Shown here: piece by piece, positions 1 to 59,025 of the stretch | How positions within the stretch are numbered: the stretch's first letter is position 1 | How the letters are laid out: the number at the start of each line of letters is the position of its first letter | Source of the DNA: Bdellovibrionales bacterium | GTDB taxonomy: Bacteria; Bdellovibrionota; UBA1018; CAIMNF01 | DNA: 59,025 bases | Direction: 5' to 3' | NCBI GenBank assembly: GCA_947372355.1 | Contig: CANBTI010000010.1 | Span: 1-59,025, forward strand | Notes under the pieces: model-generated | Seen by the model: the letters and a program-made list of their open reading frames with translations, nothing else | Databases searched by the model: none | Told to the model about the DNA's origin: nothing | Program-made: the position numbers and the translations under genes

Positions 1-1
1 A

Positions 2-196
2 ACAAGCAAAGCTAAAAACCCCTTGGAGATGGAATCTCAAGCTAAAGCAGTGGAAACAAATAGAAGTTGTAGAGTTAAACGAAGTGGGCTGCCGTGTAGT
101 CTAGAAAAAAAGCGACATCTTTATAGACATATACCGGCGCCCGAAGTGAACAGATCCACATACTCTACTCTTCACGCATTCATTTATGATTTTTAA
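2..196 (+). pseudogene. Possible C-terminal remnant of an HNH-endonuclease paralog, cut by window start
   Basis: This frame is open from the window edge to a TAA at 194-196, 64 codons. Its translation contains RHIPAPEVNR, which resembles the linker just before the HNH domain of the next gene (ELPAPEVKTH). The DNA also shares the 13-mer CGCCCGAAGTGAA with that linker (near 137 and 924). After this point it does not continue into an HNH motif and stops about 16 codons later. I infer a truncated tandem paralog. The resemblance is short and could be chance; the 5' part lies outside the window. Confidence 0.3.
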
Positions 197-229
197 TTGA
201 ATGAAATTTATCATTTAACGAAAATATCA

Positions 230-258
230 TTGACTGTTCGGTTTTTGTTCGGTAATAA
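230..258 (+). promoter_or_regulatory. Sigma-70-type promoter giving a leaderless HNH transcript
   Basis: A -35 box TTGACT (230-235) and a -10 box TAATAA (253-258) are separated by exactly 17 bases. The expected start of transcription is about 265, the A of the ATG of the next gene. No Shine-Dalgarno sequence precedes that ATG, so the mRNA is probably leaderless. The spacer holds a direct repeat GTTCGG-TTTTT-GTTCGG, a possible operator. Confidence 0.55.
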
Positions 259-264
259 TCACCC

Positions 265-1209
265 ATGAAAACTTGGTCAACCGTTACCAATAAAACATTG
301 CATGCACTTACACTCAGTGCCGCTCAGAACGAAAAATCGGCCACGATCACATTGCTTGAACATCTTGCTGAAATTGATCGACGAAGATTATATGCTGAGA
401 TGGGTTTTCCCAGTCTTTGGGTTTATGTTCACGAACTACTTGGTTATTCTGAATCACAAACCTCAGATCGAGTAAATGCAATGAGACTGATGATGAAAAT
501 TCCTGAAGTTAAAAATGAATTGGAGTCAGGAAAAATCTCTCTCACCACCACTGCGAAATTGGCGACCCATGTACGAAGAGAAAAAACGAGTACTTCAGAA
601 ACATTAAATTTATTGTCAGCCATTTCAGGAAAGTCATCGCGCGAAGTAGAGCAATATCTTGCACAAAACTCAGTGGTAGATTTTAAAATGGATAAACTGA
701 AGTCAATCACTCCTCAAACCACTAGAATCATCATTGATGTGGATTTGGAGTTTTTAGAGCTAATAAATCGAGTTCGTGAATTGAAGGGGCATCCCGGAAC
801 AAGTACCCAAGAGCTCTTAAAAGTTTCAATGCAAAACTTAGTAAAAAAACATGAGATTAAACCCTCAAAAGTAAGTTCGAAAAATCATCAGCAAAAAGAA
901 TATAATGAAATTGAGCTTCCAGCGCCCGAAGTGAAGACGCATATAGCTGAAGATGATTCTCGATATATTCCAACACACATCAGAACTAAAATTCGCCTGC
1001 GCTCTGGTGATCAATGTGAATTTGTGGATCATTCAACTCAACGACGATGTAATTGCAAAACTAAACTCGAGTTTGATCACATCATCCCCTATTCACTCGG
1101 GGGGCAAACCACTTTTGAAAACTTACGTCATTTTTGTTCCTCACATAATAAGCTTTCTGCTATTCGCCAATTTGGAAGGAGTCACATGAGTTTATATTTG
1201 AACAACTAA
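265..1209 (+). CDS. HNH endonuclease family protein
   Basis: A 314-residue protein. The N-terminal 130 residues are helical and resemble the DUF222/13E12-like domain that precedes HNH nucleases in paralogous families (DRRRLYAEMGFPSLWVYV, then a KISLTTTAKLA segment). The C-terminal domain from about residue 240 holds the HNH motif: RSGDQCEF, FDHIIPYSLGGQ, NLRHFCSSHN. The expected activity is metal-dependent DNA cleavage; the target is unknown. Such genes are often multicopy in Bdellovibrio-like genomes, and a possible paralog fragment lies just upstream. ATG at 265 is chosen because it follows the promoter; there is no ribosome binding site, consistent with leaderless expression. Host nuclease or selfish mobile gene cannot be separated from sequence alone. 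Confidence 0.85.
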   Translation: MKTWSTVTNKTLHALTLSAAQNEKSATITLLEHLAEIDRRRLYAEMGFPSLWVYVHELLGYSESQTSDRVNAMRLMMKIPEVKNELESGKISLTTTAKLATHVRREKTSTSETLNLLSAISGKSSREVEQYLAQNSVVDFKMDKLKSITPQTTRIIIDVDLEFLELINRVRELKGHPGTSTQELLKVSMQNLVKKHEIKPSKVSSKNHQQKEYNEIELPAPEVKTHIAEDDSRYIPTHIRTKIRLRSGDQCEFVDHSTQRRCNCKTKLEFDHIIPYSLGGQTTFENLRHFCSSHNKLSAIRQFGRSHMSLYLNN

Positions 1210-1304
1210 GCGTCAATTTCATGAATATTAATTAGTCAAATTAGACTGGGGGCGTTGGAGACTTTTTCAATGCGCTTGGAAGCAACTTTAGCTACTATTA
1301 GTAC

Positions 1305-2639
1305 ATGGAAAAAATCACTCGTCCTCAGATAAAAGTGGCCCCTCCGGGACCAAAAGCTGCCGCAATGATCGCTCGTGATCATGCAGTTACCTCACCTTCT
1401 TACATCAAGGAATATCCTCTCGTTGTGGAAAGCGGACAAGGTTGTTTTGTGATTGATGTCGATGGAAATTCCTATCTCGATTTCATGGCTGGAATTGCAG
1501 TGACCTCTACTGGGCATGCACATCCAAAAGTAGTGAAAGCCGTTCAAGATTCAGCTGCAAAATTTTTGCACATTTGCGGCACTGATTTTTATTATGAAAC
1601 AATGGTTTCACTTTGCGAAAAACTTTCAAAATCAGTTCCTGCAATGGGAGCAACAAAAGTGTTTCTCACTAACTCTGGAACGGAAGCAGTGGAAGGCGCC
1701 ATCAAACTTGCTCGCCATCATACGAAACGCAGCAAAATCATCGCATTCAAAGGTGCATTCCACGGTAGAACCATGGGTGCAATTACACTCAATGCATCTA
1801 AAGTGACTCAGAAAGCACACTTTGGTCCTTTATTACCGGATGTTTATCATCTTCCCTACTCCAATCCATTTCATTGCGCTTACAAACATGAAAAAAACTG
1901 GTGCCAAACCAATTGCGAATGCGCGAACAAAATCGAAGATGAATGGTTTACCGCACATTTTGCACCCAGTGAAGTGGCTGCAATTTTCGTAGAACCAATT
2001 CAAGGAGAAGGCGGATACGTAATGCCAGCTCCTAAATTTTTAAAAGATCTTCGTACATTGTGCGATAAGCACGGCATTATGCTCGTTTTTGACGAAGTTC
2101 AAAGTGGGATTGGTCGTACCGGCCAAATGTTTGCTGCTGAAACATTGGGAGTCACTCCAGATATTATTTTATCTGCAAAAGGAATAGCTTCAGGAATGCC
2201 GATTGGAGCGATCATCGCGAAAACTTCAGTGATGACCTGGGGACGCGGAACACACGGATCCACCTACGGCGGAAATCCAGTATGTTGTGCAGCCGCTAAT
2301 GCAACGATTGAAATCGTAGAAGAGAAACTTCCACACATTCGTAAAGTGGGAGAGTTTTTCATCGCTGAGTTGATTAAAATGCAAAAGAAACATCCCGTGA
2401 TTGCTGATGTTCGTGGTGTGGGTTTAATGATTGGTGCTGAATTCATTAAAAAAGATGGCAAACCAGCGATGGATTACGTTGGCGCTCTTGAACAGCTCGC
2501 ATTTAGAAAAGGCTTACTCCTCCTTTCATGCGGAAAATCAACAATCCGTTTTGCACCTCCTCTCATCATCACCGAAGATGAGATTAAAACAGGACTAGAA
2601 ATTTTAGATCAGTGTTTAACTGAACTTGGAACTCCTTAA
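1305..2639 (+). CDS. Class III PLP aminotransferase (4-aminobutyrate aminotransferase-like)
   Basis: A 444-residue fold-type I PLP enzyme. Visible motifs are the glycine-rich NSGTEAVEGAIKLAR segment, the VFDEVQSGIGRTG motif holding the PLP-ring aspartate, and SAKGIASG with the Schiff-base lysine at about residue 292. A cysteine-rich insertion near residues 185-206 (HCAYKHEKNWCQTNCECA) matches a loop known in some bacterial and archaeal GABA-aminotransferase-like enzymes. The likely reaction is omega-amino transfer, for example GABA or a related amine to a semialdehyde; the substrate cannot be fixed, and acetylornithine or ornithine aminotransferase remain possible. Two CoA-transferase subunits follow at 11 bases, pointing to catabolism of an amino acid to an acyl-CoA. 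Confidence 0.8.
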   Translation: MEKITRPQIKVAPPGPKAAAMIARDHAVTSPSYIKEYPLVVESGQGCFVIDVDGNSYLDFMAGIAVTSTGHAHPKVVKAVQDSAAKFLHICGTDFYYETMVSLCEKLSKSVPAMGATKVFLTNSGTEAVEGAIKLARHHTKRSKIIAFKGAFHGRTMGAITLNASKVTQKAHFGPLLPDVYHLPYSNPFHCAYKHEKNWCQTNCECANKIEDEWFTAHFAPSEVAAIFVEPIQGEGGYVMPAPKFLKDLRTLCDKHGIMLVFDEVQSGIGRTGQMFAAETLGVTPDIILSAKGIASGMPIGAIIAKTSVMTWGRGTHGSTYGGNPVCCAAANATIEIVEEKLPHIRKVGEFFIAELIKMQKKHPVIADVRGVGLMIGAEFIKKDGKPAMDYVGALEQLAFRKGLLLLSCGKSTIRFAPPLIITEDEIKTGLEILDQCLTELGTP

Positions 2640-2650
2640 GGAAAAACGTT

Positions 2651-3592
2651 TTGAATCAAAATATACGTAAGCCCAAACTTGCTCCCAATAAACTTGTTTC
2701 CATGAAGGAAGCAATCTCAGATGCGGTGAAACCCGGATGTAATCTTTATATCGAAGGTTTCACTCATTTAATTTCTTTTGCCGCCGCTCATGAAATCATT
2801 CGCCAAGAAATCAAAGATCTTACCGCAATCAGGCTTACTCCTGATTTAGTTTACGACCAATTGATTGAAGCGGGACTCGTGAAGAAATTAGTTTTTAGTT
2901 GGGCCGGTAATCCTGGTGTAGGAAGTCTGCACGCACTACGAAGAGTTTCTCAAAAAGACTCTGCAAAAAAAATTGAACTCGAAGAATATTCCCATTTCGG
3001 CATGGTTGCCCGACTTCTTGCTGGCAGTAGTGGTCTACCCTTTTGGCCTTTAAAAAACTATGAAGGCACTCACATTGCAGAATCAAATCCAAAAATCAAA
3101 TCTCTGCTTTGCCCTTACACCGGTGAAAAATTTGCAACAGTTCCAGCTCTTCATCCTGACGTAACGATTGTTCATGTTCAACGCGCAGATAAAGAAGGAA
3201 ACGCACAAGTTTGGGGGCTCATGGGAACCCAAAAAGAGGCTGCTTTTGCCTCTAAACGGGTGATTGTGGTTGCGGAAGAAATTGTGGATACTTCCATCAT
3301 TCGACGAGATCCGAATCGTACTTTAATTCCAGGAATTTTAGTGGATCATGTAGTGCATGAACCATGGGGTTGTCATCCATCTTACGCTCAAGGGTATTAC
3401 GATCGTGATAATCAATTCTACGTGGATTGGGAAGATGTTTCCCGTGATCCGGCATCTTATAAAAACTATCTTGATGCCTTTGTTTATGGCGTAAAAGATC
3501 GCAAAGAATACATAGCTAAAATGGGCACAGATTTATTCACTCGCTTGAAAGCAAAACCACGTAAATGCGAAGGGGTGGATTATGGCTACTAA
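2651..3592 (+). CDS. CoA-transferase family I, alpha subunit (GctA-like)
   Basis: A 313-residue subunit, close to the length of glutaconate CoA-transferase A (about 320). It opens with KEAISDAVKPGCNLYIEGF, typical of the family I CoA-transferase Rossmann-like fold, and ends with a partner-binding tail. The start is TTG at 2651, preceded by AAGGA; no in-frame ATG is better placed. The stop overlaps the beta-subunit start by 11 bases, which is normal for obligate heterodimers. The enzyme moves CoA between carboxylic acids; glutaconate, 3-oxoacid or 3-oxoadipate could be the substrate. The preceding aminotransferase makes an amino-acid breakdown role likely. Confidence 0.8.
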   Translation: MNQNIRKPKLAPNKLVSMKEAISDAVKPGCNLYIEGFTHLISFAAAHEIIRQEIKDLTAIRLTPDLVYDQLIEAGLVKKLVFSWAGNPGVGSLHALRRVSQKDSAKKIELEEYSHFGMVARLLAGSSGLPFWPLKNYEGTHIAESNPKIKSLLCPYTGEKFATVPALHPDVTIVHVQRADKEGNAQVWGLMGTQKEAAFASKRVIVVAEEIVDTSIIRRDPNRTLIPGILVDHVVHEPWGCHPSYAQGYYDRDNQFYVDWEDVSRDPASYKNYLDAFVYGVKDRKEYIAKMGTDLFTRLKAKPRKCEGVDYGY

Positions 3593-4385
3593 TGAAACCG
3601 TGACGACTCCAACTCTAAAACCCTCAGAACGAATGGCTGTTCGTGCCTCTCAAGAATTAAAAGATCAACAAGTGGTATTTGTTGGAATTGGTTTACCCAA
3701 TCTTGCCTGTAATCTTGCACGCGCCACTCATGCTCCTCAACTTTTCATGATTTACGAAAGTGGAACAATCGGAACAATTCCAGCTCGACTGCCTGTTTCC
3801 ATTGGCGATCCAACTCTAGTCACTGATTCTCTTGCCATTGTTTCACAGGCAGATATTTTTCAAAGTTATCTTCAGGGCGGACTCATCGAAGTTGGATTCT
3901 TAGGTGGCGCACAAGTAGATAAATACGGAAACATTAACACCACAGTAATTGGTGATTACGACAATCCAAAAATTCGTTTGCCAGGATCCGGTGGAGCTTG
4001 TGAAATAGCAACCCACTCTCATCGCGTGTTGATCATGATGAGAATGTCTCCAAAGAGTTTTGTGGCAAAATGTGATTTCATCACCAGCCCCGGCTCTCGT
4101 ATGGAATCATCAAAAAGTACGCCACAATTAGGAAAAACTCGGGATGAAATGAAACTTCCTGGTGGTGGCCCCACCAAGGCGATCACCGATCTTGGTGTGC
4201 TTGAAATGATCGATGGAGAGTTCACCCTCACTGAAATCTACGAAGGGGTAACAGTTGAACAAGTGAAGGCAGCATGCGGGTGGGAGTTAAAAATTGCTTC
4301 CACTCTCATTACCATTAAAGATCCCGATAACAAAGTACTGGATATACTTCGTAATAAAATTGATCCAGATAAGATGTATTTATAA
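3582..4385 (+). CDS. CoA-transferase family I, beta subunit (GctB-like)
   Basis: A 267-residue subunit, matching glutaconate CoA-transferase B in size. The catalytic glutamate of the family, which forms the glutamyl-CoA thioester, is probably in YESGTIGTIPARLP (about residues 65-78), followed by GDPTLVTDS. A later GGAQVDKYGNINTT motif is also typical. It overlaps the alpha subunit by 11 bases and is followed at 4 bases by a histidine kinase. Substrate unknown. Confidence 0.8.
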   Translation: MATNETVTTPTLKPSERMAVRASQELKDQQVVFVGIGLPNLACNLARATHAPQLFMIYESGTIGTIPARLPVSIGDPTLVTDSLAIVSQADIFQSYLQGGLIEVGFLGGAQVDKYGNINTTVIGDYDNPKIRLPGSGGACEIATHSHRVLIMMRMSPKSFVAKCDFITSPGSRMESSKSTPQLGKTRDEMKLPGGGPTKAITDLGVLEMIDGEFTLTEIYEGVTVEQVKAACGWELKIASTLITIKDPDNKVLDILRNKIDPDKMYL

Positions 4386-4389
4386 AATT

Positions 4390-5883
4390 ATGCCAAACAG
4401 TAAAGATTCAAACTTTAAACTAGCGTTACAGGGAACAAACTCAGGCTTATGGGATTTAAATTTAGTCACCATGGAAGTGTATTTTTCACCCGAGTGGAAA
4501 TCAATGTTGGGTTACGAGGATTCAGATCTTGAAAATAGTTTTGCAACCTGGCAAAACCTCATGCATCCAGACGATAAAGAACGATCAGAAACTTTTTTAT
4601 CTGAGTTTTTAGGTGGAGTTCGCAGCCAATTTAAAATTGAATTTAGATTAAAGGAAAAGTCAGGTGATTTCCGGTGGATTCTTTCCCAAGCTGCTCCTAC
4701 GTTTAATGATCAAGGAAAAATGATCCAACTCACCGGTATTCATATCGACATTCAGGAACAAAAAGTAAAAAACCTGATTTTTGAACAAATCATCAAAACC
4801 ATTGGAGAAGTTTTTTGGATGATGGATCCAATCACTCATCGAATGGTTTATATCAGTCCTGCTTATGAAAACATTTGGGGTAGAAGCTGTGAAAGTTTAT
4901 ACCAAAACCCCGAATCTTATATTGAAGGAATCCATCCCGATGATCGCAGTCGCATCGCTGAAAAAATCAGGAAACAACTGGATCAAAAGTATGATGTTGA
5001 TTATCGAGTTTTAAGACCAGACGGCACGATTCGTTGGGTGAACGATCGTTCATATACCGTTCGAGATTCAAATCAAAAAATCCTCAACGTGGTGGGAGTT
5101 GCAACAGATATTACTTCTCAAAAAGAAGCATTAAATGAAATTGAAGAACTCAGAGTTAAAGCTTTCAGCCATTCTAAAATGGCTGCTTTGGGAGAAATGG
5201 CGGGTGGAGTTGCCCATGAGATTAATAATCCTCTCACGATCATCTATGGAAATGTATCCACCATGAAAAAGATTTTGAGTACCAATTCAACTCCTGATAT
5301 CGAAAAATTAGCTCATCTTTGTGAACGGATTGAAGTAACGGCATTACGAATCAGCAAGATCATTAAAGGTTTAAAATCTTTTTCAAGAAGTGGAGAAACC
5401 GTTGAAAAAGAAATTTTTAAGATTACGGATTTATACAATGAAACAGAAAGTATGTGTGGTGAAAAATTTAAATCTCATGGCACAAAAATTACTTTTTCCG
5501 GAAGCCAAGATCTCACTGCTTATGGAAATTTGATTCAAGTTGAACAAGTACTCATCAATCTAATCAATAATGCCTTTGATGCAATTCGTTATTTTCCTAA
5601 TCCTTGGATCAATGTTACAGCAATTGAAAAGAATCAAGATTTTATTGAAATCAGAGTAACAGATTGCGGAAATGGAATTCCAAAAGAAATTGCCAGTAAA
5701 ATGATGGAACCTTTTTACACTACCAAAGAAGTTGGAAAAGGAACCGGACTAGGATTGAGCATCAGCCAAGGCATTATCACCGATCACGGCGGTTCTCTCA
5801 CCATCGATGATCAAGCTCCAAACACTACTTTTGTAGTAGTATTGCCAAAGAAAAAAGTGCTGGAAACGCCTGTATCCAAATAA
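4390..5883 (+). CDS. Cytosolic PAS-PAS sensor histidine kinase
   Basis: A 497-residue kinase with no transmembrane segment. Two PAS/PAC modules occupy about residues 8-125 and 130-260 (ITGIHIDIQEQK and VVGVATDITSQK are PAC endings). The H-box GEMAGGVAHEINNPL carries the phospho-histidine. The ATPase domain shows the N-box NLINNAFDAI, G1 DCGNGIP and G2 GTGLGLSISQG. ATG at 4390 is preferred to an in-frame ATG at 4294, which would overlap the CoA-transferase by 92 bases with a poor N-terminus. No response regulator is adjacent, so it is an orphan here. Its 3' end overlaps the convergent DUF1304 gene by 59 bases. Confidence 0.85.
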   Translation: MPNSKDSNFKLALQGTNSGLWDLNLVTMEVYFSPEWKSMLGYEDSDLENSFATWQNLMHPDDKERSETFLSEFLGGVRSQFKIEFRLKEKSGDFRWILSQAAPTFNDQGKMIQLTGIHIDIQEQKVKNLIFEQIIKTIGEVFWMMDPITHRMVYISPAYENIWGRSCESLYQNPESYIEGIHPDDRSRIAEKIRKQLDQKYDVDYRVLRPDGTIRWVNDRSYTVRDSNQKILNVVGVATDITSQKEALNEIEELRVKAFSHSKMAALGEMAGGVAHEINNPLTIIYGNVSTMKKILSTNSTPDIEKLAHLCERIEVTALRISKIIKGLKSFSRSGETVEKEIFKITDLYNETESMCGEKFKSHGTKITFSGSQDLTAYGNLIQVEQVLINLINNAFDAIRYFPNPWINVTAIEKNQDFIEIRVTDCGNGIPKEIASKMMEPFYTTKEVGKGTGLGLSISQGIITDHGGSLTIDDQAPNTTFVVVLPKKKVLETPVSK

Positions 5884-6181
5884 TTCGTTTATTAGCGGTC
5901 ATCGCCCCCACCACACCAGCAATTGCCACACAACTCAAAAAGAAAATTTGTGTTGATCTCATCTGTATTGGATCAGCCAAGAAGAGCGACCAAATCAAAC
6001 CAGCCGCTAAAAACCCATTGTATAACCCCTGATTTTTTGCCAGCGCCTCAGTGATGATCGCTTTTTCCATGTTCATCTTGAATGCTTTCCTAGCATAAGC
6101 AGATTTCCAAAAAAACATTTCTAAAATCATGAAGAACAGATGTTCGGCAGCAATGAAAGAAACCAAGATATTGATGATCAT
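5825..6181 (-). CDS. DUF1304 family small membrane protein
   Basis: A 118-residue protein with four predicted membrane helices, the length expected for DUF1304. The N-terminal helix carries SFIAAEHLFFMILEMFFW, and ALAKNQGLYNGFLAAGL is the usual conserved segment of this family. The biochemical role of the family is unknown. Its last 59 bases overlap the end of the histidine kinase on the other strand, so the two transcripts should be complementary at their 3' ends. Confidence 0.75.
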   Translation of the reverse strand: MIINILVSFIAAEHLFFMILEMFFWKSAYARKAFKMNMEKAIITEALAKNQGLYNGFLAAGLIWSLFLADPIQMRSTQIFFLSCVAIAGVVGAMTANKRIIWIQAFPALFSLAILLQK

Positions 6182-6222
6182 ACTTTTATTAAATCATAAT
6201 TATTGGTTTTAATTATGTATTT

Positions 6223-6307
6223 ATATTGATTCTTTTTGCGAATTGTTCGAGCCAGGATGGCGAAAGAACAAGCGCATGGATGCGCTATGAGCAAAATGAA
6301 TCAATAT
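6223..6307 (+). repeat. Folded inverted-repeat element with two GGA-loop hairpins
   Basis: Outer arms at 6223-6239 and 6291-6307 are inverted repeats with 16 of 17 matches. Inside are TTGTTC/GAACAA arms enclosing the hairpin GCCA-GGA-TGGC, followed by the hairpin AGCGCAT-GG-ATGCGCT (6271-6286). The plus-strand RNA would be a three-way junction exposing CAGGATG and ATGGAT, both fitting the ANGGA core bound by CsrA/RsmA. It lies between the rpoD terminator and the DUF1304 start. It may be an RNA, a REP-like repeat, or a regulator of the 5' end of DUF1304. Confidence 0.5.
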
Positions 6308-6342
6308 TAATACATGCTTAAATACTCTATAATCAGAACCAA

Positions 6343-6377
6343 TAAAAAAAGGCCTGATACCGAAGTACCAGACCTTT
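6343..6377 (-). terminator. Rho-independent terminator of the yqeY-dnaG-rpoD operon
   Basis: On the minus strand a 12-bp stem (AAGGTCTGGTAC / GTATCAGGCCTT, two G-U pairs) with a TTCG tetraloop is followed by a run of seven T. It sits 40 bases beyond the rpoD stop codon. Confidence 0.85.
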
Positions 6378-6417
6378 CATTCATTCCTAAAATATAGAGC
6401 TAGATTAGAAAAAACTT

Positions 6418-8244
6418 TTAGTCACTGAATGCTTTGAGCAATTTCGCGCGTGAAGGATGGCGTAATTTACGCAATGCTTTCGCTTCGATCTGACGAATAC
6501 GCTCACGGGTAACGAAGAAATCTTGTCCTACTTCTTCTAGAGTATGATCTGATTTTTCACCGATACCAAAACGCATGCGGAGAACTTTTTCTTCGCGTGG
6601 AGTGAGGGTTGCTAAAACTTTACGAGTTTGCTCGGAAAGATTCAAACTGATCACCGCTTCAGATGGATTGATGATGTTTTTATCTTCAATAAAATCACCT
6701 AAAGATGAATCTTCTTCTTCACCGATTGGAGTTTCGAGAGAAATTGGTTCTTTTGCGATTTTAAGCACTTTACGTACTTTATCTACCGGCATTTCCATTT
6801 TCACTGCGATCTCTTCAGGCTGAGGCTCACGTCCTAATTGTTGCATGAGCATACGAGAAGTACGTACGAGCTTATTGATCGTTTCAATCATATGCACAGG
6901 GATACGAATTGTACGCGCTTGATCGGCAATCGCACGAGTGATCGCTTGACGAATCCACCAAGTAGCATAAGTAGAGAATTTATATCCACGGCGATACTCG
7001 AACTTATCTACCGCTTTCATCAAACCAATGTTTCCTTCTTGAATCAAATCCAAGAACTGTAACCCACGGTTGGTGTATTTTTTTGCAATCGAAACTACGA
7101 GACGCAAATTCGCTTCCACGAGTTCACTTTTAGCAATATCGGCACTACGTTCACCGATCATCAGGCTCTCATTGATTCGTTTTAATTCATCCACAGTCAC
7201 ACCAGATTCACCTTCAAGGCGATCCAGTTTTTTCACTGCTTCTTCTTCTTGAACAATCAACTGCATGAGTTTTTGTTCAGGTAGATCGAATTTTTTACAA
7301 ATTTCAGGAACTTTTGTAGAATCTTTAGCTTGTTCAGCTACGAGCGCGAACTCGTCCATGGTTTTCACACCAAGGTATTGATAGATCTTTGCGCGTTCTT
7401 CTTTGTTATCTCTTCCGCGATTCCAATAATCTTTAATTTGAGCCGCTAAAACGTTAATCGTTTTACGATTGAAAGCGATGTTTTCAAATCCACTCTCTAC
7501 CATGCGCTCTTTTTTCTTAATTTCAGCACGGATGGTTTCTTTTTCTTTAGTTGGTGTTTTACGAGCTTCTGCACCCACTAATTTAACATCCATTTTTTCT
7601 TGGTACGCGAGAAGGGATTTCACTTTTGAAACCGCTTTGATCACTTTATCCAAATAAACTTTTTCATCTTCTGGTGTCACTTCATCTTCCACACCACGAA
7701 TCACATCTTTAACTTTTGTTTTTGCTGTTTCAAGGCGTTCGCCGAGTTCAACGATCGCCATCGTTCCTAAACGAGAAGCAAGAAGAGCACGAAGAATTTC
7801 TAATTCTCCCGCTTCAATTCTTTTTGCAATTTCCACTTCACCCTCACGAGTAAGAAGAGAAACGGATCCCATTTTTTTCAAATATAATTTAACTGGATCA
7901 GTGCCTTTTGCGTATTCAGCAGTGGATACTAAATCACCTGATTCATCTGATTGTAATTCTTCGCTCGCCGCTTCAGGACCAGCAAGATCATCTACAAGAG
8001 AATCTTCTTCGCCTTCTTCACCATCCGCACGACGTTTACCGTCAGTGACTTCAATCTCATTCTCACCGAGAAGGATCATCACTTCATCCAGTTCTTCAGC
8101 ACTCACCATATCGTGAGGAAGAAGTTCATGAACTTCGATGTAAGATAGAAATCCACGTTGAACGCCGAGGTCCAATAGTTTCTTAATATCTTTGTGGTTT
8201 TTGATCTGGGAAGCTTTAGTTTCTATTTTATTTTCCTGAGACAT
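6418..8244 (-). CDS. rpoD: RNA polymerase primary sigma factor RpoD
   Basis: A 608-residue sigma-70. Region 1.1 is at the N-terminus, followed by an acidic stretch. Region 2 shows [20 protein letters not shown] and [18 protein letters not shown] (core binding and -10 recognition). Region 4 has [20 protein letters not shown], the -35 recognition helix. It has the non-conserved insertion usual for housekeeping sigma factors. ATG at 8244 is preferred to an in-frame TTG four codons upstream because GAAGG lies 6 bases before the ATG. It overlaps the end of dnaG by 17 bases, so the two are translationally linked in a macromolecular-synthesis operon. Confidence 0.97.
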
Positions 8245-10195
8245 ACGAACCTTCAAATTCCTTTAGTTTTCGTTGCAGGTCAAGGAATTGTTGGGACAAT
8301 TCCTTAAATTTTTCCATATCTTGGCTCACATCCGCGGCCGCCATCTGGTGCTTTAACTCATGCGAAAATCGTACCCAAATTTTATGAATTCCCTTTTTAA
8401 GTAAAACTTCGAGATGAATCTCGTCTCCAGGGGCCTGCTCCTGAAGGATTGATTCCATAATAACTGACTGTAACTCTTGACTTATTGATTCTCCGAGCAA
8501 AGATTCAGGTGATAATTTTAATTTTGAAAAATCTTCAGGATTTTGAACAACACGCTGTGCCCATGCCCTCAATTCGGTGTCATCAAAAAATGCAGACAGT
8601 GAATCTTTTTCAGGGATTTGTTTCTTCGCTTCGAGAAACAGGGGGCCAAATTTTTCAAATTTCACCAAAAAATGAAGGAGCTGACGATCGTAAGGGGTAA
8701 ACGGAGCTCGTCTAACGGGCCTCGGATTGGTTGGCATCGGGCGCCCCATAGCGTCTTGTCTTGGCGGCATTGGACGTTGCTGACCCTGTTGATGAGAAGA
8801 TCTCTGCCCTGCAACTTGCCCAAGCTTACCGAGCGCTATAGATGGAATTCTCCATTTTTGAATCAATTGATCCACACGCATCGCTCGCCCCACCTCATCG
8901 GTGAAACTTTCCAGCCATTGAGTGATTCTTTTTACCGCGATCGAACGTTCTTCAATATTACCTTCGCTCTTTTTTAATAAGGTTTCAATTTGATGATCGA
9001 GTAATGGAAAGGAAGACTCAATCCACTTTTTCATTTTCTTCGCATTTGGTTTTTCTGAATCATTTAAATCGGGAAGTAAAAATTCATCTGGATCCAGTTT
9101 ACTATCGTAAGGAATGCCGTAGAAAAGAACCCCGTTCCGAAGACCAAGTTCCATTGCTTTTTCAGTGGCACCAATGCCGGCTGCATCTTGATCGAAAAAA
9201 ACGATGATCTTTTTGGCAAGCCTACTCAATGTTTTTAGATGATCTTCGGTGAGTGAAGTTCCGCAAGTGGCTACCGTGTTTTCAAAACCATGTTGGTGCA
9301 TGGCGATCACATCAAAGTTCCCCTCCACCACGATCACCACTTCTTCTTCACGAATGGCGCGCTTGGCTTGGTAGAGTCCGTATAAAAATTTTGATTTGTG
9401 GAAGAGATCACTCTCAGCACTGTTGTAATATTTGGCTACTTTTACTTCAGCATCTTTTTTATCGCAGGAAGGAAGAATTCTGCCGCCAAAACCACACACT
9501 CTTCCGCGCACGTCGATCAGTGGAAATAAAATCCGTTCACGAAACACATCGTAATCGCCGGTTTGTTTTTGAGAAGCACGAATCAACCCAAAATCGCGTG
9601 CGATATCGAGCGGTGCTTTGGATTCATTGAGAAAATTAGTGAGTCCATCGTATTTGGCGGTGGAAACCCCGATTTGAAAATCTTCGATCGTTTTACCTGA
9701 AATTCCACGTTTTTTAATGTATTCCGCTGCTTCAGAAAAAAGTGGGCTGCTTTCACTCGTGAGTTTTCCCAGCGCAGGGGTTTTTCCTTTGAGCAAATTG
9801 TGATGATAATATTGTAAGGAAGCAAAGTGAAGCACGCGTGCGGCCTTTTGAACCCGAGCTCTACGCTGATACATCGCTTGCTCTTCAGCACTGGATGCGT
9901 AAGTGCCTTCAGGGATTTTAATCCCCGCCTTTTCCGCAAGATCTTCGCAAGCTTCTTCAAAACTGAGTCCATGCAGTTTCGTCATGAACGAAATCGCATC
10001 CCCTGTTTCCTTACAGCCAAAACAATAATAAAAATCTTTATTCACCGAGAACGAAGGACTTCGATCCCCATGGAACGGACAACGCCCCATGAATCGGTTA
10101 TTTCCAGACTTTTTGAGATCGACGTTCTCTGAAGCAATATCAATTAATGATATGTTTTGCTTCAGCTGTGCGATCCATTCAGGAGTAAATTTCAT
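8228..10195 (-). CDS. dnaG: DNA primase DnaG
   Basis: A 655-residue primase that makes RNA primers at the replication fork. The N-terminal zinc finger has C39, H42, C58 and C61 ([11 protein letters not shown] and YYCFGC). The TOPRIM core shows [15 protein letters not shown] and VFFDQDAAG, with the metal-binding acidic residues. The linker near residues 460-495 is rich in Q, P and R. The C-terminal 130 residues are helical, the expected DnaB-interaction domain. Its start overlaps the yqeY stop by 4 bases (ATGA), and its end overlaps rpoD. Confidence 0.97.
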
Positions 10196-10641
10196 CCGCC
10201 CAATTTTTCACGAACCAATTGATTCACTAATTTGCCATCTGCTTTTCCGGCAACTTTTGGTTGAACGATTTTCATCACTTTACCAAGATCTTTAATGTCT
10301 TTTGCTTGCGCTTCATCTACCGCTGCAGCAACGATGGCTTTAATTTCATCGGCAGTCATTTGCGCTGGCATGAATTGACGAAGATATTTTGCTTCTGCTT
10401 CTTCGGCTGCGACTAAATCTTCTCTACCGCCGGCTTTAAATTGTGTGATCAATTCTTCACGTTGCTTGAGCATGGAGCCGATGATTTTAATCGTGCGCTC
10501 TTCATCTACATCAATACGTTCATCCACTTCGATTTTGCGAATGGCCGCGTGTAGGTTGCGCGAAAATTGAGTGGTGCTTTTATCGCCACCCTTCATCGCT
10601 GTTTTCATGTTCTCTTGATTGGTTTCTTTTATGGTTGGCAT
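10192..10641 (-). CDS. GatB/YqeY domain protein
   Basis: A 149-residue protein of the YqeY family, related to the tail domain of the GatB amidotransferase subunit. Typical segments are KIIGSMLKQREELITQF and AEAKYLRQFMPAQMTADEI. It is thought to bind tRNA or to act in translation quality, but the role is not settled. It commonly sits between rpsU and dnaG, as it does here apart from one inserted gene. The ATG is preceded by TAGGG. It ends in an ATGA overlap with dnaG. Confidence 0.9.
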   Translation of the reverse strand: MPTIKETNQENMKTAMKGGDKSTTQFSRNLHAAIRKIEVDERIDVDEERTIKIIGSMLKQREELITQFKAGGREDLVAAEEAEAKYLRQFMPAQMTADEIKAIVAAAVDEAQAKDIKDLGKVMKIVQPKVAGKADGKLVNQLVREKLGG

Positions 10642-10698
10642 GCCGATACCCTAACAGGTGTCCGACTACTTTTGGATATGCGGCGCAATATAAATGAA

Positions 10699-10726
10699 GA
10701 TTAAATTAAACATGGTGCGAACTCAA
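10699..10726 (-). promoter_or_regulatory. Predicted promoter of yqeY-dnaG-rpoD
   Basis: On the minus strand, TTGAGT (10726-10721) and TAATCT (10704-10699) are 16 bases apart, placing the transcript start about 50 bases before the yqeY ATG. It is a moderate match and would give the operon its own promoter independent of rpsU. Confidence 0.35.
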
Positions 10727-10782
10727 TTTTATGGGGTTAGGGGTTATGGCGCCCAAAGTGCATTTCATTAAGAAACTTTAGA

Positions 10783-11772
10783 TTACTCTTTTAAAAAACC
10801 TTCAATTGAATTCTTCATTTTTTCCCACTGATCTTTTCCTACCGCATCTTCATCGATCACAAGATGATGGTAGGATTTTTCGAGTGTACTACCTGAATTT
10901 GATATCTCTTCAATTTTCCATTGATCAAGATTTTGTTTGGTTTTGATTTTATTAATTTTTCTTTCACTCACCAATTCATCTTTTGGATCGATGAGAATTA
11001 AGGTTGGAATATTGGATGCTTTCATTTCGGATTTTTTGAGATCCCTCTTCATATGGAAAAGAGATAAATAAGCAGCAATCGAAGTTGAAGAATTTGCCTG
11101 ATATGCTTCAGGACTATGACTTGGAATTTTAAGCCCTCTCCCTAAAGGTGCGGCCAATTTAATTAAACTCACTACATCGCGAGTTGCAATCGCCGGTGAA
11201 AATAAAACTACTTTTTTAAGTTCAATTTTCTCTTTCAAGTTTTGATTGAGCAAATCTTCTCCGATGAGCCCACCCAGTGAGTAACCGAAATAATAAATCG
11301 GAAGTCCATTTGCTTCTTTTTTGGCAAAACAATAAGCTAAAAAGGCCTCTTTAAGCCAAAGATCACTGCGAAGATTCCCCATCACCGAACTATCTTCACT
11401 CAAGCCACGATGACCAGAAAAACTAATTCGAATCACTCTCAATCCTTGTTCCTGAAGAAAGTGCACTAAAGAATCCATCTTAGCGGGCTTTGTATTTAAA
11501 CCATGAGCAACAATCGCGATGCCTTTTAATTTAGTGGTGCTTTGAAATATTTCAATCCCATTGGGAGCAATATTATTATTTGGAACGTCTTCACAACTTT
11601 GTTCTCTGAATGATTTTCCATTTTCTAACTTTGCATCAAAAGTGAGAAGAGATTTTTTAATCTCATTCATTTCTTTGGGTAATGGCTGAAGCGAAGGCTG
11701 AGTGCAAACCTCTTGAGCTACTGAACTCAGAGAAATGACCAACGCTATGATGGATGAGAAAAAGTAGCCCAC
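10783..11772 (-). CDS. Secreted alpha/beta-hydrolase
   Basis: A 329-residue protein beginning with a hydrophobic signal peptide (about residues 1-19, ending near SSVAQ). The alpha/beta-hydrolase core includes VAHGLNTKPAKMDSLVHFL for the oxyanion region and GYSLGG for the nucleophile serine (about residue 165). The acid is probably the aspartate in LILIDPKDELV and the histidine is in SYHHLVIDED. It resembles the serine aminopeptidase/lysophospholipase group; substrate unknown. The start codon is GTG; no in-frame ATG is nearby. It sits between rpsU and yqeY, where the classical operon has no such gene. Confidence 0.75.
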   Translation of the reverse strand: MGYFFSSIIALVISLSSVAQEVCTQPSLQPLPKEMNEIKKSLLTFDAKLENGKSFREQSCEDVPNNNIAPNGIEIFQSTTKLKGIAIVAHGLNTKPAKMDSLVHFLQEQGLRVIRISFSGHRGLSEDSSVMGNLRSDLWLKEAFLAYCFAKKEANGLPIYYFGYSLGGLIGEDLLNQNLKEKIELKKVVLFSPAIATRDVVSLIKLAAPLGRGLKIPSHSPEAYQANSSTSIAAYLSLFHMKRDLKKSEMKASNIPTLILIDPKDELVSERKINKIKTKQNLDQWKIEEISNSGSTLEKSYHHLVIDEDAVGKDQWEKMKNSIEGFLKE

Positions 11773-11833
11773 AATTCATGATACGCTAAATCAGTATCGT
11801 CCGAATCCGTCAAATTTTTGGTGATCAATAAAC

Positions 11834-11866
11834 AAAAAAGGCGGAGCACCAGTGATGCTCCGCCTT
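11834..11866 (-). terminator. Rho-independent terminator of rpsU
   Basis: On the minus strand, AAGGCGGAGCA pairs perfectly with TGCTCCGCCTT over 11 bp around a 7-base loop, followed by a T run. It lies about 30 bases after the rpsU stop and before the hydrolase, so it can uncouple rpsU from the downstream genes. Confidence 0.85.
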
Positions 11867-11897
11867 ATTAAATTTTATGACCTCTAAGCTTTGTTAA

Positions 11898-12101
11898 CTA
11901 GTAACGTGGCTTGCGATCGAATCCGCCTTTTTTAGCTTTTTTGCGCGATGCAATAGCTTTCTTCTTACGGCGAACTGATGGTTTTTCGAATGCTTCGCGG
12001 TTGCGAACTTCTCCGAGAGTGCCTGCTTTTTCTACTAACTTTTTAAAACGTTTGAGAGCCGCTTCGAACGAATCTCCGTCTCTAATTACGATTCCTGGCA
12101 T
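11898..12101 (-). CDS. rpsU: Small-subunit ribosomal protein S21
   Basis: A 67-residue S21 beginning [20 protein letters not shown] and ending in the basic tail [14 protein letters not shown]. It binds the 30S platform near the anti-Shine-Dalgarno. ATG at 12101 is chosen over an in-frame codon 18 bases upstream because it has a near-perfect GGGGGTGA ribosome binding site. It is the first gene of the rpsU-dnaG-rpoD-type cluster and has its own terminator. Confidence 0.96.
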
Positions 12102-12136
12102 GATGTCACCCCCTTCCAAACTTTAGGTAAGCATCA

Positions 12137-12165
12137 GGGATACACGTTCCATAAAAAAGATGCAA
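12137..12165 (-). promoter_or_regulatory. Predicted rpsU promoter overlapping the lptC-lptA start
   Basis: On the minus strand, TTGCAT (12165-12160) and TATCCC (12142-12137) are 17 bases apart. The -35 box coincides with the first codons of the divergent lptC-lptA gene, so transcription of the two genes may interfere. Confidence 0.4.
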
Positions 12166-13221
12166 TACTATTCCAAGGTGTTAGCCCATAACCGCTTTAT
12201 TAAATCTGCGCAGTTTCCCACGTATCTCCTAGCCGGTGTAGCCATGTTTTTGGTCGCCTACTTCGCCTTGCTCTCGCCCTCAAGCTTGGAAGAGGATTTT
12301 AGCGGGGTTCGGGTGGTTCATCCTAAAGACCTACTCAATTTCCTAAAAAACGAATCAGAACCTATTTTAGCCAAAGGGGTGCCTACTGAAATCACTCCTG
12401 CCTATTCACTCAGGAACTTTGATTTTTTTGCCACGACTGAAAATCATCCTCAACTAAAATTTACCGCTAAAAAATCGAACTTTTATCAGAAGGAAGAATT
12501 GATCCACGCTCGGGATTCAATTATTACTTTTCCAGATAATACGGTCGTGACCAGTCGCGAATCTTTATTTTTAACTTTAAAAAATGAAATTGAATTTTTT
12601 GGAAACGTGGTCATCACCTTTGATAATGGCCTTGTCGTGCGAACAAATTACATGAAGGCCATCACTCGCCCAGTGCTAGATATTTTGATACCTATTGGAG
12701 AAGCAGTTTCAGGTGAGAAAATCGATAAAACCGGCAGTGTGGCCTTTAAATCTTTTGGTCTTACTTACTATAATGAAGAACCTAAAATCGTAAAACTCAC
12801 GAGTCAATCTTTAGTTAAAATCACTGGTGATCGACTCACCCAAATTCAATCTGATCAGGCAAAAATGATCTTCATGAAAAATAAAATTTATTTCAACATG
12901 GATGAAAAAAGAGCATTTGATCGTCAGTTTGTGCAAGTTCACCAACAAAACATGGAAATGAAAGCCAGAGTGATTGAAGTGGATTTAAATCACTCCAAAG
13001 TTGAAACAATCTCGGCTCTCACCGATGTTTCCATCAAGGATCGAACTTTTTTTTCTACGAGTGGCAAGGCTATTTTTATTGAAAAACAAAATCAAATTCA
13101 ATTGAGTGACTTCCCTCAAGTTTATCAGGATAATGATACCATCACCGGAGATCTGATCATTTATAATCGAACGGAAGATACAATCGAGGTAAAAGAAAGT
13201 AATGCAATCTATAAACGCTAA
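12160..13221 (+). CDS. LptC-LptA fusion, lipopolysaccharide transport bridge protein
   Basis: A 353-residue protein with one N-terminal membrane helix (YLLAGVAMFLVAYFALL, about residues 22-38) and a periplasmic remainder. Residues 90-170 resemble LptC (FTAKKSNFYQKEELIHARDS, EIEFFGNVVITFDNGL). Residues 205-353 resemble the LptA/OstA beta-jellyroll (ITGDRLTQIQSDQAKM, IQLSDFPQVYQDNDTITGDL). LptC (about 190 residues) and LptA (about 180) are usually separate, and the length here equals their sum. It would carry lipopolysaccharide from the inner-membrane LptB2FG complex across the periplasm. The lptB gene follows with a 20-base overlap. No other lptA is in the window. Confidence 0.7.
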   Translation: MQYYSKVLAHNRFIKSAQFPTYLLAGVAMFLVAYFALLSPSSLEEDFSGVRVVHPKDLLNFLKNESEPILAKGVPTEITPAYSLRNFDFFATTENHPQLKFTAKKSNFYQKEELIHARDSIITFPDNTVVTSRESLFLTLKNEIEFFGNVVITFDNGLVVRTNYMKAITRPVLDILIPIGEAVSGEKIDKTGSVAFKSFGLTYYNEEPKIVKLTSQSLVKITGDRLTQIQSDQAKMIFMKNKIYFNMDEKRAFDRQFVQVHQQNMEMKARVIEVDLNHSKVETISALTDVSIKDRTFFSTSGKAIFIEKQNQIQLSDFPQVYQDNDTITGDLIIYNRTEDTIEVKESNAIYKR

Positions 13222-13954
13222 TTCAGCCCCTATCAAAACACTTCGCGCCGGAAATCTCGTGAAAGCTTATAACAAAAGACCCGTCGTAAAGGGTGTGAGT
13301 TTGGAAGTAAAATCGGGTCAAATTGTAGGTTTGCTTGGATTAAATGGTGCTGGGAAAACCACTACCTTTTATATGATTACCGGCTTAATTGAACCGGATG
13401 CAGGAAATGTATTTTTGAATGATCAAGATATCACAACCTGGAAAATGCACGAAAGAGCTCGTGCTGGAATTGCCTACCTACCTCAAGAACCCTCCGTTTT
13501 TAGAAAACTCACCGTAGAAGAAAACATCATGGCTACGCTTGAGTCACTTCCCCTTTCTCCAAATGAAAGAAAAAAGAGCTTACAAACTCTTCTCGATGAA
13601 TTCTCGTTGAATCATGTTTCTAAACAACAAACTTTTACACTTTCCGGGGGGGAGCGCAGGCGTGTGGAAGTGGCTCGAGCCCTTGCTCTTAATCCATCTT
13701 TTATTTTACTCGATGAACCCTTTGCGGGCGTGGATCCTCTCGCTGTAGCAGATATCCAAAAAATGATTCTTTCTTTGAAACACCGCGGAATTGGTGTTTT
13801 GATCACCGATCACAATGTTCGGGAAACCCTCTCCATTTGTGACTGGGGCTGTATTTTGAGCGAAGGGGTAATTTTCGAAGAAGGAACTCCAGAGCAAATT
13901 GCTAATTCCCCCAAAGCCCGAGAAAAATATCTGGGTGAAAACTTTAAATTTTAG
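13202..13954 (+). CDS. lptB: LPS export ABC transporter ATP-binding protein LptB
   Basis: A 250-residue ATPase. Walker A is GLLGLNGAGKTTTFYM, the Q-loop follows in YLPQEPSVFRKLTVEENI, the signature is LSGGERRRVEVARALA, and Walker B is FILLDEPFAGVDPLAV, all in the LptB-specific form. With LptF and LptG it drives lipopolysaccharide extraction from the inner membrane; lptFG are not in this window. It overlaps the LptC-LptA gene by 20 bases and precedes rpoN, a common gene order. Confidence 0.95.
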   Translation: MQSINANSAPIKTLRAGNLVKAYNKRPVVKGVSLEVKSGQIVGLLGLNGAGKTTTFYMITGLIEPDAGNVFLNDQDITTWKMHERARAGIAYLPQEPSVFRKLTVEENIMATLESLPLSPNERKKSLQTLLDEFSLNHVSKQQTFTLSGGERRRVEVARALALNPSFILLDEPFAGVDPLAVADIQKMILSLKHRGIGVLITDHNVRETLSICDWGCILSEGVIFEEGTPEQIANSPKAREKYLGENFKF

Positions 13955-14030
13955 TCAAGGCTTTGTCGCTCCTCGCTAAGTCTTAAGCAATTTTCAAGCC
14001 AAAATTGGTATTTTCGAGTACAATCATTAC

Positions 14031-15551
14031 ATGGCGATCAAATTAAGTCAGAGCATGAAACTCGGTCAGAACCTGGTGATGACCCCGCAGCTGCAACAAG
14101 CAATCAAGCTTTTGCAACTCAACCACTTGGAACTCGCTGATCTCATCACCCAAGAGTTAACCGATAATCCAATTTTGGAAGAAATCTCGGAAGAGGCTAA
14201 TCCCGATAATGTAGATACTGCGGCCGAAGGTGAAAGTTTTGATCCAGAAGTTCAGCAACAAAATGATGAACAAGCTCAATTGCAACCTGCAACTGAAGAT
14301 AATAAAAATCTCGGCGATAAAGATGATGTAAACTGGGAAGCTTACCTTGAAGATTTTAATGATGGCTCCAGCACTGCCCCATCGATGAAAGAAATTCCGG
14401 ATGGAGACATGCCATCTTACGAAAATCTACTCACCAAAACGACTTCTCTTGAGGAGCATCTTCAGTGGCAATTGAACATGCTCAATTTCACTGAACAAGA
14501 ATTAAAATTCGGACAAATGATCATCGGGGCACTCAATGACGATGGTTATTTTGAAGGCAATCTTTCTACCATGGCTGCTGAAGTTGGCCTTGAATATGAA
14601 GATGCGGAAGAAATTTTGAAAATGATTCAAAATTTTGATCCAGTTGGAATCGGCGCTCGCGATTTACAAGAATGCCTTCTGGCTCAAGCAAAACTACTCG
14701 TTCCACATTCAGTATTAGTGGAAAGCATCATTCAAAGTTGCATGCATGAACTAGAGAAACATAATTTTCCAGCCATCGCAAAAATGCTGGATGTTCCTTT
14801 GGATCAAGTGATTGAAGCAAAAAAAATCATTCACGAATTAGAACCTAAACCAGGAAAAATCTTTACTGAATCGGATACTCAATACATTGCTCCTGATATT
14901 TATGTGATCAAGGTTGCCAATGAATATGTGATTCAAATGAATGATGATGGAATTCCTCGCTTACGGGTTTCTAATTATTATAAAAACATTGTAAAAAAAG
15001 AAGCAGCAGCAAACGCAGCAGCGGGAAATGCCGCTCCAACCAGTGCGCAAACTCAGGCCAAGGAATATGTGCATGAAAAACTTCGTGCAGCGATGTGGCT
15101 CATTAAATCCATTCAGAATCGCCAAAAAACGATTCATAAAGTAACGGAAGCTATATTAGCTCGTCAGCGTGATTTTTTTGAAAAAGGCGCACAACATTTA
15201 AAACCAATGGTTTTGAAAGATATCGCTGCCGATGTAGGCATGCACGAATCCACGATCTCTCGTGTAACCACCAACAAGTATATGCACACACCAGTGGGTA
15301 CATTTGAATTGAAGTATTTTTTCAATTCCAGCATCAACAGCTCTGATGGTGGTGATTCCGTTGCCAGTTCAGCGGTGAAAGAAAAGATTAAGCAACTCAT
15401 TGCCAAAGAAGATTTGAAGAAACCTTTCTCGGATCAACAAATCGTGGAGATTCTTGAAAAAGACAACATCGAGATCGCCAGAAGAACAGTCGCAAAATAT
15501 AGAGAGATGCTCAATATTCTTCCCTCTTCGAAGAGAAAACGTGCATTCTAG
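14031..15551 (+). CDS. rpoN: RNA polymerase sigma-54 factor RpoN
   Basis: A 506-residue sigma-54. The N-terminal activator-interacting region I is glutamine- and leucine-rich (MTPQLQQAIKLLQLNHLEL). An acidic region II follows (about residues 50-125), then the core-binding domain. The HTH ESTISRVTTNKYMHTPVGTF and the C-terminal RpoN box ARRTVAKYRE recognise the -12/-24 promoter. An alanine-rich insert near residues 325-345 (AAANAAAGNAAP) is unusual. It is used with NtrC-type activators, one of which is encoded at 30063-31610. Confidence 0.96.
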   Translation: MAIKLSQSMKLGQNLVMTPQLQQAIKLLQLNHLELADLITQELTDNPILEEISEEANPDNVDTAAEGESFDPEVQQQNDEQAQLQPATEDNKNLGDKDDVNWEAYLEDFNDGSSTAPSMKEIPDGDMPSYENLLTKTTSLEEHLQWQLNMLNFTEQELKFGQMIIGALNDDGYFEGNLSTMAAEVGLEYEDAEEILKMIQNFDPVGIGARDLQECLLAQAKLLVPHSVLVESIIQSCMHELEKHNFPAIAKMLDVPLDQVIEAKKIIHELEPKPGKIFTESDTQYIAPDIYVIKVANEYVIQMNDDGIPRLRVSNYYKNIVKKEAAANAAAGNAAPTSAQTQAKEYVHEKLRAAMWLIKSIQNRQKTIHKVTEAILARQRDFFEKGAQHLKPMVLKDIAADVGMHESTISRVTTNKYMHTPVGTFELKYFFNSSINSSDGGDSVASSAVKEKIKQLIAKEDLKKPFSDQQIVEILEKDNIEIARRTVAKYREMLNILPSSKRKRAF

Positions 15552-15557
15552 GATTCT

Positions 15558-16661
15558 ATGCACCCAGATCAAAAACCTGTTCATTACAGCGATTATTTAA
15601 ATCTCGATTCTATTTTATCGGCTCAAAAACCTGAAAGTGCCAAATACGGTAAAATGGCTCATGATGAAATGCTATTCATCATCATTCATCAAACCTATGA
15701 ATTGTGGTTTAAGCAGATCTTATTTGAGATCAATTCCATCATTGAAATTTTTGAAGAAAAACCACTCCCCTCTCACCGTTTACAAACAGTGGTTGCTCGC
15801 TTTGAGCGGGTCACTGAAATTTTAAAACTCCTGGTAGATCAAGTGCGCATCATTGAAACCATGACCCCACTTGATTTCATGGATTTCAGGGATTACCTCG
15901 TACCTGCTTCTGGATTTCAGAGCCTTCAATTTAAATTGCTCGAAACTAAACTCGGCATCAAGGCAATCAATCGAACCGAGATGGAAAAAAACTTTTATCA
16001 ATCTCGCTTAAAGCCAGAAGATCGTGCCACACTTCAAGCCGCTGAAGAACAACCCAGTTTATTTGAACTCGTGGATCACTGGCTAGAGCGCATGCCTTTT
16101 ACCAAAAAAGGGAAATTCAATTTTTGGAATGATTACGAAAAAGCCGTAAAGATCATGCTTGATCAAGATGAAACGATTATTAAAAACAATCCATCACTAG
16201 ATGAAACTCGAAAACAGATGGAATTAAAAAATCTGGAAATGACCAGAAACAGTTTCAAAAGCATCTTAGATCCAACTCTATTTTCAGAAATTAAAAATAC
16301 TGGTGCAGTAAAGATGTCACAAAACGCATTGCAATCCGCTATTTTTATTCATCTATTCAGAGATCAGCCGATGCTTCAACTTCCTTACAAAATTTTATCC
16401 CTCATCACTGATATTGATGAGTTGCTCACCACTTGGCGCCAACGCCACGCCATCATGGTTCATCGTTTATTGGGAACTAAAATTGGGACAGGCGGATCTT
16501 CTGGACATGAGTACTTAAAAAAAACGACCGAAAGTAACCGTGTGTTTATCGATTTATTTAATCTCGCTACCTTTTTACTTCCTAAATCAAAAATTCCAGC
16601 ACTACCAGCCAACGTTTTAAAAACTTTGGATTTTGAATACGATCATTCTAAAGGAAATTGA
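15558..16661 (+). CDS. kynA: Tryptophan 2,3-dioxygenase
   Basis: A 367-residue heme enzyme that opens the indole ring of L-tryptophan to N-formylkynurenine. Family motifs are HYSDYLNLDSILSAQ, FIIIHQTYELWFKQILFEI with the distal histidine, and GTKIGTGGSSGHEYLKKT, which binds the substrate and includes the region of the heme-ligand histidine. It is longer than the roughly 280-residue bacterial forms and closer to eukaryote-type lengths. It starts 6 bases after rpoN and abuts the kynureninase-like gene with no gap, so the three are probably one transcript. No kynurenine formamidase is seen nearby. Confidence 0.9.
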   Translation: MHPDQKPVHYSDYLNLDSILSAQKPESAKYGKMAHDEMLFIIIHQTYELWFKQILFEINSIIEIFEEKPLPSHRLQTVVARFERVTEILKLLVDQVRIIETMTPLDFMDFRDYLVPASGFQSLQFKLLETKLGIKAINRTEMEKNFYQSRLKPEDRATLQAAEEQPSLFELVDHWLERMPFTKKGKFNFWNDYEKAVKIMLDQDETIIKNNPSLDETRKQMELKNLEMTRNSFKSILDPTLFSEIKNTGAVKMSQNALQSAIFIHLFRDQPMLQLPYKILSLITDIDELLTTWRQRHAIMVHRLLGTKIGTGGSSGHEYLKKTTESNRVFIDLFNLATFLLPKSKIPALPANVLKTLDFEYDHSKGN

Positions 16662-17846
16662 ATGTTCAAAAAGCACTACTCCCGTTTTCTGAGCCAACTT
16701 GGAAATAAGCTACATTTTGCAGCTCATTCACACCATGCCTGGCCAGATGTTTCGAGAGAGGCTCACCTTCAATATTGGGATGATTCTGCAAGATTAATCG
16801 ATGATAAGTGGGAATATATTTTTTCTGAAGTGATTCCCACAGCTCAAAAAAAAATCGCTGAACTTCTACAACTTAAAAATGAAAAGCAGATCGCTTTTGC
16901 GCCCAACACGCATGAGCTTCTCTTTCGTTTACTTTCAACTTTTGAATTAAACACACCCATTAAAATTCTCACCACTAAAAATGAATTTCACTCTTTCCGA
17001 AGACAAACCCAAAGAATGGAAGAGGCAGGTTTAGTTGAAATCACTAGTGTACAAGCAGATGAATTGATCCACGATCGTAAAAAATGGATTGAGGATTTAA
17101 AACATAAACTTCAAAGCGAACATTTTGATTTATTTTTTATCAGTCAGGTTTTTTTTGATTCAGGCTTAGTGTTATCAGAAAGTGAAATTTTAGAACTAGT
17201 TCAAGCCGCCCCTGCTCACACCACTATTTGCATTGATGGTTATCACGCTTTTGCAGCAATCCCCGTTAATTTATCAAAACTCGAAGGAAGAATCTTTTAT
17301 CTCTCTGGCGGGTATAAATACGCACAAGCCGGTGAAGGCATGTGTTTCATGGTGGTTCCTCAATGTGAATGGCGGCCGGTGAATACGGGTTGGTTTGCAG
17401 AAATGGATAGTCTCTCTCACTCAAAATCTTCAAAAGTAAATTACGCTCCTGATGGCGCTGCATTTTTTGGCTCTACCCAAGATGTTTCAGGTTTTTATCG
17501 TTTCAATGCGGTTTGGAAATTTTTTGAAAAAGAAGGTATCTCTATTCCTCAAATTCACTCCCATGTTGAAAAACTTCAGGATTTATTTCTAGCTCACCTA
17601 TCGACTACCACTCTTGCTGCCTATCCACTCTTGAATACAGAAAAAGGGAAGCGTGGTCATTTTTTAGCTTTTGATTTGGGTACCCCAGAAAACTGTGCTC
17701 ATTATGCCAAACTGTTAAAAGAAAAAGGAATCATCACTGATTATCGCGGACAACGACTCAGAATCGGATTTGGTTTATACCAAAACGAAAGCGACGTGAT
17801 GAAATTAATTGCCGAATGTAATGTGGTAACTGCAGTAAATCACTGA
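16662..17846 (+). CDS. Class V aminotransferase-fold PLP enzyme, kynureninase-like
   Basis: A 394-residue fold-type I PLP protein. The aspartate motif is TTICIDGYHAFAAIPVNL and the Schiff-base lysine is in YLSGGYKYAQAGEGMCF. The position directly after tryptophan 2,3-dioxygenase makes kynureninase (kynurenine to anthranilate plus alanine) the best guess. The active-site context (GYKYAQAGEG) is less typical than in classical KynU, so another class V lyase is possible. It ends in TGA, and the last 42 bases overlap the convergent gene. Confidence 0.65.
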   Translation: MFKKHYSRFLSQLGNKLHFAAHSHHAWPDVSREAHLQYWDDSARLIDDKWEYIFSEVIPTAQKKIAELLQLKNEKQIAFAPNTHELLFRLLSTFELNTPIKILTTKNEFHSFRRQTQRMEEAGLVEITSVQADELIHDRKKWIEDLKHKLQSEHFDLFFISQVFFDSGLVLSESEILELVQAAPAHTTICIDGYHAFAAIPVNLSKLEGRIFYLSGGYKYAQAGEGMCFMVVPQCEWRPVNTGWFAEMDSLSHSKSSKVNYAPDGAAFFGSTQDVSGFYRFNAVWKFFEKEGISIPQIHSHVEKLQDLFLAHLSTTTLAAYPLLNTEKGKRGHFLAFDLGTPENCAHYAKLLKEKGIITDYRGQRLRIGFGLYQNESDVMKLIAECNVVTAVNH

Positions 17847-18218
17847 ACTACCAAGAAAATCTGTGAATTTTGATTTAAATTCACCCGTCATGTTGAGTGG
17901 AGAAGCTTTGGTGATCGTTAATTCAAAAGCATATTTTGATTTTTCACCAGAACTACGGAAAGCTTCCAACTCATTTTTCATTAAACCAGGAACTGTGATT
18001 GCTGTTTGATTCATCATCGAAACTTTATTTCCATTTACGGAACGTTCAATTGAAAATGAAAATGGATGAGTTACATCACTGACATCCGTGTTTTGCATGA
18101 TCTCAATCGTGGTTTTATGATTGGTAGAAAGGCATGAAGCATAAGGACGATAAAACGTTTCAGCCTTCGCTTGAGTGACTAAAAGAAGGACTACCATCGT
18201 TAACATCAAATTTTTCAT
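17805..18218 (-). CDS. Small secreted protein of unknown function
   Basis: A 137-residue protein with a signal peptide (MKNLMLTMVVLLLVTQAKA, cleavage after about residue 19) and two cysteines that could form a disulfide (SCLSTNH near the start, IYCSYH near the end). ATG at 18218 is chosen because it puts the signal peptide at the N-terminus; a TTG 12 codons upstream would bury it. No family recognised. It follows another secreted protein gene on the same strand and overlaps the kynureninase-like gene tail to tail by 42 bases. Confidence 0.6.
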   Translation of the reverse strand: MKNLMLTMVVLLLVTQAKAETFYRPYASCLSTNHKTTIEIMQNTDVSDVTHPFSFSIERSVNGNKVSMMNQTAITVPGLMKNELEAFRSSGEKSKYAFELTITKASPLNMTGEFKSKFTDFLGSSVIYCSYHITFGN

Positions 18219-18237
18219 ATGCCGCAACTTAAGGGAT

Positions 18238-19350
18238 TTATGGGCACTGGTCAAGGGCTAACTGACAGATTTCCTGAAGGGTTTTAGGGTTCTCAGTACC
18301 ACTAACTCCTCGTAATTTTGAATCTAAATCGATTGCTTGATTCATGAGTGTTTCGGTCATATTCGCTAAATCCAGAATACTTTTTTGTCGTCTATATTGA
18401 TTCAACTGATAGCGTAAGTTCAAAATCGCAAGATGGAGATCCCCTTGAATTTCACTCACGGAATAAAGATCGTTCCATTCATACTTTCCACCAATGCCGG
18501 CATTCACCACTTGAGGGGCCTGTGCACCAGCGCAACTCAAAACAAATCGGGTAGCCATCAAGCAATTTCGATCCAATGCATGGTAATCAAAATGGGCTAT
18601 CCAATTTTGAGTTACTCTTGAATCATCGAAAACAGGATTTTGTTCAAGCGAAAGAGATCGAGCCACGCATGCCAGTTTTTTTGAAAAAAGGCTTTCGTCT
18701 TGTCCTACGGGGATCCATGCCGGAGAACAATTCAAATGCTGAGGCCCCCTGCCTATGAATGAATCCGGCGTACGAATATGGGCACGACCTCCAAAATAAC
18801 TGGAGTCATCTGTGCTCGGCATTCCGAAACTTTCTCCCGCTCCATTTTGCATCCATGTATGTTGAAGTATCGGTAAAGCGGTTCCATTGGGTAAAATTTT
18901 TGCAGGCAGATCAGAGCTACACTGAAAAAAACTGAATGAATTTTGATATCCAGCAGGAGGTGTTTTATTGCGAATGCTGGAATTAAAAATATCGGTTGGC
19001 AAAACTGCTGCTTCCCTTTTTTTTGCTTTCACAAATACTAGAATTTTTTCAATCGCGATAGAATCTAGGATTACATTTTCATCGTAGGTTTGGTTAGACC
19101 AACGGTAGTGTGCGGTTCTCACCAGCTTAAAACGATCACCATCACGAGTCATCGTATAAACATCATCTAAAACTTTGAAAGAGATTTGATCTGAGGATTC
19201 AGAAATTCGGACTGTCGGTAAATCAACCGGTAACTTGATCCAAGTGATCGCTGAAACCACTTCATCCATAGCAATGGGTTTTGAAGCAAAAGTTTTTTCA
19301 GCCAGTGCAAAAGAACTCAAACTCAGAAGCAGAATAAAAATAGCTTTCAT
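18238..19350 (-). CDS. Secreted protein of unknown function
   Basis: A 370-residue protein with a clear signal peptide (MKAIFILLLSLSSFALA) and several cysteines in the mature part (FFQCSSDL, HLNCSPAW, LACVARS, DRNCLMATRFVLSCAGA, near the end LQEICQLALDQCP). No catalytic family can be named; the DRNCLMATR segment looks conserved in style but I cannot assign it. ATG at 19350 is preferred to the GTG one codon upstream. It is followed at 19 bases by a small secreted protein, probably co-transcribed. Confidence 0.6.
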   Translation of the reverse strand: MKAIFILLLSLSSFALAEKTFASKPIAMDEVVSAITWIKLPVDLPTVRISESSDQISFKVLDDVYTMTRDGDRFKLVRTAHYRWSNQTYDENVILDSIAIEKILVFVKAKKREAAVLPTDIFNSSIRNKTPPAGYQNSFSFFQCSSDLPAKILPNGTALPILQHTWMQNGAGESFGMPSTDDSSYFGGRAHIRTPDSFIGRGPQHLNCSPAWIPVGQDESLFSKKLACVARSLSLEQNPVFDDSRVTQNWIAHFDYHALDRNCLMATRFVLSCAGAQAPQVVNAGIGGKYEWNDLYSVSEIQGDLHLAILNLRYQLNQYRRQKSILDLANMTETLMNQAIDLDSKLRGVSGTENPKTLQEICQLALDQCP

Positions 19351-19463
19351 CACGAAAGATTAAAATCATATTACCGCTTTCACCACTAAAATCAGACAAA
19401 ACAGGGGGCGTCATGATGCATTTTTAGTTGCTACGCCAATCCCTTCAGCCGTAAGGTAAAGCC

Positions 19464-19706
19464 ATGAGCACTTCAGAAAAAACAATTGATTTGTCTGTCT
19501 CTGGAATGACCTGCGCTTCCTGCGTAAGGCATGTAGAAAAAGCACTCCTCAAAGTTCCTGGAGTGAGCTCTGCCAGTGTGAATCTTGCCACTGAAACTGC
19601 TCGTGTGGTTACGGGTTCAAATGTCGATTCCGCATTACTCATTCATTCCGTAGTGGATGCTGGCTATGAAGCCACCATTAAAGAAGACTTAAAAAAAAAG
19701 TCTTAA
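19464..19706 (+). CDS. Copper-binding HMA domain, zero-frame product of the copA locus (CopZ-like)
   Basis: An 80-residue heavy-metal-associated domain with the metal motif GMTCASC (residues 14-20) and a beta-alpha-beta-beta-alpha-beta pattern ending in [13 protein letters not shown]. It starts at ATG 19464 and stops at TAA 19704-19706, just after an A9 run. This is a complete copper chaperone in length and could act alone like CopZ. The ATPase body continues in the -1 frame, so this frame is also the N-terminus of CopA if ribosomes or polymerase slip. A homopolymer sequencing error is the main alternative. Confidence 0.75.
19684..19706 (+). promoter_or_regulatory. Candidate -1 frameshift site A AAA AAG in copA
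   Basis: Zero-frame codons are TTA AAA AAA AAG TCT TAA. The heptamer A AAA AAG (19694-19700), identical to the E. coli dnaX slippery sequence, lies in the correct phase two codons before the stop. Slipping back one base gives AAA AAA GTC and an open frame into CopA. An inverted repeat AAGACTT (19684-19690) / AAGTCTT (19698-19704) surrounds the run. A9 is also long enough for transcriptional slippage. Confidence 0.6.
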
Positions 19707-21598
19707 ATAAACAACTCCAATCAAAAAAGCTTTTTCAAAGTGTATTGGGTTCTGGATTTTTATCCATTCCCCTGATGATACCCATGATTCTCATGCCATT
19801 TGGTATTCATTGGATGCAACCCCTTTGGTTACAGTTAATCTTGGCAGCGCCCGTTCAAATCTATTTTGGAGCTCGGTTCTATCGATCAGCCTTTCATTCT
19901 TTAAAAAATAAATCAGCCAATATGGATGTGCTCGTTGCACTCGGAACTTCTGCTGCTTTTTTAAGTGGATACTTTGAAAGTTCCGCGGTGGTGATTACCT
20001 TAGTACTCTTGGGTAAATGGTTGGAAGAAAGAGCAAAGCTTCAAACTACCGATGCGATCCGATCATTACAGAATCTAAGACCAGAGATCGCTAGATTGAT
20101 TCGGAATGATCAAGAAACAGAAGTGCCCATCGATCAGGTGAAACTCAAAGATCAAGTGGTGGTGCGTGCGGGTGAAAAAATACCAGTCGATGGAATCATC
20201 ATCAAAGGAATTGCACACATCGATGAATCCCTCCTCACGGGTGAATCCCTGCCTGTTTCAAAAAATATTGGGGATCAGGTTATCGGCGGATCATTTAATA
20301 CCGATGGAATGCTCACAATTGAGGTCACAAAAATTGGACTAGAAACTACCCTTTCTAAAATCATTCGTTTAGTTGAAAACGCTCAAGCCGAAAAGGCCCC
20401 CATTCAAAGAATGGTAGATCGAGTGAGTGAAGTTTTTGTTCCCGCTGTACTCGTGATTGCAATCGTTACTTTCTTTGCACTCATTCTTCATGGGGATCCG
20501 GCTTCCACTGCAGTGGTGAATTCTATCGCAGTATTAGTGATTGCTTGTCCTTGTGCATTGGGTTTGGCAACTCCAACAGCGATCATGGTGGGAACGGGTA
20601 TGGCTGCTAAAAAAGGCATTTTGATCAGAGATGCCGAAGCTCTCGAGGCAGCTCAATCGATACAAATCATGGTATTTGATAAAACAGGTACACTCACCGA
20701 AGGAAAACCACGCATCACTCACCTCATTCCCTTCCTAGGTGATGAAAACTCACTGTTGAAAAGCATACTCTCCTTACAAATGGGGAGCGAACACCCTTTA
20801 GCGAAAGCCGTTCAATTCAAAGCCAAAGAAACAGATCTCCATGTGGAACCAGCAAATGAAATCAAAGTTCTTTCCGGGAAAGGAATCAGCGGACTCATTA
20901 AAAATCAGCTTTTTGTTCTGGGTAGCAAAATTTTAATGAAAGATTTTGGAGTCGATCTTGATCTTCATCACTCCACTGCCTCAAATTTAGAAAAAGAAGG
21001 GAACAGCGTTTCTTATCTTGCTGAAATGAGTGTTCCTCCAAAACTGATTGGCATGATCGCTTTTGGAGACACCATCAAATCAACATCCATCACGGCCATT
21101 CAAAAACTTCAGAATCTAAAGATTAGAACAGTCATGTTATCGGGGGATAATCAAGGAGCTGCTGAACGTGTTGCTCGTGAACTCGGTATCACAGAAGTTC
21201 GCGCACAAGTTTTGCCAGGTGATAAAGCTCATGAAATAAACAAACTAAAAAAAGATGGATTCATCGTAGGAATGGTGGGAGATGGAATCAACGATGCCCC
21301 TGCCTTGGCTGCTGCCGATGTTGCCATTGCAATGGGAACGGGAACAGATGTTGCCATGCAGGCTTCCGGAATCACTCTTATGCGTGGAGATCCCCTACTC
21401 GTGGCTCAAACTATTGAAATATCTAAACGTACTTTTAGAAAAATTCAGCAAAATCTCTTTTGGGCGTTCATTTACAATTTGATTGGCATTCCTCTCGCAG
21501 CAATGGGCTATCTCAATCCGATGATTGCAGGAGCGGCCATGGCTTTTAGTAGCGTGAGTGTAGTGACTAATTCATTATTATTAAGAAGGCATCGTTAG
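19700..21598 (+). CDS. copA: Copper-translocating P1B-type ATPase, main body in the -1 frame
   Basis: From the slip point the frame gives 632 residues; with the 79 codons before it the full protein would be 711 residues, normal for CopA with one HMA domain. Motifs are TGESLPVSK (actuator), [12 protein letters not shown] (metal site in the membrane), [11 protein letters not shown] (phosphorylated aspartate), [16 protein letters not shown] (hinge) and [15 protein letters not shown] (C-terminal helices). It exports Cu(I) from the cytosol. If no frameshift occurs, translation could start at TTG 19745, which has no convincing ribosome binding site and would clip the first helix, so the fused reading is favoured. 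Two small membrane-protein frames follow. Confidence 0.85.
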
Positions 21599-21599
21599 G

Positions 21600-22013
21600 A
21601 TGAATACCATTTCATTCATTCGAGAATCCTGCATCATTTGGATGACCGCCATTATTTGAATCATTCAGCTCATTGTGTATCCAACATTCCGTAAAATCCA
21701 AGCAGATCAGTTTCCGAAATACCATGCCTTCCACGTATCACGCATTACTGCCATCGTTGCGTTTCCCATGCTGCTAGAAATGGGGACAGGATATTTTCTT
21801 TATTTTAATGATAAAAATGCATTCAATCTCCAACTTTTGATTAGCATTCATTTGATCTTTATCAGTACTTTTACTTTGTCCGTGCCATTTCATGATCAAT
21901 TGAAAGAAGAATTTAATTCAAATGCGATCAATCAATTGGTAAAATACAATTGGATTAGAACCATTCTTTGGAGTTATGAATTAATCGTGATTCTCTTGGG
22001 TCACTCAAGTTAA
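21600..22013 (+). pseudogene. Small membrane protein interrupted by an in-frame TGA
   Basis: The frame from ATG 21600, one base after the copA stop, is open for 137 codons except for TGA at 21657-21659. Across it the protein reads CIIWMTAII-stop-IIQLIVYPTFRKI, one continuous membrane helix. From memory of similar small membrane proteins, a tryptophan stands at this place before the I-Q-L-x-x-Y-P motif, so TGG to TGA is the simplest change. The remainder has FPKYHAFHVSRI and three further helices. Re-initiation at GTG 21675 would give 112 residues. Either a recent pseudogene or stop readthrough. Confidence 0.6.
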
Positions 22014-22029
22014 AAAAGGAAATAATATT

Positions 22030-22449
22030 TTGATAGAACTCGTAACCATTGGTTTGCCCTTTTGCGCTTTTAAAATTGTCACTGGACTATATTTAAATCA
22101 ATACTGGTTGATCGGTTTAGGAGCGATTGATTTAATCATCAATGTAATAAATTTTCTTTCGCTGGGCATTCTGAAGAGAAGAATGCTCGATGCTTGTTTA
22201 CTTTCATACTTGGTTCGATTGATTAAAAAACCATCCATAGATTCTAAATCAAAATGGCAAGATTTAGGAAACTCTCTTGATGTTCTCCTTTCATTTACAC
22301 TGGTTGCATTCATGATCGGCGGAGGCGCAATCAAAAGCATTCCAGAGGATCAGTTAGCAGTTTGGAATCTATCGGTGGTTCTCAATGTATTTGGGGCTGG
22401 ATATAGTCGATTATCTGGATCAATTAAAAATTTGATTCAACCACCATAA
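22030..22449 (+). CDS. Small integral membrane protein, unknown function
   Basis: A 139-residue protein with about four hydrophobic segments (residues 2-18, 24-48, 84-102, 110-125) and a basic loop LKRRMLD. It starts at TTG 22030, 10 bases after AAGGA. It lies 16 bases after the interrupted membrane protein and is probably co-transcribed from copA. No family recognised. Its last 30 bases overlap the convergent LysR gene. Confidence 0.5.
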   Translation: MIELVTIGLPFCAFKIVTGLYLNQYWLIGLGAIDLIINVINFLSLGILKRRMLDACLLSYLVRLIKKPSIDSKSKWQDLGNSLDVLLSFTLVAFMIGGGAIKSIPEDQLAVWNLSVVLNVFGAGYSRLSGSIKNLIQPP

Positions 22450-23292
22450 TGATTGATTTTTTCTTGTAACCATCTTTATTTTTTGCTGACAAGAATAAGG
22501 ACAACCTGAAACTTTCAATGATTCTACCTTTAAATTTTCAGCGAAATAATCCGGTAAATAGGCAAGAGCTCTACCACTCACTAAATATTCTTCTAAAATT
22601 TTTAAACTCGTAGTTTGATAAGTGATCTTCCTAGGAAATTGATCATCACGCCAACCATCGAGAGATTGTTTGATCCCAACTTTACCCAGCAAGGGGCTAC
22701 TTGGACTGACAAACGAATATTTTAAAACTTCTGAAACAGGCACTTCCTTATGGGCTTTAGCTGCCGAATACAAAGGATGCCCTACTCCGACAAAAGTTTG
22801 AAACGCAGTTTGACCAATTGTTTTGATCGATAGTTTGGTGTCAGAAAAAATTTCACCAGTAACAATCGCAATATGCGCTTGTCCAAGCTCTACAGATTCA
22901 ATTGCAGCTTCATCATTCGATGCAATGAAATCAAAGTGAGATAAAGGAAATTTCTTTTGAATTTGCTGGCTCAACTCGATCCCCATTTTTGAAAGTAGTA
23001 TTTCTGCTCCGGCGATCACCACTTGAATGGTACCCTTCACTCCCGATAGTTCTAGCGCAGTTGATTCTTCGAGCTGAATGATCTCGGAGGCTCTTTTCTG
23101 TAAAAATCTTCCTTGCTCAGTTAATTTAATATTTCGCCCATCTCTAGCAAAGAGTTTCACCGATAACTCATCTTCTAAGCGCGAAATTGCCTTACTCAAG
23201 GACGCAGGAGAAACATGAAGGGTTTCAGAAGCTTTGTGTATGTTTTCTTTTGCCGCCACCCCTAAAAAATATCGCAATTCAAATGTTTCCAT
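22420..23292 (-). CDS. LysR-type transcriptional regulator
   Basis: A 290-residue regulator with an N-terminal winged HTH (LRYFLGVAAKENIHKASETL, then SPASLSKAISRLEDELSVKL) and a periplasmic-binding-fold effector domain (about residues 90-285). LysR proteins usually control a divergent gene, here the NTF2-like gene at 23430 across a 137-base gap that carries a structured leader. Effector unknown. Confidence 0.9.
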   Translation of the reverse strand: METFELRYFLGVAAKENIHKASETLHVSPASLSKAISRLEDELSVKLFARDGRNIKLTEQGRFLQKRASEIIQLEESTALELSGVKGTIQVVIAGAEILLSKMGIELSQQIQKKFPLSHFDFIASNDEAAIESVELGQAHIAIVTGEIFSDTKLSIKTIGQTAFQTFVGVGHPLYSAAKAHKEVPVSEVLKYSFVSPSSPLLGKVGIKQSLDGWRDDQFPRKITYQTTSLKILEEYLVSGRALAYLPDYFAENLKVESLKVSGCPYSCQQKIKMVTRKNQSLWWLNQIFN

Positions 23293-23360
23293 AATCGAAA
23301 CAATTAGTGAATTAATGTTTCTTTGTCAATAGATTCCCTGCCTGTATACCTATTGCAATC

Positions 23361-23409
23361 AGGAGGCCGAATGATGCTCCTCAAAATAAATATTACTCAT
23401 TGCCAGTAG
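23361..23409 (+). promoter_or_regulatory. Short leader reading frame with a perfect ribosome binding site
   Basis: AGGAGG (23361-23366) is followed at 4 bases by ATG 23371 and a 12-codon frame (MMLLKINITHCQ) ending in TAG 23407-23409, 20 bases before the next gene's ATG in another frame. AGGAG also pairs with CTCCT (23377-23381). It may be a translated leader that controls the next gene; it could be chance. Confidence 0.35.
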
Positions 23410-23429
23410 TGGAAAGTAGAGAATTTAAA

Positions 23430-23792
23430 ATGATCAATCAAATTAAAAAAACAATTGAAACTTATGTAGATGGATATCTGAACGCTGAAAAGGGATTAGT
23501 GACTGAAACATTTTATCATGAAACCAAACTTTACAGCGTTGAAGAAGGGAAAATCGATAAAACTGAAATGAAGGATTGGATCAACAACCTTGAAGATCGC
23601 AAAACAAAAGGAGATATCAGAAAAGCCAAACTAGAATTTGGATTGATTGATATCACCGAAAAAACTGCAGTAGTAAAAATTATCCTCAAATTTGAAAAAA
23701 GAAGTTTTACCGATTATCTTTCACTACTCTACATAGAGGGAGTTTGGATCATCGTAGGGAAAATCTATTCTATCGAGGAATTGATTACTTAG
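23430..23792 (+). CDS. NTF2-like protein (lumazine-binding-like family)
   Basis: A 120-residue protein whose pattern, an N-terminal helix with YVDGYLNAEKGLVTETFYHE followed by beta strands ending in WIIVGKIYSIEEL, matches the cone-shaped NTF2-like fold, in particular the putative lumazine-binding group. Role unknown; proteins of this type bind small molecules. ATG at 23430 is preferred to an upstream in-frame TTG at 23400. It is divergent from a LysR regulator and overlaps the convergent methyltransferase gene by 8 bases. Confidence 0.6.
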   Translation: MINQIKKTIETYVDGYLNAEKGLVTETFYHETKLYSVEEGKIDKTEMKDWINNLEDRKTKGDIRKAKLEFGLIDITEKTAVVKIILKFEKRSFTDYLSLLYIEGVWIIVGKIYSIEELIT

Positions 23793-24573
23793 CTTTCATC
23801 AAATGAGCATCAATTCGATGAAGGATGGTAAATTGATCATCGGCGATTTCGCTTAGTAGTTGTTCATGTTCTTGATCAAAAACTTCTACTTGAGCAGGTG
23901 TCAGAGCAGCCCCCACTCCACGGCAAGCTCGAATTCTCCCTCTCCACTCTTCTCGGGTAAAGGAGATGGCTTCATCATAGTAAAAGTAATCTTCCACAGA
24001 AAACGAATTCCCTAAACCATAAGGGATAGCGGGGATCAATCCATTATAGCTATGGGCTGTCCAATTGGGATTATGTTTTAAAATTAATTGCTCAGTAGCA
24101 TGAGCAATTTTATCGTCGAGTGGAAGCCATGAAAAATGTGAAGTGATCAAAACCCCTTGTGAATGAAGATACTTCTTAATGAGTGGATTCACTTTTGACT
24201 GATCAAAATATAAAAAACATTGGTTTGCAGTAATCGCATCAAACTCCATGTTTTGAAATTGAATTTCCTCTGTGGGCATCACCCTAAAATCAATGGAAAG
24301 ATCATCCATTTTAGCCAATGTTTCTGCCATTTTTATTTGTTCAGAAGAAATATCGGTTCCTATTACTGAGCAACCTTGCTTAGCAAATTGACGAGCCAGC
24401 ACGCCAGTGCCAGTACCTAAATCTAATATTTTTTGATTTTTTTTACCTATACCCAAGGTGAGTAATTTTGCATAAAAGCTCGATGGAGGTCCTGGACGAT
24501 ACCGAGCATAATCCAGCGAAGTTTTCCCCCAATCAATATCCATTCCCGGATCAACACTTCCTAAACCGTGCAT
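23785..24573 (-). CDS. Class I SAM-dependent methyltransferase
   Basis: A 262-residue protein with motif I ILDLGTGTGVLARQF and motif II VIGTDISSEQIKMAE, followed by FDAITANQCFLYFD as the post-II strand. N-terminal SLDYARYRPGPPSSFYAKL is typical of a group of small-molecule or lipid methyltransferases. Substrate unknown. AGGGA lies 4 bases before the ATG. Confidence 0.8.
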   Translation of the reverse strand: MHGLGSVDPGMDIDWGKTSLDYARYRPGPPSSFYAKLLTLGIGKKNQKILDLGTGTGVLARQFAKQGCSVIGTDISSEQIKMAETLAKMDDLSIDFRVMPTEEIQFQNMEFDAITANQCFLYFDQSKVNPLIKKYLHSQGVLITSHFSWLPLDDKIAHATEQLILKHNPNWTAHSYNGLIPAIPYGLGNSFSVEDYFYYDEAISFTREEWRGRIRACRGVGAALTPAQVEVFDQEHEQLLSEIADDQFTILHRIDAHLMKAK

Positions 24574-24600
24574 AATTTCCCTATAATAAATATGATAAAT

Positions 24601-25017
24601 CTAGTTTTTATATATCTTGATTGCCTTGCAATTCAATTCAGAAATCAATTTCTCGCGTCCTTGATTTAAATGATAATAAAGAAATCCTTTTCCTCCGGGA
24701 GTAAAACTTACTCTGACACTATAGTTCCCGAGAGTATTGGATCGTGCTTCGACATTAAATGAATTAGCGCCTAATTCACCTTGATTGATCATGATTTCAT
24801 AAACGTCATCATTATCAAATTTAAGATCTCCGATCAGGATCACCGAGTGATAATCATCACGAATCAATTTAACTGTCGATTTATTAACTAAATTAAAATA
24901 GGAAGCGTTCCATGGATTATTTGCAATCTGAGTGGCCTTACAATCAAAAACTGTATCTGGATTTCCAGCCATTGCTTGAGTAGAAACAAGTACGGTTAAT
25001 AATATTAATAGCTTCAT
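24601..25017 (-). CDS. Small secreted protein of unknown function
   Basis: A 138-residue protein with a signal peptide (MKLLILLTVLVSTQAMA) and two cysteines (VFDCKATQ, SELNCKAIK) that could bridge the ends of a beta-rich domain. ATG at 25017 is chosen for its ribosome binding site GGAG and for the signal peptide; the frame extends 33 codons further upstream without either. The pattern is like the secreted protein at 17805-18218 (signal peptide, early and late cysteine), but no sequence identity is evident by eye. Confidence 0.6.
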   Translation of the reverse strand: MKLLILLTVLVSTQAMAGNPDTVFDCKATQIANNPWNASYFNLVNKSTVKLIRDDYHSVILIGDLKFDNDDVYEIMINQGELGANSFNVEARSNTLGNYSVRVSFTPGGKGFLYYHLNQGREKLISELNCKAIKIYKN

Positions 25018-25145
25018 CAGTACTCCATTTAATTTTTTAAATTTTTCGAAGTTTACCATAGAATTAACACTTTGTATATTGCCACTATTTAATAATGGGC
25101 TGTCATTGATTTTCATTGATAAGAATAAATACGAATATACAAATT

Positions 25146-25183
25146 AAAAAGGCCACTCTTCCTTGCGGAAAAGCGGCCTTTTT
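25146..25183 (-). terminator. Terminator of tRNA-Pro
   Basis: AAAAAGGCC and GGCCTTTTT pair perfectly, extended inward by ACTCTTCC with GGAAAAGC, and enclose a short TTGC loop. The A and T tracts on both sides make it work in either direction; it lies 3 bases after the tRNA. Confidence 0.85.
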
Positions 25184-25186
25184 AAA

Positions 25187-25262
<76 letters not shown>

Positions 25263-25320
25263 AAACTATAAAAAATTTCTGAAGTTCTAAACTAACCAAA
25301 AAGAACCCTGCTAGGCAAGT

Positions 25321-26121
25321 CTATTTTTTCGGTGTGGGCGTTGGATACAAACGATCTGCCTTTTTCCAGCCTTTGCGCCTTAATTCTGCATATTTTTTTG
25401 ATGAAATATCTTCTAACCACTCATCATTGGCTCGATGCGAAAGTTTCACTAATGCTGGATTCAGTTCTGAGATTTGGTTCTCCAGAGAGACAAAGTCCCA
25501 TTTATCGGAAGTTTTTTGAAGCTTTACAGGCTCGCCAGACCACTCATAAAACTGTTCGGCTATGCAGGTGTGATCGCCGTCTTTCGCGGTTCCAGAGAGC
25601 ATATAAACTTCCGTTTTCAGTGCACTCGCTAAGATCCAAAACACGCCTTCATTCACAATTATGGTGGTTTTTGGCGTTTTAATTTGAAGTGCTCCGGAGA
25701 AGGCGCCTGGTTTTGCCCACACCTTCATCCACCCACGATTCATTTCCATTTCATAAGTTGGCTTCTTAGGATCCCACTTACCCCCGATAATTTTAGCCGC
25801 GAACACTCCCCCGCCCACCCATTGTAAATTTTCGCTCATTTGAACATAAACACCCATGCGATCTGGAATCGAGATTGCGTCTCCATAATCCAACCATTCG
25901 CCAGGCTTAGCCGAACGCTTATTACTCAGATCTGAGGTGTGTTCAGAAACCACATTTAAGATCCCTCCGGTGTAATCCCGCAAATACGGTGGTAATAATA
26001 GCTCGTCTTCCTTACGGAAAATCAAGAGTGTGGGACTGGTGTCAGCATAACTATATGTAATTGCTATATTTAGTAATAAAAACAGACTCAAAATCTGACT
26101 CGAACGCTCCATCACTCGCAT
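25321..26121 (-). CDS. FecR-domain secreted protein
   Basis: A 266-residue protein with a signal peptide (about residues 1-26, SLFLLLNIAITYSYA) and a FecR-like beta domain: PGEWLDYGDAISIPDRMGV, then GWMKVWAKPGAFSGALQIKT and a TTIIVNEGVFWI strand. FecR domains are periplasmic; in iron signalling they relay receptor state to sigma factors, but stand-alone copies are often of unknown role. No TonB receptor or sigma factor is adjacent. The C-terminus is lysine- and proline-rich. Confidence 0.65.
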   Translation of the reverse strand: MRVMERSSQILSLFLLLNIAITYSYADTSPTLLIFRKEDELLLPPYLRDYTGGILNVVSEHTSDLSNKRSAKPGEWLDYGDAISIPDRMGVYVQMSENLQWVGGGVFAAKIIGGKWDPKKPTYEMEMNRGWMKVWAKPGAFSGALQIKTPKTTIIVNEGVFWILASALKTEVYMLSGTAKDGDHTCIAEQFYEWSGEPVKLQKTSDKWDFVSLENQISELNPALVKLSHRANDEWLEDISSKKYAELRRKGWKKADRLYPTPTPKK

Positions 26122-26159
26122 ATTTACAATTTTAACACGAAGTTCTATTCTATCAACCT

Positions 26160-26390
26160 ATGAGCGGAACTTTTACGAACGAATCAGTGAGCGTGATGAA
26201 AGAAAAGTATCTCGAGATCGCTAAGACTCAAGGGATGCAAGTTGCCGTAAACCAATTGCACCATCAGTTGTGGGAATTGGAAAAAGAATGCTTTGATTCT
26301 CCTGAAGGCTACAAACCTGTTCTTTGGAAGAATTTAAACGAAATGCGCATTTTCTCTCGCGAGCTTTGGGATACTAATCTCAGCCAGTAA
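26160..26390 (+). CDS. Small helical protein, unknown function
   Basis: A 76-residue soluble protein, probably helical, with MQVAVNQLHHQLWELEKEC and a tryptophan-rich end. It is divergent from the FecR gene by 38 bases and ends 3 bases from the convergent RDD gene. Codon use looks like the neighbours. No family recognised. Confidence 0.5.
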   Translation: MSGTFTNESVSVMKEKYLEIAKTQGMQVAVNQLHHQLWELEKECFDSPEGYKPVLWKNLNEMRIFSRELWDTNLSQ

Positions 26391-26393
26391 TTT

Positions 26394-26924
26394 TCACGCG
26401 GTGAACTTTTTGATATTCATGATCAACAAAGGACCCCCCACCACAATCATCAGAATAATCACCACTGTTGCAAAGACCGCAATTTTTTTAGCTTTTGCAT
26501 CTTGTTCTTTTCGAATGCTGACCGTTCCAGCAATGAGATCATGAAATGTTTTCTTTTGTGGATGAAATGCAGCCATGAGAAAACCACAGCCCACCATCAA
26601 GTAAGAACCGATGTATCCCGCTAAGCGAATGATGGCTTGTTTTGTTGATAGGGAATTTCCTGATTTCTCACCAATGACATAAATGCCGTAAATTTTTTTC
26701 CCAATCGTAGTGCCCGTTCGCACTTGATAACGACAATAATACCAATAAGCAATCCCCACAGTAAATCCTATGCCGATCACTTGTTGAACAAATCCACTCA
26801 AATGCAAAGGAGTTGAAACTCCATACTCAAATGCAAGCTCCACGGAATTCAACAAAATAAAATCAACAAAGTGTGCAAGTGAGCGAACCCAAAATCCTGC
26901 ATATTTAATTTCTGTTTCCATCAT
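26394..26924 (-). CDS. RDD family membrane protein
   Basis: A 176-residue protein with the RDD pattern: AGFWVRSLAHFVDFILLN in the first helix (R and D), a middle TIGKKIYGIYVIGEKSG loop, and AAFHPQKKTFHDLIAGT near the third helix. A fourth hydrophobic segment closes the chain. Role unknown, perhaps ion or solute transport. The ATGA overlap with the EamA gene upstream shows co-translation. Confidence 0.8.
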   Translation of the reverse strand: MMETEIKYAGFWVRSLAHFVDFILLNSVELAFEYGVSTPLHLSGFVQQVIGIGFTVGIAYWYYCRYQVRTGTTIGKKIYGIYVIGEKSGNSLSTKQAIIRLAGYIGSYLMVGCGFLMAAFHPQKKTFHDLIAGTVSIRKEQDAKAKKIAVFATVVIILMIVVGGPLLIMNIKKFTA

Positions 26925-27841
26925 AATGTTGAACTCTCTGCCACTGCTTTTCTACCAGGACGTTGCACTACTCCCACCATCACTCCAGTAAAAATACAGA
27001 GTACAGCAATCAAGGTTCGCACGGAAGGCAATTCATGTTGAATCACCCAAGCATACAATACAGCGATTACAGGCTGCATATAGATAAAAACAGCTACCGA
27101 TGAGGGACTCACTCTTTTTAAGGTCCAGGAATTTAAAAAGTAAGTGAGCATGGTGGCACCAATAATGTTGTAACCCATTGCCCATCCCAATCTTGAATCA
27201 ATATGAGTAGAAAGTAAGAGATGAAAATCACCCATACAAAATAGGCCAATCACCAGCGAGCCAAAAAGGAACATCCAAGCGGTAACCCAAAAGGCAGAAT
27301 TCACTCTCAAAAAATCTCTACTGATGTTGAAGAAGATGGCGAGGGAAACGCAATTCAAAATCATGAATAGATCTCCCTTGAACGTTGCCATAGAAGTAGA
27401 AAAATCTTCAATTTTTCGCAACACCAATACTCCGAGTACGGCGATTAGAAAACCGAATGCACGATTGAGGGTGAATTTTTCTTTCTTTAAAAGGATCGCA
27501 ATCATGAGTGTGAAAATTGGAATCAAAGTATTCAACACAGCACCATTGGTAGAAGTCGTATTATGGAGACCAATCATAAAAAAAGTTTGGCAAAGTACGA
27601 TTCCAAAAAATCCAAAAATAAATGTTTTTTGTAAGAATCGAACGTCCATTTTTCGATCTGCTTTTGGAACAATGATGAAGGCAGCAATAAACATCAATAC
27701 TGCAGCAATTGCCATTCTTACTGCCGACCAAAGTACCGGAGGAACTTGTTCTAAAATGATTTTAGATGCCGGAAAATTAAGCCCAAACAAAAGTTGGACC
27801 AACAAAAGGGCTAAGTAAGGAACCACAGATTTTTCCATCAT
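26921..27841 (-). CDS. EamA/DMT-family transporter
   Basis: A 306-residue protein with ten hydrophobic helices in two EamA repeats (LLVQLLFGLNFPASKIIL at the N-terminus; SPSSVAVFIYMQPVIAVLYA in the second repeat). It belongs to the drug/metabolite transporter superfamily, which exports or imports metabolites across the inner membrane. Substrate unknown. It is the first gene of a two-gene unit with the RDD protein. Confidence 0.85.
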   Translation of the reverse strand: MMEKSVVPYLALLLVQLLFGLNFPASKIILEQVPPVLWSAVRMAIAAVLMFIAAFIIVPKADRKMDVRFLQKTFIFGFFGIVLCQTFFMIGLHNTTSTNGAVLNTLIPIFTLMIAILLKKEKFTLNRAFGFLIAVLGVLVLRKIEDFSTSMATFKGDLFMILNCVSLAIFFNISRDFLRVNSAFWVTAWMFLFGSLVIGLFCMGDFHLLLSTHIDSRLGWAMGYNIIGATMLTYFLNSWTLKRVSPSSVAVFIYMQPVIAVLYAWVIQHELPSVRTLIAVLCIFTGVMVGVVQRPGRKAVAESSTL

Positions 27842-27907
27842 TTCAAAAGTTTAGCGCATTCCTACGCTTGAAATAAAGTGTAGGATTATTGATGCTCAAT
27901 CAAACTA

Positions 27908-28046
27908 TTGACAAAACGTCAATTTATTGCTATTTTCCGCTTAATTCATAAATTGATGATTTCTCCCCCAATCCCGAAATTTTCATTTGTGAAGAATTAA
28001 AAGGGTTCGTCTGAAGCTTAGGCTCTGGTCGAACCCTTTTGTTTTA
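27908..28046 (+). ncRNA. Candidate small RNA gene with promoter and intrinsic terminator
   Basis: A consensus -35 TTGACA (27908-27913) and TATTTT (27931-27936) are 17 bases apart. About 60 bases after the expected start (near 27943), AAAAGGGTTCG (27999-28009) pairs perfectly over 11 bp with CGAACCCTTTT (28030-28040), followed by GTTTTA. The loop holds a smaller AGC-TTAG-GCT hairpin. No gene lies between promoter and terminator, and no convincing protein starts here. The transcript would be about 100 bases. It could instead be an attenuating leader of the HDOD operon that starts at 28110. Confidence 0.55.
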
Positions 28047-28109
28047 TGGAAACCGTCAGGATTCATCAATTTTTAAAGTTTCGGGGTGTGTCTGTCGATA
28101 CGCACTTAG

Positions 28110-28925
28110 ATGCTGAAGATCGAAAACCTACCAGTACTTCCTCAAGTGGCCATGCGAATCACCGAACGCATGCAGTCTCCTACGGCTACGATTGAAGAAG
28201 TCTCTTCACTCATTAAAACGGATATCGGCCTCACTTCAAAAATTCTAAGACTAGCAAACTCCTCTTACTACTCCATTCCCGGAGGTGTAACCGACGTACA
28301 CAAAGCCTTGCAATACTTAGGTTTCAATACGGTTGCCCAATTGGTTCTCACCTCTTCCGTATTTGGATCTTTTAAAACTCAAGGAAGCCGCGAATTCCCT
28401 CTTAAATCATTTTGGACCCACTCCTTTGCAGTGGGATTATTTTCCGAAATCACCGCAAGAAGCCTCCAACATAAAAACCCCAGCGATTCATTCGTGGGTG
28501 GACTCATGCATGACATGGGCAAATTGATTTTAATGGAACTCATGCCCGATCAACTTTCAAAAATTGTGAAAACGGCTCAAGAGAATCATTCCAGTTTCAT
28601 TGATGCGGAAAAAACTCTCCAACTCACCAATCATGCTGAACTCGGAGTAGAGCTCGCCAAACACTGGCATTTGCCTGCTAACGTGACTTCATCGATCGAA
28701 TTTCATCACCAACTGGATCATCCCGAAGCCTCAATTGTGGCTTGGGCTAATCTCTGGGTGAACACGCAAAAGATTGGTCACTCTGGAAATAGCGGTGAAT
28801 ATCCGGAAGATTTGGAACCTGGCTTTGCTACGAAGATCGGAATTTCGGCAGCTCAACGTGGAAAAATCATCGAACATTTTAATAAGGAATTTGAAAAAGC
28901 AGGAGCGATTCTCAGTGGCAGTTAA
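28110..28925 (+). CDS. HDOD domain signalling protein
   Basis: A 271-residue protein consisting almost wholly of one HDOD domain: NLPVLPQVAMRITERMQSP, ILRLANSSYYSIPGGVTDVH, then a GGLMHDMGKLILMELMP segment close to a metal-dependent HD motif and LAKHWHLPANVTSSIEFHH. HDOD proteins act as signalling scaffolds. The ATG at 28110 directly follows an in-frame stop and has no clear ribosome binding site. The next gene begins inside its 3' end, so it is part of a three-gene signalling operon. Confidence 0.85.
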   Translation: MLKIENLPVLPQVAMRITERMQSPTATIEEVSSLIKTDIGLTSKILRLANSSYYSIPGGVTDVHKALQYLGFNTVAQLVLTSSVFGSFKTQGSREFPLKSFWTHSFAVGLFSEITARSLQHKNPSDSFVGGLMHDMGKLILMELMPDQLSKIVKTAQENHSSFIDAEKTLQLTNHAELGVELAKHWHLPANVTSSIEFHHQLDHPEASIVAWANLWVNTQKIGHSGNSGEYPEDLEPGFATKIGISAAQRGKIIEHFNKEFEKAGAILSGS

Positions 28926-30066
28926 AAAACTAAAACTACAATCACAGCCGCTTCTCATCCCTGATGGATTACATGATCTTCCAACGGCGGTTATGCTTTA
29001 TCAAAAATCAACCGGGGAAATATGGGCCAATTCTTATTTTGAAAGCTCTTTCGGACCAGTATCCCCTACCCGATTTGAAGTTCAAAAAAACCTACACTTG
29101 ATTCATGAACGCCCTCTTCAAAATTCAGTTTTATCCTTGATCGGAAGACACGAAGGCTATGTTCTTCAAAACAATAAAAATGTAAAAGTACCTGTCAGCA
29201 TCAAAATCACTCAGTACGGTGAAGCAAACCAAGAAACCTTTTTGGTGATGGTAGAAGATGTGACCGAGAAACTGGCTCTTGAAAAAGAAGTGATTCAAAA
29301 CCACATCGAACTTCAAAAAGCATTCGAGCAACAAAAAAATACTCAAAAAGCCTTACTTCAAACTTCTAAACTTGCCTCTTTGGGAGAAATGGCGAGTGGG
29401 ATTGCTCATGAACTCAATCAGCCCTTGCAAGCAATTTTAGGGTTTAGCCAGGAACTAGATCATTCAGAAAAACTTTCACCGCAAAGTAAACAGTTTATGG
29501 AAGAAATTGTAAATGCTTCTCGCCACATGGCGGGGATCATTAAAAACTTTCGCTTATTTGTTCGTAATTCAAATGAAGAGTTATCCGAAACGTCGATCCA
29601 GCATGTGATCGAAGAGTCCGTCACCCTTTCAAAACATTCACTCATGCAAAAAAATATTGATGTCTTTACCCATTTTGCCTCTGATCTACCACTCATCGAA
29701 GCCAATCCAACTGAATTCAAACAAGTGATCATCAACATGATCGGTAATTCCCGCGATGCGATTGAACAAGCGGGAACGGCACGCGGTAAGATCGAGATCA
29801 CTGCAGAACATAAAAAGAATACTATCGAATTAAAAATCCGAGATAACGGCTGCGGCATGGATGAAAATACTCGCCAGAAAATCTTTGATCCTTTTTTCAC
29901 CACTAAAGAAGTGGGAAAAGGCACTGGTCTGGGAATGAGCATCAGTTACAGCATTCTTAAAAAAATGAACGCAGAAATTTCAATTCAAAGTGAAGTCGGT
30001 AAAGGTACCGAATTCACAATCACCCTACCCATTTTAAATTCAAACGCTAAAGGAGCAAAACTATGA
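28915..30066 (+). CDS. Cytosolic sensor histidine kinase of the HDOD operon
   Basis: A 383-residue kinase without membrane segments. Residues 15-115 look like a PAS-type sensor ([20 protein letters not shown]), then a coiled coil, the H-box [17 protein letters not shown], the N-box [11 protein letters not shown]1 DNGCGMDEN and G2 GTGLGMSIS. The start is taken as GTG 28915, nine bases after AGGAG, overlapping the HDOD stop by 11 bases; an in-frame ATG at 28774 would overlap the HDOD gene by 152 bases. It ends in an ATGA overlap with the response regulator, its evident partner. Confidence 0.88.
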
Positions 30067-31610
30067 GCAACAAACAAACCATTCTAATCGTGGATGATGA
30101 GCAAAGCATTAGAAAATTATTAACGGCACGATTTGAAAGAGAAGATTTTCAGGTGTTTGCTGCAGAGAATGCGGAAGATGCTCTAGTGCAATTAAAAACA
30201 CGGCCTGAAATCTCGGTAGTCGTAACCGATATCAAGATGCCTGGTAAAAGCGGCATCGAACTTTTAAAGGAAATTAAATCCCAAAGCAACTCACCTAAAG
30301 TGATTGTCATGACTGGTAACGGAGAAAAATCCACTGCCATCGAAGCACTCCGCTTGGGAGCATCCGAGTACATTGAAAAACCATTTGAAATGGAAGAAAT
30401 GACCCACTCGGTGAAAAGAACATTTAATGAGTATCGCTTGGAAAGTGAAAACAAAGATTTCGTTTCTCGCCTAGAAGCACGCGTTGCACGCGTGGAAGGT
30501 AAAACGGAAGATCAATATTGGTTTGTTTCAAAAGCAAAATCCATGGAGCCGGTGAATGAATGGTTAAAAGTTCTTCAGCGTGAATCCATGCGTTCACTCA
30601 ATCAAGCCAATGTGGAAGAGCCTTCTACATTGATTGTGGGTGAGAGCGGAACTGGTAAAGAAGGGATTGCACGCATGATCCATGCTAGCTCTAAGCGTGC
30701 TAAAGGCCCTTGGATTGCTGTGAATTGCGCCAATTTTAATGAACAATTATTAGAGAGCGAACTATTCGGACACGAAAAAGGTTCATTCACGGGTGCCAAC
30801 ACTCAAAAACGTGGTCTTTTTGAATTAGCAAAAGGTGGAACTCTATTTTTAGATGAGCTTGCTGAAATGGACATTAAACTTCAGGCAAAAATATTGAGAG
30901 TTCTTCAGGAAAAAACTTTCAGACGTGTGGGTGGAACTGAAGATTTACAAGCCGACATTCGTTTTGTTGCGGCAACCAATCAAAATCTGAGTGAAACCAT
31001 TTCTCAAGGTAAATTTCGTGAAGATCTTTATCACCGAATTGCAAGAGTGGTGATTGAAATTCCAGCACTCCGATCTCGCACGGAAGATATCGTTGCGATG
31101 GCTGAACAATTCTTTGAGCGAGCATTTCACAATCGTGGAAAAACTTACGAAGGATTAACTACCGAGGCAAAAAACTTGATGCAAAGTTACGTATGGCCAG
31201 GAAACGTTCGTGAATTACTCAATGTAGTGGAACGCACTTCTCTACTTTGGAGTAAAACAGGTAAGATCAATGCTGAGGATATTTCGATTCCTCAATCTAA
31301 CACCAATCACACTCCTCCCACGCCTCCTAAAAAACGCTCTGAGTTCAATGAAGGATATCGTCCGGGGATTTCTATGAATATTTCCAAAGAAAGTTCTACT
31401 CCTCAAACGTTTACCAATCTTAAAAAGAAATGGTCTGATGAGTTTGAAAAAGAGTATTTGGAAAATTTATTGGCTCGCATGCAAGGGAACGTCACTTCCG
31501 CTGCTAAAGAATCGGGCATTGATCGCAGTAACTTTCTGCGATTATTGCGTCGTCATCACATCAATGCTCAAAGCTACCGTGAAGTGAAGGACTGGAAACA
31601 AGCAGCTTAG
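30063..31610 (+). CDS. NtrC-family sigma-54-dependent response regulator
   Basis: A 515-residue regulator: an N-terminal receiver with phospho-acceptor aspartate in VVTDIKMPGKSG (about residue 57), a central AAA+ domain (Walker A GESGTGKEGIARMIH, sigma-54 loop GSFTGA instead of the commoner GAFTGA, Walker B GGTLFLDELAEMD), and a C-terminal Fis-type HTH (GNVTSAAKESGIDRSNFLRL). It activates RpoN promoters when phosphorylated, presumably by the kinase encoded just before. AAGGAG precedes the ATG. Confidence 0.93.
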   Translation: MSNKQTILIVDDEQSIRKLLTARFEREDFQVFAAENAEDALVQLKTRPEISVVVTDIKMPGKSGIELLKEIKSQSNSPKVIVMTGNGEKSTAIEALRLGASEYIEKPFEMEEMTHSVKRTFNEYRLESENKDFVSRLEARVARVEGKTEDQYWFVSKAKSMEPVNEWLKVLQRESMRSLNQANVEEPSTLIVGESGTGKEGIARMIHASSKRAKGPWIAVNCANFNEQLLESELFGHEKGSFTGANTQKRGLFELAKGGTLFLDELAEMDIKLQAKILRVLQEKTFRRVGGTEDLQADIRFVAATNQNLSETISQGKFREDLYHRIARVVIEIPALRSRTEDIVAMAEQFFERAFHNRGKTYEGLTTEAKNLMQSYVWPGNVRELLNVVERTSLLWSKTGKINAEDISIPQSNTNHTPPTPPKKRSEFNEGYRPGISMNISKESSTPQTFTNLKKKWSDEFEKEYLENLLARMQGNVTSAAKESGIDRSNFLRLLRRHHINAQSYREVKDWKQAA

Positions 31611-31756
31611 TATTTGTTATTACTAAGATTTTTAGACTCAACGAAATTAGTTTAAATATCAATTGACGCTTAGCGTTAGTGCTGTTACTCACTCTTCATA
31701 CAAATCTTGATTAACATTCATCCCAGAAAGTTACAGGGGGGTACGCTAGTACCAAT

Positions 31757-31799
31757 AAAGCGCGAGACAGCCAAGACGGTGATTCTCGCGCTTTTTTTA
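31757..31799 (+). terminator. Rho-independent terminator, possibly ending a small RNA
   Basis: AAAGCGCGAGA and TCTCGCGCTTT pair perfectly over 11 bp around a 16-base loop, followed by more T. It closes the HDOD-kinase-regulator operon 150 bases after its last gene. A second hairpin GGTAC-GCTA-GTACC precedes it at 31739-31752. Confidence 0.85.
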
Positions 31800-33062
31800 T
31801 TTGATGCGCACAAATGAGGCCATAAAAAATCCATCAGTATCGTAGGGCCCGATGAAACCGTAAGATTTCAATTCAAAGTGAGGGAGATTTTGTTTGATCC
31901 ATTCTACTTGATCAAGCGTTTCTTTCTTCGCGAAAGTACAAACTCCATAAATCATTTCTCCACCGACCTTAGTGAGAGGAGCATAATCCATCACCACTTT
32001 TTGCTGGAGTTCATCCATGGATAAATGATCAACCGATTGTGAATGAGGTTTACGATTCCATTTACTATCAGGATTTCGGCGTAAAACTCCATGCCCACCG
32101 CAAGGACTATCAATCAACACTCGATCAGCTGATGCATGAAATTCTTTTAATTGCTCTGCTCTACCAGCAATGGAAGGCTTTATCAGCACTCCTTGTACAT
32201 TTCGATCCGGAGAACGCTCAGAACGCTTGCGCAGACTAAGAATCTTTTTCTCGTAAACATCATAAGCAAATACTCTACCCTGCCCGCGCATGAGATCAGC
32301 CATAGCAAGTGCTTTACCACCTGCTCCTGAGCAAGCATCAATCACAGTTCGTGGTGCAATATTTTGCAGTGCTGCTTTATCAAAAAAAACCATATCCGCT
32401 TTTGGACCAACTGATGGTAACGGAGAAAGCACTGATTTCATCAGATCACTTTCCAGTGCATAAATACTCATCACTTGTGAGCCTTCATCTTGAACTTCAA
32501 ACCAACCCTGTTCAAAAAGATCGGTTTTTTGAAGTTTTGCAAAGCCTTTGAATACACGAGCTAAAATAGAGTATTTTCCTAAACGGAATTTAGGTAGTTC
32601 TTCCATGGCAGAAAAAGTAGTTTTCAACTTCTCTTCATTCTCACGAGCCACACGATGCAATCGAATGGTAGTGAGAGGATCTTGAGATAAAAACATGCAC
32701 ATTTTTTTGGTGATCTCATCACCCCAATCGGCACGCCACTCATTTACGAGGGCTGTAGGAAAATCAATCTCGGAACCTTGATTGGGGAAATCTCCACCGG
32801 ACTCCCATATTTTTTTTAATAACTCATGAATGGCTGCACTCTTTTTTAATTTAATAAAATTAAGCGACCAAAACTCTTCCGGGTTTTCTGCAATTTTAAT
32901 TTTAAAGTGATCTGCAAGAGTCAAAGGACGACGTAAAAACGCACCTAAATAAACCGCTACTTTTGCTCGCTGGAGTGGATGCACTCTGGATAATAAGGTA
33001 TCAAAATGAGTTTGTGTTTCACAAATCTCAGCAAACACTTCGCTTAAAATTGCACTTTTCAT
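31797..33062 (-). CDS. RsmB/NOP2-family RNA m5C methyltransferase
   Basis: A 421-residue methyltransferase. Motif I is DACSGAGGKALAMADL, motif IV DSPCGGHGVLRRNPDSKW with one catalytic cysteine, and motif VI GVCTFAKKET with the second. These fit the two-cysteine mechanism of RNA 5-methylcytosine enzymes. The N-terminal 230 residues are poorly conserved and lack an obvious NusB domain. A canonical RsmB is encoded at 50547-51773, so this is a divergent paralog with an unknown RNA target. It overlaps pyk by 4 bases. Confidence 0.8.
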   Translation of the reverse strand: MKSAILSEVFAEICETQTHFDTLLSRVHPLQRAKVAVYLGAFLRRPLTLADHFKIKIAENPEEFWSLNFIKLKKSAAIHELLKKIWESGGDFPNQGSEIDFPTALVNEWRADWGDEITKKMCMFLSQDPLTTIRLHRVARENEEKLKTTFSAMEELPKFRLGKYSILARVFKGFAKLQKTDLFEQGWFEVQDEGSQVMSIYALESDLMKSVLSPLPSVGPKADMVFFDKAALQNIAPRTVIDACSGAGGKALAMADLMRGQGRVFAYDVYEKKILSLRKRSERSPDRNVQGVLIKPSIAGRAEQLKEFHASADRVLIDSPCGGHGVLRRNPDSKWNRKPHSQSVDHLSMDELQQKVVMDYAPLTKVGGEMIYGVCTFAKKETLDQVEWIKQNLPHFELKSYGFIGPYDTDGFFMASFVRIK

Positions 33063-34522
33063 GATTTGATTTTAATCTCGTGAACTTTAATCATGTTGGT
33101 GGTTCCACGTCTGAGAGTTGGAACACCCGCTGTGACCACAATCGTATCACCATCTTGCGCGCGATGATTATCCACTAATACTTTGCTCACCATCCCGAAC
33201 AAATCATCGGTAGCTACGATATCTGGAATCAACACTCCATCCACACCCCAAACAAATGCTAATTTTCTAAGGGATGCTGGATTATCCATGATCGCCACAA
33301 TTGGATTTTGTGGACGATACTTCGCCAATGATCTTGCCGCTGTTCCAGAGTGAGTTAAACAGGCAATCGCTGCTGCTCCCACGTGGGCAGCAATTTTTGA
33401 AGCGCTATACTCAATTGAATCCACTACCGATCCATGAATCGGAGTGAGCGGACGATGCACAGAATAGTTTTCTGCTTCGCTTTCGGCTTCCAAAATAATC
33501 TTCACCATGGTTTCAACAGAAATCACGGGATAATCTCCAGATGCTGATTCCGCTGATAACATCACGGCATCAGTTCCATCAAACACGGCATTCGCCACAT
33601 CAGATGCTTCAGCGCGTGTTGGTGTTGGACAAGAAATCATGCTCTCTAACATTTGAGTTGCAGTGATCACTGGAACGCCCAATTCATTAGACATTCGGAT
33701 TAACATTTTTTGAATCACTGGAACCTTTTGAGCTCCCAATTCAACAGCCATATCTCCGCGAGCAATTAAAATACTGTCGGTCACTTCTAAAATTCCTTCA
33801 GGAGCATAAACTGCTTCTTCTCGTTCAATTTTAGAAACAATCAAGGGTTGATGATTGCTTGTTTTACGAATTAAATCTTTAACGAAGGTAATATCTTTCG
33901 GTGTTCGAACAAACGAGAGTGCCACTGCATCTACGCCCAATTCCAAACCTAATTTCAAATCTAAAAGATCTTTATCCGTACAGCCTGGCAATGAAAGTGG
34001 AGATCCAGGAAGATTCATCCCTTTATTGGAAGTGAGTTTTCCGCCTACAGAAATGGTGATCACAATTTCGGGTGCGTGCACTTCTTTCACTTCACTGGAA
34101 ACTTTTCCATCATCAAATAAAACGCGAGAACCTTTTTTAAGATCTCGAGAAAGTGGCGCTGCAATTTCAGCTGAAATCGGCATCGGAATTCTTCCCACCG
34201 TTGAAGATCGAGGGGTAGTTCCTTCAGGGTAAAGTAGGACTTCATCCCCTGCTTTTAACATCACCCCTTCAGGTGGTAACTTTCCTAATCTGAGTTTTGG
34301 ACCTTGAAGATCTTGCAAAATCGCGATGTGCTTTCCACATCTAGCGGATGCTTCTCTTACAGCCTTAAACAGGGCGCGATGAACATCATGAGTTCCGTGA
34401 CTAAAATTAAGACGCGCCGTATCGAGACCTGCTCGGATGAGCGCCTCAATTTTTTCTGGAGTGTTACTCGCGGGGCCTAATGTTCCAACAATTTTAACTT
34501 TTCGCTTGGGTGATACGTGCAT
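33059..34522 (-). CDS. pyk: Pyruvate kinase
   Basis: A 487-residue glycolytic enzyme converting phosphoenolpyruvate and ADP to pyruvate and ATP. It opens with VKIVGTLGPASNTPEKIEAL and RLNFSHGTHD. The active-site signature IVSKIEREEAV and the ITATQMLESMI / PTRAEASDVANAVFDGTDAV block are intact, followed by the allosteric C-terminal domain. The start is ATG 34522, whose first 29 bases overlap the end of the coiled-coil gene; it overlaps the next methyltransferase by 4 bases. Confidence 0.95.
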   Translation of the reverse strand: MHVSPKRKVKIVGTLGPASNTPEKIEALIRAGLDTARLNFSHGTHDVHRALFKAVREASARCGKHIAILQDLQGPKLRLGKLPPEGVMLKAGDEVLLYPEGTTPRSSTVGRIPMPISAEIAAPLSRDLKKGSRVLFDDGKVSSEVKEVHAPEIVITISVGGKLTSNKGMNLPGSPLSLPGCTDKDLLDLKLGLELGVDAVALSFVRTPKDITFVKDLIRKTSNHQPLIVSKIEREEAVYAPEGILEVTDSILIARGDMAVELGAQKVPVIQKMLIRMSNELGVPVITATQMLESMISCPTPTRAEASDVANAVFDGTDAVMLSAESASGDYPVISVETMVKIILEAESEAENYSVHRPLTPIHGSVVDSIEYSASKIAAHVGAAAIACLTHSGTAARSLAKYRPQNPIVAIMDNPASLRKLAFVWGVDGVLIPDIVATDDLFGMVSKVLVDNHRAQDGDTIVVTAGVPTLRRGTTNMIKVHEIKIKS

Positions 34523-35906
34523 TTGTACGTTTTAGCTTATCAAGTTCTTCTTCATAATGCTCGGTTAAAAGACGATCGTGTTCCTTAAACATGCTATCTT
34601 GGGTCTTTAATTGGGCTTCATAAGCCCTAACCCGATCATCTAATGTTCTTTTAGAGACCCTTTGTTGTTCTTGGAGCTTCTTGTCAAACTCGAACTTGGT
34701 TTGTTCCGTCTCTTTATCGTGCAGATCTTTTTGATCTAATATTTTCTTCTCATATTCACGGCGAGTATCGGTGAGTTTATAATTAAAATTTCGTTCAGCA
34801 TCTCTTTGCTTAGATTCTAATTCGTCCTTGTCCTTAAACCGTTCATCCATGAGTGTCGCGCGCTGATCTTTGATCTGCTCTTGGTTTCTTTGCTCCTGAA
34901 GACTCAACTCAGCCGCATGCTTTTGATAGGTTCTTTGAGTAAAGTCAACATGGCGATCTTCCAAGTTTTTTTGAGTGAGTTCAGAACTTGCTTCTAAATC
35001 TTGATATCCACGCACTAGAACTTGTTTTTCTGCCTTGTGGTGTTCATGTAAGCTTTTACTCAAATCATTATATTTTTCGGCATAACCATCTCGAACTTTT
35101 TGTTGGTAATTAATATTTTGATCTTTTAATGCAGTCGTATTAACCGCATCCACTCTTTTTTCTTCATTCAATTCATCATTAAACTTTTTCTGATATGTTC
35201 CTTCAATTTTATTCTTCACTTGAAGGGAAACTTTGTCGGGATCATCAGTGCTTTTTAATTCAGCAATTTCCTTTTTCATTTCCTCTAATTTTTGTTTGGT
35301 ATTTTTATCATTTTCTTTGATGAATCCTTCATAATTTTCAGTTCTTTTATTTAAGGCTTCTTCAGTTGATCTTTGATTCTGATGCACAAGCTGTTCTGAG
35401 CTTTTGAGATGATTGATTTTTTCTTGGGCCAATTGAGCTTCAATATATTTAATTTCGCTCTCTGTCTGTTGCCTTTGATCATCTGATATTTTCAAGAATT
35501 CACTTTTTTGAGCACTCACCTGAGATTCAGTTCTTTGATTGGCATCAGAACGAACCGAATCTATTTTTAATTCGTATGCTTTATCTTGATTTTGTCTGTT
35601 GGAAACTTCCTTATCTAAGGCAGCTCCATAAGCACTCGTAATTCTTTCTCGATCATGAATATTCTCACGTTCCATACCCGCAAGTCGGCCCTGAGCATTG
35701 TATGATTCATCTTTTACTCTTCGAACCTGCTCGGTTGCTTCATTTCTGAGATCTTTTAATCTGTTTTGATAATCTTCTTTAGCTTCGGTGAGCGCTTTTT
35801 CTTCTTCGCTCTTGGCTTTAGTTAACGCGCGTTCATGCTTATCCTGAACACTTGCCCATTCTGCATCATACGAATCATTTGATCTGGTTGAACTGACTGA
35901 AGCCAT
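34494..35906 (-). CDS. Long coiled-coil protein
   Basis: A 470-residue protein almost wholly of charged heptads (for example EEEKALTEAKEDYQNRLKDL and DKKLQEQQRVSKRTLDDRV), without signal peptide or membrane segment. It is rich in K, E, Q and D and has hardly any glycine or proline. A cytoskeletal or scaffold role is possible; intermediate-filament-like coiled-coil proteins are known in Bdellovibrio, but I cannot equate this one with them. The gene overlaps pyk by 29 bases and follows mpl on the same strand. Confidence 0.75.
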   Translation of the reverse strand: MASVSSTRSNDSYDAEWASVQDKHERALTKAKSEEEKALTEAKEDYQNRLKDLRNEATEQVRRVKDESYNAQGRLAGMERENIHDRERITSAYGAALDKEVSNRQNQDKAYELKIDSVRSDANQRTESQVSAQKSEFLKISDDQRQQTESEIKYIEAQLAQEKINHLKSSEQLVHQNQRSTEEALNKRTENYEGFIKENDKNTKQKLEEMKKEIAELKSTDDPDKVSLQVKNKIEGTYQKKFNDELNEEKRVDAVNTTALKDQNINYQQKVRDGYAEKYNDLSKSLHEHHKAEKQVLVRGYQDLEASSELTQKNLEDRHVDFTQRTYQKHAAELSLQEQRNQEQIKDQRATLMDERFKDKDELESKQRDAERNFNYKLTDTRREYEKKILDQKDLHDKETEQTKFEFDKKLQEQQRVSKRTLDDRVRAYEAQLKTQDSMFKEHDRLLTEHYEEELDKLKRTNARITQAKS

Positions 35907-35968
35907 CACTCATAGAATAATATAAAAACTCTATTGAAAAAATCGGCAAAAATTACCTAATTTATTTT

Positions 35969-37393
35969 TTATAGGGAGGTCAATAATTTAGGAATAAATC
36001 CACCAAAACCACCGTTAGATAAAACTGCGATGAGATCACCCTTTTTTGCAAAGGATGCCACTGCCTTGACGCCCTCTTCAACCTCATGAAAACAAACAGC
36101 ATGAATTCCACGCGCCATCACACCACTCACTAGCTCTTGGCTTGAAAATTGTTGATCTAATGGAATCTTACTTTGATCAAATGCTGCTGCGATAAAAACC
36201 GCGCCAGCCTGATCAAACGCTTCCGTGTATTCTTTTTGAAAAACTTTTCTACGTGAGGTAGCGCTTCTAGGTTCAAAAACTGCAATCATTCGGCGAGATG
36301 GATATTTAAGCTTGAGCGCATTTAAGGTTTCGCGCACGGCGGTTGGATGATGTGCGAAATCATCGATCACCAATACACCATTCACTTCTCCACGCTCTTC
36401 TTGGCGACGCTTGATTCCTTTGAAGGTTTTTAGCCCCTCTTTCATTTTCTCTAGTGGAATTCCAAGTTCAAAACATTCCACATAAACCGCCAGTGCATTT
36501 AATACATTGTGTTCACCACAAAGATTAATTTCGATTCGGTCTTTTTTTGTTCCTTTGAAATAAACATCAAAACTGGTGTTTTCGCCAGTTGTTTGCATGT
36601 TTTTAAATGTGTAATCCGCTTGATCACTTTCATTTCTAGAGTAAGTGATGAGGGTTGTTTTTGAGGCACGAATCAATTCGCGAACATTTTCAGTTTCAAT
36701 GCAGGCAATTAATCTTCCTGGTGAACGAATGCGAGAAATCAATCCAGCAAATGCTTTTTTAACTGCAGCGAGATCAGCGTAAATATCTGCATGATCGAAC
36801 TCCACTGAAGTGAGGATCACATCATTGGGAAGGTAGTGATTGAATTTAGGAACTTTATCCCAAAATGCAGTGTCGTACTCATCTCCTTCTAAAACAAAAT
36901 ATTTTGAATTTTGAGGAACATGAAAACTATGAGGGAGACTATGGGAAACACCACCAATAAAATAGCTCGGATTTTGTCCTGCACTCGTCAGGGTATGGGC
37001 AAGTAAACTAGAAGTAGTTGTTTTGCCGTGGGTTCCGGCCACCACTAAATTTCTTGTCTCTGGTAAAAGATGCTTCTCCATGAATTCAGGCAAAGAAACG
37101 TAAGGAACTCCGCTTTGTTCAATCGCGGTCATCTCCACATTGCCTTTACTGATCACATTACCGATCACAAATAGATCGGGCAAAGTTCCATTCGTCGAAA
37201 TTTTTTGAAGATTTTCAGCAGAATAAGGGGAGAAAAGCTCAATCCCTGCATTTGTTAACACATCACTCATCGGTGGATAAACATTTTGATCACTACCAGT
37301 GACACGCACTCCAGAACGTTTTAAATACGACGCAAAAGAACCCATTAAGGTTCCACAAACTCCTAAGATATGCACATGGCGAAAAGACTTCAT
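35969..37393 (-). CDS. mpl: UDP-N-acetylmuramate:L-Ala-gamma-D-Glu-meso-DAP ligase
   Basis: A 474-residue Mur ligase. HILGVCGTLMGSFASYL and GSDQNVYPPMSDVLTNAGI at the N-terminus separate Mpl from MurC. The ATP loop is VAGTHGKTTTSSLLAH, followed by LEGDEYDTAFWD. Mpl re-attaches recovered murein tripeptide to UDP-MurNAc, so it is a recycling enzyme. For a bacterium that takes up or remodels peptidoglycan this is a useful function. It lies 22 bases after the methyltransferase gene. Confidence 0.92.
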   Translation of the reverse strand: MKSFRHVHILGVCGTLMGSFASYLKRSGVRVTGSDQNVYPPMSDVLTNAGIELFSPYSAENLQKISTNGTLPDLFVIGNVISKGNVEMTAIEQSGVPYVSLPEFMEKHLLPETRNLVVAGTHGKTTTSSLLAHTLTSAGQNPSYFIGGVSHSLPHSFHVPQNSKYFVLEGDEYDTAFWDKVPKFNHYLPNDVILTSVEFDHADIYADLAAVKKAFAGLISRIRSPGRLIACIETENVRELIRASKTTLITYSRNESDQADYTFKNMQTTGENTSFDVYFKGTKKDRIEINLCGEHNVLNALAVYVECFELGIPLEKMKEGLKTFKGIKRRQEERGEVNGVLVIDDFAHHPTAVRETLNALKLKYPSRRMIAVFEPRSATSRRKVFQKEYTEAFDQAGAVFIAAAFDQSKIPLDQQFSSQELVSGVMARGIHAVCFHEVEEGVKAVASFAKKGDLIAVLSNGGFGGFIPKLLTSL

Positions 37394-37415
37394 TTGATGA
37401 TTATAGGGGGCTTAG

Positions 37416-38228
37416 TTAATTGATGCCAACCACAAAAGCGATCCACGAGTGAGCATTGTCACCATTTTTGGTGAGAACGTACTCCCCTGTACCATCGCCA
37501 TTTTTATCACTCGCTTCCCAATACACCACCGTATCTTTAAAGCCGGATTCCATCATGAGCTCGCGCAATTCAGTGATCGACCACACACGCCAATCGTAAA
37601 CGAAAGCATTTTTATGCATCACACCCTTGGGGGTTTTGAAATGAATTGCATACATACCGTGGTTGGTGATGGGGTCAAAACTTTGTTGGTCCCAGTAGTA
37701 AGTGTATCTTCCACCAATTTCTTTCACGGTATAGGTTTTCTGTTCTTTCATCTTACCAATAAAACCTGGACCACCCGCCAACTCAATATTGAAAATACCA
37801 TTTTTGTTCAGCGATTTACGAGCAGCTACGAAGTACTTTTTTAACTCCGCTCTCGTTTTAAAAATATTAAATGAAAAATTGCCCGCACCGATCACGTCGA
37901 ATTTTTGTTTTGTAGGGTAACAAACATCCTGAAGAACAATTTTCACTCTCTTTTTTTGGTTCGCATTGAGAGTTTTAAAACCATTCTTTTTACCATAATC
38001 CACTGGCTCAGGATCAAGATCCATACCGTAAGCAGTGCGATCTTTGTGAGATTTAACCCATTCACATGAAATTAAAAAAGTTCCGCAAAAATCTTCACGC
38101 AAACTCATCGGTTCCTTTTTGCGTAATTCACGAAACATGTTTCCATAAATTTTTACGTGTTCTTCAGGAGTTTGAACTGAATTTTCGTAATAGAGATATT
38201 TATTAAATTCTTTTTTATTCTTAGCCAT
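37416..38228 (-). CDS. SAM-dependent methyltransferase
   Basis: A 270-residue class I methyltransferase with a variant motif I (LREDFCGTFLISCEWVKS), motif II AYGMDLDPEPVDYGK and FDVIGAGNFSFNIF as the post-II strand. The N-terminus FNKYLYYENSVQTPEEHV is characteristic of a little-studied group. Substrate unknown. It begins in a TAATG overlap with the DUF4442 gene. Confidence 0.75.
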   Translation of the reverse strand: MAKNKKEFNKYLYYENSVQTPEEHVKIYGNMFRELRKKEPMSLREDFCGTFLISCEWVKSHKDRTAYGMDLDPEPVDYGKKNGFKTLNANQKKRVKIVLQDVCYPTKQKFDVIGAGNFSFNIFKTRAELKKYFVAARKSLNKNGIFNIELAGGPGFIGKMKEQKTYTVKEIGGRYTYYWDQQSFDPITNHGMYAIHFKTPKGVMHKNAFVYDWRVWSITELRELMMESGFKDTVVYWEASDKNGDGTGEYVLTKNGDNAHSWIAFVVGIN

Positions 38229-38704
38229 TATCTTTTTACCTTTAATGAAAGAGTGAGTACAAACTCAGCAACCGGTTCATCTCCTGATTTTTCTGGAACC
38301 GTAGCAATGATCGTTACCGGTAATTCTACGCGTTCTAAACTTTCTTCTGCTTTCTTCACGGCTTCTTTGATGGCCAAACCATCCTTACAAGTAAACAAAG
38401 TGCGTCCTTCCGGACGTTTTAAAAATTTAGCCTGAAAATCTTTAAAGATGAGGGAGCCTTTTCCATTTTTAACTTTTTGAAGTGCACGAGCTGCAATAAA
38501 ACCTCCGGCAGCATCTGCACCAATGCAAAGTACTCCGAAATACATGGAACCTAGATGATTTTTATTTCTACGGTGAAAGGGAATGGCGATCACCACTTCT
38601 TCTTCGGTCATTTTCACTACCGATGGATTGACAAAAAATAGTAGTGGAATTTTGTAGAATGAAAAAGCACGTAGAAAGATCGTTTCTTTAATTGAAATAT
38701 TCAT
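38228..38704 (-). CDS. DUF4442 hot-dog-fold protein, putative thioesterase
   Basis: A 158-residue protein of the DUF4442/YiiD-like hot-dog type: IPFHRRNKNHLGSMYFGVLC followed by GADAAGGFIAARAL, the central helix region of thioesterases. The substrate would be an acyl-CoA or acyl-carrier protein. ATG at 38704 is chosen over an ATG six codons upstream because GGAG lies 9 bases before it. TAATG overlap with the next gene. Confidence 0.75.
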   Translation of the reverse strand: MNISIKETIFLRAFSFYKIPLLFFVNPSVVKMTEEEVVIAIPFHRRNKNHLGSMYFGVLCIGADAAGGFIAARALQKVKNGKGSLIFKDFQAKFLKRPEGRTLFTCKDGLAIKEAVKKAEESLERVELPVTIIATVPEKSGDEPVAEFVLTLSLKVKR

Positions 38705-38736
38705 GTGTGGGAGCTCCGGCAATTAGGATAATCGGT

Positions 38737-39831
38737 TCAGCCATGAAAAGCAACTTGATGAAATACTCTTCGTAATTGGCGGATGCGTTGATCTTCACGT
38801 GATGGATGCACGCGGTTCGTGAGTAAAATCGCGAACTTTCCTTCATCTAAATCTATCCACAAAGAAGTACCCGTAAATCCAAGATGACCAATCGTACCGT
38901 TCAACGAAAAAACATCCGCTGTTGATCCTAATCCATCTAATCCAGGGACATCAAAACCAATCGCGCGGCGAGAGCCGAGGGTATCGGTAGTCATTTTTGT
39001 AAATTTTTCGAGTGTGGCAACTGAAACAATCTCTCCAGTCACGAGAGCACGAATCCAAGCGACCACATCCATTAAGGATCCAAAAACCCCTGCATGACCT
39101 GATACCCCACCCATACTCCAGCAGTTATCATCATGCACTTCCCCTTGAAGTAATCCACGCCAAGGGCAATTTTCAGTAGCCGCAATTCCTGATGGAAGTG
39201 AAATCGGATCACTGGCGCGTGAAACAAATGGTCTGAAATGAAGAGTGCAATCCTTAATCCCACTCCACACTTGTTCTTTTACCCAATCACAAAAATATTT
39301 ACCTGATTCAAGCGTTTCTACATATTGAGAAAGAAGTAAAAAGCCAAGATCGGAATAAACAATCTTTTCACCGGGTTTATTTTCCAGCGGCACTTGGTTC
39401 ACAAGTTCATAAAAATATTTTTTACGTTCGCTGATCGAAACATTCACCATTTCACCAGCCCCATCAAATTTAGAAATCATGGTTTCATAAAATGGTTTCC
39501 ATGCTGGCAACCCAGAAGAATGGGTGAGCAATTGTTTAAATGTAAAAGGTTTTCCTGGATATTGGCTATCCAGATCCACTTTCCCCTGCTCCACTAAACG
39601 CATGAACAAAGAAGTGGTGGCTAAAATTTTCGTGAGTGAAGCGAGATCAAAAATAGAGTTGGCATCAATCCCTTCATGAGAAAAGTGACTCACGCTCCCC
39701 GCAAACGATGATTGAAACTTGCCTCTAGATAGCTCATCGAGTGATCCCCAAGCTGCGGCGATGCCTGAACCGATTTGCATTTCTACAGCATCATTGAGAA
39801 GCTTTTGAATTTCAGCCATGTACTTGATCAT
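38737..39831 (-). CDS. Beta-lactamase-fold serine hydrolase
   Basis: A 364-residue class C beta-lactamase/PBP-like hydrolase. The S-x-x-K motif is in FDLASLTKILATTSLF, the Y-S-x motif in KIVYSDLGFLLLSQ and the H-x-G motif in GTIGHLGFTGTSLWID. LTHSSGLPAW is the usual block before the tyrosine. No signal peptide is visible, so it may be cytosolic. ATG at 39831 has AAGGA just upstream. It overlaps the FAD oxidoreductase frame only if an upstream TTG is used. Possible substrates are esters or D-amino-acid peptides. Confidence 0.82.
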   Translation of the reverse strand: MIKYMAEIQKLLNDAVEMQIGSGIAAAWGSLDELSRGKFQSSFAGSVSHFSHEGIDANSIFDLASLTKILATTSLFMRLVEQGKVDLDSQYPGKPFTFKQLLTHSSGLPAWKPFYETMISKFDGAGEMVNVSISERKKYFYELVNQVPLENKPGEKIVYSDLGFLLLSQYVETLESGKYFCDWVKEQVWSGIKDCTLHFRPFVSRASDPISLPSGIAATENCPWRGLLQGEVHDDNCWSMGGVSGHAGVFGSLMDVVAWIRALVTGEIVSVATLEKFTKMTTDTLGSRRAIGFDVPGLDGLGSTADVFSLNGTIGHLGFTGTSLWIDLDEGKFAILLTNRVHPSREDQRIRQLRRVFHQVAFHG

Positions 39832-39842
39832 CGTATCCTTTT

Positions 39843-41090
39843 TTAAATCACCCAAGTTTCGCTGGCAATGGTGCGTCCGTTTGCGAAACGATCACCAGAT
39901 AATTCACTGAGATCGAGAGTTTCGTATCGCCCCTTCACCATGAGTTCTGCGAGTGCAATGCCAACGGCATAACTCTGCATGGCTCCATGGCCAGAAAAAG
40001 AATGCGCTTCAAATAGATTAGAGCTTCGGGCGCCCGAATTCACACGACCCACAATCGCATGATGATCGGGAGAGTTTTCATATAACCCTGCCCAACCGCT
40101 CACATGTTTTAAACTTTCAAAAGCAGAAGAGCGTTCATGAAGATGCGACCAAATATGTTCTTCAAAAAAACGATCGGCAACATATTCAAAATTAAATCCA
40201 GCTGGTTCATCTGCGATTGCAAAACCACTGAGTGCATAAATCGATTCAGGATGAAAATAAACACCACTCGGATCAATGATCATTCCGTAATTGGTGAGAT
40301 CCACATCCCGAGTTTGAAATAATGAAATTTGCCGACGAACAGGAACAGAAGGAGAAGCATAACCTAAAACTTGGGCCAAATGAGGTGCCCATGCTCCTGC
40401 AGCATTCACCACATGTTTTGCTTCGATTTCAATCCATTCTCCGGTTTCAGTGCCTTCAGTAAAAGTGGTTGGATTTTCACAAAGTAATTTTTTCTTATGC
40501 TCTGGAGAAAGTTGGGAAGAAAATTGAAATGCTTTAATTTTTTTGCTTCCTGAACTTTCATCTTCTGAAGAACAAACCCAAACATTATGATGAAATTGCG
40601 CACCCTTTTTTAGCGCTTGTTCCCGATAATGTTCTTTCAAACGATTAGGATTCACCAAACCATCTCGCACGCCAAAAATAGCGCCTGCCAGATCAGAAGT
40701 TTTATCAATGAACGGAAAACGTGAGCGAAGTGCTGCTACATCTAAAACATCCACTGGCCAGCCATTGGCAACATGCATTTCGCGTGCTTTCAATGCAGCA
40801 TTCATGGTTTCAGGTTTATGTAGCCAAAGATATCCGCAATCCCGATAACCCACTTCACTGGCATGCTGAGCAAAATATTCAATCGAAAGTTTAGAGGTGA
40901 GAAGATTTACCTTTTGAGACCAAGTGGCACGAACCCCACCCGCATTCAGCTCCGAGGAGCTCCACTCACCAGTAAGATCGAGATCTACAACCATCACGCG
41001 ATCTACACCAAGTTTAGTTAAACCCATGGCAACAGCGCTACCAATCAGACCAGCGCCAACAATCAAATAATCAGTCTGAATTTTTTGCAT
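39843..41090 (-). CDS. FAD-dependent oxidoreductase (DAO family)
   Basis: A 415-residue flavoprotein. The dinucleotide-binding motif is DYLIVGAGLIGSAVAMGL, followed by MVVDLDLTGEWSSSELNAGG and a later VVNAAGAWAPHLAQVLG. The C-terminal GLYENSPDHHAIVGR and SFSGHGAMQSYAVG segments fit sarcosine/glycine/D-amino-acid oxidase relatives. The substrate is probably a secondary or D-amine. It sits 6 bases after the L,D-transpeptidase stop in the same operon. Confidence 0.85.
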   Translation of the reverse strand: MQKIQTDYLIVGAGLIGSAVAMGLTKLGVDRVMVVDLDLTGEWSSSELNAGGVRATWSQKVNLLTSKLSIEYFAQHASEVGYRDCGYLWLHKPETMNAALKAREMHVANGWPVDVLDVAALRSRFPFIDKTSDLAGAIFGVRDGLVNPNRLKEHYREQALKKGAQFHHNVWVCSSEDESSGSKKIKAFQFSSQLSPEHKKKLLCENPTTFTEGTETGEWIEIEAKHVVNAAGAWAPHLAQVLGYASPSVPVRRQISLFQTRDVDLTNYGMIIDPSGVYFHPESIYALSGFAIADEPAGFNFEYVADRFFEEHIWSHLHERSSAFESLKHVSGWAGLYENSPDHHAIVGRVNSGARSSNLFEAHSFSGHGAMQSYAVGIALAELMVKGRYETLDLSELSGDRFANGRTIASETWVI

Positions 41091-41096
41091 TCCTGA

Positions 41097-42023
41097 TCAC
41101 CACATCATTTCCGAAAAGTTTTCAGAAACAATTTTATATTCGCCTTTTTCTTCTGCGATATAAAGAATTTTAGTTCCGCGTGAGACTAGCCCTTTTCGGC
41201 CACCTTTGATCGTAGAAATGTAATCTTGAGTGAACATCATCATGGTATATTTTGGATGACGGAAAAAATAAGGGTCACTTGCATTCACATTAATCTTGGA
41301 ATATTTGTTCGTCAGAATACTTTTATAGTTTTTCCACATTCCGCGATCAAACATTTTTCCTTTAATCGGAGATGCAAAATCAGTATGGTAGTGACTCATG
41401 TATTTATCCACATCTCTACTTTCCCAATCCTTAATCCAGGATTCAAAAAAGCGATGAAGTTTTTCATCTCGGCCACCATTTTTATATTTCGGTTCTAAAT
41501 CATCAAAAATCATGATCGGTGTGAGTCTGAGTTGAATCGATTTTTGCAACTCCACCAAATCTTCGTTTTGAACCACTACGCAACCTTCACTATCAAAATC
41601 TTTTTTTAGTCTTTCAGGTGCATCTGTTCCATGCAACATGATGCTGTTCCCAGTACATCCGGCAATGCCATCATAAGCATTTGGATAGTTTACATAAAAT
41701 GCCATTTTTCCAAATTTTGGCTTCAGGGAAGGAGGGAACAGTTTACTGGTGAATTGATAAACCCCTTCCGGCGTTTTCAAATCGCCTTCTTCTTCTTTGT
41801 CACCCTTCACTTTACCCGTGGTTGTATGAAAGGTTTTGATCACCCGATAGGAATCATCTTTTTCATAATGGGCCAAATGAAGAAGGTTGGTTTTTTTATC
41901 CACTAAAATGAGCGTGTGAAGATGACCATCATGGGATGAACGAGTAGGACGTGCTGAGTGCGGAGAAGCCTGAGCTAGATTTACACTGAGTAAAATCGTG
42001 GTAAAAACGGAGATGATCGACAC
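41097..42023 (-). CDS. Secreted YkuD L,D-transpeptidase with NTF2-like C-terminal domain
   Basis: A 308-residue protein with a signal peptide (about residues 1-19, VFTTILLSVNLAQA). The catalytic YkuD domain (about 35-175) has SIMLHGTDAPERLKKDF with the histidine and DSEGCVVVQNEDLVEL with the nucleophile cysteine. Residues 190-305 look like an NTF2/SnoaL domain (FFESWIKDWESRDVDKYMSH), a known fusion in this enzyme type. It forms 3-3 cross-links or attaches proteins in peptidoglycan. Many such enzymes are known in Bdellovibrio for host-wall or self-wall remodelling. Confidence 0.9.
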   Translation of the reverse strand: MSIISVFTTILLSVNLAQASPHSARPTRSSHDGHLHTLILVDKKTNLLHLAHYEKDDSYRVIKTFHTTTGKVKGDKEEEGDLKTPEGVYQFTSKLFPPSLKPKFGKMAFYVNYPNAYDGIAGCTGNSIMLHGTDAPERLKKDFDSEGCVVVQNEDLVELQKSIQLRLTPIMIFDDLEPKYKNGGRDEKLHRFFESWIKDWESRDVDKYMSHYHTDFASPIKGKMFDRGMWKNYKSILTNKYSKINVNASDPYFFRHPKYTMMMFTQDYISTIKGGRKGLVSRGTKILYIAEEKGEYKIVSENFSEMMW

Positions 42024-42047
42024 TGAATTAAGTTTAAGCTCTAATGA

Positions 42048-42755
42048 TTAATTTTTAAAGCGTAACTTTGGAACCATGCTGAGCGCCTCAATCACGATTT
42101 TTGAACTCATTTTTGATTTTCCGACGCGGCGATCTTCAAAAATGATTGGAAACTCAACATAACGAAAACCTTTACGATAGGCGCGGTATTTGAGTTCAAT
42201 TTGGAAAGAATAACCGCCCGATTCCATGGTATCGAGGTTAATCCCCTCTAAAACTTTACGATTCCAGCCGTTAAATCCACCGGTGAAATCACGAACCGGC
42301 ACGCCAAGAATCATCCGAGCATAGGCACTACCACCTCGACTGATGATTTTGCGCAATATTCCCCAATTCACCGTTCCACCACCCTCAACGTTTCGGGATC
42401 CTAGAACATAATCATGTTGATTGAGTAGCTCCAGCATTTTTGGCAAGAAACGAGGATGATGAGAGAAATCCGCATCCATTTCAACTAGTTGATCAAATCC
42501 GTTTTGAAATCCCCAACGAAAACCGGCGATATAAGCAGGCCCTAAACCTTGCTTTTCTTTACGATGGAGCACATGTAAGCGTGGATTTTTTTTGGCTAAC
42601 TCATCAGCCATTTTTCCAGTCCCATCGGGAGATCCATCATCCACCACTAAAACGTGAACGGTTTCAGGTGTAATACCTAAAACCGCGTCCGTAATCGGAG
42701 TTAAATTCTCAATCTCGTTGTAAGTCGGGATGATGATGAGAGTTTTTATAGCCAT
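42048..42755 (-). CDS. Polyprenol-phosphate mannosyltransferase-like GT2 (DPM1-like)
   Basis: A 235-residue glycosyltransferase of family 2. It opens TLIIIPTYNEIENLTPITDA, has VLVVDDGSPDGTGKMADEL and LVEMDADFSHHPRFLP with the DxD-type metal site, and ends in YVEFPIIFEDRRVGKSKMSS. This matches polyprenol monophosphomannose synthases, which move a sugar from a nucleotide to a lipid carrier at the membrane. No membrane helix follows. It overlaps ssb by a TAATG junction, an odd pairing without obvious functional link. Confidence 0.85.
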   Translation of the reverse strand: MAIKTLIIIPTYNEIENLTPITDAVLGITPETVHVLVVDDGSPDGTGKMADELAKKNPRLHVLHRKEKQGLGPAYIAGFRWGFQNGFDQLVEMDADFSHHPRFLPKMLELLNQHDYVLGSRNVEGGGTVNWGILRKIISRGGSAYARMILGVPVRDFTGGFNGWNRKVLEGINLDTMESGGYSFQIELKYRAYRKGFRYVEFPIIFEDRRVGKSKMSSKIVIEALSMVPKLRFKN

Positions 42756-43249
42756 TAAAACGGAATGTCTTCTTCCGTAAAGGTAGGCTCAGTTTGAAAT
42801 GAATTATTGGTAGCCGCATACTGAGGCGCTTCAGATGCATTTGAACGAGCTGGAGAAGCTCCGTTATTTGCATAACCATTGTTGTTTGAAGCGTTGTTTC
42901 CAGCACCTGCACCCGCTCCAGCGTTTCCACCAAGAAATTGCATCGTTTGGCCCACTACTTCAGTAGTATATTTCGTTTGGCCGTCTTTATCCTGCCAAGA
43001 ACGAGTTTGAAGTTTACCTTCAATATACACCTGACGTCCTTTTTGAAGATATTGCCCAGCAAGCTCGGCAAGCTTTCCAAAAAGCACTAAGCGATGCCAT
43101 TCTGTTTTTTCTTGTTTTTGTCCGTCTTTACCTGTCCAAGCTTCGTTGGTTGCAATGCTTAAATTGCATACCGCTTGTCCAGATGGAGTGTATTTCAACT
43201 CCGGAGTTTGTCCCAAATTTCCCACCAAAATCACTTTATTTACTGACAT
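42755..43249 (-). CDS. ssb: Single-stranded DNA-binding protein
   Basis: A 164-residue SSB. The OB fold spans about residues 1-108 ([39 protein letters not shown]). A glycine-, alanine- and asparagine-rich linker follows, and the protein ends in EEDIPF, the conserved tip that recruits replication partners. ATG at 43249 is taken, since [10 protein letters not shown] is the canonical start; the frame continues 12 codons upstream into the previous gene. Confidence 0.95.
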
Positions 43250-43281
43250 GCCCCAGTGTTTACGACCTCTGATCGCATCCG

Positions 43282-43737
43282 TCAAGTCTGATTGCCGGAC
43301 GCCCTATCCGAAGGAGCGGCAGGAGAGGTAGGAACCGACGGTTTTTTATGATTTTTTTCAGGGTAAGGGAATCCTCTTTGTTCGAATTTTTTTCTCCAGA
43401 CTTGCTCGACTTGGTGCGCCGCCTTCTTACGATCGACAAGGTAAAGAATAGGATCGAAATCACAGTCTGGGCAAACAATGGCTGCTCGCATCTTCATGCG
43501 ATAGAAACCCTCAAAGGCGATTCCAACAGGGATGATAAAAAACACGATTCCCTTAAAGCCTAACCATGGAAAGGCTGCCAAAGTGAGGGCTGCGGTGGTG
43601 ATTAAAATTTGAATATAGAAAAGAAACGAACCGATTTTAGCCGGAGGATGAATACGGCGCTCCCGATTACAGCCGACGCAGTAAAATTTAAAACCAGACT
43701 CTTCTATTTTTTTCCAAAGACTTGCATTGGCTTGCAT
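43282..43737 (-). CDS. Zinc-ribbon membrane protein, unknown function
   Basis: A 151-residue protein with two cysteine pairs, [10 protein letters not shown] (about residue 19) and [10 protein letters not shown] (about residue 93), flanking two membrane helices ([19 protein letters not shown] and [16 protein letters not shown]). The pairs could form a zinc ribbon on one side of the membrane. The C-terminus is basic and proline-rich. AAGGAG lies 5 bases before the ATG. It is the first gene upstream of ssb. No family recognised. Confidence 0.6.
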
Positions 43738-43785
43738 TGAAACTCCTTTTCAATTTCGCCCAACTAAGAGTATACCAAAGCCTTC

Positions 43786-45054
43786 ATGAAAAACGAGCTC
43801 GATTTACACTCTCTTGCACAAAAACCGCAATTTCCTACCCGATGGACTATTTTACTCGATGAGCTCATCCCTCAGTTCGTTAAAAATCGTTTTTCCCCCA
43901 ATGAATCCTGGAAAAACAAGCCATTCAGTCAAGATGATGTCGTTTTTTTCTCTAAAGGCTTATTAGAACTGTCTGATTTCTTCACGGAAGACCGTGAAAA
44001 AGCAAAACTTCCAAACTATTTCACCACTGCGAAATTCCGTTCGAGCTACTTCCTCTATTTTTTCGCTCTTCAGGGTGCGAAGTTTTTAACTTTATTTGAA
44101 CGCTATCCTGCGGCGATTGATGCGGCGATTGCGCACGGAAAAGAAACTGGAACATTGAGAATTGTAGATGTGGGTTCCGGACCAGGCACTGCCTCCATCG
44201 CATTTTTAATTTTTGTTCTCGAAAAATTAGCAGGGCCTCTTCAAAAAAATAAAGCACCGAGAAAACTCACCCTCCCTTTTAAAATTCAACTCGTATGGAT
44301 TGATCACAACGCCACGATTTTAAAAGATGGCCAAGCGATGCTCAATGCTTTGTTTGAATACTTTCCAGAGTTTGAAGGTTCAATTGATTTAGTCACAGAT
44401 GCTCGTCTTTGGTGGAAGCATCCGAATGGATTTCAATTCGAATCCTCCATCGTTTTATTTGGTAACGTTTTGAATGAGAGTTCTGATGATCCAAGAATTT
44501 ACCTCAGCGGCTTACTTCCCTTTTTGAAAAAAATAAAAGGTGCAGGAGTTCTCATGCTGGAGCCTGCTTTTAAATCTGCATCTCAAAGACTCAGCCAAAT
44601 TCGAGATGAATTGATGCCTCACCGTTTATGGGGACCCTGCTTACATGAGGGCAAATGCCCTCTCGCAGAAGGTCGCGATTGGTGCCATTTTTCAGTGCCT
44701 GCGGAACTTCCTGGAACATTTTTTAAAAAATTCTCGATTAAACTCGGCAGTAAACGTGAGTGGTTGAAGTTTTCATTTATTTGGGTTGCTGAAAATTATG
44801 AAAAAGATAAAAAATTAATTTTGGCAGAACAAACTCAGCCAAAATTTGTTCGCGTAGTGAGTGATCCAATGCGCACACCTCGCGGAAATCAAAATCAACT
44901 TTGTTCCCCTAACACGATCACTTGGATCAAAACGCCGATGCGTCCACTTTACCGTGGAGATGTGATTCCAGCACCATCAGCTAGCTTATTTAAAACCGGA
45001 GGCTCTCGCCATGATTCGATACCACAACCGAAGTTCAAACCGCGTAGAAAATGA
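43786..45054 (+). CDS. Rsm22-like small-subunit rRNA methyltransferase family protein
   Basis: A 422-residue protein with SAM motif I RIVDVGSGPGTASIAF and the Rsm22-specific cluster WGPCLHEGKCPLAEGRDWCH, whose cysteines and histidines are proposed to bind iron-sulfur or zinc. LFGNVLNESSDDPR fits the post-motif region. Rsm22 proteins act on or assemble with the small ribosomal subunit in mitochondria and bacteria. It is first in a five-gene operon and overlaps psd by 44 bases. Confidence 0.8.
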   Translation: MKNELDLHSLAQKPQFPTRWTILLDELIPQFVKNRFSPNESWKNKPFSQDDVVFFSKGLLELSDFFTEDREKAKLPNYFTTAKFRSSYFLYFFALQGAKFLTLFERYPAAIDAAIAHGKETGTLRIVDVGSGPGTASIAFLIFVLEKLAGPLQKNKAPRKLTLPFKIQLVWIDHNATILKDGQAMLNALFEYFPEFEGSIDLVTDARLWWKHPNGFQFESSIVLFGNVLNESSDDPRIYLSGLLPFLKKIKGAGVLMLEPAFKSASQRLSQIRDELMPHRLWGPCLHEGKCPLAEGRDWCHFSVPAELPGTFFKKFSIKLGSKREWLKFSFIWVAENYEKDKKLILAEQTQPKFVRVVSDPMRTPRGNQNQLCSPNTITWIKTPMRPLYRGDVIPAPSASLFKTGGSRHDSIPQPKFKPRRK

Positions 45055-45943
45055 AAAAGTTTACGGAAGCCAATACGTAGATCTTGCATATAAAAACCCA
45101 ATTGGATTATTTCTAACCAAGATGTTTTTCGTGCGTCCATGGTTGAGTAAACTCATGGGTGCTTATGAAGATTCACGCCGGAGTGTTTCTAAAATCAAAC
45201 CCTTCATTGAACAGTATCAAATTCCGATGGATCAATATGAACCACAGGAGTTCCATTCTTTTAACGATTTTTTTATTCGTAAATTTCGCACTGGGAAACG
45301 AATTTTCAACTCATCGCCCAAAGCATTTTGCGCAGGCGCCGAAGCACGCTATCTCGCCTTTGAAAACATTTCGGCAAACTCTCGCGTGAAAGTAAAAGGC
45401 ATCGATCTTTCCATCTCTGAACTTTTCGGGAATACAAAAGAAGAGCATGCGTTAGCACAAGAATTTGATGGCGGAACGGTCATCATCGCAAGGCTTTGCC
45501 CAGTTGATTATCATCGCTACCATTTTCCATGCGATGGCGAAGTGCTGAATCAATTCCAAGTCAGTGGACTCCTCCACTCCGTCAACCCAGTGGCGCTATC
45601 GGTAGAACCAGAAATTTTTCTCATCAACGAAAGACACGTTTGTATTTTCAAAAATGAAACATTTGGAAAAGTAGCGATGATTGAAGTGGGAGCGCTTGGG
45701 GTAGGCAAAATTATCCAGTCTTATGCCAAAGCCAATTATGTTGGAACTAAATTTGTCAAAGGTGACGAAAAAGGTTATTTTTTATTTGGGGGATCAACTG
45801 TGATTTGGGTGCTTAAAAAAGGCGCTCTCACTTTAGATCAAGATTTAACGACTAATAGCTCGAACAACAAAGAGATTTTAGAAACTTGGATCCCTTTAGG
45901 AGATACACTGGGTGAGTTCCGGAGCGACATCAGTCGCACATGA
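45011..45943 (+). CDS. psd: Phosphatidylserine decarboxylase, with variant triad residue
   Basis: A 310-residue proenzyme that decarboxylates phosphatidylserine to phosphatidylethanolamine. The self-cleavage site is LFGGSTVIW (G261-S262), and the histidine segment is CPVDYHRYHFP (H168/H171). The position of the usual triad aspartate (S-P-x-D-G-K in relatives) reads CAGAEARYLAFENI, giving E111. The long form starting MIRYHNR and ending near GDTLGEF resembles clostridial Psd. GGAGG precedes the ATG. It overlaps the Rsm22-like gene by 44 bases and the next gene by 32. Confidence 0.85.
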   Translation: MIRYHNRSSNRVENEKVYGSQYVDLAYKNPIGLFLTKMFFVRPWLSKLMGAYEDSRRSVSKIKPFIEQYQIPMDQYEPQEFHSFNDFFIRKFRTGKRIFNSSPKAFCAGAEARYLAFENISANSRVKVKGIDLSISELFGNTKEEHALAQEFDGGTVIIARLCPVDYHRYHFPCDGEVLNQFQVSGLLHSVNPVALSVEPEIFLINERHVCIFKNETFGKVAMIEVGALGVGKIIQSYAKANYVGTKFVKGDEKGYFLFGGSTVIWVLKKGALTLDQDLTTNSSNNKEILETWIPLGDTLGEFRSDISRT

Positions 45944-46958
45944 AACAGTAAACGCTCTATTTGAAAAGATCATCGGTCCATTTTCAGCAACTCTGATCAG
46001 TGGTCTTCTTGTTGAACCCGATAACATTGAAGAACGTGTGGGAACTTTGGTGTATGAATTCAATGCCCATCCTCACCTCCTTTATCCTTTTAGAAAATTT
46101 ATTTCATCTCTTCAAAACAAAGATGTAGTGGCATCTCTGGAAGAGCAGATTCGTTTTTTCCAAACAAAACAAACCCGAAATTACCTGTTTGTTAATTTAC
46201 TCAATGATGTTTTACAAATTAAAGAGTTAAAACTAGATCTTGAAACTGGCAGATTGCCAGGAAAACCAAAAGATCTTTTACAGTTTTCCACTATCGCTCG
46301 TGTAGAGTTTGGTGAAGAATCTCGCTACAAAGATCTCATGTGTGCGGTTGGATTATTATTTGATTTTGTATTTTATCTTCAAAAAACTCCGATTTTAAAT
46401 CTAAATGGAGCTAAGTTTGACGATTTCATCAAAGCCTCTTTCGTGAAAGGAATTGAACAAGGGAAATTGATCATTCGGCTTTCTCGTCACAAATCAAATC
46501 TCACAAATGAAAAACATGCGCCGGTTACTGCCATGCTACGACAATTGAGTCATGTGATCTTTTGTTTACTCTATCCAAATATCGGTCCAGAGTTTTACAA
46601 AAAGCTTTCAACCATGAAGTACAATGAACCACTTAAACTTGCTTTAGAGATGAAAGAGTTTGGAGTTCACTCTGGAATGCTTGCCTCTTATATCGCTGAA
46701 AGTTTTAGCATCTTTGATCCTCTTGGGGAAGTGATGAGCGTTTGGGGAATGCCTCACCTTGCCCACCAAACACAAAATATTGCCATTCATGATTTGGCAG
46801 CTCTGGCTGAACTTGGGGTTATTCTTAAAGAGAATTTTAGGGTTACTGATTTTTCTGAATCCGCAAGCGTTGGATCAGTCGTGCCTGAATTAAAGTTTCT
46901 TGATTTTGTTTTTTCACAAAGAGTTCGAGAAGATCTCGTGGATCCAGGAAAAACGTAA
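45912..46958 (+). CDS. Degenerate HDOD-like protein, unknown function
   Basis: A 348-residue soluble, mostly helical protein. The C-terminal half has the spacing of an HDOD domain (KEFGVHSGMLASYIAESF, then FDPLGEVMSVWGMPHLAHQT) but lacks HD metal residues. I infer an HDOD relative without enzymatic activity; this is by eye only. It starts at GTG 45912 about 9 bases after GGAG and overlaps psd by 32 bases. It is joined to the next gene by a TAATG overlap. Confidence 0.55.
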   Translation: MSSGATSVAHETVNALFEKIIGPFSATLISGLLVEPDNIEERVGTLVYEFNAHPHLLYPFRKFISSLQNKDVVASLEEQIRFFQTKQTRNYLFVNLLNDVLQIKELKLDLETGRLPGKPKDLLQFSTIARVEFGEESRYKDLMCAVGLLFDFVFYLQKTPILNLNGAKFDDFIKASFVKGIEQGKLIIRLSRHKSNLTNEKHAPVTAMLRQLSHVIFCLLYPNIGPEFYKKLSTMKYNEPLKLALEMKEFGVHSGMLASYIAESFSIFDPLGEVMSVWGMPHLAHQTQNIAIHDLAALAELGVILKENFRVTDFSESASVGSVVPELKFLDFVFSQRVREDLVDPGKT

Positions 46959-47563
46959 TGAAAATTCAATATAACCGATACACCGAAATGAGTTGTTTTA
47001 AAGTCAGGGGCCTAGTTGGAGCTGCTGAGTGGAAGATGCTCAGCCTTGGATTTACGATTATCTTTAAAACCTTGGAAGAAATGTTTGTGATCAATTTGGT
47101 TCATGCAGAAATTGAACCTGCAATTTTACCTTTAATTTTAGAATTTAAAAAAGGCATCGCAAAACTAACCAAGCAAAAAGTATTCATCATTTCAAAAGAA
47201 AGAGGATTAGGAGATTTTCCAAAAATTGAAGTCCTCCTTTCCCGTTTTCAAGGTTCCAAAATGCGCCAAATTGGCGATCGCATTATTCTAGAAGATCAAA
47301 TCTATGCTTTAGAACAAGAAATTATCTCTATTGAAGCACAAATTCAAAAATTAGGTTTTGATGAAAGCACTTCTAAAAAAGAAATTCAAAAAAACATCAT
47401 GGTGAAAACTCAAAAAAAATCACTTGAAGGATGCATCAAATGGCAAAAACAGCGCAAAGAAACGATGCAGAAAGTTGCCAGCGAAGAAGAAGATCTGGAT
47501 GCAAAGCTAAAATCGACTATTGAGGAAGTAACCAAAGTATTGGGGAAAGAGCTTAATTTATGA
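46958..47563 (+). CDS. STAS-like domain plus coiled coil, unknown function
   Basis: A 201-residue protein. Residues 1-105 alternate strands and helices like a STAS (anti-anti-sigma) domain: CFKVRGLVGAAEWKML, then MFVINLVHAEIEPAILPLIL and KQKVFIISKE. Residues 115-201 form a charged coiled coil. The STAS assignment is a guess from pattern. TAATG with the HDOD-like gene, ATGA with the next, so the three are produced together. Confidence 0.5.
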   Translation: MKIQYNRYTEMSCFKVRGLVGAAEWKMLSLGFTIIFKTLEEMFVINLVHAEIEPAILPLILEFKKGIAKLTKQKVFIISKERGLGDFPKIEVLLSRFQGSKMRQIGDRIILEDQIYALEQEIISIEAQIQKLGFDESTSKKEIQKNIMVKTQKKSLEGCIKWQKQRKETMQKVASEEEDLDAKLKSTIEEVTKVLGKELNL

Positions 47564-47859
47564 GTTTTAAACCTGAAACGATTGCCACTGAAGATGTGAT
47601 CACTCACACACTTGCACTTCAAGTCAGAAAAAATGAACTCACTTTAACCCGTGATGAAGTTGCCGCTAGGTTAAACACCATTGAGCAAGTGATCAATGAA
47701 AATGAATTGCTTCAGGCCAAAACTAAAGAGCAAGTAGCGGAAAGCGTAGACTTATATTTAGATGAATGGGAAAAGATGAAAGAGTTTTATCCCGAAATCC
47801 GTCTCGGGATATTACAAAAAACCCTCGAACTTCTCTCTCCTGATCAGAAAAAGAAGTAG
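47560..47859 (+). CDS. Small helical protein ending the psd operon
   Basis: A 99-residue acidic, helical protein (VRKNELTLTRDEVAARLNTI, DLYLDEWEKMKEFYPEIRLG). No family recognised. The ATGA overlap with the STAS-like gene and the conserved order suggest that it acts with the two proteins before it. It ends 2 bases from the convergent transglutaminase-like gene with no terminator between. Confidence 0.5.
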   Translation: MSFKPETIATEDVITHTLALQVRKNELTLTRDEVAARLNTIEQVINENELLQAKTKEQVAESVDLYLDEWEKMKEFYPEIRLGILQKTLELLSPDQKKK

Positions 47860-47861
47860 TT

Positions 47862-49400
47862 TTACTGTTGTTCAACTCTCATGGGGCGATAAATTTTACC
47901 CAATTGAGCAAATCTTCCAGCAAAGCCTGCTTTTTTAACAAAATACAAATCATCTGGGCGATCAAGAGTGATCCATTGGCCACCAATGATTTCATTACTT
48001 CTATTTAATTCCAATTTATAACGATAGTGCGCATGAGCAAGAACGTGTTCAGGATATTCTTTGCGTGTATCCAAATCACCTTCTCTGATCAACATATCTT
48101 GGTATTTATTGTACTCATCCATGAATGAAGTGAAATAATCTTTCAAGCCGAAGATTCCCGATAAACTTGGGTTCCAAAAAGTCCAGCCGTAATCGGTATC
48201 ATCAGCATAATAAAGATTAGTATCCATCTCTACCATTTTTGCTGTTCCTGGAGCAGATTTGCTGTTTGGAGATTCCTCTCCAACCACTCTTGAATCAAAT
48301 TTGTAAATCGGTTGATTCCAAACCTCTTGATCGCGAGTTTTATCCATTAAAAATCCTTCTTTCATGATTCCTAATTGATTGGCCATCACAATATGAAAAG
48401 AACCTGCATTGGTATCGCTACAAGCTGGATCTTGTGAATTCATTCGAGCATTGCTCACAAAGTTTGGATCCTTAACACTAGCCAAACGATTTTGTTGTTG
48501 GATGGTGAGAGATCCAGAACTTTTGTTTCCGTATAATCTTAAAACATCTTGTTGATAAGTTTGAGCAAGAGATTCTAAATCTGTATCTAACTTATCTTCG
48601 GTATCGCCGTAATCAGTCATCACTTCTACGCCGCCTACCATTTTAGTAATTGGGTAAGTAAAAGTTTTTGTACACATTTGGCCTACGTATCTGATTTCAA
48701 CTTTAGGAGCTACCGATTTATCAAAAATACGTTTGAACTTATTGAGTTTTGCACTCGCTGCGCTCCAACCATCTAAATCTGCATAGTTTGCTGTGAGAAG
48801 AGCTTTCACATCACCTGTTCCAAACGGAATGGTCACTTTTTTACCATCAATCATTACATCCACATCAACCGGTAGTGGCTCAGTGTAATGAGAAGATGCA
48901 GCCGACCAAGCATGGCAATAGCCTTCCCAGTAAGCATCTGTGGCTTTATTTTTGGAACGATAATCTTTTACCAGTTTGTAATCGAAATCACCGGTAACGA
49001 TTGCGTACTTCTCAAATGGAGATAACATCGACAACTGTGTACGGCTCAATCCAGCAATTTCACTTTTGCTATAAAGACGGTAATTAAAAAACAAGCGATC
49101 ACGATCTGCCGCTGTTAAATTTTGGCTCATTCCAGATTCTTGGAACTCATGCCAACGGTAACTGAATGCTCCGCGGTTTTTAGGCCAATAACTATCACCC
49201 CATGGTGTTTGTTCTGTTGGAACTTCACCATTGAGAGGCATTTGATTAAAGCTAGAAGTGTAGTTCACACGATGCCAATCGGCGTTGAGTCCGGTTGGAT
49301 CATTCATTTGATTCCAATGGTCTGCATGGGCCATAGGAATCGTGTTTAAAAATGCTGAAATTGCCAAAGTGCCTAGGGTGAAAATTTTAGTCTTGTTCAT
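47862..49400 (-). CDS. Secreted transglutaminase-elicitor-like protein
   Basis: A 512-residue protein with a signal peptide (about residues 1-26, cleavage after MAHA). The catalytic region looks like the transglutaminase-elicitor family known from oomycetes and some bacteria: cysteine in AYWEGYCHAWSAASSHY (about residue 162), histidine in AGSFHIVMANQLG and aspartate in LMDKTRDQEVWNQPI. It would cross-link or hydrolyse protein glutamine side chains outside the cell. ATG at 49400 is chosen; a TTG seven codons upstream is possible. It is rich in tyrosine and tryptophan. Confidence 0.7.
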   Translation of the reverse strand: MNKTKIFTLGTLAISAFLNTIPMAHADHWNQMNDPTGLNADWHRVNYTSSFNQMPLNGEVPTEQTPWGDSYWPKNRGAFSYRWHEFQESGMSQNLTAADRDRLFFNYRLYSKSEIAGLSRTQLSMLSPFEKYAIVTGDFDYKLVKDYRSKNKATDAYWEGYCHAWSAASSHYTEPLPVDVDVMIDGKKVTIPFGTGDVKALLTANYADLDGWSAASAKLNKFKRIFDKSVAPKVEIRYVGQMCTKTFTYPITKMVGGVEVMTDYGDTEDKLDTDLESLAQTYQQDVLRLYGNKSSGSLTIQQQNRLASVKDPNFVSNARMNSQDPACSDTNAGSFHIVMANQLGIMKEGFLMDKTRDQEVWNQPIYKFDSRVVGEESPNSKSAPGTAKMVEMDTNLYYADDTDYGWTFWNPSLSGIFGLKDYFTSFMDEYNKYQDMLIREGDLDTRKEYPEHVLAHAHYRYKLELNRSNEIIGGQWITLDRPDDLYFVKKAGFAGRFAQLGKIYRPMRVEQQ

Positions 49401-49482
49401 GGGAACGAATGATATCAGCAAAGTCCGATTTATTCAATTCGTTTTATTTAAATAATCAAAAAACTCGTTTAATGATATTAGT

Positions 49483-50514
49483 TTAACGAGGAAGTTGAAC
49501 CATCAAGGGTGATTTTGAATGGCCATCTTGGTGGCAACTAAAACAGGTGTAAACATCAAGATACGATCTTGTTTTCATGTAAACACGTACATTTTGAATT
49601 GATTCTGCTTTCTTACCATCATTTTGCTTCATTGCCTGAACCAACTGGATGCGTTCTTCTAAGTTTTCTTTCTTATCCCAACGGTTTGTTTTCAATTTAA
49701 ACAAAAAGAAATTTAAACGACGGTACATCTTCATCGCTTTATCTAAATAAAGTTCGGATTCTTCGGGATTTGTTTCACTCACCTCTAGTGAATGTTTTAA
49801 AAACTCATCGCCAAAATAAACGGTTGTTCCATGCATGGCAAATGGGGTTTTAGACGTGGTATTGCATTTTTTAGCAATTCCTCTTCTGAAAAAAGGCAGA
49901 CCACAGGGCGAATCTTTTCCCGACATATAATCAGCAAGTTCAAGAATCTTTTTTTCACGAGCCGCACCAAAATCGATATCACTAGATAAGGTGAGCGCAT
50001 TAAACAAATGAAAAATAGGCATTTGAATCGCTAGAGCGATCACTTTATCTAAAGTGGCATCACTCACTTTTCCAAATTCTGCTTTTTCACGGCGTAAGGT
50101 ATTGGCAATATTCCAAGAAGCAATTCTTTCATCATCCGGTGCAAGTTTGAGGGCTAGATCTAAAAATTGTTGAGAAAGTTCGTACCTTTGTACAATCTTA
50201 GCTCGATCCATTTCTGGTTCTTTTAATTTACCTTCCAAAAATCCATTATTCCGATCCAAGATCAACATCCCAGTATAAACAAGGTACATTCCAGCATTTT
50301 GATTCAATTGAGATGGCGTTTGTTTTGCCCAATCAAGGATCACTTGTGAATTAAAAATCATTTCTGCTTCCAGGGAAGCCGCACCCTTCACGGCATCACG
50401 ATCATCATGATTAAAAGATGAAAAATAAACGTTACGAGAAAGACTCAAGTCCTGAGCCATGGCTGGATGAGAATAAGATATTTGGGCAAGTAAAGTTGCT
50501 AACAAAAAAAGCAT
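49483..50514 (-). CDS. Secreted protein with a single c-type heme site
   Basis: A 343-residue protein with a signal peptide (about residues 1-20, ending SHPAMA) and a C-terminal CFSCH heme-binding motif (about residues 322-326, DVYTCFSCHQDGH). Residues 90-300 are helical, possibly repeat-like (SQQFLDLALKLAPDDERI). Two further cysteines, CGLPFF and KKCNTTS, may form a disulfide. It is not a known cytochrome by size or layout. It ends 82 bases before the transglutaminase-like gene on the same strand. Confidence 0.6.
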   Translation of the reverse strand: MLFLLATLLAQISYSHPAMAQDLSLSRNVYFSSFNHDDRDAVKGAASLEAEMIFNSQVILDWAKQTPSQLNQNAGMYLVYTGMLILDRNNGFLEGKLKEPEMDRAKIVQRYELSQQFLDLALKLAPDDERIASWNIANTLRREKAEFGKVSDATLDKVIALAIQMPIFHLFNALTLSSDIDFGAAREKKILELADYMSGKDSPCGLPFFRRGIAKKCNTTSKTPFAMHGTTVYFGDEFLKHSLEVSETNPEESELYLDKAMKMYRRLNFFLFKLKTNRWDKKENLEERIQLVQAMKQNDGKKAESIQNVRVYMKTRSYLDVYTCFSCHQDGHSKSPLMVQLPR

Positions 50515-50520
50515 TTAATC

Positions 50521-50545
50521 TTTTTACACTAAGGTTGTGTAAAAA
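50521..50545 (-). promoter_or_regulatory. Perfect inverted repeat before the heme-protein gene
   Basis: TTTTTACAC (50521-50529) and GTGTAAAAA (50537-50545) form a 9-bp stem with a 7-base loop, between the rsmB stop and the next ATG (6 bases away). It includes the only purine-rich ribosome-binding stretch (AAAAAG). It may be a repressor site or a weak terminator. Confidence 0.4.
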
Positions 50546-50546
50546 G

Positions 50547-51773
50547 TCAAGATTTTTTAATCATTTTGGCTAGGATCGCATCTCCAAATGGTGCCACATG
50601 CGGGAACCATTCCCAAGATTGTGTGCAGGCAAACCCTTCAGGAAGTTTAGGTTCATTCTCTTTTGGCATCACCGAGCAAGTGCTGTAGAGAATCGCGCCG
50701 TCTTCTTTTAGATGTTTAGATGCCCAATCCACGAGTTCGCTTTGCGTGTTGTGGAGCTTATCGATTTCACTCTCGGTACGATTCCATTTCACTTCCGGGT
50801 GTCTGCGAATGATTCCAGTGCTGGAGCATGGAGCATCAATCCAAATCAAATCATATTGGATCGGGCTCTTTTGAATTTCTTTGTAAGGCTGAATCACAAT
50901 TTGTTTTTGAAAACCCAATCGACTGCGATTTTCCATCACTTTTTGCATGCGATCATTATCCACATCGGTAGCCACCACCGTGTATCCACAAGCGGCTAAG
51001 CCCAGTGATTTTCCGCCCGGTGCTGAACAGAGATCTAAAATTTTAATCGATTCAGGATCTTTGCCAGTGGTTTGAAGATACTTCACTGCTTCTTTTAAAA
51101 GAAGTTGATTTGAAATGTCTTGAACAAAGCCTTTGGGTTCATCACCACGATAACCGGCTTCGAGTAAAAAAGGTTCTTCGGAGTCCAGTTTACGATACCA
51201 AGTTTTGGGGCGCTCTAAACAAGCTTTCGCAAAAGCGAGAGTCCAATCTAGGCCGCGGGTTTTTCTGAGTCCAAAAAAAAGCCAATCCGGCAAACTAGAC
51301 CACGCCAATTGCTCAGCATGAGGTGTTTCGCTCGTGATTTTCCAGTTTTTCCAATCATCACGCGCATCGGCCACTTTTCGTAAAATGGCATTCGCAAATT
51401 TCGAAGGCGCTTCCCCTTCACTATCACCAATGGATTGAACGGTTTCAGAAACAATCAACGCTGAAGGTGTGTCTTGCTCGAGCAATTGATAAACCGCAGT
51501 TTGCAAATAGCGACGGAGCGGGCCCGTTGGTTTTTTCTTCAGTGAATAAGTATCAATGATGTAATCAATGCGACCCCGAAAGCGAATCACTCCTGAACAA
51601 AGTTCATAGATCCATCCACGTTCAAACTCTGGAAGAGTGCGATCACTATTGCGAGTGATCTCTTCGAAAAAACTTTGCTCCAAGGATTGATGAGAATTTG
51701 CAACTTGAGCAAGCGTTTTTACCGCAATTTTACGGAGTTGGATTAAACTATCTGAGCGATTATCTTGCGCCAT
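50547..51773 (-). CDS. rsmB: 16S rRNA m5C methyltransferase RsmB
   Basis: A 408-residue enzyme with an N-terminal NusB-like RNA-binding domain (about residues 12-140, IAVKTLAQVANSHQSLEQ) and a C-terminal methyltransferase: motif I ILDLCSAPGGKSLGLAACG, motif IV WIDAPCSSTGIIRRHPEVKW, motif VI LYSTCSVMPKENE. It methylates C967 of 16S rRNA (E. coli numbering). ATG at 51773 is taken; an in-frame codon 16 upstream would overlap sppA further. It overlaps sppA by 14 bases. Confidence 0.93.
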   Translation of the reverse strand: MAQDNRSDSLIQLRKIAVKTLAQVANSHQSLEQSFFEEITRNSDRTLPEFERGWIYELCSGVIRFRGRIDYIIDTYSLKKKPTGPLRRYLQTAVYQLLEQDTPSALIVSETVQSIGDSEGEAPSKFANAILRKVADARDDWKNWKITSETPHAEQLAWSSLPDWLFFGLRKTRGLDWTLAFAKACLERPKTWYRKLDSEEPFLLEAGYRGDEPKGFVQDISNQLLLKEAVKYLQTTGKDPESIKILDLCSAPGGKSLGLAACGYTVVATDVDNDRMQKVMENRSRLGFQKQIVIQPYKEIQKSPIQYDLIWIDAPCSSTGIIRRHPEVKWNRTESEIDKLHNTQSELVDWASKHLKEDGAILYSTCSVMPKENEPKLPEGFACTQSWEWFPHVAPFGDAILAKMIKKS

Positions 51774-52803
51774 TCCAGATCCAATACAGCCCCGGTGGCA
51801 AAATTTTACGTTCGCTGACATTCATGCCGGTGATGCGATCTGCAACCTTGGCAACTAAGTGATCGATGAAGGAAGAGCCTTCTTCGAAATCATCTTCGTC
51901 TTCATCGCCGCCGCCCATGATTAAATCTTTTAAGCCTGATGCTTTTTTCACAGGATGAACCAGTTTTACTTTGCCTTTAATTTTCGCTTCTTTGGCAATG
52001 TATTTCACAGCATCATTGAGCGTGCCAATTTCATCCACCAATTTTAATTTCTTCGCTTGCACGCCTGAGAACACGCGGCCATCAGCGATCGCTGTTACTT
52101 CTTCAGGAGTCATGTGGCGTCCTTCTGCTACAGCTGCTTTAAATTGCTCCAAAGTATCTAATACTAATTGTTGAAAGTAAGCGCGCTCATCTGGGCGCAT
52201 ATCACGATACTCAGAACCAGAATCTTTGAATTTTCCAGTATTGATCGTAAAACGCTCTACTTTTGCCCACTCATACAATTTTTTCAAATTCATGAATTCC
52301 ATGATCACACCAATAGAACCCGTGAGTGTTCCTGCGTTTGCATAAACTTTTTTTGCACCAGCAGCGATATAAAACGCGCCAGATGCCGCTACACTTTCCA
52401 TTGAAACCACGAGTGGTTTTGGAAAAGCTTTCACTGCTTCATAAATTTCTTGAGAAGGAGCCACTGCACCACCGGGTGAGTTCAAGCGGAGAACAACAGC
52501 TTTAATATCTTTTTCTTCTTCAGCTGCTTTCAGTTGCTTCATGATTTTTTTAGATTCCATGATCGCGCCATTGAGCTCGATGATGGCAACATAGTTTCCA
52601 GAAGCGGCGCTGAACACGGCTTGATCTTTATCTTTCCAAAGGGAACCCTTCATTAGAAAATAAACAAAAGAGAATACGAGGAACAAACCGAAAAGCACGG
52701 CCGACATTCCTAAAACCACGGCGAGAGGGTTTAATTTGCTCTTCTTGATTTCTTTTGGCTGAACAGGGGTAACCGGAGTTTGATTTTCTTGATTTTGATC
52801 CAT
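51760..52803 (-). CDS. sppA: Signal peptide peptidase SppA, 36 kDa type
   Basis: A 347-residue membrane protease with one N-terminal helix (about residues 33-55, LAVVLGMSAVLFGLFLVFS). The fold is the SppA/ClpP type: LRLNSPGGAVAPSQEIYEAV, ASGAFYIAAGAKKVYANAG with the catalytic lysine, and LTGSIGVIMEFMNL with the nucleophile serine. It degrades cleaved signal peptides in the inner membrane. An in-frame ATG at 52839 gives 12 more residues; neither has a clear ribosome binding site. Confidence 0.92.
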   Translation of the reverse strand: MDQNQENQTPVTPVQPKEIKKSKLNPLAVVLGMSAVLFGLFLVFSFVYFLMKGSLWKDKDQAVFSAASGNYVAIIELNGAIMESKKIMKQLKAAEEEKDIKAVVLRLNSPGGAVAPSQEIYEAVKAFPKPLVVSMESVAASGAFYIAAGAKKVYANAGTLTGSIGVIMEFMNLKKLYEWAKVERFTINTGKFKDSGSEYRDMRPDERAYFQQLVLDTLEQFKAAVAEGRHMTPEEVTAIADGRVFSGVQAKKLKLVDEIGTLNDAVKYIAKEAKIKGKVKLVHPVKKASGLKDLIMGGGDEDEDDFEEGSSFIDHLVAKVADRITGMNVSERKILPPGLYWIWNGAR

Positions 52804-52920
52804 GAAGGAAATGGTATGCCCAAAATCAGATAATTTCATTTAAAATAAAGACTTACGCCCCGTGATGCCGCATTGCGCATGCAGTCTTAAAACTAATTAC
52901 GCCTTACGTTGAGTTTGCGC

Positions 52921-52949
52921 TTGAAGGTTTTTTTGTGATCGGCTATAAA
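52921..52949 (+). promoter_or_regulatory. Promoter of tRNA-Glu
   Basis: TTGAAG (52921-52926) and TATAAA (52944-52949) are exactly 17 bases apart, with the expected start near 52956, 17 bases before the mature tRNA. Confidence 0.65.
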
Positions 52950-52972
52950 CAAATTTCCTCTTATTCAGTTGC

Positions 52973-53048
52973 GTCCCTATCGTCTAGAGGCCTAGGACAC
53001 TGCCTTTTCACGGCGGCGACCGGGGTTCGAATCCCCGTGGGGACGCCA
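52973..53048 (+). tRNA. tRNA-Glu (anticodon TTC)
   Basis: Acceptor GTCCCTA with TGGGGAC, anticodon arm CTGCC-TTTTCAC-GGCGG with anticodon TTC, T arm GGGGTTCGAATCCCC, encoded CCA end. Length 76 bases. An integrase gene follows 15 bases after it, so this gene's 3' end is the likely attachment site. Confidence 0.95.
53022..53048 (+). other. Presumed attL at the tRNA-Glu 3' end
   Basis: Tyrosine integrases commonly recombine at the 3' half of a tRNA gene and leave that part intact. The T arm, acceptor and CCA of tRNA-Glu are intact next to the integrase. The matching copy (attR) must lie beyond the window, so the core limits are estimated. Confidence 0.5.
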
Positions 53049-53063
53049 AATTTTCTAACTTAC

Positions 53064-54209
53064 TTAAATCACTACAGAATCGGAACCCGACTCAGCAATG
53101 TTGTTGGAATTTCGTTGGATTGCATTCGATGAAACGAAAATCTCCCAGAGTGAATCCACTACATCCTCATTCTTATGAACGTAACGCTCAGTGGAACGAG
53201 AATCGCGATGGCCAAGCATCATTGATACCAATCTTGAGTTAGCTCCTCTTCCAATAAGCCTTGTTGCGAAAGTATGCCTGAGATCGTGCATGCGTATTTC
53301 CGTAACGCCTGAAGCCCTACAAGCGATTCTTAGATCGCGCGCAAGATGTTTCATAGAGATACCACTAAAGACTTCCATGCTTTTAGATATTGGAGTTCCA
53401 GTTAAACTCTTTAATTCCATCAAAGCTTCTTTTGCTTCAGGGAGTAAAGGAATGATTCTGGTTTCACCGTTCTTCGTTCCTTCGAATATTGAACCGGTGG
53501 TTTGGCATTTCGTTCTACGAACATGAACCTTGCCACCATTCGAACTGAATTCAATATCGATCCATCGAAGCCCCGCCAACTCTCCAGCACGAAGCCCAGA
53601 GTAAACAGCAAATTTCCATACCAAATAAAGTGAATTGGATTGAACCTTGGGATGAGAAAGAAACTGTTTGATTTCATTTTCACACCATACTTTTGCTGGC
53701 GATGGATTTTGTTTCGGTGGTTTCACCACGATCACTCTTGTGTCGGTAACCAATCCACGCTCAGCCGCTTCTTTGAAAGCTTGCTTGAAAGTATGAAAAA
53801 TAGTTCGACGGTAAGTTGCCGAGATTTTCAAATTCGATTCTAGAGAAGATCGAAACCGATGTACAGTATAGAGATCAATTTCTGCCATCTTTCTTTTTTC
53901 GAAAAATGGTGTGAAATAATTTCTCACAATGCCTTCATATCGTTCTTTAGTTTTTGGTCGAACTGCATTCTCTTTAACCAAACATTCAAAGCAGAACTCA
54001 ACGAATGTAAGATCAGTATGATACACACCCATTTGAATTCTTTCATAAGCCCCTTTTGCCCAAAGGCAAGCATGTTCCTTAATTGCAAATCCTTGCTTTC
54101 TTAATTGACCACCTCTCCCATCGGGAACGGAAGCAGCCCATTTTGTATTTTGATTTTTGCCAGTGATGTATGAATTTACATACTGACTAAAGATTTTGTT
54201 TTTAGACAT
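53064..54209 (-). CDS. Tyrosine-type site-specific integrase
   Basis: A 381-residue recombinase. An N-terminal AP2-like arm-binding part (about 1-65) is followed by a SAM-like core-binding domain (70-165) and the catalytic domain. The active-site residues are R in YSGLRAGELAGLRW, H-x-x-R in MHDLRHTFATRLIG, H in MMLGHRDSRST and the tyrosine in TERYVHKN. The gene ends 15 bases from tRNA-Glu. Its ATG overlaps the stop of the HTH gene (TAATG), so the two are coupled. Confidence 0.95.
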   Translation of the reverse strand: MSKNKIFSQYVNSYITGKNQNTKWAASVPDGRGGQLRKQGFAIKEHACLWAKGAYERIQMGVYHTDLTFVEFCFECLVKENAVRPKTKERYEGIVRNYFTPFFEKRKMAEIDLYTVHRFRSSLESNLKISATYRRTIFHTFKQAFKEAAERGLVTDTRVIVVKPPKQNPSPAKVWCENEIKQFLSHPKVQSNSLYLVWKFAVYSGLRAGELAGLRWIDIEFSSNGGKVHVRRTKCQTTGSIFEGTKNGETRIIPLLPEAKEALMELKSLTGTPISKSMEVFSGISMKHLARDLRIACRASGVTEIRMHDLRHTFATRLIGRGANSRLVSMMLGHRDSRSTERYVHKNEDVVDSLWEIFVSSNAIQRNSNNIAESGSDSVVI

Positions 54210-54463
54210 TAGACACCTCTTTTTAGTTGGTGCTTCTGCCCTAGCCGATTTTTCAAAGAACTATACTTATCAGGTGCTTTATTCGCATTTTGTTCCAAAG
54301 ATCGCAATACTTCGTTTCGATCAAAACGAACAACTCGACCTAATTGGAAATATTTGATTTTTTCATTTTTGACCCAATAACGAATTGTCCATGGATGTAT
54401 ATTTAAAAATATTGCGAGCTGATTAGTAGTTAGTAAGCCCTCTGGAATATTTAATTTATTCAT
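54209..54463 (-). CDS. Excisionase-like helix-turn-helix protein
   Basis: An 84-residue DNA-binding protein with a MerR-type HTH: LLTTNQLAIFLNIHPWTIRY followed by the wing LGRVVRFDRNEVLRSLE. This is the usual excisionase/helix-turn-helix 17 pattern that selects excision over integration. The C-terminus is basic. It overlaps the integrase start by one base (TAATG). Confidence 0.8.
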   Translation of the reverse strand: MNKLNIPEGLLTTNQLAIFLNIHPWTIRYWVKNEKIKYFQLGRVVRFDRNEVLRSLEQNANKAPDKYSSLKNRLGQKHQLKRGV

Positions 54464-54505
54464 TTGTATTTCCTTAATTCTATAAATCGTTCTTTAATAC
54501 TAATG

Positions 54506-56923
54506 CTAGAATTTAGGTTGAAATTGCTCATCGTTTAAGTCATCTGTTTTTCCTTGATTATAACTATAGTTTTCCGAAAGTAAGTTTGAGAAACTAATTG
54601 AATCTATTACTTTAATGCCAGACCAAACCCTACTTCTGATTTTTTGGCCTTTAATTCTGATTACTACCCTAGCATTTGAACTATATTCAGCTTCGGGGAA
54701 CTTTCTTCTAACTTCATCACAAAAAGTTCGGTCGCTTTGCTTAGAATAACCGTGCATCTTACACCACGATGAGTAAGCTTCATATAAATCTGCAGTACAT
54801 ATTTGGTTTACTTGATCTCCAACAACTATATTTTCTTCAAGAAACCTAGACGCAGGATTTAGCTCTTTGCGGTAAATACTTTTTGAAAGAATACTGATCC
54901 TTGGCTCATGCCAATAGTTCCGTTTTAATAATCTACTAAGACCAACTAATGCCCAATTAAATACACCATGAAGTTCTCCTGAACTTTCCCAGAAGCTTGG
55001 GTCGACCAATCGCCTATCTTGTTTACTTGGATCAAGAATTTGAACATTCATAGGAATTAAAAAAATACGTCTAAAAAGTGCATCTGACTTATCCCTAAAA
55101 TGAGGCAAATTATTCGTAGCAAATACAAGCTTTGCAGTTGGAATCATTTCAATTGGATCCCGATGTTTGCGTTCAATCGTCATGAAATCGCCTGATATAT
55201 ATTGTTTTAAAACGCCTTCCTCAGCCTTTGAAACTTCGCCAAGTTCAGCAACAATATTTGCATACTTTCCCATTGTTGCAGCTAATGGAAAAGTTCTAAC
55301 TGGTGAAAATGCTTCAAGTCCTACAGCCGAAACATTTTCCTTTCCTAGCATGCATCTAAGAACAGTAAGAATTACAGACTTTCCATTTGCACCTTCGCCT
55401 TTAAAAAATGCCATAATATTAAAACTGGAATCTTTAGTAAGACAAAGCCCAAAAAACTCTTGAATTCCTCTCTGCAAATCCTCGTCTGGTACCATCTCAT
55501 TTAAAAAATTCAGCCAAATCTCACTTTTAGCTAATGGATCATAATCATATTCGAGTGCAGTAAGAGTAAAATACTTTGGACAATTCGGGATCAGAAGTGT
55601 TTTTGATTCGGAGGTTTTTAAATACTCATCAACACGAAATAAGTGAGATTTTAATGAAATCAAACGCTCATCTTTACAAAAATGTTGATCAATCCAAAAA
55701 GGACTTTCAGTAAATGGAATTATTCCAATACCCTGCAAATGCAACATAACTGATTTTGAGAATGCCGAAATTGAACTGTGAGGAATTTTTTGTTCTTGAA
55801 TGTATCGGACAATCATTCCATTGACCCATGCACTTTGCTTGGGAACATATTTATTTTGTTCCCAGAAATACCAATCATCACGATAAAAACGAATTGGGGC
55901 ACCAAAACTTTCTTGAAATGCGTGCGCCACAATTTTTGGGTTTGCAGATACGGATTTAGTACAATGTCTAATAATTATCTCAATATCAATTTTTTCCAAA
56001 ATAGAACTAAGATTTAATTCAGTACAATGACTATGTTGGCATTTAAATGCTACAATTCGGCCATGTTTTATCAGCAAGCTTGAAGATGAATCTAACCTAA
56101 ACTCAGAACTATGCTGAGTATAATTAGGACATTGCACATCAATTCGGTCGTTGGCTTTTATGGCATAAGGTATGTTCATTTCATCAAAAAATGTACAAAA
56201 ATCAAACGATTTTGGATTTTTTTTAATTCCCCTTGATTTAAAAAAACTAGAAAATAATCTAACTTGTGAAGTATCATCTTCGGAGCGTTCACTTTTTTCT
56301 GTTTTTTTCTCTTTAAAACTCTCTCTTGTATCGGCGTGTGCTATTAATAAGGTTAATTCATCAAACTTATTTTCATTAGCCTCTAAGATATAGACCAAAA
56401 ATGGATCGTCAATGTTCTTTAAATGATACGTTCCGGCAAGTCTCATCACGCGAGGCAAATCACAAACTGCCTGATCTGTATTTAAATATTTTGCAATTAT
56501 TTTTTGAGTTCTCTCAAAAGACAATAAAGATTGGCCATCTATAGCAACAAAATATCCATGCACTCCATTTTTACTTTGAATAATAAAAGTAGGCTTAATT
56601 GGCAATTCAGGCAGCACTCCACCATCTTGATCAAAAAAGTAGGCTGAAACAGATTTTACATTTTCCTTTTTTCTTCCATTTAGATCGCCTTTATTAACCA
56701 TAATGAAAATTCCATAACCATTTTGATTTAATTTTATAATTTTAGGCCAAAGATCATCTATTGTTCCATGAAAATGATGTGGTTTATTTGGACCGGGGGT
56801 TTTTTTACAATCACGAAATACCTGTATTGTTACTTGTGCATTCTTATCACCTCGTAGGTGAAACACATGCATTTTCGCCATTTCCTTATTCAATGATAGA
56901 TTTAGATATTTTAACTCACTCAC
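54506..56923 (-). CDS. Primase-polymerase / D5-type helicase replication protein
   Basis: An 805-residue fusion. Residues 35-185 look like a RepB-type archaeo-eukaryotic primase: acidic FFDQDGG (D98, D100), SKNGVHGYF (H122) and CDLPRVMRLAGTYHLKN. A possible zinc site follows (CPNYTQH near 265, FKCQHSHC near 295). Residues 480-630 form an SF3 helicase: Walker A KGEGANGKS (S516), sensor FATNNLPHFR, arginine finger LFRRIFLIP. The last 100 residues are a winged-helix D5 C-domain (TFCDEVRRKFPEAEYSS). It would start autonomous replication of the element. GTG start preceded by GGAGA. Confidence 0.88.
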   Translation of the reverse strand: MSELKYLNLSLNKEMAKMHVFHLRGDKNAQVTIQVFRDCKKTPGPNKPHHFHGTIDDLWPKIIKLNQNGYGIFIMVNKGDLNGRKKENVKSVSAYFFDQDGGVLPELPIKPTFIIQSKNGVHGYFVAIDGQSLLSFERTQKIIAKYLNTDQAVCDLPRVMRLAGTYHLKNIDDPFLVYILEANENKFDELTLLIAHADTRESFKEKKTEKSERSEDDTSQVRLFSSFFKSRGIKKNPKSFDFCTFFDEMNIPYAIKANDRIDVQCPNYTQHSSEFRLDSSSSLLIKHGRIVAFKCQHSHCTELNLSSILEKIDIEIIIRHCTKSVSANPKIVAHAFQESFGAPIRFYRDDWYFWEQNKYVPKQSAWVNGMIVRYIQEQKIPHSSISAFSKSVMLHLQGIGIIPFTESPFWIDQHFCKDERLISLKSHLFRVDEYLKTSESKTLLIPNCPKYFTLTALEYDYDPLAKSEIWLNFLNEMVPDEDLQRGIQEFFGLCLTKDSSFNIMAFFKGEGANGKSVILTVLRCMLGKENVSAVGLEAFSPVRTFPLAATMGKYANIVAELGEVSKAEEGVLKQYISGDFMTIERKHRDPIEMIPTAKLVFATNNLPHFRDKSDALFRRIFLIPMNVQILDPSKQDRRLVDPSFWESSGELHGVFNWALVGLSRLLKRNYWHEPRISILSKSIYRKELNPASRFLEENIVVGDQVNQICTADLYEAYSSWCKMHGYSKQSDRTFCDEVRRKFPEAEYSSNARVVIRIKGQKIRSRVWSGIKVIDSISFSNLLSENYSYNQGKTDDLNDEQFQPKF

Positions 56924-57134
56924 GACTTCTCCCTACTTCTTAAGAAACCAAAAAATGATTTTCCTTAGATATTTTTTAATTTTCTCAGACTAAATTGTCT
57001 GCGATATGGAGAATATAGGTGGAATTAAGACCAAAACTTTACCTAAAAACTTTGAGTACCCCACCGGTCAGACAATGGGTTGAAAACATTGAAGCTTTTT
57101 AGATAAAATAATTATTATTTCTAGGGGTCGTAAA

Positions 57135-57851
57135 CTATTTTAACCTAAGTTTTTCTTTAATTATAGAGCCGTAATTTGTCGTAAATGTCAGTTCAGAAGG
57201 CAATTTAATCTCGCTTTCATTCTTGAGTTTAATTTTAGGCCAATCTTTTTTAAGGTCTTTGTAAAAAGGTGCGATCTTAAATTTATTTTCTTTTGAAAAC
57301 CATCCGCGGGGTTTTTCTGTTTTCGCCTTGTAATAGTTTATTGCTAAATCCAACAATTCCAGTTTGTTTAAACTTGAATTTCTACTAATTAACTTTCCCT
57401 GATTAATTTTTACTGATTTTATTACTAACGCCAGATCGTCTTTTGATATAGATAGCATTGAAAGGTTCACATCAAATACAATCGAATTTTTAATTAATTC
57501 TGTAAGTTTAAATTCTTCGCACAAAAAATCAAACTCATTAGTCGGAATATCTTTTCTATTTTGAAAATATTTATACAATATTTTTGCTGATAAAAATGCG
57601 TAGGCGGTACCCTCTTCCCACCGTCTGGAATTATTCATATAGCTCTCGGGGGCAGAGACTTCTACAGAAGTCTGGATTGAATTCTGAAAAACGGCGAGAA
57701 CAACTACATTTACAGTTACGCCTAATTGATGAGCCACTTGACCAAGAGAGATATAATCACCTATGCGACTACAGACGCTTATACTTTCGGAATACAGTTC
57801 ATCCTCTATAGAAGAATGAATCCTAAAAATAGACTTTTTTTCTTTGTTCAT
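57135..57851 (-). CDS. Element-encoded protein of unknown function with possible HTH
   Basis: A 238-residue soluble protein. Residues 35-56 (ISLGQVAHQLGVTVNVVVLA) look like a helix-turn-helix. The middle is helical, and the end is basic with strands (PSELTFTTNYGSIIKEKL). No family recognised. ATG at 57851 is taken; a GTG lies two codons upstream, and neither has a clear ribosome binding site. A palindrome lies about 110 bases upstream. The gap of 210 bases to the replication gene may hold its promoter. Confidence 0.55.
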   Translation of the reverse strand: MNKEKKSIFRIHSSIEDELYSESISVCSRIGDYISLGQVAHQLGVTVNVVVLAVFQNSIQTSVEVSAPESYMNNSRRWEEGTAYAFLSAKILYKYFQNRKDIPTNEFDFLCEEFKLTELIKNSIVFDVNLSMLSISKDDLALVIKSVKINQGKLISRNSSLNKLELLDLAINYYKAKTEKPRGWFSKENKFKIAPFYKDLKKDWPKIKLKNESEIKLPSELTFTTNYGSIIKEKLRLK

Positions 57852-57958
57852 ACACACGTGGCACAGCTAAAATGGTTTTTTATAAAAATACATACTATAA
57901 CCAAATGAATTATAAGTAAAAAGGAACATATCTGTGTTGGTGTGTTATTCACCGCTAA

Positions 57959-57971
57959 ATATACAGTATAT
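57959..57971. promoter_or_regulatory. Palindrome ATATACAGTATAT, possible operator
   Basis: A perfect 13-base palindrome in the 221-base AT-rich gap between two unknown genes of the element. It is shaped like a repressor site and contains a TATACT -10-like sequence on the minus strand, pointing to the gene at 57135. Confidence 0.35.
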
Positions 57972-58072
57972 CACCTAACAATTAATATATTGAATCTGAG
58001 CTACTCTTATTATGTAAACTAAAGGCTAATTACGTTAAATTTCAAGAGTTTATTAAAACCGAGAATCACAAC

Positions 58073-59025
58073 CTATTCAACCAAAAGCCGTTTTAAATGT
58101 GACTCTGTGATTTTTTTGTTACCCAAAAGAATATATGCGTCTGGGAACTGAGTTTTGATTTTGGCCTCATATTGATCATTTAGTTTTACTTTTTCATCCT
58201 CACCACACTCTTTGGATACACTTAAATAATAGCCTTCTTCAGTTTCATTAACTATAAATCCAATTTTTTTTGCTTCTGATAATATTATTGATATTTTATC
58301 ATTCAACTCTAACAACTCTTGTCTAATCATCGCACTGAGCTTAGCAGGAGAAACAACTTCAGGGTGATGAGAATAAATAAAATATCTAATTACTGATCTC
58401 TGCATCTCTTGCCACGTAACAGATTTCCTAAGTTCTTCAATCCATTCATCAACTTTTTCTTTACTTTCCATTTGGTATTTTTCATACCCCAGCCTAAATT
58501 CATTTTCCAAAACAATACCATCTTTTACTCGATAATTTTTACCCGAATATCCTGATAAATAATCATTTAGTGTCTTAAAAAGAATTTTATTGTCATCAAA
58601 AGCATACAAACACTCATTAATACCGTCCCCATCATTATCTGGAACACTACTGTAATAAGTAAATTCTTTTTTACTTGGATTAATCCACACGACAACCCTA
58701 TACCCATTTGAATTTGAGAGCACAAATCTATCGGGATTTCCTGTATGGATTGGTAAATTTTCACCGAGAAATTGACTACCCTCAACTCGAAGCTGAATTA
58801 TCTGTTCTTTACTCAACTCAAGATGAGAAATCTTAAATTGCATTTCTTTTAATTTTTCAGGCATTTCGTTTTTAAACTTTTTTGCCTTTAGATATGAATA
58901 TGTTACATCAACCACAGTAATCCAGCTCAATGCAGATCCCAATCCCAGTGAAAATATCAGGTACCAAACAATATCAAATATAGTTAATGGATCAGTTCCA
59001 GTGTAACCACCGTCTATCCACTTAT
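58073..59025 (-). CDS. Membrane-anchored unknown protein, cut by window end
   Basis: The frame stays open to the edge (no stop for at least 27 codons beyond TTG 58942), so the start is outside. The visible part begins with a soluble stretch, a hydrophobic segment (FDIVWYLIFSLGLGSALSWI), then about 270 soluble residues. PDNDGDGINE is a calcium-loop-like DxDxDG motif. The C-terminus is mixed helix and strand (YILLGNKKITESHLKRLL). No family recognised. It lies 215 bases upstream of the gene at 57135. Confidence 0.6.
   Translation of the reverse strand, partial: KWIDGGYTGTDPLTIFDIVWYLIFSLGLGSALSWITVVDVTYSYLKAKKFKNEMPEKLKEMQFKISHLELSKEQIIQLRVEGSQFLGENLPIHTGNPDRFVLSNSNGYRVVVWINPSKKEFTYYSSVPDNDGDGINECLYAFDDNKILFKTLNDYLSGYSGKNYRVKDGIVLENEFRLGYEKYQMESKEKVDEWIEELRKSVTWQEMQRSVIRYFIYSHHPEVVSPAKLSAMIRQELLELNDKISIILSEAKKIGFIVNETEEGYYLSVSKECGEDEKVKLNDQYEAKIKTQFPDAYILLGNKKITESHLKRLLVE

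Follow-up and report, generated by a model that had tools for sequence, protein, structure and literature searches.

An integrated mobile element probably begins behind tRNA-Glu in a Bdellovibrionales draft genome

The last 6 kb of this contig very probably hold the left part of a mobile element that carries genes for integration, excision and replication and is integrated at the 3' end of a tRNA-Glu (TTC) gene, its attachment site. The window that we analysed is the whole of contig C10 (59,025 bases); the draft genome to which it belongs totals 2.73 Mb and has 125 contigs. The part of the island that could be read spans positions 53049-59025, directly behind the tRNA gene, and contains five genes, all on the minus strand. 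As an earlier note on this DNA had stated, the window stops inside the second of two orphan cargo genes; the contig ends there, and the right end of the island lies beyond the assembled sequence. The same note had proposed a new integrative element at tRNA-Glu. The element itself stands on its gene content, its position, its GC content, its absence from congeners and the finding that, in another family of the phylum, an integrase related to this one occupies the same tRNA. Its novelty is confined to the sequence level, and its kind is known. Among the subtypes, we hold a phage satellite to be the most likely, but we make this assignment tentatively.

Two host genes, for an RsmB-type methyltransferase (50547-51821) and a peptidase of the S49/SppA type (51760-52839), precede the tRNA-Glu gene (52973-53048, plus strand; found with ARAGORN and Rfam RF00005). 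The 3' end of the tRNA gene is intact and forms the left junction. The putative att junction reaches from this 3' end to the stop codon of the integrase gene (53020-53063), which begins 16 bp past the tRNA. GC content is 34.4% in the 6-kb island part, compared with 40.2% in the rest of the window. The integrase gene has a host-like GC content of 40.5%, and the drop begins at the neighboring HTH gene. The count of promoters and terminators was not above that of shuffled sequence.

The gene next to the tRNA codes for a tyrosine integrase of 381 residues (53064-54209, minus strand; PF00589, 3.9e-26; phrog_1, 1.8e-52). Its catalytic motifs are intact (SGLRAGEL at residue 204, HDLRHTF at 308 and GH...ERY at 333). 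Upstream of it is a gene for an excisionase-like HTH_17 protein of 84 residues (xis; 54209-54463, minus strand), which matched HTH_17 (2.2e-9), TIGR01764 (1.8e-7, above the cut-off) and phrog_66. Because the stop codon of the HTH_17 gene overlaps the start of the integrase gene, the two are probably co-transcribed. Plausible ribosome-binding sites precede both the primase and xis genes. The order of transcription is primase-xis-int, with int nearest to att and transcribed towards tRNA-Glu. The profile matches, the motifs and the shared minus strand confirm the earlier description of integrase, excisionase-like and primase/SF3 helicase genes in one orientation. In the pathway that we propose, the integrase would recombine attP of the circular form with the 3' end of the tRNA gene. 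A recombination of this kind leaves the tRNA intact, which would explain why int lies directly behind it. The small HTH_17 protein would then serve as the directionality factor that biases the reaction towards excision.

We compared this site with the corresponding site in congeners, a comparison that the earlier note had suggested. In eight congeners, the flank comprising sppA and tRNA-Glu could be read up to and past the tRNA, and it is conserved. The island genes are absent behind the tRNA in seven of the eight (G001, G002, G004, G006, G008, G009 and G010). In the remaining genome, G003, the place behind tRNA-Glu is taken by another, distantly related tyrosine integrase (25.7% identical) together with an HTH gene, on a contig (C244; L051 1-1492) that is cut by its end. 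The site is therefore variable and has been used repeatedly, and the proposal of an element gained support from the comparison. An SNF2 helicase gene lies directly behind tRNA-Glu in G004 and 2.7 kb further on in G002, and in G007 and G011 the contig breaks at tRNA-Glu or shortly behind it. At the limits used, searches of the genus's 11 other genomes turned up no relative of either the primase or the integrase. Elements at tRNA genes are recognized by a recombinase gene beside the tRNA, by a direct repeat of the tRNA end on the far side and by absence from the site in relatives; this island shows the first and the last. The finding gives this lineage, in which mobile elements have been little described, a tRNA-Glu site that hosts exchangeable islands.

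The far end of the island was sought across the assembly. A second copy of the tRNA-Glu end of at least 15 bp was not found in the assembly, in which the contig stops before the right end of the island, and this result neither supports nor refutes an element. When two mismatches were allowed in a pattern search for the tRNA end, only tRNA-Glu itself matched in the assembly. Identity blocks at att sites may be no longer than 7 bp (PMC10111431). A 14-bp match to the tRNA end on contig C29 was rejected as the far att site; it lies inside a gpmA-like gene, and about one such match is expected by chance. The last 626 bases of the contig show no overlap with any other contig. The assembly also lacks an orthologue of the SNF2 gene found behind tRNA-Glu in some congeners, and the 331-residue gene that neighbors it was likewise not found, in a search that had no positive control.

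Independent support for tRNA-Glu as a target of this integrase type comes from elsewhere in the phylum. The closest integrase among 369 phylum genomes (30% identity, 1e-46) belongs to G212, a member of another family. It sits 33 bp behind tRNA-Glu (TTC), the same isoacceptor, at a similar distance and in the same orientation as ours, and an HTH_17 gene comes next at both loci. The two islands differ in the gene that follows, which in G212 is a DUF3987 helicase-like gene where ours has the D5 primase, and in the presence of a known gene nearby. This gene, for an Mrr restriction endonuclease, is found further on in the G212 island (contig C21; L153 7354-12808). A further 13-bp copy of the tRNA-Glu end occurs at position 14687 of L153, within a kinase-like open frame; it may be a chance match or a far att site.

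The replication gene of our island (54506-56923, minus strand) codes for an 805-residue fusion of a primase and an SF3 helicase, with a GTG start and AGGGAG upstream. The protein matched TIGR01613 (1.2e-51), DUF5906 (3e-18), phrog_864 (1.2e-69) and Pox_D5, and its helicase motifs are intact (Walker A GEGANGKS at residue 509 and sensor FATNN). Its N-terminal residues resemble those of archaeo-eukaryotic primases (DQD at 98-100, SKNGVH at 117 and CDLPRVMRLAG at 154), residues 25-192 gave weak matches to PHROG primase/helicase families, and the nearest solved structure is that of a DNA primase (PDB 7ola, 1.8e-8). The name RepB-primase, which had been given to this gene, did not hold up: the protein has no match to a RepB primase profile in Pfam at E 1, and residues 1-200 have no meaningful match in the PDB. 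We propose that the fusion would replicate the excised circle, with the helicase part opening the origin and the primase part priming. An AT-rich intergenic stretch upstream of the gene (56924-57134) is a candidate promoter/operator or origin; a repeat search of it found no iterons and only short imperfect inverted repeats. The 42 bp from the primase stop to the xis start are also free of repeats. Unlike SaPIs, in which an origin with iterons comes right after the primase/rep gene, the island shows none at this place, and its origin may be repeat-free or lie elsewhere.

The closest primase in the class, from Oligoflexia bacterium MAG_CO165 (JARLHE010000002.1), is 37% identical over its length. 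It adjoins a recombinase and tRNA-Ser near a contig end (L049/L067). The recombinase of that element is a serine recombinase at tRNA-Ser, whereas ours is a tyrosine integrase at tRNA-Glu. With a related primase found beside a serine recombinase at tRNA-Ser, and a related integrase beside another helicase gene in G212, recombinase and replication modules appear to have been exchanged. This pattern suggests a shuffling of integrase and replication modules in the lineage. In L049 (5091-9571; G024, contig C44), the serine recombinase next to the primase is large, and its reading frame overlaps tRNA-Ser.

Two viral contigs carry comparable gene sets. In IMGVR_UViG_3300038425_000139 (L076, 256-9339), a satellite-like element of about 9 kb lies between two direct repeats, which are 45-bp copies of tRNA-Arg sequence. 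It has the same primase family as our island, HTH genes and a tyrosine integrase at a tRNA gene. It differs in its use of tRNA-Arg, in an integrase that is only weakly similar (22%), and in genes for a small terminase, a tail terminator and a head protease. The second contig (L082, 1-14874) has a terminal repeat that defines a 14.75-kb unit, in which the primase, excisionase and integrase genes follow each other in the same order as here. Genes for a terminase, a capsid and a tape measure are present in this unit, together with two tyrosine-recombinase-like genes and one serine-resolvase-like gene.

The gene content of our island (Int, HTH_17 and a DUF5906/D5 primase in one direction) is most like that of phage satellites, and for this reason the element would most likely rely on a helper phage for its transfer. 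The conserved trio of satellite genes is int, alpA and pri, and HTH_17 and DUF5906 are counted among the integration and replication genes (PMC10111431). The Rep protein of SaPI5 joins a primase to a helicase (PMC7581432). The gene set that marks satellites, namely an integrase, an AlpA/HTH regulator and a primase, mostly in one direction, is present here. Gram-negative PICI, SaPI5 and P4-like satellites share with our island an integrase, a small HTH regulator or excisionase-like gene, a D5-type primase, a single direction of transcription, a tRNA gene and low GC content. Unlike them, our island has the order primase-xis-int with int nearest to att and directed towards the tRNA. In model satellites, int is not known to stand last in transcription order beside att. 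PICI-like satellites are 10-20 kb in size, and the 6 kb that we could see contain no packaging, capsid or helper-control gene, with the rest of the element past the contig end. Since the packaging and helper-control part is missing, int is last and adjoins att, and the primase has no iterons beside it, we favor a satellite with less than firm confidence.

The same 6 kb could instead open a complete temperate prophage, as its left edge, in which the genes for integration, excision and replication come first and those for head, tail and lysis lie past the contig end. Tailed phages often carry this primase family (1474 phage records), and the phage-like L082 unit combines the gene order seen here with genes for a virion. 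We nevertheless consider a prophage rather unlikely, given that the 6 kb seen contain no structural, repressor or lysis gene and that a search of 50,697 phage records gave no match for either orphan gene, with no accepted match in PHROGs. The lack of phage-specific genes that would be expected of a satellite fits an integrative plasmid or mobilizable element, an integrated replicon that would move by conjugation or transformation and not in phage particles. P4-type primases also occur on plasmids (354 records), but the best plasmid matches of our primase cover about half of the protein at 23-32% identity, and a terminase is present on the record of the top match as well. The 6 kb seen gave neither a relaxase nor a partition gene, and an integrative plasmid or mobilizable element seems rather unlikely to us.

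A decayed island, formerly mobile but since fixed at the tRNA as a remnant, would agree with the absence of a second tRNA end from the assembly and with the lack of iterons. However, the assembly simply does not reach the far end, the genes are open, their catalytic motifs are intact, and plausible ribosome-binding sites stand before primase and xis; we regard a remnant as improbable.

In the satellite-like element that we favor, the two orphan genes would be the cargo. The first (57135-57857, minus strand) codes for up to 240 residues, starting from GTG at 57857 or ATG at 57851. It had no match in Pfam, PHROGs, NCBIfam, PADLOC, the PDB, phages, plasmids, viral contigs or 368 other phylum genomes. 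For the second (58073-59023, minus strand), of which 316 residues are seen and the N-terminus lies past the contig end, the same four profile libraries, the PDB, phages, plasmids and viral contigs gave no informative match. The earlier impression that the cargo genes are unlike known ones was borne out, with no accepted match in any of the profile libraries. The note had also mentioned that such elements often carry defence or interference systems near the far end, which here would lie past the contig end. Neither orphan matches PADLOC models of known anti-phage defence systems, and the one piece of indirect support for such cargo is the Mrr endonuclease gene close to the related integrase in G212.

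The second cargo protein has one relative among the 368 other phylum genomes, in G326 (contig C12; L052 8264-9097; 28-31% identity). Alignment with this relative places roughly 45 residues or more beyond our contig, and the missing N-terminus was not found on any other contig of the assembly. The protein has a hydrophobic N-terminal segment and is probably a membrane protein. Single-sequence AlphaFold models of the two orphans reached mean pLDDT values of 30 and 42, too poor for a structure search. In the model of the second, pLDDT exceeds 70 only between residues 230 and 299, which form helices with a hairpin and may be winged-helix-like. If the island is of the satellite type, this protein, probably a membrane protein and perhaps winged-helix-like at its C-terminal end, might be a new immunity or helper-interference gene, common to another recombinase-linked locus in the phylum, but we regard this idea as a long shot. 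The cargo will merit attention only once the far end is known. At the G326 locus (L052 7704-9097), the relative adjoins a fragment with a Recombinase domain and, as in our window, lies at a contig end.
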